From the NCBI RefSeq assembly GCF_000332315.1, contig NZ_KB235941.1:1062964-1096005 (forward strand): a DNA stretch of 33,042 nt. The letters are read 5' to 3'. The DNA is from Prochlorothrix hollandica PCC 9006 = CALU 1027 (GTDB taxonomy: Bacteria; Cyanobacteriota; Cyanobacteriia; Prochlorotrichales; Prochlorotrichaceae). Below are positions 1-33,042 of the stretch, in pieces. Under the pieces are notes generated by a model. That model saw only the letters and a program-made list of their open reading frames with translations. It was not told where the DNA came from and searched no databases. Numbering within the stretch: the stretch's first letter is position 1; every line of letters begins with the position of its first letter. Both the position numbers and the translations under genes were made by a program.

Positions 1-176
1 TCTCTTACTGATACTTTGCGGATTTTATGGACGGAAATCTGTTTCGAGCCACAAAAATGACAAACCTCTATCTCGTTCAAATACCTTAGCAAAAAGGTAA
101 TACGGTCACTCTCTATGTTGGTATTCCATACTTCCCAGCCAGGAATCTTAATGATTTGATTTAAAGAAAGGAACAT
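1..176 (-). CDS. ISL3-like transposase, N-terminal fragment (runs off the window)
   Basis: Reading the minus strand from the ATG at 176 gives about 58 residues in one open frame to the window edge. The frame contains the zinc-ribbon-like segment CHFCGSKQISVHKIRK, which resembles the N-terminal metal-binding region of ISL3-family transposases (CxxCG followed by a histidine and basic residues). These enzymes cut and paste their element through a C-terminal DDE domain, which would lie outside the window. The sequence is AT-rich compared with the host genes to the right, consistent with an imported element. The frame is too short to assign firmly; another zinc-ribbon transposase family is the main alternative. 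Confidence 0.55.
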   Translation of the reverse strand, partial: MFLSLNQIIKIPGWEVWNTNIESDRITFLLRYLNEIEVCHFCGSKQISVHKIRKVSVR

Positions 177-237
177 AAGCTGACTTCACTCAAGACGTAA
201 CCTATTATACACTATACGGCCTCATTCCCAGAGAGCC
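1..237 (-). mobile_element. End of an ISL3-like insertion sequence
   Basis: The DUF4277 transposase frame loses family-like sequence after LLGEG, near position 238. On the minus strand the sequence starting at 237 is GGCTCTCTGGGAATG, which resembles the GG(C/T)TCT start typical of ISL3 terminal inverted repeats. I infer the element end at about 237, with the rest of the element left of the window. The other terminus is not available, so neither the inverted repeat nor the expected 8-bp target duplication can be confirmed. Confidence 0.45.
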
Positions 238-489
238 TCCTTCTCCGAGTAAGTGTTCAACGGCTTTCCCCTCGAAAAATTGAGAGAATAGATAAAATGG
301 GCTGGTCAGAAAGCCCATGCAATTTAAGACCATTGCTTTGACGGCAATGCCAACACTAATCTTTTCGAGGGAATGGGGAGGAATTAGCTGGTCGATTAAG
401 CCAACCAAATCCATTTCGTCCATGATTCCTGCTATTATTCCTAAATGGTCAATGTCTTTGACATCGATCTCTTGTTCTTTTAAGTTCAT
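205..489 (-). pseudogene. DUF4277 / IS1634-type transposase, 5' remnant
   Basis: The 94-residue frame begins MNLKEQEIDVKDIDHLG and continues with LIDQLIPPH, VGIAVKAMVLN and FFEGKAVEHLLGEG. This is the conserved N-terminal DUF4277 region of IS1634-like (IS4 superfamily) transposases, which normally continue for about 500 residues into a DDE catalytic domain. Here the last ten residues (GSLGMRPYSV) do not look like the family and appear to be read from the neighbouring ISL3-like end, so the gene is cut short and cannot make active enzyme. Its start codon overlaps the end of the WYL regulator frame by four bases, placing the insertion inside or at the 3' end of that gene. Confidence 0.75.
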
Positions 490-1163
490 CTCTTAACCCC
501 TTTTGTTTGTGAAATTCTTAAACATTTTATCCCTTTGAACAACCTGCTGAATGTGGGATCCAAGTCCCCGCGCCACGGTCCAGTCATGGGGCTAAGGTTG
601 GCTTCCGGGAGAATGCGATCGAGGCGCAAACACCAGTTATGGCTGAGGGCGGGCAGATCCTGGTTGCCTGCCGTTTCCTCACACCAACAGAATAAATAGT
701 CCCGATCGTCCTGGGGCATAATGCGACCATGGCGAACGGTGAAGTGCCATAGGCGATCGGCAGCATCCCCGTAGGTTAAGCGAAAGGGCTGTTGTTGTTG
801 ACAATAGCGCTCTAGCTCCAAGCGCTGGGTCAACACGGGCCGATCCACAAAGGCTTGGATTTCCTGCCGTAGGGGGTGGTTGGGTTCGCTGCGTTCCAAC
901 AGGAGTTGGGCTAACACCAGGGCATCGTCCCTGCGGCCCTGGTCTATGAGCAGATTGCGGGCCAGGTTGAGGCTGTTGATGCGATCGTCGCTCCAGTTGT
1001 GGTTGGGGGCAATGCGCAGGGTCCCTTGGGCGATGGCTTTAATCAATTTGGAAATATTGGGCTTATCTCCCCAGGTTTGTCCCCATTCAGCGGCCAAGGC
1101 TTGGAGCTTGGCTTTTTCCCAGTCCCGCACGGACAATGTAATGGATTCTGCTTTCCGCGACAT
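486..1163 (-). CDS. WYL-domain transcriptional regulator of the CRISPR locus, 3' end truncated
   Basis: The 225-residue protein starts MSRKAESITLSVRDWEKAK with an N-terminal segment that could be DNA-binding. From about residue 120 it has a WYL-type domain (RLTYGDAADRLWHFTVRHGR, then YLFCWCEE and NWCLRLDRI). Cyanobacterial type I-D loci often carry such a regulator beside cas10d; the Synechocystis protein Sll7009 is a known example that affects CRISPR RNA levels. WYL domains sense ligands, possibly nucleic acids or nucleotides, and usually act with a DNA-binding part. The last residues (CLRISQTKGVKR) run into AT-rich DNA adjoining the DUF4277 transposase, so the natural C-terminus seems to be lost. 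The gene is divergent from the cas operon and probably shares its control region; whether the shortened protein still works is unknown. Confidence 0.72.
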   Translation of the reverse strand: MSRKAESITLSVRDWEKAKLQALAAEWGQTWGDKPNISKLIKAIAQGTLRIAPNHNWSDDRINSLNLARNLLIDQGRRDDALVLAQLLLERSEPNHPLRQEIQAFVDRPVLTQRLELERYCQQQQPFRLTYGDAADRLWHFTVRHGRIMPQDDRDYLFCWCEETAGNQDLPALSHNWCLRLDRILPEANLSPMTGPWRGDLDPTFSRLFKGIKCLRISQTKGVKR

Positions 1164-1180
1164 GGTAGCACTGTTCCTCG

Positions 1181-1219
1181 GTAGACCGATGTAGACCTAT
1201 GTAGACCTAGTAGACCTAT
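1181..1219. repeat. Four tandem GTAGACCTAT repeats, candidate operator
   Basis: Four direct copies follow each other: GTAGACCGAT (1181-1190), GTAGACCTAT (1191-1200), GTAGACCTA (1201-1209) and GTAGACCTAT (1210-1219). The period of 9-10 bp matches one DNA helical turn, so the same face would be presented repeatedly. The block lies 17 bp upstream of the WYL regulator start and inside the region shared with the divergent cas10d gene. A binding site for the regulator is a reasonable inference; a neutral microsatellite is the alternative. Confidence 0.6.
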
Positions 1220-1412
1220 GGCCAAGGGCATAGAAATATACGGACACTTTATGGCCCAATACCCTTGTCATTTCCATGATGACCGGTAAAAATAAGTTAG
1301 GCAACTAAGCACGGACACAACTTCCGTCTATTCTGGCAAAACATTCCCCATTAGAGAATTCAGTACGCCGTAATACTGGTAACCTTGAGTATGAGACCTA
1401 GGAAAGAACTGA
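1220..1412 (+). promoter_or_regulatory. Divergent promoter region between the WYL regulator and cas10d
   Basis: This 193-bp stretch has no gene. It is less GC-rich than the genes around it and holds two copies of ACGGACAC (near 1241 and 1312). A purine-rich ribosome binding site, AGGAAAG, ends six bases before the cas10d ATG at 1413. I could not fix a convincing -35/-10 pair. The position makes it the obvious place for cas operon transcription to start. Confidence 0.45.
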
Positions 1413-4100
1413 ATGCTGAAACGCCATAATCTTTTCCGAACCCAGACTGAAACCTTAGATGACCAGTATTTCGACCAGATTCGGCCTCGGCTTTATGAGC
1501 TACAGGGTAACCATAGCCAATCTGGGAGCCGTGCGGGCCGTAGCTTGGGGGAACATCTGGACTCCGCCTGTCAGTTTGTCCTCACCGTCAGCCAACTGGC
1601 CCAGGTGCCCGATGCTCAACGGGCCTTGATCCTAGCGGCCACCGCTGTCCATGACCTCAACAAACTAGACCCGCAGGGGCGCAAGGTCAAAGTCCTGGCC
1701 CGCGATCGCCCCTTCCTCCGCCAGCAACTCCAAGCCCTGGGGGTCGATATCTGGGTTAACAGCGAGGTAGAACTCGAATTAGTGCGCCGTTTAATCGAGC
1801 GGCACTCTGGTCACCACAGCACCGATGGAATGCAGTTCCTACCGGAAGATCCCCAGCTTAAACGGTGGGCCGCCCTGCTGGTGGGGGGAGATCTCTATGA
1901 TCTGAACATTCCCGCATCCCAACGCATCCCCAAGGTTGAAACCGAGTTAACCGTTGCCCTAGGGCGGCGAACCCGTCTGTTTAGCGTAGGTCTCACCGCC
2001 GATCGTGGCTACTTAACTGCCCTTCTCCTGACTGCTACTCGCCATGTTTTAGAAACCCATGGTTTAGTGACCTTAGCCCTCAATCCCCAGGGATTTATCC
2101 TGTTAGGGGAGGATTTTCCCCCAGGGGATCTGATGCCAGCCATTGCCCAACAGTGGCAACAGACCATCGATCAGGTTTTCAGTGGCAACACTACCCAACT
2201 CGTGCGGGCCACCAAAGACGGGATTAAAGTCGATCCCCAAGCGGTACAACAGAACCCTGAAGGGGCGATCGAGGCCGTGGATGCCCTCCTTGTCAAAAAG
2301 TTTCGGGGCTATAAAGCCCCCAAGGTTAGCCAAGATATCGACAAATACAGCCGAGATGCGGGGGAAGCTGCTGTTAAACTGGCCCTTAGTCTGGGTTTAA
2401 AGCCCGTGGCCACCGATGCAGAGTTTGCCGTTTCCGAAGGACTGAAAGCCGCCTACCTCAGTTACCGCGAAGCCAAACTTAGCCCTGGGGAGGTCTGGAA
2501 CCGCATTGCCGAGCTAACGGGACTGAACCCCCAACAGCGATCGGCCTTAGAGCCATTTAATGCCCAATATGGGCGCTGTCTGTTTGCCGCCCCCGCCATT
2601 ACCCAGGGCCAAAAGGCGATCGCCCCCCTCTTGCGGGACTCGTTTAGCCAGCGACCCAGCGCCGCCGTCACCGTCCCCCCCGATCTCCTGGCAGCAGCGT
2701 ATCAGTGGTTAAACCTGCCCCACCACCGCCCCAGCCAGGGATTGACCGAACTAACGGCCTATATCGAAGCCAATCCCCGCCAGCGCTGTTCCCTGGGGAC
2801 CACATCCCACCCGGTGGAAGACCTGATTTCGGCTAAAATGCCCCCAGAAACGAAGGTTCAATCCTTTTCCAACCGTCTGCCGGGGGGACTGGCGGCGGAC
2901 CCCAAGCGCCAAGGCGATCGCCTCGCGGCCCTAGCCTACCAACTCCTGACCGTCGGCACCAACTTCCCCAAGGCCACTAAACAGGATCCCTTTTATCTCC
3001 AGTTTGCCTTACCCTCCGGCTCCAGTCCTGGACTACAGCGCCAATGGAAGCGTTTTCTGGAGGAAACGGCCCAAACCCATGAAGAGGGTCCTGTAACCCT
3101 AGATGAATTACAACTTTATCGGGATTATACCCTCTCCTTTAAGGCCAATAAGGTGGTGGGCATGGCACTGCCCAAAAAAACCGACTTTGTTCATGCTACG
3201 GTGATTATTCCGGTCTTTTGGGGCGATGTCAGCTATTCCCTAGCCTTACTCAAGTCCCTGCGCCTGGGCCTGGAAATGGCCCTCGCCTGGGATGTGGGCT
3301 TCCCCTTTGTCCTCAGTAGTAACCCCGACATTACCGCCAATTGGGTCACCTTTGGCCGTGTAGAGGGGATTCCCAGTAGTCTGCAACCCCTCCTCGGCTC
3401 AGGCCAGTATCCACGCACCGGGAGCCTCCAGCAGGGTGATCGCCCACATGATCTCACCGCAGAGCAACTATTGGAACGGTTACGCTGTTTGGGCAAACTG
3501 GCGATCGCCGTGGCCAGCCTCCCTAAAAAAGACGACTGTCTCTATGACCTAGCCCGCTCCCTAGGCCGTCCCCTCAGTCTCTATCATGTGCTTTTGCGCT
3601 GGTTACTGCGGGAACACGATGATCCCAACCTAGAAGCAGCCTGGAACCGCATTAAAGAACCATTAACCACACTCTTGGAGGGCTTAGCCTTGGCAGATCA
3701 GGATCAGGTTTCCACTTACCTCAAGCGGGCCACCCAGGTGGCAGCGGGGGCCAAACTCTGGGGCAATTTATCCAGTCGCACCGCCCAAGTGGAACCCTTT
3801 GCTAACTTTATTAAGGCATTACGCAGCAAGAAAGACCACATGGACTGGGATACGGTCTTTGCTGCCCTGGTGCAGCAATACGACACTCGCCTCCATCGCA
3901 TTCGGGGATATAGAGTTAGTGCCAAAATCAAGGAGTTTTATGACATTCTGCGGGAACTCCTGGAGAAGGTGTACCATTCCCGGCCCAATCTCCTCCTCAA
4001 TGACAGTAAAACCTTAGAAGCCGCCTATCTCTTCTTTCTGCAAGAGGCTCGGCAAACCCTGAAGGCTGATAACGAGAGTGATCCCGATCCCTCGTCCTGA
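1413..4100 (+). CDS. csc3: Type I-D CRISPR large subunit Cas10d with HD nuclease domain
   Basis: The 895-residue protein is the large subunit of the type I-D effector (Cascade-like) complex, which recognises the PAM and, in this subtype, carries the HD nuclease that type I systems usually place on Cas3. The N-terminus shows the HD signature: a histidine in GEHLD (about 48), HD at 80-81 in TAVHDLNK, and a histidine cluster ERHSGHHS around 130-135. The rest is long and divergent, as in other Csc3 proteins of about 900-1000 residues. It heads the operon cas10d-csc2-csc1-cas3'. The ATG at 1413 has a good AGGAAAG ribosome binding site. The downstream cas3' lacks an HD domain, which fits the I-D division of labour. 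No frameshift is seen, so the gene looks intact. Confidence 0.9.
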   Translation: MLKRHNLFRTQTETLDDQYFDQIRPRLYELQGNHSQSGSRAGRSLGEHLDSACQFVLTVSQLAQVPDAQRALILAATAVHDLNKLDPQGRKVKVLARDRPFLRQQLQALGVDIWVNSEVELELVRRLIERHSGHHSTDGMQFLPEDPQLKRWAALLVGGDLYDLNIPASQRIPKVETELTVALGRRTRLFSVGLTADRGYLTALLLTATRHVLETHGLVTLALNPQGFILLGEDFPPGDLMPAIAQQWQQTIDQVFSGNTTQLVRATKDGIKVDPQAVQQNPEGAIEAVDALLVKKFRGYKAPKVSQDIDKYSRDAGEAAVKLALSLGLKPVATDAEFAVSEGLKAAYLSYREAKLSPGEVWNRIAELTGLNPQQRSALEPFNAQYGRCLFAAPAITQGQKAIAPLLRDSFSQRPSAAVTVPPDLLAAAYQWLNLPHHRPSQGLTELTAYIEANPRQRCSLGTTSHPVEDLISAKMPPETKVQSFSNRLPGGLAADPKRQGDRLAALAYQLLTVGTNFPKATKQDPFYLQFALPSGSSPGLQRQWKRFLEETAQTHEEGPVTLDELQLYRDYTLSFKANKVVGMALPKKTDFVHATVIIPVFWGDVSYSLALLKSLRLGLEMALAWDVGFPFVLSSNPDITANWVTFGRVEGIPSSLQPLLGSGQYPRTGSLQQGDRPHDLTAEQLLERLRCLGKLAIAVASLPKKDDCLYDLARSLGRPLSLYHVLLRWLLREHDDPNLEAAWNRIKEPLTTLLEGLALADQDQVSTYLKRATQVAAGAKLWGNLSSRTAQVEPFANFIKALRSKKDHMDWDTVFAALVQQYDTRLHRIRGYRVSAKIKEFYDILRELLEKVYHSRPNLLLNDSKTLEAAYLFFLQEARQTLKADNESDPDPSS

Positions 4101-4140
4101 GCCAGATCCTGCACCCCTATCCTAACCCCAACGACCTCAA

Positions 4141-4194
4141 TCTCCATTTATCTCCCATTTATCTCCCATTCATCTCCCATTCATCTCTCATCAA
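4141..4194. repeat. Tandem TCTCCCATTYA repeats upstream of csc2
   Basis: Five consecutive units of about 11 bp (TCTCCATTTA, TCTCCCATTTA, TCTCCCATTCA twice, TCTCTCATCAA) fill half of the 111-bp gap between cas10d and csc2. They end just before the csc2 ribosome binding site (TTAGGAG). In RNA this is a pyrimidine-rich, unstructured stretch. It may simply be a slippage-prone microsatellite, but its place could affect csc2 translation. Confidence 0.7.
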
Positions 4195-4211
4195 CCTTAG
4201 GAGTTGTCACC

Positions 4212-5279
4212 ATGTCTTTCGATAAACTACAGCCTTTTTTAGCCCCTAGTTATGAGAATTTCCCCAAGGGCCGCACCATTGGGACCGTGATTCTCCGCAC
4301 CACCCAGTCGGAAACCATTTTCCGCACCGAAGGCAGTGGCGAACCCCTCTGTAGTGAATATGTGGCCGCAGGGGTGAGCGATTCCCAGATTATTCCGCGC
4401 CTAGTCATGACAAAACGTAAGCAAATCGCCCCAGAACGGCGTAAAGGGCGGGAATTTCTGCGGGCCTTTGATCTGCTGCGCACAGATACTAAAACTAACA
4501 GCCTTTGCTCCCTTAACACCAATGCCCCCTGCGAAATGTGCATTGACTGCTTCCTCTATGGCTTCGCGGCGGGGGGAGGCGGTGCCCAAAAGAGCCGAGT
4601 TTGGACAGAGGATGCCTTTAGTGTGCTGTCCGCCACCGAGCTAGTGGGCGATCGCACCATCAATGCCATTTACGAAAACGGCACCATGCGCCTCAAAAAA
4701 GACGAATCTAACGAATCCAAAGCCTCCACTGCCTTAAATACCAGTGAGTATATTAAGCCAGGGGTTCACTTCCTGGATGTGGTCACCTTCAAGGATGTCA
4801 CCGCCGACGAACTGCGCTATGGTCTCGGCAATATTCTGCTCACCACCCGTTATGGTGCCGTCTCCAGCCGAGTTGGGCGGATGGATAACCAAATTCTAGG
4901 CATCTTTGGCGGAATTGCTGAATTACCTAGTTCTCTGGAGTTGGTGCAGGGAGTCTATGATCAGCTTGTGGCTGATCTCCAAAATAAACCCAACGGCCCC
5001 AGCGATCGCCCAGAACACCCCTTCAGCACCGCTACCTTAACCGAAGCCACCCAAACCGTCCTAGCCTCCTGGATCCACAAGCGAGGCATCACCGTGCAAC
5101 TCACCCCCGACGAACTGACGGCCCTCATTGCCGACCTAGACCAGCACCTAGAGCCAGATCACCAGGAAGCCTTTCTACGGCGCTTGGATCAGTCCTATGA
5201 GTCCCTGCGGCACGTTAACCCAGATCAAGGCAAGAAAAAGTCGAAAAATCAAGCTAAAGCCGCAGAGCAGGGAGCTTAA
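4212..5279 (+). CDS. csc2: Type I-D CRISPR backbone protein Cas7 (Csc2)
   Basis: The 355-residue protein matches the Csc2/Cas7 family, which polymerises along the crRNA to form the backbone of the type I-D effector. Recognisable segments are LQPFLAPSYENFPKGRT at the N-terminus and RKGREFLRAFDLLRTDT. A cysteine cluster CSLNTNAPCEMCIDC (C99, C107, C110, C113) followed by FLYGFAAGGGG is the zinc-binding and glycine-rich region characteristic of Csc2. RYGAVSSRVGRMDNQI lies further on. The charged, lysine-rich C-terminus (GKKKSKNQAKAAEQ) is typical low-complexity tail. A TTAGGAG ribosome binding site lies eight bases before the ATG. The gene stops three bases before the csc1 start, so the two are translated together. 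Confidence 0.93.
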   Translation: MSFDKLQPFLAPSYENFPKGRTIGTVILRTTQSETIFRTEGSGEPLCSEYVAAGVSDSQIIPRLVMTKRKQIAPERRKGREFLRAFDLLRTDTKTNSLCSLNTNAPCEMCIDCFLYGFAAGGGGAQKSRVWTEDAFSVLSATELVGDRTINAIYENGTMRLKKDESNESKASTALNTSEYIKPGVHFLDVVTFKDVTADELRYGLGNILLTTRYGAVSSRVGRMDNQILGIFGGIAELPSSLELVQGVYDQLVADLQNKPNGPSDRPEHPFSTATLTEATQTVLASWIHKRGITVQLTPDELTALIADLDQHLEPDHQEAFLRRLDQSYESLRHVNPDQGKKKSKNQAKAAEQGA

Positions 5280-5282
5280 CCC

Positions 5283-6071
5283 ATGAAACAACTGGAGTTA
5301 ATTGCCCTCACCCCCGCCCCAGCCCCCTACACCACCGCCCGACTCCTGGAACTGTGGTGCGCTGAACCCGTGTTTTTTGCCTCGCGGGAACTGTCCGACA
5401 CCTACTACACCGAAGCCACCCTGGGCAACTATGCCCTCAGCTATGCCCTGGGTTGGGCACGATCGCCCTACCGACTCCAGGGAAAAGCCACCGGGCGACC
5501 CACCTATAAAGAGGATTTAGCCCCCTTACGGGGTCAAGCCTACATTCTCCCGGCATGGCCCTTAGAATCTGGGGTTTCCTTCCGCTTTGAGCGTTTTAAT
5601 GCCCTCTCCGATTCTTATTGGTATGCCATGACCAATAACCGGGTTGCCATCGCACGGGAGGATCTGCCCCTACAGCGCACTGGGGCCAAACCCAGTAGCT
5701 ACCGCCCCAGCAACTTCCCCCAAACCGGTCGCTTACGGCTAATTGAGCGGGGTAGTCGGTTCCAAACCCTGGTTTTGGGCGATCGGGAACTGCCCCACTA
5801 TATCCGGGTCGGCAAGTTCATGGCCAAGGTGCGGGTTGAAATCAAAGACCAGTTCCCCGTTGTGCCCTTAGGGGTAGCAGACTATCACTGCCAGGGCTAT
5901 CTCAACTCTGCCGACTTACCCAAGGGCTTAGACCTGCTGAGCTTTGATTTACTGTCTATTCCCCCTGCTTCTCTCCTCAAAAACCTACGATTTCGGGGAG
6001 AAGCATGGCAGGTGGGTCCCTTTACCCTTCCCGCACACCTCCAATTTTGTAACGGCTATGAGCCTGACTAA
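5283..6071 (+). CDS. csc1: Type I-D CRISPR protein Cas5 (Csc1)
   Basis: The 262-residue protein corresponds to Csc1, the Cas5-like subunit that caps the 5' handle of the crRNA in the type I-D complex. The N-terminus (LIALTPAPAPYTTARLLELWCAEPVFFASRELSD) leads into TYYTEATLGNYALSYALGWA, a conserved Csc1 stretch. The sequence RVGKFMAKVRVE near residues 178-190 also fits. The start lies only three bases after the csc2 stop and its 3' end overlaps cas3' by 14 bases, indicating translational coupling within one operon. No catalytic residues are expected; identification rests on these motifs and on the fixed csc2-csc1 neighbourhood. Confidence 0.9.
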   Translation: MKQLELIALTPAPAPYTTARLLELWCAEPVFFASRELSDTYYTEATLGNYALSYALGWARSPYRLQGKATGRPTYKEDLAPLRGQAYILPAWPLESGVSFRFERFNALSDSYWYAMTNNRVAIAREDLPLQRTGAKPSSYRPSNFPQTGRLRLIERGSRFQTLVLGDRELPHYIRVGKFMAKVRVEIKDQFPVVPLGVADYHCQGYLNSADLPKGLDLLSFDLLSIPPASLLKNLRFRGEAWQVGPFTLPAHLQFCNGYEPD

Positions 6072-8355
6072 CCTGACCCTGCCCCTGGAAGCCCGCACCA
6101 TTGCCCCTTGCCCCAACCCGGATCTGCCCCCCCACCTGTTGCGGGCCTTTGGCACCGGAGTCCTCCAACACCAAGCGGCGGTTTATCGGGCGGCAGCAGA
6201 CCATGATATTGTCTTGGACTTGGCCCCCACAGGCACCGGCAAAACTAAGGCGGGCTTAAGTGTCCTCGACTACAACCGCGATCGCAATGCCATCTACATT
6301 GCCCCCACCAATGCCCTGATTGAGCAGCAAACCGCAGCGGCTCAAGCCTTTGTGACAGCGGCAGGCTGGAGCCATCTGGTCAAAGCAGCGTCGGCGGAAA
6401 CCGTCAAAACTTGGGTTTGCCACACCCAAACCAAGCGCTCTGGGGAAAAACTCTATAACGCCCTGCGGGAACCGGCCAATGTTTTCCCCGACTGTCGGGG
6501 CGGTCAGCCTGTGCTGTTGGTCACTAACCCCGATATTTTCTATTACGCCACCTTTTTTGCCTATGGTCGCCTCGATCGCACTAACATCGCCAGCGAGTTC
6601 TACAGTGGATTTTCAACCCTTATTTTTGATGAATTTCATCTCTATAATGCCAAGCAACTCGTTAGTCTCTTGTTCTACCTAGCCCTATCCCAGGTTTTTG
6701 GCTATTTCGACCATAATCGCAAGGTGGTGTTACTAACAGCAACCCCAGAACGGGCCTGCACAGCAGCCCTAGAGGTTTTAAGTCAGGCGGGGGTTCGCAT
6801 CCAACAAGTGACGGGGGAGGAGGCGGGGGGAGACCCCTTACCTTCCCAAACTGCCGTCACCCTGACGTTGCAGCCCATGGTGGCCAAAGATGCCCTGATC
6901 ACCGCCATTAGCCAGGAAGTGATCGATCGCCTACGCCACCAGCCCCACCAACAGGGGGCAGTGATTTTGGATGGCAAAGACACTTTAAACCGTGTCTGGG
7001 ATCAGCTTGAAAAGAAGGGCTATGGGGCTGTTTGTGGCCGCATTACGGGTAATACGCCCATTTGCGATCGCCACACTGCCGCCCAAAAGCAGGTGATTCT
7101 GGCCACTAGTACGGTGGATGTGGGCTTTAATTTTGAGCGGGATATTGCCCCCGATCGCCAAAATCTGGACTGGCTGATCTACAGCGCCCGCGATCGTTTT
7201 TCCTTTTGGCAACGCTTGGGACGGGTGGGCCGGGTGCTAGGTAAGAAAATCACCACGATTCCCTCCACAGCCACGGCCTATCTCCCAGAAGCAGCCTGGG
7301 ATCAAGGTTTAGGCCAGGAGTCCATAGCCGGGGGGCGGGTGGCCCTGACCCAAGCCCTAGAACAACTGCCCTGTTTAGATCGCCCTTTTTTGGAGATTTA
7401 CTGGCGATCGGAAGCCTTTCTGGAAGTCGCTAAACCCCTCCTGGAACTGGAAAGCAAACTAGAAAACCTACCCCAGGCTGATCTGATTCTTAAACTCTAC
7501 CAAATCCTACAAACCCTGTTTGGCGGTAAACGCAACTGGCAATTTTACCGAACCCGGATGAAACAAATTCAGGGAGCAGAACAGATTGCCAATGCCGATT
7601 GTACTACCATTAAAACCAAGTGGCGATATCTAGCAGGAGGGCAGAATTTTGTGATGAGCTACATCAAAACCTATTGCCCAGAAAGCTATCAGGAACACGG
7701 GTCGGATGATTTCCTAGATCAGATCGCTGAGGCTATTAAAACCGATCCCAATCTGGTCCACAATCTCAAGGAATACGCCAAGATTCTCCAGGCCAGCTAT
7801 GCCCCATTATTCCAGTTTCGGGACAGCCTCTTTGAGAACCTCAAAATTGAAGATCCCCGCAAGTTGCTGCTGGATGCAGGGGGACAGACCCTCCTCGATC
7901 CCATTCATCTGTTGCGATTTTATGAGTTTATTGCTGATGGCGATGTCAGTATTCTGACGAGCCGAGCAGAACAATCCTATCAATTATCTTTTTCCCACAG
8001 GGTTAAGGATGGCACTCTCGAAGATTTTGAATCGGAGTGCCTCTGCCGTTTATATGCCTTTGATCAGGTCTCTATTCGACGCACGATCGACGGCATACCT
8101 CGGCCCACCCCCCTAATTCAGCAGCTTCAAAAGGAGTTAATGGCGGGACTAGTGGTTAAGGAAAACATGAACAGTCGCTGGGCCATTTGTAAATTACAGA
8201 AACAGGGATTAAGTTGCTATGATTTAGCCGTTGAAGGCTGTGATGGTTCTCAGGGATATTATAAATTTTTCCCCAGCCTGTCGGGAATTTTGGCCTTGGC
8301 GACAGCGGGTTTTGCCTTCCAAGCCCCCGATCGCGAAGAATTCTGGGTCATTTAA
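6058..8355 (+). CDS. cas3: Type I-D CRISPR helicase Cas3' (no HD domain)
   Basis: The 765-residue protein is a superfamily 2 helicase. It has motif I APTGTGKT (56-63), motif Ia IAPTNALIEQQ (81-91), a DEFH Walker B box (191-194), motif III LLTATP (225-230), ILATSTVDVGFNF (347-359) and motif VI QRLGRVGR (385-392). It unwinds target DNA after the I-D effector has bound. There is no N-terminal HD nuclease, as expected when that activity sits in Cas10d. I start it at the ATG at 6058 (MSLTNLTLPLEA), which overlaps the csc1 stop by 14 bases; an earlier in-frame start at 5944 would bury the N-terminus in csc1. In many I-D loci cas3' precedes cas10d, whereas here it follows csc1. The gene is intact. 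Confidence 0.9.
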   Translation: MSLTNLTLPLEARTIAPCPNPDLPPHLLRAFGTGVLQHQAAVYRAAADHDIVLDLAPTGTGKTKAGLSVLDYNRDRNAIYIAPTNALIEQQTAAAQAFVTAAGWSHLVKAASAETVKTWVCHTQTKRSGEKLYNALREPANVFPDCRGGQPVLLVTNPDIFYYATFFAYGRLDRTNIASEFYSGFSTLIFDEFHLYNAKQLVSLLFYLALSQVFGYFDHNRKVVLLTATPERACTAALEVLSQAGVRIQQVTGEEAGGDPLPSQTAVTLTLQPMVAKDALITAISQEVIDRLRHQPHQQGAVILDGKDTLNRVWDQLEKKGYGAVCGRITGNTPICDRHTAAQKQVILATSTVDVGFNFERDIAPDRQNLDWLIYSARDRFSFWQRLGRVGRVLGKKITTIPSTATAYLPEAAWDQGLGQESIAGGRVALTQALEQLPCLDRPFLEIYWRSEAFLEVAKPLLELESKLENLPQADLILKLYQILQTLFGGKRNWQFYRTRMKQIQGAEQIANADCTTIKTKWRYLAGGQNFVMSYIKTYCPESYQEHGSDDFLDQIAEAIKTDPNLVHNLKEYAKILQASYAPLFQFRDSLFENLKIEDPRKLLLDAGGQTLLDPIHLLRFYEFIADGDVSILTSRAEQSYQLSFSHRVKDGTLEDFESECLCRLYAFDQVSIRRTIDGIPRPTPLIQQLQKELMAGLVVKENMNSRWAICKLQKQGLSCYDLAVEGCDGSQGYYKFFPSLSGILALATAGFAFQAPDREEFWVI

Positions 8356-8425
8356 GCCCAGATAAACCCCAAATCTGTTAGTAACCAGATAACGTCAGAC
8401 GATTATTAAGGGAGTCCATCGATCG

Positions 8426-9031
8426 ATGAAAATCCTGAGTTCAGACCGATCCTATACCTTTAGTCAGATTTTTGACCTGACGGAGGAGGTGGATGATATT
8501 GTGGCGGATTTTGGCTATGGCTTCGATCGCCAAAAACTTAACCTACCCCCCTATCCCGGATCCCTAGACAGACTCCAGGAACTCCAGGATCGCATTGAAT
8601 AAATTCTGCCCTTTGTCAACTTAACCACAGAAATGGCCCGCCGTGAAATTTTGATCTCACGGGTTTTAACAGAGGTGGTTCACTACACCAAAGCTCAACT
8701 GCGCATTGAATATCCCCTCAAGGTTTCTCAACATTTACAGGGGTATCTCGGTTATTTATTGACCAAACAGCAGCAGATCATCGTCACTGAAGCCAAAAAG
8801 GAAGATATCACCAATGGCATTAAACAATTAGGGGTTGAACTGATTGCCCTAGATCAATGGCTGGAATCGTCTCAACCGGTTTTAATGGGCGCTATCACGA
8901 CGGGAACTCTCTGGCAGTTTGTTCAGTTAGACCGCCACCACCACCAAATCCACCAAGGCTTAGAAAGCTACCGTGTCCCAGAGGATCTTAATGTTTTGCT
9001 GCCAATTTTAGTGCAGTCTCTCCTGGCTTAA
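8426..9031 (+). pseudogene. Cyanobacterial EAK-motif (PD-(D/E)XK-like) protein broken by a nonsense codon
   Basis: A 58-residue frame (8426-8602, MKILSSDRSYTFSQIFDLTEE, ending LQELQDRIE) is followed in the same frame, without a gap, by ILPFVNLTTEMARRE and the rest of a protein to 9031. The TAA at 8600-8602 stands where a glutamate (GAA) would make RIEEILPF, the continuation I recall from intact members of this cyanobacterial family, so one G-to-T change explains it. The C-terminal half has VTEAKKEDITNGIKQL followed by ELIALDQW, resembling a PD-(D/E)XK nuclease core. The upstream aspartate usually seen before YLL appears as glycine here (GYLGYLL). The family function is unknown to me. It sits between cas3' and cas6, 70 bp after cas3', where it does not belong to the standard I-D set. 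Confidence 0.7.
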
Positions 9032-9075
9032 GCCCCGGTTTGTTGTCTTTATCCAGATGTCGGTTGGTTTAAGGT

Positions 9076-9133
9076 GCAAAACCCAATGGCCACAATGGTT
9101 ATGTTAGGTTTCGTAAGGCTCTACCCAACCTAC
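9076..9133. repeat. Partial copy of the GTAGGTTGGG dispersed repeat
   Basis: The segment starts CAAAACCCAATGGCC, continues TTAGGTTTCG and ends TCTACCCAACCTAC. It is the same pattern as the fragment that ends the copy near 19889 and a degenerate stretch after 14958. It lacks the left terminus and appears to be a decayed copy of the repeat family that recurs four more times in this window. Confidence 0.65.
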
Positions 9134-9180
9134 GGAAAAGGACTGAAGTCCTTACTACGAACGAAGACCGATCGTCGATC

Positions 9181-9297
9181 GTAGGTTGGGTAGAGGAACG
9201 AAACCCAACAAGAGACCTTACAAAACTGGCTGTTGGGTTTCGCCCTGGGATGTTGTGACAACGAACCCAAAATGGTTCCAAGCTCAACCCAACCTAC
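9181..9297. repeat. Dispersed MITE-like repeat, GTAGGTTGGG family
   Basis: A 117-bp segment begins GTAGGTTGGGTAGAGGAAC and ends AAGCTCAACCCAACCTAC, so its ends are inverted repeats. Internally it has CGAAACCCAACA and its inverse TGTTGGGTTTCG. It has filled the space just upstream of cas6 and gives that gene a spurious 5' extension in open frame. The promoter context of cas6 must therefore be within or downstream of this repeat, or cas6 is transcribed through it. Confidence 0.85.
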
Positions 9298-9358
9298 GGG
9301 AACTCCAGGTTTTTTGCCCAATTTGCTGCCCGATTTGTTGTTTTTACCCGGTTCTACC

Positions 9359-10249
9359 ATGCCCCATAGTTTGGTGTTTAACTTCCTGCCCCAGTCCCCT
9401 ATTCCCCCCGGCTTTACGGCGGGGAAAGCCCTCCATGGGTTGTTTTTGAATTTGGTCAGTTCTGTGGATCCTGATCTGGGCACGAAGCTCCATGGCAATG
9501 AAGCCCAAAAAGCCTTTAGCCTCAGTCCCTTGCAGCTAGAGCGGGGGAGTGGGCTACGATCGCGCCCCATTCCCAAGAAACCCACCAAACCTCACTACAC
9601 CCTGACCTACAGCCACCAGAACCCCATTGAGGCGGGCCAGGGCTGTTGGTGGCGGGTAACCTTGCTGGACGATCGCCTGTTTGGCCACCTCAGCCCCCTC
9701 TGGCTGAACCTGAACCCCCGGCAACCCTGGCATCTGGGTCCGTCGGATCTGCACATTATTAGTGTGCTGGGCAGTGCCCACAGTGACCACCCCTGGGCCG
9801 ATTTCGCCAGTTATGGGGAGTTGTACGATCGCGCCTCGGACAGTGCCCGCAGTCTGACCCTCCAGTTCTGTACCCCCATGGCGTTCCGTCAGGGGCGTTT
9901 CGATTCGGCTCTCCCGACTCCGGAGGCGGTGTTTGGCAGTTTGCTGCGGCGCTGGAATCACTACAGCGATCGACCCTTGGATGCAGCGATCGTGGCGGCG
10001 GTGCAACCCAGTGCTTTTGAGGTGCGGACGGTGGTGGTGACGGATCCCCGTAGTCAGTTCCAGGAGATGGGGGCGCGGGTCAATTCCTGCAATCAGTTTG
10101 TGGGCTGTGTCGGTCAGGTGCGCTATCAGGTGCTGGGTCCCCAGGATCCGGAGGTGGTGAAGCAGTTGAATACCCTGGCAGATTTCGCCATGTTTGGGGG
10201 GGTGGGCCGAAAAACCACGATGGGCATGGGTATTGTTCGGCGTTTGTAG
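9359..10249 (+). CDS. cas6: CRISPR RNA endoribonuclease Cas6 (type I-D)
   Basis: The 296-residue protein cuts the long array transcript within each repeat to give crRNAs with an 8-nt 5' handle. It begins MPHSLVFNFLPQSPIPPGFT, and its C-terminus has the glycine-rich RNA-binding loop GGVGRKTTMGMG (280-291) typical of Cas6. Histidines near the N-terminus (H26 in KALHG, H45 in TKLHG) are candidates for the catalytic base. The open frame extends upstream to 9233, but that part lies in a dispersed repeat, so the ATG at 9359 is the better start. The gene lies next to the array, whose repeat has a small hairpin directly before ATTGAAAC, the expected cut site. It is separated from cas3' by a pseudogene and repeats, so it may have its own promoter. 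Confidence 0.88.
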   Translation: MPHSLVFNFLPQSPIPPGFTAGKALHGLFLNLVSSVDPDLGTKLHGNEAQKAFSLSPLQLERGSGLRSRPIPKKPTKPHYTLTYSHQNPIEAGQGCWWRVTLLDDRLFGHLSPLWLNLNPRQPWHLGPSDLHIISVLGSAHSDHPWADFASYGELYDRASDSARSLTLQFCTPMAFRQGRFDSALPTPEAVFGSLLRRWNHYSDRPLDAAIVAAVQPSAFEVRTVVVTDPRSQFQEMGARVNSCNQFVGCVGQVRYQVLGPQDPEVVKQLNTLADFAMFGGVGRKTTMGMGIVRRL

Positions 10250-10568
10250 TGTTCTGACCTAAATAACTTAATTCCAAGCAATTTATGATCAATCAAAGCC
10301 CGTTTCGATTTTTCTGGTGTAAGGGGGAGGCGCAGATGGGGGGGTGTTCGATAGGGGCGGGGGGCTGGATCGGGGGTGGGGGCTGGGTTTGGGGGCTAAA
10401 TCGGGGGCTGGAGGTTCGCGCAATGGCTGAAACCCTTGCCATTACTGGGTTTCGGATTTCGAGGTTATGTTCAGGTATTGTTTTAGGAAGGCTATGATGC
10501 TATCATTTCTAACATCCGCGAATTTGAACCTTGAAAACCTTATACAATCAGGCTTCCAGACCCGCGCC
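10250..10568 (+). promoter_or_regulatory. CRISPR leader with a G-rich block
   Basis: The 319 bp between cas6 and the first repeat hold no convincing gene. The orientation of the array (repeats ending GATTGAAAC, degenerate repeat at the far end) makes this the leader, which should hold the array promoter and the integration signals. From 10323 to 10407 the plus strand has eight runs of three or more guanines. The 160 bp next to the array are more balanced; TATACAAT at 10541-10548 could be a -10 box about 20 bp before the first repeat, but I see no well-spaced -35. Confidence 0.65.
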
Positions 10569-12233
10569 GCGAAAACCCACCAAAACCCCTCTTAGGGATT
10601 GAAACGGATGGCTGTAATGCCCGCCCGACAGTCATCCGACAGTGCGAAAACCCACCAAAACCCCTCTTAGGGATTGAAACTTTTGGTTTGGCCTGGGCGC
10701 TGCCGTTCCCAGGGTGCGAAAACCCACCAAAACCCCTCTTAGGGATTGAAACTTAGGCTGGTGACAAATGGAGGGAGTCTTAGCTAAGCGAAAACCCACC
10801 AAAACCCCTCTTAGGGATTGAAACTTAACCCAGTCTCACCATGAGACACACGCGACCCAGCGAAAACCCACCAAAACCCCTCTTAGGGATTGAAACGCCG
10901 CGATCTAGGCGATCCATATCGAAAAATACGCGAAAACCCACCAAAACCCCTCTTAGGGATTGAAACCTCTTAATAAAGTCAGTCAGTAGCGCAGATACCA
11001 GCGAAAACCCACCAAAACCCCTCTTAGGGATTGAAACTTAAAGTCTATAGCCCGCTATCTAAGTAAATACAGCGAAAACCCACCAAAACCCCTCTTAGGG
11101 ATTGAAACATTTTGAGGATTACGAGCTAGGTGCCTATGACGCGGCGAAAACCCACCAAAACCCCTCTTAGGGATTGAAACGTGGCTGTTGCAGGGGTGTT
11201 GTGGGGTGTTGCAGGGCGAAAACCCACTAAAACCCCTCTTAGGGATTGAAACCTTGAAGCTTGATCTCAAGGTACTCCAGAAGGAGCGAAAACCCACCAA
11301 AACCCCTCTTAGGGATTGAAACCTGCATGGTGTGGGCACTTCTCCAGATCCTTGACCCGCGAAAACCCACCAAAACCCCTCTTAGGGATTGAAACGTGGC
11401 TATGGGTGCCTCTGCTTATGGTGGCTATTTGGCGAAAACCCACCAAAACCCCTCTTAGGGATTGAAACAATTTGGATTTTCTCAGTCCTTGGTTTCAATG
11501 ATGCGAAAACCCACCAAAACCCCTCTTAGGGATTGAAACACGACAGAAGTTAGGGATCCAACGGTGCGATCGGGCGAAAACCCACCAAAACCCCTCTTAG
11601 GGATTGAAACTGCTGATGAGAACGCAGTTGCGGGCGTGGATTTGCGAAAACCCACCAAAACCCCTCTTAGGGATTGAAACTCTATGGGGTGGCCGGTTGG
11701 ACAGCTTGGGCTAAGCGAAAACCCACCAAAACCCCTCTTAGGGATTGAAACCAGATTGTTGTTGCGGTTTGCGACGGCGTTTCGGTGCGAAAACCCACCA
11801 AAACCCCTCTTAGGGATTGAAACTTGAGTTTTAGAAGTTGTCTGCTAGCAGTCGGCGAAAACCCACCAAAACCCCTCTTAGGGATTGAAACTGGTCAATC
11901 CTAGCCCCCGGTGGCTTTGAAACCCGCTCAGGCGAAAACCCACCAAAACCCCTCTTAGGGATTGAAACAAAAGATCTGGTCGGTCAATGTGGGCATTTCG
12001 ATGGCGAAAACCCACCAAAACCCCTCTTAGGGATTGAAACTCGGTTGATCCGGCGTGCTTTGCTTTAATTTTAGCGAAAACCCACCAAAACCCCTCTTAG
12101 GGATTGAAACCCGTTGGGTCTGGTCGTATCCTTGAAGCTGATGCGCGAAAACCCACCAAAACCCCTCTTAGGGATTGAAACAGGAGATCCTGTTTCTGGG
12201 GAAGACATTACCCCCACGAAAACCCACCACAAC
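10569..12233 (+). CRISPR. Type I-D CRISPR array, 23 repeats plus a degenerate terminal repeat
   Basis: The 37-bp repeat begins GCGAAAACCCACC and ends CTTAGGGATTGAAAC. I count 23 full copies (first 10569-10605, last 12145-12181) with 22 spacers of 31-40 bp, mostly 33-36. A further 34-bp spacer ends in a broken repeat at 12216-12233 (CGAAAACCCACCACAAC). All full copies are identical by eye except the tenth (11216-11252), where CACC reads CACT. The repeat contains CCCTCTTAGGG, a four-pair stem with a three-base loop, directly followed by ATTGAAAC, the usual eight-base crRNA handle. The degenerate end lies away from cas6, so new spacers would enter at the cas6 side. Position beside cas6 and csc genes assigns it to type I-D. 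Confidence 0.98.
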
Positions 12234-12254
12234 AGAATGCGCCAGAGTTAGGGA

Positions 12255-12710
12255 CTAGCCGAGGCAGTCTTTAACGATCGCCTGCACCACCTTACCATCA
12301 GCCTGACCCTTCAGTTGCGCCATAGCCGGACCCATCACCTTACCCATATCCTTAGGAGAGCTAGCTCCCACCTGGGCAATAATAGCCTCAATAATGGCCC
12401 GCACCTCCGCTTCCGGCAACTGCTGGGGTAGATATTCCTCCAAAATGACCAATTCTTGAGCCTCCTTCTCCGCCAGTTCAGGGCGATCGGCCTTTTGGTA
12501 TTGATCGATCGAATCCCGCCGCTGTTTCGCCAGTTGAGTCAAAATCCCCAGTTCCTCCTCCGGATTGAGACTATCCCGCCCCATAGGCCGAATCTCGGTT
12601 TCCTTCTCCAAAATCAATTTTTTGATACCCCGCACCGTTTCCAGGCGGATCTTATCCTTCGCCTTCATAGCGGTTTTGATATCCTCGCTGATGCGTTCTT
12701 TTAAGCTCAT
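12255..12710 (-). CDS. GatB/YqeY domain protein
   Basis: The 151-residue protein is a stand-alone YqeY-like protein. It begins MSLKERISEDIKTAMKAKDK, followed by RLETVRGIKKLILEKE, and contains EEYLPQQLPEAEVRAIIEA and SPKDMGKVMGPAMAQLKGQADG. The last part resembles the C-terminal domain of the GatB subunit of tRNA amidotransferase, which binds tRNA. The precise role of free YqeY proteins is unclear; a link to tRNA-dependent amidation is proposed from homology only. Length is normal for the family. It is transcribed towards the CRISPR array, ending 22 bp from the degenerate last repeat, and lies downstream of guaA on the same strand, with a 265-bp gap containing a nested inverted repeat. Confidence 0.9.
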   Translation of the reverse strand: MSLKERISEDIKTAMKAKDKIRLETVRGIKKLILEKETEIRPMGRDSLNPEEELGILTQLAKQRRDSIDQYQKADRPELAEKEAQELVILEEYLPQQLPEAEVRAIIEAIIAQVGASSPKDMGKVMGPAMAQLKGQADGKVVQAIVKDCLG

Positions 12711-12780
12711 GATTAACCGTTAGTATTAAATAGGCAGACTACAAGTATAACAAAGTTCCTAGTTACCCGGTTGATGGAGC

Positions 12781-12921
12781 AACCCCAGCCTTGACTGAAG
12801 AAGCTCAATCCATCGAGTTCCACGAACCGCCTGAATTAACCGACTCAGTGAACTGAGTACTACGAACCGACTCAATCAATGAACGGTTTGTGGTCCCTCC
12901 GTGGATTGAGCCGCTGGGGTT
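12781..12921. repeat. Nested inverted repeat between guaA and yqeY
   Basis: Several pairs of complementary arms are stacked around one centre. AACCCCAGC (12781-12789) pairs with GCTGGGGTT (12913-12921), CTCAATCCA (12804-12812) with TGGATTGAG (12902-12910), and CCACGAACCG (12820-12829) with CGGTTTGTGG (12884-12893, one G-T pair). In the middle ACTCAG-TGAA-CTGAGT (12843-12858) is a perfect small hairpin. It fills most of the gap between the guaA stop and the yqeY start. It could be a transcribed structure between the two genes or a palindromic mobile repeat. No run of T residues typical of an intrinsic terminator follows either arm. Confidence 0.75.
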
Positions 12922-12975
12922 GGCGGTTAAACCCCACCAGATTTAACCGCCCAGGAACCCACAGCGACAGTGATC

Positions 12976-14583
12976 CTATTCCCACTCGATCGTGCCGGGG
13001 GGCTTAGACGTAATGTCATAGACAACCCGGTTTACCCCCTCCACCTCATTAACAATGCGATTAGAGATGGTTTCCAGCAGATCGTAGGGTACCCGCGACC
13101 AGTCGGCAGTCATACCATCCTCACTACTGATCAAGCGCAAAACGATCGGATGGGCATAGGTGCGTTGATCCCCCATCACCCCCACACTGCGCACCGGCAA
13201 CAGCACCGCAAACGCCTGCCAAAAATCATGGTACAGACCCCGCTGGTTAATTTCCTGGCGCACAATATAGTCCGCATCCCGCAAAATATTCAGCTTCTCG
13301 GCGGTAACCTCCTCCAAAATGCGAATGGCTAAGCCCGGACCGGGGAAAGGATGGCGATTAACGATTTCTTCCGGCAAACCCACCGATCGGCCCACCTTGC
13401 GCACTTCATCCTTAAACAGCCGCCGTAGGGGTTCCACCAACTTAAAGCACAGATCATCGGGCAACCCCCCCACATTGTGGTGGCTCTTAATCTTGACCGC
13501 CACCCGTTCCCCCGTTTTCGGATCAACATTGGTATCCGCCGACTCAATCACATCAGGGTAAAGGGTACCTTGGGCCAAATAATCAAAAGGTCCGAGGCGC
13601 TTCGACTCTTCCTCAAAAACCCGGATAAACTCACGGCCAATGCGTTTGCGCTTCTCTTCCGGATCCGTCACCCCCGTCATTTGGGCCAGAAAACGATCGC
13701 GAGCGTTGATATATTCCACATTAATATGGAACTGCTCCTTAAACAGCTTCACCAACCGCTCTGGCTCATACTTGCGCATAAAGCCTTGGTCAATGAACAT
13801 ACAAGTTAGCTGATCACCGATGGCTTGATGGAGCAAAAAGGCCAGGGTCGAAGAGTCCACCCCGCCAGACAGGGCCAGCAACACCCGCTTATCCCCCACC
13901 CTGGCCCGCACTTCGCGGATCGCCTCTTCCACAAAAGCTTCCGTGGTCCAGGTCGGCTCACACTCACAGATGTGATAGACAAAGTTGCGAATCATGGCCA
14001 TGCCGCCGATGGAATGCACCACTTCCGGGTGGAACTGTACCCCATAAAAGCCGCGATCGTGGTGGGCCACCGCTGCACAGGGAGTATTGGTGGTGTGGGC
14101 CAGGATCTCGAACCCCTCCGGCAGTTGGGTGACTGAATCTCCATGGCTCATCCACATCGTGGCTTGATCCTCCACGTTGGTCAGCAGATCCGTGGGGTCG
14201 TCAATGGTCAGGGCCGCTTTGCCATATTCAGCACGCTCGGCCCGTTCCACCTGTCCCCCCAACTGTTGCACCATCAGTTGCATCCCATAGCAAACCCCCA
14301 GGACGGGAATGCCCAAATCCCAAATTTCTGGGCTACAGTGGGGAGCGCCGGGATCATAGACAGAGTTCGGTCCCCCTGACAAAATAATGCCCTTGGGGTT
14401 CAGGTTCCGCAGGTGCTCGGCGGAGGTGCGGTAGGGAAGCACTTCGGAATAGACTTGGGTTTCCCGGATCCGGCGAGCAATTAGCTCGGAATATTGGGAG
14501 CCAAAGTCTAAAATAACGATCATTTGGCGGTTGAGATGCTTGAGGTCAACAGCGGAGGCGATTTGTTCGGTGTGAATGACCAC
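12976..14583 (-). CDS. guaA: GMP synthase (glutamine-hydrolysing)
   Basis: The 535-residue enzyme converts XMP to GMP with ATP and glutamine, the last step of guanine nucleotide synthesis. The N-terminal class I amidotransferase domain has the nucleophile C98 in [10 protein letters not shown] and the histidine-glutamate pair in FHPEVVH (H185, E187). The ATP pyrophosphatase domain has the P-loop SGGVDSS (239-245), and the C-terminal dimerisation domain ends in the conserved [11 protein letters not shown]. The start is a GTG at 14583 with AGGG eight bases upstream. The first ATG (residue 21, before IVILDFGSQ) has no clear ribosome binding site, and cyanobacterial GuaA often has a short N-terminal extension. 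The gene is complete and of normal length. Confidence 0.97.
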
Positions 14584-14843
14584 GGCAATAACCCTATGAA
14601 AAAGACGGCGATCGGCAGAGGGGCGGGGGGTTCCCAGATCTGGGGTAATCCAAGGCTGGCTCGGATTTTTTAGTATCCCACAATGATCACAAAAGCGGGG
14701 GGCTGGGGCGGAGCAATACTGGCCTCACCTCGCTGTACTCCTCCAGTGTTCTACAATAATTCTGCCTAACCCGTCGCCATTCTGCCCACACCGTAAACCC
14801 TTGATCTGTGGCCAGTCCCTGCCAAAATTACCCCTAAGTTGCT
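14584..14843. other. Intergenic region upstream of guaA
   Basis: This 260-bp stretch precedes the guaA start on the minus strand and ends at a dispersed repeat. It should contain the guaA promoter. On the minus strand GGGATACTAAAAAATCC near 14670 is the only AT-rich block that could hold a -10 box, but spacing to a -35 is not convincing. No other gene or RNA is evident. Confidence 0.4.
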
Positions 14844-14958
14844 GTAGGTTGGGTAGATGAACGAAACCCAACGAGCAACCTTGGGGTCCCTGTGTTGGGT
14901 TTCGCCCGGTCGGTTGGGGCGGTGTGCCTGACCTGTGGGACAGCTCAACCCAACCTAC
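14844..14958 (-). repeat. 115-bp dispersed repeat, GTAGGTTGGG family (left of tsaC)
   Basis: The segment begins GTAGGTTGGGTAGATGAAC and ends AGCTCAACCCAACCTAC. Its reverse complement matches the copy at 15705-15819 at 111 of 115 positions by my alignment, with substitutions only. The two copies flank tsaC in inverted orientation. After its right end, a degenerate stretch of the same family continues to about 15041 (ACAAAACCCAACAC, then GAGTTTCCC and GCCAACCTCCGG). Confidence 0.9.
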
Positions 14959-15068
14959 AGCGAACATCTTGTGTCAAAAGGCACAAAACCCAACACAACC
15001 ATTGGCGCTGTTGAGTTTCCCAAAGCTCAAGCCAACCTCCGGAACCCTTCCCTAGCCCTCGATCGATT

Positions 15069-15695
15069 ATGCCCAGAGCGCCATTGCCGCCCCTTTTTAA
15101 GACGATCGCCCACCTCAGTGCCATTGCCCAAGCGGGGGCGTTGGTCAGTTTTCCCACCGATACGGTGCCCGCCTTAGGGATACGGCCCGATCGGGCGGCG
15201 GATCTGTTTGCGGCCAAGGGACGGGCCATGACCAAGCCCTTAATCCTCATGGGGGCTAGCCGTGACGATCTGTTGCCCTATGTGGACACTGCCGCCGTCG
15301 CCGAAGCCGTGGTGGCCCAATGGCAGCGGTTGATGGATCGCCATTGGCCGGGGGCGGTGACCTTTGTTTTGCCAGTGGGGACCGCAGGACAACCCTGGGC
15401 CATGGCCCTCAATCCCACCAACCCCACCACCTTGGGGCTACGGGTGCCCGATCATCCCCAGGCCCAGGCCATTTTGCGGGCAACGGGTCCTTTGGCGACC
15501 ACGAGCGCCAACCGATCGGGGGAACCGGCCTTGACGGATCTGCGGGCCATTGCCGTTGCTTTCCCCCAGGTGGCGGTGCTGGATCCGGAGGGGGCGATCG
15601 CCGGATCAGGACAACCCTCAACGGTGGTGTCCTGGCAGGGAGAAGGCTGGCAGGTGCTGCGCCAGGGTACTGTGCAGGAGATTGGAGTGGACTAA
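15069..15695 (+). CDS. tsaC: Threonylcarbamoyl-AMP synthase (Sua5/YciO/YrdC family)
   Basis: The 208-residue protein is the YrdC-type enzyme that makes L-threonylcarbamoyladenylate from threonine, bicarbonate and ATP, the first step of t6A tRNA modification in the cytoplasm. The family signatures are ALVSFPTDTVPALG near the N-terminus, the KGR-x-MTKPLILMG segment, LGLRVPDHPQA, TTSANRSGEPAL and QPSTVVSW. Length equals that of short TsaC-type proteins; there is no Sua5 C-terminal domain. YciO paralogues look similar, so the exact paralogue is less certain than the family. The gene lies alone between two inverted copies of a 115-bp repeat and converges on urtC. Confidence 0.9.
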   Translation: MPRAPLPPLFKTIAHLSAIAQAGALVSFPTDTVPALGIRPDRAADLFAAKGRAMTKPLILMGASRDDLLPYVDTAAVAEAVVAQWQRLMDRHWPGAVTFVLPVGTAGQPWAMALNPTNPTTLGLRVPDHPQAQAILRATGPLATTSANRSGEPALTDLRAIAVAFPQVAVLDPEGAIAGSGQPSTVVSWQGEGWQVLRQGTVQEIGVD

Positions 15696-15704
15696 ACCCA
15701 GTCC

Positions 15705-15819
15705 GTAGGTTGGGTTGAGCTGTCCCACAGGTCAGGCACACCGCCCCAAGCGATCGGGCGAAACCCAACACAGGGATCCCAAGGTTGCTCGTTGGGTTTC
15801 GTTCCTCTACCCAACCTAC
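15705..15819 (+). repeat. 115-bp dispersed repeat, inverted copy (right of tsaC)
   Basis: The segment begins GTAGGTTGGGTTGAGCTG nine bases after the tsaC stop and ends CTCTACCCAACCTAC, 20 bp before the urtC stop. It is the reverse complement of the copy at 14844-14958 apart from four substitutions, two of which create CGATCG in this copy. Internal inverted motifs GCGAAACCCAACAC and CGTTGGGTTTCG could fold in RNA, so it may also act as a bidirectional terminator between the converging genes. Confidence 0.9.
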
Positions 15820-15839
15820 AAACCCCAACGGATTTAAGC

Positions 15840-17036
15840 TTAAGGATGATCCTTAGGCTCCTCAAACTGTTTCTTTTCCTGGATTACCGCTTCATTCAAG
15901 TCCAGACCGGGGTAAGTGGAGGTATAGGGCGATCGGCCCAACAGCCGTGTCACCTGATCCCAGGCCCGGAACCGCAGCCAGCCCACCACCCCATCGGGCA
16001 GCACCGTCACCACCAACAGGAACAGCGCCCCCTGGAAAAAGAGCCACACCTCTGGGAACTTCTCACTGAGCAAACTGCGGCCATAGTTCACCGCCACAGC
16101 CCCGACGATCGCCCCCACCAAGGTAGCTCGTCCCCCCACCGCCACCCAGATCACCATCTCAATGGAAAAGGCAATATCCATATATTGGGGTGAGACAATG
16201 CCCGACTGCACCGTATACAGGGCACCGGCAATGCCCGCCATCGCGCCCGAAACGGCAAAGACCACCACCTTAAACAGTGTGGGATTATAGCCCGAAAAAC
16301 GCACCCGACTTTCATCGTCCCGGATGGCCACCAGTAACCGGCCAAAACGCCCACTGGTCAAGCCTCGGCAGAGAATATAAATAACCGCCAACATCAACAC
16401 CGTCAGCACATAAAACTGAAACTGCATCTCAGGACTGCCCACCTCCTGGCCAAACAGAAACTGGGTAGAGGTTTTGAGACCATTGGTGCCGTTGATTAGT
16501 TTTTGTTGACCATTGAAAAGATTGAAAAACACCACCAAGGCCGCTTGGGTCAAAATCGAAAAATAGACCCCCCGAATGCGGTTGCGGAACACCAGGTAGC
16601 CTAAAATAGCCGCTACTACCAAGGGGAGCACCACGATCGCCCCTAGGGTGAAGGGAAACGAATAAAACGGTTGCCAAAAACCGGGTAACTCCGACACCCC
16701 ATAGAGGGTAAAAAATTCAGGTAATTGGCCCGCTGGTTGGCCCGCTGGCAATTGCAAGTTGAGGTGCATGGCCAAGGCATAGCCCCCCAAGGCAAAGAAA
16801 ATGCCATGGCCCAGGCTCAGTAGCCCTGTAAAGCCCCAAATTAAGTCAATCCCCAGGGCCACGATCGCCAAGGCCAGAAAACGACCCAGCAAGGTTAACC
16901 GAAAATCCGACAGGATCAGGGGCAGGATCAGGGTTAGCACCAGGACCACTCCCCCCAGCCACAGCCCTTCCGTCAGCAACGCCTGCTTGCGTCCGCCGTT
17001 GCCCTCCCCTGTTGCCATTGTGCGACTCACCACCAT
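15840..17036 (-). CDS. urtC: Urea ABC transporter permease UrtC
   Basis: The 398-residue membrane protein belongs to the LivM-type permeases of branched-chain amino acid and urea transporters. It has about ten hydrophobic segments and the family stretches GIDLIWGFTGLLSLGHG, VLTQAALVVFFNLFNG, TNGLKTSTQFLFG and RVRFSGYNPTLFKVVVFAVSG, plus AGIAGALYTVQSGIVSPQYM, which covers the loop contacting the ATPase. UrtC pairs with UrtB to form the channel for urea in the plasma membrane. It follows urtB on the same strand, but 455 bp of repeats separate them. Normally urtD and urtE follow; here the next gene, tsaC, faces the other way, so the ATPase genes must be elsewhere. An ATG start at 17036 is used; an internal ATG at codon 7 is possible. 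Confidence 0.94.
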   Translation of the reverse strand: MVVSRTMATGEGNGGRKQALLTEGLWLGGVVLVLTLILPLILSDFRLTLLGRFLALAIVALGIDLIWGFTGLLSLGHGIFFALGGYALAMHLNLQLPAGQPAGQLPEFFTLYGVSELPGFWQPFYSFPFTLGAIVVLPLVVAAILGYLVFRNRIRGVYFSILTQAALVVFFNLFNGQQKLINGTNGLKTSTQFLFGQEVGSPEMQFQFYVLTVLMLAVIYILCRGLTSGRFGRLLVAIRDDESRVRFSGYNPTLFKVVVFAVSGAMAGIAGALYTVQSGIVSPQYMDIAFSIEMVIWVAVGGRATLVGAIVGAVAVNYGRSLLSEKFPEVWLFFQGALFLLVVTVLPDGVVGWLRFRAWDQVTRLLGRSPYTSTYPGLDLNEAVIQEKKQFEEPKDHP

Positions 17037-17047
17037 AATCGGACTCT

Positions 17048-17145
17048 CTTGTACGTGCTTACTTGTGCGTGCTTACTTGTACGTGCTTACTTGTGCGTGC
17101 TTACTTGTGCGTGCTTACTTGTGCGTGCTTACTTGTGCGGGCTGA
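17048..17145. repeat. Seven tandem 14-bp repeats upstream of urtC
   Basis: Seven head-to-tail copies of CTTGTRCGTGCTTA run from 17048 to 17145; units one and three have A at the variable site and the last is CTTGTGCGGGCTGA. The array starts 11 bp from the urtC start codon, so in the urtB-urtC transcript it would lie in the ribosome loading region. A stretch so regular is expected to vary in copy number. Confidence 0.95.
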
Positions 17146-17173
17146 CTTACGCAATGTGCGACCTTTCCGAAGA

Positions 17174-17437
17174 CCCTCACCCTAAATCCCTCTCCCAGAG
17201 TCTACTGTGTACACACAAATGGATCTAAACCTCAAACCCCTGATGCTAGCGCCCCTCGCCCCCCAATTTCGGGAAGAAATGCCATCTGATTCCCCTCCTT
17301 TGGAGGGGTAGGGGTGGTTTAACCTGGCGATCGCAGCAGAGGATTAGCAATACTCCGAGTTATGTGTACACGGTAGCTCCCAGAGTGGGAAAGGGACTTT
17401 GAAGAAATCTGTCTGTCCTTCTCCAGTTGGCTGAGGG
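17174..17437. repeat. Palindromic CCCTCACCC repeat split by a MITE
   Basis: The left part (17174-17201, CCCTCACCCTAAATCCCTC and onward) and the right part (17387-17437, GGGAAAGGGACTTTGAA, then TCCTTCTCCA and GGCTGAGGG) together make one copy of the repeat seen whole at 18738-18833. The two parts are pushed apart by the 175-bp element at 17202-17376 plus its duplicated target. The right part also lacks one of the two hairpins of the intact copy. Confidence 0.85.
17202..17376. mobile_element. 175-bp MITE with terminal inverted repeats and 10-bp target duplication
   Basis: The element starts CTACTGTGTACACA and ends TGTGTACACGGTAG, inverted repeats matching at 13 of 14 positions. It is bordered on both sides by CTCCCAGAGT (17192-17201 and 17377-17386), a perfect 10-bp direct duplication. 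It has no coding capacity and must be moved by a transposase encoded elsewhere; the target length would suit an IS4-like enzyme, but that is inference. Inside it, near 17294-17320, lies yet another palindromic motif (CCCCTCCTTTGGAGGGG), and it contains GCGATCGC. Confidence 0.88.
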
Positions 17438-17473
17438 CAGCGGAATCCGGTGCTGAGGGCAGCGGAATCCGGT
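17430..17473. repeat. Two tandem copies of a 22-bp unit
   Basis: The unit starts GCTGAGGGCAGCGG and ends AATCCGGT; it occurs at 17430-17451 and again at 17452-17473 without a spacer and without change. It lies 18 bp from the urtB stop codon. Perfect identity suggests a recent duplication. Confidence 0.9.
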
Positions 17474-17491
17474 TATAAACCAGTCCCCTGC

Positions 17492-18664
17492 CTAGGCATC
17501 CACCGTGCGACCCTTTTGGGGGAACATCCCCGCTGGCCGAATCTGGAGGAAACCAATGATCAACGCAAAAACTAACACCTTAGCCATACTGGTGGTGGCA
17601 AAGAAATTAACCAGATCAATCAGGGGTTGCAGGGCTTCCGATTGGACGGAGGTCAAAACCGTCGCCAAGGTGCCAGAACCGACCACATAGCTGACGGTAC
17701 CAATGGCCAAGGCAGCGACAATGCTTCCCACCAACTTACCCACACCCCCCACGACCACCACCATAAAGGCATCCACAATGTAGTTACCCCCCAGGTTGGG
17801 TCCGACGGAGCCGAGGAGCGTGACGGCGCAACCGGCCACCCCCGCCAACCCGGAACCCAGGGCAAAGGTGAGGGCATCGACGGTGTTGGTGGGAATGCCG
17901 AGACAGGAACTCATTTCCCGGTTCTGGGTCACGGCTCGGATGCGTAACCCCCAGGCCGATCGCTGCAAAAACCAGTAAACGCCCCCTAAACAGAGGGCTG
18001 TCAGCACAATGATAAAGAGGCGAGCATAGGGGAATTGAAAGGTGCCGATTTCCAGCCCCCCCTGTAACCAGCCGGGAGCGCTGACATCGATGTTGCGGGC
18101 GCTGAACCAGGGTTGCGCCAGCTTATCGGTTTTGTTCAACAGCAGACCGGTGCTGACGCTGATGCCACTGACCAGAGGGAGCAGCAGGGCGATCGCCCAA
18201 CCTCGGATTCTGTCCCAGTTGGGGCGGCGGCTGAGGAACCACATGGCTCCAAAAAACAGGGCTGAAAACAGCACCACGGCAATGGTCAGGGACCAACTGA
18301 CGCTGCGCACCCACTGCCGCAAAATCAGGCTTACGCCCCAGGTGGCCAGCAGGGTTTCCAGTGGTCGCCCGTAGAGATAGCGAATGACCCCCCGTTCCAG
18401 CAACAATCCCACCGCCGCCGCCATCAGAAAGGCAGCGGGTAAGGCAGCAAAAATATAGAGATTAAACAGGGCGGGGTTATCCATGGCCTTAAAGCCGTTT
18501 TGCACCACAAAGGTGGTGTAGGCTCCCAGCATCATCAGTTCCCCATGGGCCAGGTTAATGACCCCCATTAAGCCAAACACAATGGCTAGCCCCAGGGCAG
18601 CAAGGAGCAATACTGCACCGATGCTAATGCCGTTAAAAATACCGTCTAAGAGGGTTTGTACCAC
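17492..18664 (-). CDS. urtB: Urea ABC transporter permease UrtB
   Basis: The 390-residue LivH-type permease has about nine membrane segments. Family stretches are GIFNGISIGAVLLLAALGLA, FGLMGVINLAHGELMMLGAY, LLERGVIRYLYGRPLETLLA and the coupling-loop region RAVTQNREMSSCLGI followed by TFALGSGLAGVAG. It forms the urea channel with UrtC. A hydrophobic, non-conserved insert of about 60 residues (SWSLTIAVVLF to LLLNKTDK) separates the two halves, as in other UrtB proteins. The start is a GTG at 18664 with no strong ribosome binding site. In the usual urtABCDE order it should directly follow urtA; here a cold-shock-domain gene lies between them. Confidence 0.94.
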   Translation of the reverse strand: MVQTLLDGIFNGISIGAVLLLAALGLAIVFGLMGVINLAHGELMMLGAYTTFVVQNGFKAMDNPALFNLYIFAALPAAFLMAAAVGLLLERGVIRYLYGRPLETLLATWGVSLILRQWVRSVSWSLTIAVVLFSALFFGAMWFLSRRPNWDRIRGWAIALLLPLVSGISVSTGLLLNKTDKLAQPWFSARNIDVSAPGWLQGGLEIGTFQFPYARLFIIVLTALCLGGVYWFLQRSAWGLRIRAVTQNREMSSCLGIPTNTVDALTFALGSGLAGVAGCAVTLLGSVGPNLGGNYIVDAFMVVVVGGVGKLVGSIVAALAIGTVSYVVGSGTLATVLTSVQSEALQPLIDLVNFFATTSMAKVLVFALIIGFLQIRPAGMFPQKGRTVDA

Positions 18665-18737
18665 GGTTTATCTAGCCTAGTCTTGGTAAGCTGAGTCTCT
18701 GAAACGCTGAATTATTGGGTGCATCCCGCTTTGGCGG

Positions 18738-18833
18738 CCCTCACCCTAAATCCCTCTCCCAGAACGGGAGAGGGACTTTGAACGTTCTGGCTCCCCTTCT
18801 CCCTCCCTGGGAGAAGGGGCTGGGGGATGAGGG
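18738..18833. repeat. Palindromic CCCTCACCC repeat, intact copy with twin hairpins
   Basis: The 96-bp unit begins CCCTCACCCTAAATC and ends GGGATGAGGG. It has two perfect hairpins: CCCTCTCCC (18752-18760) with GGGAGAGGG (18766-18774), and CCCTTCTCCC (18794-18803) with GGGAGAAGGG (18809-18818). Each loop is five bases. It lies between the cold-shock-domain gene and urtB and would be present in a transcript running from one to the other. Confidence 0.9.
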
Positions 18834-18919
18834 ATGACGAGCAAGTTGCCAAACTGGGATGCTCCCGAATTGTTGAAACATGAAGCTGTCAAACACCGAA
18901 GGATCTACCCCAGGTCTGG

Positions 18920-19657
18920 CTATCGCGGTCGCGGTGCCTGGGTCCATCCGGCAGCGATCGCCTCCGCCTCAGTACAAAACCACCGCTCCCCATGTTCTGG
19001 CTGAATGCGGGTTCCCTCGTATTCTGGCATCCCTGGAACGTGGTAAAACTTTTTGCTGTCGCTAATGGAAATATTGCCCTTGATGTTACACCCCGCATTA
19101 GAGGATCCTTGAGGGCTATTAGCAGAGGTTACCGTAACGCCAGAACCATTGGCATTGGGATTGAGGGTGGGGCGCGCGATCGGCGTGGGAGTTGGTTTAG
19201 GGGTGGCGGCAGGGCGGTTTACCGCTGCGGGGGGAGGCGTTGCCGCCACGGGGGCATTGGGTTTAGCCTGAACGATAGCCGGTGGTGGCCCGTTGTCTTT
19301 CAACCAGTAGTACACGGAGGCACCGACGACCACCGGGACTAACAGCACGACGATGCCCCAAGCAAACCCCTGGACACTGCCCTGGAGAACAGGGGTGGGT
19401 GTAGCTGATTTGGCAGAGGATCGCCCCGACGATCGGGGCTGGGAGGCCGTAACCCCGGCGATCGTGGCACGGTTTGCCTGGAGCTTGCCCTGGGGGTTGC
19501 GGCTGAGTTGATAGGTAATGATGTCCCCCACTTGGGGGCGACGAGACAATTTAGAGAGGGCACTGATGTGGAGAAAGACATCGGAATTGCCCTCATCAGG
19601 TTGAATAAATCCAAAGCCCCGATCGTCATGCCATTGCTTAAGGCGACCTCGATTCAT
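18920..19657 (-). CDS. Cold-shock domain, membrane anchor and C-terminal sunset-like domain protein
   Basis: From the ATG at 19657 the protein has 245 residues. Residues 1 to about 65 are a cold-shock domain with both RNA-binding motifs (GFGFIQPD and DVFLHIS). One hydrophobic helix follows (GIVVLLVPVVVGASVYYWL, roughly 100-120), then a proline- and alanine-rich linker. The compact C-terminal segment contains GCNIKGNISISDSKKFYHVPG and GERWFCTEAEAIAAGWTQA. The last part resembles the small 'sunset' or nuclease-tail domain found at the ends of bacterial envelope proteins. The layout predicts a cytoplasmic RNA-binding head and an exported tail. A TTG at 19669 would add four residues but is less likely. 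It lies between urtA and urtB on the same strand; a role in urea uptake is not implied. Its function is unknown. Confidence 0.8.
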   Translation of the reverse strand: MNRGRLKQWHDDRGFGFIQPDEGNSDVFLHISALSKLSRRPQVGDIITYQLSRNPQGKLQANRATIAGVTASQPRSSGRSSAKSATPTPVLQGSVQGFAWGIVVLLVPVVVGASVYYWLKDNGPPPAIVQAKPNAPVAATPPPAAVNRPAATPKPTPTPIARPTLNPNANGSGVTVTSANSPQGSSNAGCNIKGNISISDSKKFYHVPGMPEYEGTRIQPEHGERWFCTEAEAIAAGWTQAPRPR

Positions 19658-19769
19658 AAGCCAAACCAAATAACTAAACCTGAGAAATCATCAGAATTTA
19701 GTTTAGCCCATGGGCGAAGCTAGCCAAGTGGGCCTGGTTGAGTGACAAACGAGGGTCGCTGTAATCGCT

Positions 19770-19889
19770 GTAGGTTGGCTAGTAGATTGGCTAGAGAAAC
19801 GAAACCCAACAGCCATACCGTGGCTAGAGGAACGAAACCCAACAGCCACAAGGGTTGTGTTGGGTTTCGCAAGGCTCTACCCAACCTAC
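19770..19889. repeat. Dispersed repeat, GTAGGTTGGG family, with internal duplication
   Basis: The 120-bp segment begins GTAGGTTGGCTAGTAG and ends AAGGCTCTACCCAACCTAC. The internal unit CTAGAG(A/G)AACGAAACCC followed by AACAGCCA occurs twice. It lies between urtA and the cold-shock-domain gene, 88 bp from the urtA stop. Confidence 0.85.
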
Positions 19890-19976
19890 GAAAACAGGGT
19901 CTTTTCAGACGTTTTGTTCAGTCAAGCAGTAGGTGGGCAGTGCCCACCCCAGACATTGGGACGCGATCGCAGCCCC

Positions 19977-21287
19977 TTACATTTCGTACTTGCCACCCTT
20001 GGCCGGATCAGACCAGTCACAGGCATAGCCCTTGGTCTCAGGCACAAACTGGTTCCAGGGAATGGGATCCACCGCTGCATCGCTGGCGTAAACAATGTCA
20101 AACAGACCATCATCCCGCACTTCACCAATGCGCACCCACTTAGAAATGTGGTGGTTGGGGTTCATCTTCACAGGACCTTCGGGAGCATCAAACTCCTGAC
20201 CATAGGCCGCCATGCGCACCGCTTCCAGATCCGTGGTGCCTGCTTTCTCCACCGCCTGCTTCCACAGATAAACCATGATGTAGGCAGCTTCCATGGGGTC
20301 GTTGGTGACCCGATCGGCCCCGTACTTGGCCTTAAAGGCTTCCACCCAAGTGGTATTGGCAGGATTCTCAACAGTCTGGAAGTAGTTCCAAGCCGCATAG
20401 TGGCCCACCAAGAACTCTTTACCAATCTGGCGGACTTCCTCTTCCGCAATACTGACGGACATCACGGGATACTTGTCCGGAGTCATGCCTGCACCCTTCA
20501 ATTGCTTGAAGAAGGCCACGTTGCTGTCCCCATTCAAGCTGTTGAAAATTACACCGCCATCGGGTAATGCAGCCTTAATTTTGGAGATAATGGGGGTAAC
20601 TTCGGTATTCCCCAGGGGAAGATAGTCTTCACCCACGGTTTCACCACCCAGGGCTTTGAGCTGCTCCTTAATAATGGTGTTAGCGGTGCGGGGGAACACA
20701 TAATCGGATCCCACCAGGAAGAATTGCTTGCCTTTATTCTCCAGCAACCAAGACACCGCCGGTTCGATTTGCTGGTTGGGGGCAGCACCGGTATAGAAGA
20801 TGTTCTTGGAACATTCCTGCCCTTCATACTGCACCGGATACCAGAGCATATGATTTTTCGATTCAAACACGGGCAACACGGCTTTGCGGCTGGCGGAAGT
20901 CCAGCAACCAAAAACCACGGAAACCGCGTCTTGGTCAATGAGTTTGGTGGCTTTTTCGGCGAAGGTGGGCCAGTCAGAGGCTCCATCTTCCTTAACAATT
21001 TCAATCTGCTTGCCCAGGATACCCCCGGCAGCGTTGATTTCTTCGATGGCCAACTCTTCCGCATCGACCACGGTGGTTTCACTAATGGCCATGGTGCCAC
21101 TGAGGGAGTGGAGCAGACCCACCTTGATGGTGTCGCCTCCCCCAGTGCTGGCGGCGGGTTCCGTGGTGGGGTCGGTGGTGCCGGTGGTGTCATCGGTGGG
21201 GGCGGTGGTATCGCCGCCACAGGCTTTCAGAAAAATGCTGGTGCCGATCGCAGCGGAACTATAGACTAAAAATTTACGTCGTTTCAT
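19977..21287 (-). CDS. urtA: Urea ABC transporter substrate-binding lipoprotein UrtA
   Basis: The 436-residue protein captures urea outside the plasma membrane for UrtBC. I start it at the ATG at 21287 ([15 protein letters not shown]), which gives a twin-arginine-like signal peptide ending in the lipobox FLKAC, so it is probably lipid-anchored. The GTG at 21308 would place six residues before this signal. A threonine-rich spacer follows, then the family sequence [37 protein letters not shown] and [15 protein letters not shown], all typical of the amide/urea-binding Peripla_BP group. [21 protein letters not shown] is diagnostic for UrtA. The long 5' leader and NtcA box upstream predict induction by nitrogen shortage. 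Confidence 0.95.
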
Positions 21288-21445
21288 GGGCGTTATGGTT
21301 GACTCCACACACTAAAAAACTGCTGGGTTCCCCAGGTCGCGATCGCCATCGCTCTGGTTCCTCGGTATGACGTTGGGCCACCCAAGGGTTCGAGAGAAGA
21401 CGTGAAGGGAAGACTAGCCGAAGCTAATCAAACAGCACCAGATCC

Positions 21446-21464
21446 ATAGGTCGCAGAGACCTAT
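21446..21464. other. Perfect hairpin in the urtA 5' leader
   Basis: ATAGGTC (21446-21452) and GACCTAT (21458-21464) form a seven-pair stem with a five-base loop. The site is about 160 bp upstream of the urtA start and inside the transcript predicted from the NtcA promoter. There is no T run, so it is not an intrinsic terminator; a stability or protein-binding role is possible but unproven. Confidence 0.55.
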
Positions 21465-21751
21465 CAATGCGGTGAGCGTTGGCAATCCCAAACCTGGGGA
21501 AATCTTGTATCTCTGGTTCCTAGGACTGATCTGAATCTGCCACGGCTACAGAACTTAGCACCCAGGCCAAGCTCACGCAGTCTAAGCTTACGATTCCTAT
21601 CCTTCTCGTCCTGGGCATGGACGACAGTTAGGTGACTTCTCTACCGTTCTATCGGTTGCATCAGGATAGAAGGGTCAGGGACTCCGTAGAATAATCGACT
21701 TCCACCAGAGCCACCCGTGGCAAAGAATTTGACCTAGTAACAACCCTCCAA

Positions 21752-21794
21752 ACTCTATGCTGAAATTCAGGGGGCAATTTGTAATCTAGACTAC
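21752..21794 (-). promoter_or_regulatory. NtcA-activated promoter of urtA
   Basis: The sequence GTAATCTAGACTAC at 21781-21794 is a perfect GTA-N8-TAC NtcA box, within a longer near-palindrome (TTTGTA...TACAAA). On the minus strand, 23 bp after it, TAGAGT (21752-21757) matches the TAN3T -10 box. This is exactly the canonical class II NtcA promoter layout (box, 22-23 bp, TAN3T). Transcription would begin near 21745, giving a leader of about 460 nt before urtA. urt genes are known NtcA targets in other cyanobacteria. Confidence 0.85.
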
Positions 21795-21971
21795 AAATAT
21801 CCTTTCCCAACCCTAGAGATTTTCTGGGATTCTACAGCAGTCCGTAATGGATTGTATGGATCGTGTGGTACGTTCCCTCTGGGCGCACACCCCCCAAAGG
21901 GTTTCAGCCATCAAGATCCTGACAACTGATTGAGGATGACTGATGGCCTGCCCTGGGGATGGCGCTGCGAC

Positions 21972-22952
21972 CTAATGGGTCTCAACGACGGTGACACCGG
22001 GTCCAGACTGGGTTAGATAAATTCCACTGAGGATCACCGCAAAACCGACCCAGGTGGTGGGGCTGAGGTGTTCCGCAAAAATGGCCCAGGCCAGGATCGC
22101 ACTGACGATCGGTTCCAACAGCAAAAAGATGGAAATAAAACTGGAGGATAACTGCTTCATGGCATCCGCCAACAGCCGCTGTCCCAGCCCTTCCGACACC
22201 AGCCCCAGGCCAATGACCGCCACCCAGGGGGACAAGGTGGTGGGGAACAGTTGTCCTTCCGTGAACCAGACCAGGGGCAACAGAAAACTGCTACCAATGG
22301 CACAACGCCACAACAGAATCGTGGTGGCACTAAAGCGATGGCGCAACTGTTCCACCACCAAAAAGTAAACCCCCAAAAATACCGCCGACAAGAGGGCATA
22401 GATATCCCCCAACAGGCTCCCCCCCACAGCGCCCTGGATATCCTCCAGGCCCAGGGCTAAGGCTCCCCCCAGGGCAATGACCATCCCCAACAGAAACCTG
22501 CCGCTGAAGCGTTGCCGCAAAAAAAGCCACCCCCCCAAGGTGGTGAAAATGGGGGTCATGTTATTGAGCAGCATTGACTTGGCAACACTGGTGTATTGCA
22601 ACGACATGGCCCAGAGCACCAGGGTCGTCACCGCTGCCAAACCCACACCCATTAATAACAACCACTGGTTGCGGGTGATGGCGGACGATGCGGGGCTAGT
22701 CCCTGAGGTCGAATCTAAGGGGGTTTCTGGGGCATTGCCTTGGATGGCTCCCCGCAGCAACCGCACCCCCCCAAACACAACAAAAAAAATTAACATCCGG
22801 TTGAATACGGTGCCATTGGGTCCCAGTTCTGTTTCGCTAATGCGGATAAAAATGGGGGCAAAGGAGACGGCCAACAGGGCGATACACAGGCTTAGAACCG
22901 TGGCGAGACTAAATCGGGTCTCGGTGGGCCGGGATAAATCAAGATCTAGCAT
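21972..22952 (-). CDS. DMT-superfamily (EamA) transporter
   Basis: The 326-residue protein is very hydrophobic, with two EamA repeats of about five membrane helices each. Recognisable parts are SLCIALLAVSFAPIFIRISE at the start, GVGLAAVTTLVLWAMSLQYT and SVAKSMLLNNMTPIFTTLGG in the first repeat. The second repeat has LLGDIYALLSAVFLGVYFLV and LLEPIVSAILAWAIFAEHLS. These proteins are usually exporters of small metabolites in the inner membrane; the substrate cannot be told. It is oriented as urtA and ends about 180 bp upstream of the NtcA box. It is complete and ordinary. Confidence 0.88.
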   Translation of the reverse strand: MLDLDLSRPTETRFSLATVLSLCIALLAVSFAPIFIRISETELGPNGTVFNRMLIFFVVFGGVRLLRGAIQGNAPETPLDSTSGTSPASSAITRNQWLLLMGVGLAAVTTLVLWAMSLQYTSVAKSMLLNNMTPIFTTLGGWLFLRQRFSGRFLLGMVIALGGALALGLEDIQGAVGGSLLGDIYALLSAVFLGVYFLVVEQLRHRFSATTILLWRCAIGSSFLLPLVWFTEGQLFPTTLSPWVAVIGLGLVSEGLGQRLLADAMKQLSSSFISIFLLLEPIVSAILAWAIFAEHLSPTTWVGFAVILSGIYLTQSGPGVTVVETH

Positions 22953-23014
22953 TGAAGTTGAGGAACAGTTCTGAGGATTCAGTCTGGGATATGGGGAAAC
23001 GCGGTTGACATGCT

Positions 23015-23035
23015 CCCCGACCTAAAGGTGCGGGG
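23015..23035 (-). ncRNA. Right-end hairpin and probable 3' part of the TnpB guide RNA
   Basis: CCCCG (23015-23019) pairs with CGGGG (23031-23035) and ACC (23020-23022) with GGT (23027-23029), one base bulged. It lies 10 bp after the tnpB stop codon. In IS605-type elements the omega RNA ends in the right end of the element and its guide is read from flanking DNA. If so, the guide here is the flanking sequence left of about 23005. Confidence 0.5.
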
Positions 23036-23044
23036 ATTCTCCGG

Positions 23045-24256
23045 CTAGGCGAATAGTCCAAGCTGTTCGCTGCACGGCTGGCTAGACAAAGCAGTCGGAT
23101 TGCCAGACATCCTGGTCTTACGCCCGTTCTTTGTCCATTTAGAGTCTTGGGTTAGCCCCAACCCAGACTTTTCGATATTTTTGGCGGCATTACCATCTCT
23201 ATCATGTTCGGTTCCGCAACTCACACAGAGGATGGAACGAACCGATAGAGCAACCTTGCCCCAACGAAAGCCACAATCAGAACAGATCTGACTGGTTGGC
23301 TCCCACCGACTGATGATCCTGACCTCTCGATCATTAACCATGTTGGCCTTGGCCTCGCACATGGTTCGTGCGGTGCCCCAACCTTGCTCACTGATGGCTC
23401 GTGCCAACTTCCGATTACCAAGCATATTCTTCACCGCCAGATCCTCCAACACCACCACTTGATTTTCGTGGATGAGCTGGGTCGTGGTCTTGTGCAGAAA
23501 GTCTTTTCGGATATTGGCCGTTTTTAGCTTCAGCTTTGCAAGGCGCAGCCTAGTCTTTGCGCGACGCTTAGACCCTTTAACTTGGCGGGCCAGCTTACGC
23601 TGAAACCGTCGCGTCTTGCGGTCTAACCGATTATATCCAGGGGATTCTACCCGATCACCTGTGCTGAGAAAGGCAAAGGTTTTGATGCCTAGATCTACCC
23701 CAATTGAGGGCCGTAGTGGCTCAATGTTGATGGGACTAATCTCCACTACAAAGCTGGCATGGTATTGCCCAGCCGTGTTACGGATAATGGTCACAGAGCT
23801 AGGTTCAGAGGGCAGTGGCCTTGACCACTTCACCTTGAAGCGGCCTAACTTGGCTAGTTCAAGCTTATTGCCCTTGAGGGAGAATCCCGTCCGAACAAAC
23901 CGTGCCGACTGTTGGTTCAGCTTCTTTTTGAACCGAGGGAAGCCCACCTTTGACCCTTTTCGTTTGCCGCTACGGCTCTCAAAAAAGTTCTTGAAGGCAG
24001 CACCTAAATCCTGAACCGACTGCTGCAAGGGCACGACTGACACATCGGCCAACCATTCCCGTTCAGCCGTCTTTTTGGCCTGAGTGATCACCAGCTTTTG
24101 CAGTTCAGCATTGCTAGGCCATTTCTCGCCCTGCGGCACTGACCGCACAATCGCCAGCGCGTCGTTGTACACAACTCGACAACACCCAAAAAGCTGATTC
24201 AGCCCTTTGACCTGTTGCGGTGTCGGATAAATTCGGTACTGGTATCGTACTTTCAT
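23045..24256 (-). CDS. tnpB: TnpB RNA-guided nuclease of an IS200/IS605-type element
   Basis: From the ATG at 24256 the protein has 403 residues. The RuvC acid residues are present: D188 in GVDLGIKTFA, E271 in VVLEDLAVKNM and D354 in HDRDGNAAKN. The zinc-finger cysteines are C325/C328 and C344/C347 (ICSDCG and LCVSCG). The N-terminal start KVRYQYRIYPTPQQ is classical for TnpB. Known TnpBs are guided by omega RNA to cut DNA next to a short TAM and help keep the element. All catalytic residues are intact, so the enzyme may be active. The ATG at 24265 (MVSMKVRY) is an alternative start adding three residues. Confidence 0.93.
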   Translation of the reverse strand: MKVRYQYRIYPTPQQVKGLNQLFGCCRVVYNDALAIVRSVPQGEKWPSNAELQKLVITQAKKTAEREWLADVSVVPLQQSVQDLGAAFKNFFESRSGKRKGSKVGFPRFKKKLNQQSARFVRTGFSLKGNKLELAKLGRFKVKWSRPLPSEPSSVTIIRNTAGQYHASFVVEISPINIEPLRPSIGVDLGIKTFAFLSTGDRVESPGYNRLDRKTRRFQRKLARQVKGSKRRAKTRLRLAKLKLKTANIRKDFLHKTTTQLIHENQVVVLEDLAVKNMLGNRKLARAISEQGWGTARTMCEAKANMVNDREVRIISRWEPTSQICSDCGFRWGKVALSVRSILCVSCGTEHDRDGNAAKNIEKSGLGLTQDSKWTKNGRKTRMSGNPTALSSQPCSEQLGLFA

Positions 24257-24299
24257 GCTAACCATGATAGCATAGATGGATAGACGATGGGTAGGTACA

Positions 24300-24440
24300 A
24301 TGGCGAAAGAAACGCTCAGTTTAAGGGTGTCCGGCGCTAGGTTGGCAAAGCTTAGGCGGATTGCAAAACAGAGAGAGAAGACGATGACCCAGCTTGTGGA
24401 AGACTGGATAGATCGGTTGCAGGAAGAAAAGCCATCCTAG
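24300..24440 (+). CDS. Small ribbon-helix-helix-like protein divergent from tnpB
   Basis: A 46-residue frame starts MAKETLSLRVSGARLAKLRR and ends with EDWIDRLQEEKPS. The alternation LSLRV followed by two amphipathic helices (RLAKLRRIAKQ and MTQLVEDWIDRL) is the layout of a CopG/Arc ribbon-helix-helix DNA-binding protein. It is divergent from tnpB, with 34 bp between the more distant start codons. I recall similar small genes beside tnpB in cyanobacterial elements. A repressor of tnpB is a plausible role but there is no direct evidence. Confidence 0.65.
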   Translation: MAKETLSLRVSGARLAKLRRIAKQREKTMTQLVEDWIDRLQEEKPS

Positions 24441-24767
24441 AAGGACGGGGCTTTAGACCCAGATTTTCGGTAAGGTGCCATCTGGCCTTATTTCTACATG
24501 GCCTTATTTCTACCTTGCTCTACCGGTTTCCAAGCTGCTGGCAGCACAGGGAAAAAGACTATGACTAGGAGGCATAAACCCCCAACTATAGACTCAGTGG
24601 GGTCTTAGGACTGTTCTTCAGGAACCTTGGGCTAGGGTTCGATCGCCCTTATCTTACTATTTCGATCGCCCTAAACCGATCGTAATGGCTATCCAATCGG
24701 TCGAAAGCGTACCGATCAGGGGAAAATTAACCCTGTCATGCTGGTTCAATTTTACCAGATTGGCGGC

Positions 24768-24847
24768 GGCGTTGGTAAATCAAACGCTGAAACCGAACGA
24801 GGTTATAGGGGTTTCAGCCCCAATTCAACCCGTCGTTTACCAACGCC
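24768..24847. repeat. Nested perfect inverted repeats (80 bp)
   Basis: The outer arms GGCGTTGGTAAA (24768-24779) and TTTACCAACGCC (24836-24847) match perfectly over 12 bp. Inside them GCTGAAACC (24786-24794) and GGTTTCAGC (24810-24818) match over 9 bp. The structure ends about 110 bp before the start of the tRNA nucleotidyltransferase gene, so it may lie in its 5' leader. It could also be a palindromic mobile repeat. Confidence 0.8.
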
Positions 24848-24868
24848 GATTTAGGATTGCTGTAGAGA

Positions 24869-24910
24869 CTTTAAAAGTAGCAGCTTTAAAAGTAGCAGCT
24901 TTAAAAGTAG
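24869..24910. repeat. Tandem 15-bp repeat
   Basis: CTTTAAAAGTAGCAG occurs at 24869-24883 and 24884-24898, with a third partial copy at 24899-24910. It lies 50 bp upstream of the gene start and makes this stretch AT-rich compared with its surroundings. Confidence 0.9.
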
Positions 24911-24959
24911 AGATTTTCCTGCTACAAGCCCCTGCCCTCCCCCGATCCCTGGATTCCCT

Positions 24960-27818
24960 ATGGACATTATCCTTTGCCACACCACCGCCGACTTTGACAC
25001 CCTGGGGGCAGCGGTGGGCTTGAGTCGCCTGTTACCGGGATCCCGCATTGTCCTGGCAGGGGGTGCCCATCCCACAGTGCGAGATTTTCTGGCCCTACAC
25101 CGGGATGAATATGCCCTAGTGGAACGGCGATCGGTCAATCCCCAGCAGATCACCGGTCTTCATGTGGTGGATACCCAGTGGCGATCGCGGCTGGGGAAAA
25201 CCGCAGACTGGTTAGACCTGCCCCAGGTAGAAATCCGGGTCTATGACCACCATGGGGGCGGCGATCGCCCCGCCAGCTCCGACATTGCCGCCAGCCACCG
25301 CTGGGTTGAAGCCGTGGGAGCCGCCACCACCTTGATCGTTGAACAGCTCCAAAGCCAGAGCATTGCCCTCAACCCCATCGAGTCCACCGTCATGGCCCTG
25401 GGGATCCATGTCGATACAGGCTCCCTCACCTTTGACCACAGCACCGCGCGGGATGCAGCGGCCCTAGCCTGGTTAATGGCCCAGGGGGCAACGGTGGCCA
25501 TGGTGGCCGAGTATGTCAACCCCAGCTTTTCCCAGCCCCTCCAGGCACTGTTGACCCAAGCCCTCGATCGCCTCCACAGCGAAACCTACCATAACCACAG
25601 CATTGCTTGGGTTACCTTGGATTTACCAGAATTTTTACCGGGACTATCCAACCTCACCGCCCAACTGCGGGAACTGACGGACAGCTCAGCCCTGCTGCTG
25701 GGGGTGACCTATCCCGCCAAGGGGGAAGGACGGCGGGGGGTGGTGATTGGTCGATCGGCCATTGAGGGCACCGACTTGGGGCACCTGTTCCAAACCTGGG
25801 GCGGGGGGGGCCATGGCAAAGCCGCCTCCCTGACCCTGCGGGAACCGGACTTACCTCTAGTCCTAACTCAGTTGCGCCAAGGCTTAATCGCCCAAATTCC
25901 CGACCCCCTCAGTGCCAGAGAGCTAATGTCCTCCCCTGTGCGCACCATTCGCCCCAGCACCTCCATTACCGAAGCCCAGCGCATTCTCCTGCGCTATGGT
26001 CACTCTGGGTTATCGGTGGTCAACAAGGCAGGGGAACTGGTGGGCATTATTTCCCGGCGGGACTTGGATCTGGCCCTCCACCATGGCTTTGGCCATGCAC
26101 CCGTCAAGGGCTATATGACCCTCAACCCCAAAACCATCACCCCCGACACCTCCCTGCCCGCCATTGAGGATCTGATGGTGACCTATGACATTGGTCGCCT
26201 GCCCGTGCTGCAAGGGGACGATCGCCATCCCGATCGCCATCCCGATCGCCGCCAACTGGTGGGCATTGTCACCCGCACCGATGTCCTGCGCCAACGACAC
26301 CGCCAGGATTTTCCCACCCCGGACGAGACCCAGCCCCCCCAACCCGCCTGCCCTTGGCCCACCGATCCCCAGGGCTTGTTGCGATCGCGGCTACTGCCCC
26401 AACTCTGGGAACTCCTACAAACCGCCGCCGCCGCTGCCCACCGTCGAGGTTGGCATTTGTATCTGGTGGGCGGTGGGGTGCGGGATTTGTTACTCTCCCA
26501 ACTGCTAGCCCCGGAAACCCAGTCCCACAGCCCAAAACCCTTAATCTTGCAGGATATCGATCTAGTAGTGGATGGCTTCCATGAAGCCCTGACAGAGGCA
26601 GCAGGAGTGGAATTGGCGCGGGAGTTGCAACAGGTCTATCCCCAGGCCCGCCTCGATATCCACGGTCAGTTCCAAACCGCCGCCCTGCTCTGGCACCATG
26701 ATCCAGTGCTGGGGTCCCTCTGGCTGGACATTGCCACGGCCCGCACCGAGTTTTACCCCTATCCCGCCGCCAACCCAGAAGTGGAAGCCAGTTCCATCCA
26801 GCAGGATCTCTACCGCCGGGACTTTAGCATTAACGCCCTGGCTCTGCGCCTGACCGCACCGCGATCGGGTCTGCTTCTCGACTTTTTTGGGGGGCTACTG
26901 GATTTACAAGCCCGTCAGGTGCGGGTGCTCCATGCCAATAGTTTCATTGAAGATCCCACGCGCATTTACCGAGCCGTGCGCTTTGCCGTGCGCTTGAATT
27001 TCAGCATTGAAGCCCAAACCATCAGCTATATTCGCTATGCCCTCCAGAGTGGAGTCTACGATCGCACCCAAGGCGAAAACCCCATTGCCCCCGCCCTCCA
27101 AACTCGGCTGCGATCGGAGTTACAGTTAATCCTGGGGGCTTCCTACTGGAAACCAGCCCTCCAGTTACTGGGCCATCTCCAAGCCCTGGGCTGTCTCCAC
27201 AGCAGTTTAACCCTAACTCCCCCCCTCTGGGATCAGGTGCGCCGGGTCGATCACTACCTGCGCTGGCTCCATCGCTCCAGTGGCACTGACCCCGCCAGCC
27301 CCCTCACCCCCACGGCCACCGCTAGCCCCCTCTACCCCTGGCTGCTGCGCCTGGAAACCCTACTGGCGGCTTTGGCTCCCCCCTGGCGGCGATCGGTGGC
27401 GGCTAAGTTACAATTGCCAGCGGAGAGCCTCGATCGCCTCGGCAACCTGGCAACGGCCCTGGAGACCCTCCCGGCCCAGTTAGACCACTGCCAGCGCCCC
27501 AGTCAGATTTACAGCGCCCTCCAGCCCTACGATGTGGCAACCCTAGTCCTGGTGGCAGTGCAAAGCGCAATCCCCCTACGTCGCAAAATTTGGCACTATC
27601 TCAGCCAGTGGCTCATGGTGAAGCCCCCCCTCAATGGCCATGATCTCCAGCAGTTGGGCTATCGCCCCGGTCCCCAGTTCAAGGTCATCTTGGATCGCCT
27701 CCTAGGGTCCGAGCTGGATGGGGAGTTGGGCAACGGGGAATCCGGGCCAGTCAGCGAAACAGCCCGCAAAGACCGGGCGATCGCCTTTGTCCGCCACCAC
27801 TTCCCCCACCGTCCTTAA
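24960..27818 (+). CDS. tRNA CCA/CC/A-adding enzyme with DHH and CBS domains
   Basis: The 952-residue protein joins four parts. A DHH/DHHA1 phosphoesterase region comes first (ADFDTLG at 10-16, HVVDTQ at 68-73, YDHHGGGD at 95-102, GGGGHGKAAS at 281-290). Two CBS domains follow at about 317-445, then a class II nucleotidyltransferase head (LVGGGVRDLLL from 502, catalytic DIDLVVDG at 532-539, RRDFSINALAL) and a helical tail. Such fusions build or repair the tRNA 3' end; in some cyanobacteria separate CC-adding and A-adding enzymes share the task, so this one may do only part of it. CBS domains usually bind adenine nucleotides. A 12-bp in-frame tandem duplication (DRHPDRHPDRR, about 421-431) lengthens a loop in the CBS region. 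The start at 24960 leads straight into the DHH domain. Confidence 0.9.
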   Translation: MDIILCHTTADFDTLGAAVGLSRLLPGSRIVLAGGAHPTVRDFLALHRDEYALVERRSVNPQQITGLHVVDTQWRSRLGKTADWLDLPQVEIRVYDHHGGGDRPASSDIAASHRWVEAVGAATTLIVEQLQSQSIALNPIESTVMALGIHVDTGSLTFDHSTARDAAALAWLMAQGATVAMVAEYVNPSFSQPLQALLTQALDRLHSETYHNHSIAWVTLDLPEFLPGLSNLTAQLRELTDSSALLLGVTYPAKGEGRRGVVIGRSAIEGTDLGHLFQTWGGGGHGKAASLTLREPDLPLVLTQLRQGLIAQIPDPLSARELMSSPVRTIRPSTSITEAQRILLRYGHSGLSVVNKAGELVGIISRRDLDLALHHGFGHAPVKGYMTLNPKTITPDTSLPAIEDLMVTYDIGRLPVLQGDDRHPDRHPDRRQLVGIVTRTDVLRQRHRQDFPTPDETQPPQPACPWPTDPQGLLRSRLLPQLWELLQTAAAAAHRRGWHLYLVGGGVRDLLLSQLLAPETQSHSPKPLILQDIDLVVDGFHEALTEAAGVELARELQQVYPQARLDIHGQFQTAALLWHHDPVLGSLWLDIATARTEFYPYPAANPEVEASSIQQDLYRRDFSINALALRLTAPRSGLLLDFFGGLLDLQARQVRVLHANSFIEDPTRIYRAVRFAVRLNFSIEAQTISYIRYALQSGVYDRTQGENPIAPALQTRLRSELQLILGASYWKPALQLLGHLQALGCLHSSLTLTPPLWDQVRRVDHYLRWLHRSSGTDPASPLTPTATASPLYPWLLRLETLLAALAPPWRRSVAAKLQLPAESLDRLGNLATALETLPAQLDHCQRPSQIYSALQPYDVATLVLVAVQSAIPLRRKIWHYLSQWLMVKPPLNGHDLQQLGYRPGPQFKVILDRLLGSELDGELGNGESGPVSETARKDRAIAFVRHHFPHRP

Positions 27819-28270
27819 CCGCACTCACTCCCCTTCCTGCCTGTCTACGCAAACTGAGGGGATGGTTAGCTACAGTAGGTTTTAGCGCTCCAAACGGGGA
27901 TTGAGCTTACCCCAAGGGCTGCAATTTTAGGCCGATCGCTTCAGGAATCGTTACAAAGTAGAATCGCTTAGAATTTAGATTGCTGAATGACATCTGACCC
28001 TCTAGAATCTAAGCATTCGTCTTAAGGATTCATCTTAAGCATTCAACGGTGAAATATGTCCCAGAATTTCCATGGTTTTGGAATGTCGCTGCACTGTCCG
28101 ATGGGGTCGCCCTTCTGGTGAGTTATCCCAAGATTGGGACGATTCGCCCGATCGTCACAACCCCCTGCCATAGCCCCTGGGGTTGGCCCGTCCCTGGAGG
28201 AGATGCTGAGCAAGGTGGGGGGCTGATGGGGTGAGAGCCATGCTTGTGCTGTTTATGACATACCTGTTCT
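27819..28270. other. Intergenic region before the type III restriction gene
   Basis: The 452 bp carry no gene I can support; the 61-codon frame at 28049-28234 has no family-like motif. Between about 27960 and 28045 the sequence is AT-rich with repeated AATCTAAGCATTC and CTTAAGCATTC motifs, a likely promoter area for the downstream restriction gene. The rest is GC-rich and featureless. Confidence 0.5.
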
Positions 28271-31200
28271 ATGCCATCCTTCTTTGAACAACCCATCCTC
28301 AACTCTCCCTATCACTATCCGGGTCAACATTGGGAGTTAGATAACAGTGGCCAACCGACCGGCAAGATTATCTCTAGCCGCAGAGAGGCAGAGTTTATTA
28401 CACCAATTCCGAAACCTAAAAAGAGTAAAAAGGATAAAGAGGTACAGCAGACCCTAGAACTCTTTAATACCCCTGGGATATCAGACGATAATCAGGAATA
28501 TGATTTATCTCAGTTCATCAATAGTATTCGTAACAAGGTTAGTGCATGGCGGCAACTGCCTAGCCCGCAATCTTGGAAGGTGAGTCCGGCGACTCAGCGA
28601 CTGCTGCACTATTGGCGCACCCATGAGTTTCAGGGGATCCGGCCCTTCTTTTGCCAGTTGGAGGCGGTGGAGACGGCCATTTGGTTGGCTGAGGTGGCCC
28701 CTACCACCGTGAAGGATAAGGCGTTCCTCCAGCACCTGGAAGATGCCAGGAAAGATGCGAATCCTGAACTGTTCCGCATTGCTCTCAAGCTAGCCACTGG
28801 AGCCGGGAAGACAACGGTGATGGCGATGCTGATGGCTTGGCAGGTGGTGAATGCGGTGCGTAGCCCCACTAGCCAGCGGTTCACCCGTGGGTTCTTGATT
28901 GTGACCCCTGGCATTACGATCCGCGATCGCCTGCGGGTACTCCAGCCCAATGACACCGAGAGCTACTATGCCCAGCGGGAGCTGGTGCCCACGGATATGC
29001 TCCAGGATTTGCAAAAGGCGAAAATTGTCATTACCAACTACCACGCCTTCAAGCTACGGGAGCGGGTGCAGATGGCCAGTGGTACCCGCAAGATGTTGCA
29101 AGGTTGGGGACCGGAGCTAGACACCCAGGAAACCGAGGGCCAGATGCTGCAACGGGTGATGCCAGCGCTGATGGGCATCAAGAACATTCTGGTGCTGAAT
29201 GATGAGGCCCACCACTGCTACCGCGAAAAGCCCGACACCCATGATGTGGCGGACTTCAAGGGAGAGGAGAAGGACGAGGCCAAGAAGAACAACGAAGCTG
29301 CTCGCCTCTGGATTTCGGGGATTGAGGCGGTGAAGCGCCACATTGGGGTGCAGAAGGTCTATGACCTCTCGGCCACACCCTTTTTTTTGAGGGGATCGGG
29401 CTATTACGAGGGGACGCTGTTTCCCTGGACGGTGAGCGACTTTTCCCTGATGGATGCGATCGAGTCTGGCATTGTCAAGTTGCCCAGGGTTCCCGTGGCG
29501 GACAACCTGCCAGGGGGCGAGATGCCCAAGTTTCGCAACCTGTGGGAGCACATTCGTAAACGGATGCCCAAGAAGGGGCGAGGCAAGTCCCAGACCTTAG
29601 ACCCCCTGAGCCTGCCTGCTGAGCTGCAAACGGCCATGGAAGCCCTCTACGGCCACTACACCAAGACCTTTGATCTGTGGCAAGAGGAGGGGATTGAGGT
29701 GCCGCCGGTGTTTATTGTGGTCTGCAACAATACGGCCACCTCCAAACTGGTGTACGACTGGATTTCTGGATTTGACCAAGAGAACGATGACGGCTCTATG
29801 CGCCCGGTACAGGGACGTTTAGAACTCTTCCGGAACACGGACGACTATGGCAATCCCTATGCTCGCCCTAGAACCTTACTGATCGACAGTGAGCAGCTAG
29901 AGTCGGGGGATGCCCTGGACAAGAACTTTCGATCGGCGGCAGCGGCAGAAATCGATCGCTTTCGCTATGAAATCAGCCAGCGGGAGGGATCGGTTGCGGT
30001 GGAGAAGCTCACGGATCAAGACTTGCTGCGGGAGGTGATGAACACTGTGGGCAAGGCGGGCAAGCTGGGGGAATCGATTCGCTGTGTGGTGTCGGTGTCG
30101 ATGCTCACCGAAGGATGGGACTGTAACAATGTCACCCATATCTTGGGTGTGCGGGCCTTTGGGACTCAACTGCTGTGTGAGCAGGTGATTGGCCGCGCCC
30201 TGCGGCGACAGTCTTATGAAATTAATGAAGATGGCAATTTTAATGTGGAGTATGCCGATGTGCTGGGTATTCCCTTTGATTTCACGGCCCAGGAGGTCAG
30301 TGTTAAGCCCCAGAAACCTGCTAAGACCATTCATGTCTGCGCGGTGCGGCCCGATCGCGACCCCCTGGCCATTACCTTTCCCCGCGTGGAGGGCTACCGG
30401 GTGGAGTTGCCCGATACCCGTTTGGAAGCCCAGTTTGGGGAAGACTCGCTCCTGGAGCTGACACCCTATCTGGTTGGTCCGTCCGTGACCCGTAACGAGG
30501 GTATCATTGGCGAAGGCGTTGACCTGAGCATTGAGCATCTGGACAAGATGCGGGAATCCACTGTCCTCTTTTACCTCACCAAGCGGCTGCTTTACACTAA
30601 ATATCGCGATCCCGGCAAGGAGCCGAAGATACACCTGTTTGGGCAGCTCAAGCGCATCACCCGCCAGTGGATGAAGGGCTATCTGCGCTGCACCGGGGGC
30701 ACCTATCCGGCCCAGGTGATTTATCAGGAAATTGCCGATATGGCTTGTGAGCGCATTTGCAAAGCCATCACTGAGGCGATCGTGGGCGAAAAGCCCATCA
30801 AGGCGATTCTCGATGCCTATAACCCTGTGGGGTCTACTGTCCATGTCAATTTCAATACCTCAAAAGAATCCCGCTGGAAGACCGATCCGCGCCGCTGCCA
30901 CATCAATTGGGTGGTGCTGGATAGCGATTGGGAAAGCGAGTTTTGCCGCGTGGCGGAAGCTAATCCCCGCGTGCGAGCCTATGTCAAAAACCACAATCTG
31001 GGGCTAGAGGTGCCCTACCTTTATGGCTCTACGCCCCGGAAGTATCTACCCGATTTTGTTGTGCAGGTGGACGATGGCCACGGCCCTGATGATCTGCTGC
31101 ATCTGATTGTGGAGATCAAGGGTTACCGGGGCGAAGACGCTAAGGACAAGGCCAGCACCATGCGCAATTACTGGATTCCGGGGGTCAATAATCTGGGAAC

Positions 31201-31336
31201 CTATGGCCGCTGGGCCTTTGCGGAGTTTCGGGCAGTGTTTGAAATTCAGACAGAGTTTAACCAGGTGGTGGAAGATGCGGCCAGCCCCTTGTCACCAGCC
31301 GCCAAGAATAACGTTTTCCACCGACTTCACCCCTAG
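28271..31336 (+). CDS. res: Type III restriction helicase-nuclease subunit (Res)
   Basis: The 1021-residue protein is the DNA-translocating and cutting subunit of a type III-like restriction system. Helicase motifs are ATGAGKTT (175-182), NDEAHH with DEAH at 311-314, LSATPFF (366-372), SMLTEGWDCNNVTHILGVRA and QVIGRALRR. Near the C-terminus PDFVV (927) and VEIKG (947-951) form the PD-ExK nuclease core. The N-terminus (FFEQPILNSPYHYPGQHWEL, then GKIISSRREAEF) is typical of this large cyanobacterial and proteobacterial Res subfamily. It is complete. The methyltransferase gene follows after 83 bp, but is broken, so the restriction subunit lacks a working partner unless one is encoded elsewhere. 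Confidence 0.9.
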   Translation: MPSFFEQPILNSPYHYPGQHWELDNSGQPTGKIISSRREAEFITPIPKPKKSKKDKEVQQTLELFNTPGISDDNQEYDLSQFINSIRNKVSAWRQLPSPQSWKVSPATQRLLHYWRTHEFQGIRPFFCQLEAVETAIWLAEVAPTTVKDKAFLQHLEDARKDANPELFRIALKLATGAGKTTVMAMLMAWQVVNAVRSPTSQRFTRGFLIVTPGITIRDRLRVLQPNDTESYYAQRELVPTDMLQDLQKAKIVITNYHAFKLRERVQMASGTRKMLQGWGPELDTQETEGQMLQRVMPALMGIKNILVLNDEAHHCYREKPDTHDVADFKGEEKDEAKKNNEAARLWISGIEAVKRHIGVQKVYDLSATPFFLRGSGYYEGTLFPWTVSDFSLMDAIESGIVKLPRVPVADNLPGGEMPKFRNLWEHIRKRMPKKGRGKSQTLDPLSLPAELQTAMEALYGHYTKTFDLWQEEGIEVPPVFIVVCNNTATSKLVYDWISGFDQENDDGSMRPVQGRLELFRNTDDYGNPYARPRTLLIDSEQLESGDALDKNFRSAAAAEIDRFRYEISQREGSVAVEKLTDQDLLREVMNTVGKAGKLGESIRCVVSVSMLTEGWDCNNVTHILGVRAFGTQLLCEQVIGRALRRQSYEINEDGNFNVEYADVLGIPFDFTAQEVSVKPQKPAKTIHVCAVRPDRDPLAITFPRVEGYRVELPDTRLEAQFGEDSLLELTPYLVGPSVTRNEGIIGEGVDLSIEHLDKMRESTVLFYLTKRLLYTKYRDPGKEPKIHLFGQLKRITRQWMKGYLRCTGGTYPAQVIYQEIADMACERICKAITEAIVGEKPIKAILDAYNPVGSTVHVNFNTSKESRWKTDPRRCHINWVVLDSDWESEFCRVAEANPRVRAYVKNHNLGLEVPYLYGSTPRKYLPDFVVQVDDGHGPDDLLHLIVEIKGYRGEDAKDKASTMRNYWIPGVNNLGTYGRWAFAEFRAVFEIQTEFNQVVEDAASPLSPAAKNNVFHRLHP

Positions 31337-31419
31337 CCCCCTTGGCACAGGGGGAACCGGGATGCAACGTCCCTGCCACTCTCCCTTCCTCATCCACCCA
31401 TCCACCCTCACCCTTAGCC

Positions 31420-32751
31420 ATGCCCAGTCAATCTTCCAAAAAGCAACCGAAGCAAGTCGAAACCCTGAAGCACGGGGACGACACTCGCAAGAATATTCCC
31501 ACGGCAGAATACCAGTCGGTGATGGCGGCGGATGAACGCAGCCCGATTCAGGTGGCTTATGAACGCCGCAACCGCGATCTGGATCCGCAACTGGTGTGGC
31601 GCGGCAAGGATGAGCAGGACTGGAGTGATCTGGTGGTGAGTGCGCCGCCCCTCTACATTCAGGAGAAGGTGCATCCGAAGGTGTTGATCGATGACTTGAT
31701 GCAGCGCACGGAGTCGCGGCAGGATGCCCAGCTCGACCTGTTTGCGGATTTTAATGGGCTACCGGAGGAGGCGACGGGGACGGATTTTTATCAGCACGAT
31801 GCCCACTGGACGAACCGGATGATCTTGGGCGACAGCTTGCAGGTGATGGCCAGCTTGGCGGAGCGGGAAGGGCTGCGGGGCAAGGTGCAGTGTATTTATT
31901 TCGACCCGCCCTATGGCATCAAGTTCAACTCCAATTTTCAGTGGTCAACCACCAGCCGGGATGTGAAGGACGGCAATAAAGATCACATCACGCGGGAACC
32001 GGAGCAGGTGAAGGCGTTTCGGGATACCTGGCGGGATGGAATTCATTCTTATTTGACCTATCTCAGGGATCGATTGACGGTGGCGAGGGATTTGTTGACG
32101 GATAGCGGCTCAATTTTTGTGCAGATTGGGGATGAGAATGTTCATCGTGTAAGGGCACTGATGGAGGAAATCTTTGGAACTGACAATCTAGTTTCACAAG
32201 TAACCTTTGCTAAAACCAGTTCAGCAACCGCTGAGAATCTAGCTACTGTCAATGACTTCTTGCTTTGGTTTGCAAAAGATAAGGGAAGAATCAAATTTCG
32301 ACCAATTTTTATTCCTAAGCATTCGCCTTTTGAGGATTCCAAATCTAAGTATGACCAGGTTCAACTTGATGAAGTCATAAGAAGAGGTATGACCTCTGAG
32401 GAAAAATCAAATCATACAGCTCTTCCAAATGGTGCAAAAGCATTCCGATTAAGTGGAATTGATAGTCAGACGGGAACTGAAAATACAAGATTTAAGGTTT
32501 GTTTTGAAGGTAAGCAGTTCTTTCCCAGCGGTACTAGAGGATGGTCATCTTCCAAAAACGGCATGAATAGGCTCATACAAGCTGATCGGGTTAAACGAAG
32601 TACAAGCATCATAAACTTTGTCCGTTTTTTCGAGGATCACCCCTATCAACAGATCACTAATGTTTGGATGGATATTGGTGGAGCTGTCCAAAGCCGCTCT
32701 GATCCAAAGGTTTACGTTGTACAAACTGGTACAGCTCCGATCCAACGGTAA
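31420..32751 (+). pseudogene. mod: Type III DNA methyltransferase (Mod), cut by an IS66-like element
   Basis: Starting at the ATG at 31420 (MPSQSSKKQPKQVETLKHG), 443 residues remain. The target entry motif MILGDSLQVM (134-143) and the catalytic DPPYG (162-166) of a beta-class N6-adenine methylase are present. The reading frame ends after TNVWMDIGGAVQ and KVYVVQTGTAPIQR, where related enzymes go on to the S-adenosylmethionine-binding motif (DPxCGSGT type). The stop codon is supplied by the IS end, so the cofactor-binding part is missing and the product should be inactive. From about 32150 the base use becomes much richer in A and T than the first 700 bp; this part holds the target recognition domain. 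A TTG-started longer frame from 31342 is less likely. Confidence 0.85.
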
Positions 32752-33042
32752 CTATTCAGGGGTCTACGAAATAATGGGGGTTTCAGGCTAGGGTCTTAGG
32801 ACTCAGCGGGAGGGAGAAGAGAAGGAGGAGCGAGGTGGTAGCGATGGGCACGACAAGCGTCCGTGAGGAAGTCCAGAATGGGACGTTGTTGAACCTTGAG
32901 AGAAGAGGTGACCGTCAACAGACGGGCCACAAACTGGCTACCCTGTCGAGACCGAGAGCCAAAGCTGAGTTTGCGAGCAATCACCGCTGGTCGGAGGGAG
33001 CGCTCCGCTGCATTATTGGTGGGTTCAACACCCTCATGGTGG
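32748..33042 (-). mobile_element. IS66-like element end inserted into mod
   Basis: The mod frame stops being family-like at about 32747 and the next bases are GTAACTATTCAGG. IS66-family terminal repeats begin with GTAA and make 8-bp target duplications, so the target would be ATCCAACG at 32740-32747. The rest of the element is beyond the window. The transposase frame inside has its 3' end facing this boundary. Confidence 0.65.
32796..33042 (-). CDS. IS66-like transposase, C-terminal part (runs off the window)
   Basis: The minus-strand frame is open from the window edge to 32796. It reads HHEGVEPTNNAAERSLRPAV, then ARKLSFGSRSRQGSQFVARL and a variable tail ending PPSLLPPAES. The EPTNNAAERSLRP block with its glutamate is the last part of the DDE catalytic domain of IS66-type transposases, followed by their usual C-terminal helix. 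The N-terminal and central parts lie outside the window, so integrity cannot be judged. Confidence 0.82.
   Translation of the reverse strand, partial: HHEGVEPTNNAAERSLRPAVIARKLSFGSRSRQGSQFVARLLTVTSSLKVQQRPILDFLTDACRAHRYHLAPPSLLPPAES

Follow-up and report, generated by a model that had tools for sequence, protein, structure and literature searches.

The 33,042-nt stretch of Prochlorothrix hollandica DNA that was analysed (the window) carries the co-directional urea-transporter genes urtB and urtC, and between them lies a block of nested repeats with a 175-bp element at its centre (Table 1). The first-pass annotation had placed this block inside what should be one operon. The two neighbours match TIGR03409 and TIGR03408. 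In the 78 relatives that carry both genes, the distance between them ranges from −21 to 424 bp (median 7 bp), versus 455 bp here; the wide gap is a derived state. The element accounts for 185 bp of it, and the rest includes tandem repeats of a 14-bp unit and a duplicated 22-bp unit. Directly upstream of urtC, about seven head-to-tail copies of the 14-bp unit CTTGTGCGTGCTTA occupy 17048–17145, and just past the palindrome the 22-bp unit GCTGAGGGCAGCGGAATCCGGT is perfectly tandem-duplicated (17430–17473). Between urtA and urtB, and on their strand, the window has a gene (18920–19669) whose N-terminal domain is cold-shock-like and whose C-terminal domain is a "sunset" domain, and neither urtD nor urtE follows urtC within the window, so the urt cluster has been loosened at more than one point.

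Table 1. Features of the urtB–urtC intergenic block and its two flanking genes, in window coordinates
Feature	Position	Strand	Remarks
urtC, downstream neighbour	15840..17036	-	TIGR03408, E 7.6e-133
Left half of REP-like palindrome, CCCTCACCCTAAAT; arm CCCTCTCCC (17188–17196), loop AGAGT (17197–17201)	17174..17201	+	dozens of uninterrupted genome copies
Target-site duplication CTCCCAGAGT, left copy	17192..17201	+	
Putative MITE, non-coding, 175 bp	17202..17376	+	8 copies at ≥95% pairwise identity in genome
Left terminal inverted repeat CTACTGTGTACACACAA	17202..17218	+	17 nt, 88% complementary
Internal palindrome CCCCTCC-TTT-GGAGGGG, then TAGGGGTGGTTT	17292..17308	+	in nearly all aligned copies
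Right terminal inverted repeat, CTACCGTGTACACATAA when read on the minus strand	17360..17376	-	
Target-site duplication CTCCCAGAGT, right copy	17377..17386	+	
Right half of REP-like palindrome: arm GGGAAAGGG, then ACTTTGA	17387..17402	+	
urtB, upstream neighbour	17492..18664	-	TIGR03409, E 1.9e-109

An element inside a REP-like palindrome

The ends of the element, CTACTGTGTACACA and CTACCGTGTACACA, match at 13/14 positions (15/17 when extended), and the two 10-bp duplications that flank its 175 bp are identical; these dimensions had been reported before, and our coordinates and letters agree with them to the base. Six-frame translation of the element gave no frame open throughout and none that resembles a transposase. 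A perfect 10-bp duplication has a chance of 4^-10 per try, and we do not attribute this one to chance because duplications recur with different sequences at other copies and because the end motif is in excess in the genome (below).

The element splits a palindrome, CCCTCTCCC-AGAGT-GGGAAAGGG, at its loop. The earlier claim of a split exactly at the hairpin loop stands insofar as the loop is interrupted; the precise cut is at the 3′ edge of AGAGT, and the duplication spans the inner left arm and the loop. Removal of the insert and one duplication yields CCCTCACCCTAAATCCCTCTCCCAGAGTGGGAAAGGGACTTTGAAG, in which the palindrome is restored as CCCTCACCCTAAATCCCTCTCCC-AGAGT-GGGAAAGGGACTTTGAAG. This joined sequence has 60 matching stretches in at least 50 places of its own genome, mostly uninterrupted, a lower bound since 40/189 first-look candidates were scored. 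The target is thus REP-like, that is, a short palindrome in many copies. In a comparison that is paralogous, within the host genome, most of the empty-site matches cross the joint at 88–95% identity without the duplication (for example CCCTCTCCCAGAACGGGAGAGGG).

Three nested repeat families had also been proposed for the block. The REP-like palindrome and the element form a demonstrated nested insertion, but the inner palindrome belongs to the element: nearly all aligned copies have the motif, which is therefore a constitutive part, and we rejected a third nested insertion on that ground. Its inner stem varies between these copies, and it was probably captured by the element long ago.

A multicopy family in the host and a probable partner IS in other cyanobacteria

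The host genome (5.65 Mb, 13 contigs) gave 47 matches to the element, including eight copies that are 95–99% identical to one another and dozens of older ones that average ~79%. This genome has 24 occurrences of the end motif CTACYGTGTACACA versus 0 of a reversed control, and a looser form, CTACCGTGTACMCA, with one mismatch allowed, occurs 98 times versus 2 for its control. Among intact host copies, ten have perfect duplications of 10–11 bp and two have perfect duplications of 9 bp; the duplicated sequences differ between copies except for one target common to L003 and L006. A search for further copies with the same ends and duplications, suggested with the original description, thus succeeded in the host, with duplications of 9–11 bp, and the DNA search of relatives returned no copy of the element's body outside it. 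Some copies are irregular. In some old copies, at L043 (~1680–1750) and L070 (~850–945), a terminal repeat has grown into a short tandem array with units such as GTTAATGGGTACGCA and CAGTTGGGTACA, while L034 (from 1501) is an enlarged copy that looks like two fused copies and L037 (1501–1764) is an enlarged copy with an extra insert.

The ends of the element, and not its interior, match a full-length IS in other cyanobacteria. In a scan of the whole class, 98/390 genomes had the right-end motif, and two pairs of ends ~1.46 kb apart led to full-length elements at L204/L202 and L205. Full-length IS copies with CTACYGTGTACACA ends span 1478–1484 bp at L202, L224, L237, and L247, all with perfect 10–11-bp duplications; the frame is broken at L202 and open over 455 aa in the other three. 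Genome G304 holds at least 11 copies of identical score of an intact 1484-bp IS with the 455-aa frame, and the three that were examined (L224, L237, and L247) have their duplications inside CCCC...GGGG sites. The identical transposase scores suggest a recently active autonomous element. The IS at L205 has no matching duplication, which we read as later rearrangement or recombination.

This partner IS belongs to the IS4 family, which is defined by D(60-110)D(100-150)E spacing and a Y(2)R(3)E(6)K motif (De Palmenaer et al. 2008, PMC2266710). The protein encoded at L205 (P0001) matches the curated IS4-family model NF033590 at E 2.7e-110 (369 bits; cut-off 160) and resembles structures of the Tn5 transposase (E 3e-32). 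It has the arrangement D87-(103)-D191-(139)-E331 with a complete Y(2)R(3)E(6)K motif, YRWRWRIEQLFATLK, and the duplications around full-length and short copies are of ~10 bp (9–11 bp). In its DDE spacing, Y(2)R(3)E(6)K motif, and ~10-bp duplications the partner resembles IS50/Tn5 and the IS4 family at large, and its ends start 5′-CT as in the IS10, IS50, and ISPepr1 subgroups (PMC2266710).

The first-pass annotation had called for a transposase with the same ends, and we found one in other cyanobacteria and none in the host. The host genome has no match to NF033590 even at E 1 and none to the partner transposase protein; the NF033590 search works, since the model matched 14 other genomes in the same run. 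The host has 14 DDE_Tnp_1 loci, none of them lying between paired ends of the element's type, and a full-length partner was found in the host neither via unpaired ends nor via PF01609, the partner protein, or NF033590. The family is therefore orphaned in the host assembly (99% complete, 13 contigs), and with no fitting host transposase its mobilization would therefore have depended on a lost, unassembled, or foreign copy.

The element is shorter than ~400 bp, lacks a transposase gene, has ends in common with an autonomous IS, is flanked by a duplication, and is multicopy, and with the partner IS it shares both the 9–11-bp duplications and the target YCCC[CY...RG]GGGR. It thus appears to be a MITE, and from these likenesses we infer mobilization in trans by the partner transposase. 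We consider it highly probable that the block is a nonautonomous MITE, related at its ends to an IS4-family (IS50/Tn5-like) IS, that transposed into the axis of an existing REP-like palindrome between urtB and urtC. A transposase acting in trans would have bound the CTACYGTGTACACA ends and cut the C-tract/G-tract dyad target with a stagger of ~10 bp, and gap repair would then have produced the CTCCCAGAGT duplication. The cut-and-paste mechanism is presumed by analogy with the IS4 family. Which transposase moved the copy at the urt locus is likewise presumed, and the enzyme would later have been lost from the host genome.

Target choice and competing explanations

Among the eight young copies, three (L001, L003, and L006) interrupt the REP-like palindrome at one shared position; under uniform insertion the chance of this is ~1e-10 to 1e-9, a post hoc figure for which 180 favorable positions were assumed within 0.85 Mb of intergenic DNA. 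L001 is oriented one way with respect to the palindrome and L003 and L006 the opposite way, and their outer flanks differ; the three therefore represent at least two independent insertions. Across 30 clean targets (13 in the host and 17 in other genomes), the dyad consensus YCCC[CY...RG]GGGR is centered on the duplication. The target consensus of Tn5 differs from this pattern of a C-tract to the left and a G-tract to the right of, and inside, the duplication.

Reconstructed host targets also tend toward foldback, with a median stem of 4.5 versus 3 in the background (P = 4e-4, Mann–Whitney). A strict hairpin requirement was nevertheless rejected, as some cleanly duplicated targets form no hairpin (e.g., L020, L024, and L186). 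A sequence preference for C-tract/G-tract dyads is therefore the simpler rule. That the IS50-like transposase recognizes a foldback (the axis of a cruciform or hairpin), beyond C/G-tract sequence alone, seems unlikely to us. If it did, MITEs and ISs would use abundant cyanobacterial palindromic repeats as safe landing sites, and nested palindromes that still fold would arise.

One alternative is that the element has been kept for a hairpin that serves the urt operon in regulation or RNA processing, in which case a long foldback of REP arms and terminal repeats would attenuate or stabilize urtC mRNA. The block does lie between two co-directional genes, and its minus-strand RNA forms a single long hairpin (z −5.2). 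However, the fold is strong because the inverted repeats are nested, and these alone account for it; the same element is present at many other genome places, relatives have nearly no urtB–urtC gap, and the only sites that a terminator scan gave lie within the 14-bp tandem repeats and on the other strand from urtB and urtC. We regard such a retained function as very unlikely, and our guess is that the insertion has little effect on urt beyond a longer intergenic mRNA hairpin.

It is more improbable still that the REP and the element moved as one composite, with the loop position reflecting common descent rather than target choice. REPs are themselves dispersed repeats, and L001, L003, and L006 share both the REP and the position, but their two orientations within the REP largely refute joint movement. 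Their loops (AGAGT vs. AGAAC) differ as well as their outer flanks, and the remaining young copies occupy other C/G-tract sites with duplications of their own. Nor do we give any real credence to the idea that the element is left over from another transposon family whose ends are alike by chance. The host does lack a matching IS4_3-type transposase, as this would predict, but ends, duplication length, and target consensus all fit the IS4-type IS of other genomes, and paired ends bound 0/14 of the DDE_Tnp_1 loci that the host does have. Transposition of a MITE into the REP-like palindrome thus remains our preferred reading.

Relation to known systems and other genes in the window

Published precedents exist for both halves of this system: IS4-family targeting of REP axes (ISRm22) and a cyanobacterial MITE/IS pair (Nezha/ISNpu3). 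ISRm22 of Sinorhizobium meliloti is an IS4-family IS that inserts at the REP axis (Tobes and Pareja 2006, PMC1525189), and it resembles the present case in its IS4 type, its copies in REPs, and its insertion point at the axis of the palindrome. It is, however, a full-length IS of subgroup IS4Sa for which 6-bp direct repeats are reported (PMC1525189), whereas here a cyanobacterial MITE has 9–11-bp duplications and a partner IS with IS50-like ends and transposase. Nezha is likewise a cyanobacterial MITE for which mobilization by an IS with similar ends (ISNpu3-like) has been proposed, according to papers that cite the original work (Zhou, Tran and Xu 2008, cited in PMC3049150 and PMC3733652). 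Compared by description only, Nezha and the present MITE may be the same family; those citing accounts do not mention palindrome targeting. A literature text search for the literal end sequences gave no match.

What is added here is the specific MITE family, its partner IS, and the target consensus. An orphan MITE family of one cyanobacterium is linked to an autonomous IS4-type IS that has spread through the class, and an IS50-like case joins the known REP-targeting ISs. The dyad-symmetric consensus from 30 sites accounts for the frequent splitting of palindromic repeats, and the MITE/IS system is a tractable one in which to ask whether it is sequence or structure that makes palindromes a target.

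Elsewhere in the window, the gene at 23045–24265 encodes a TnpB-family RNA-guided nuclease, with no TnpA noticed nearby in the list of open reading frames, and type I-D CRISPR-Cas genes (Csc2, Csc1, and Cas3′) occupy 4212–10249 together with a Cas6-like protein that scores just below its cut-off.
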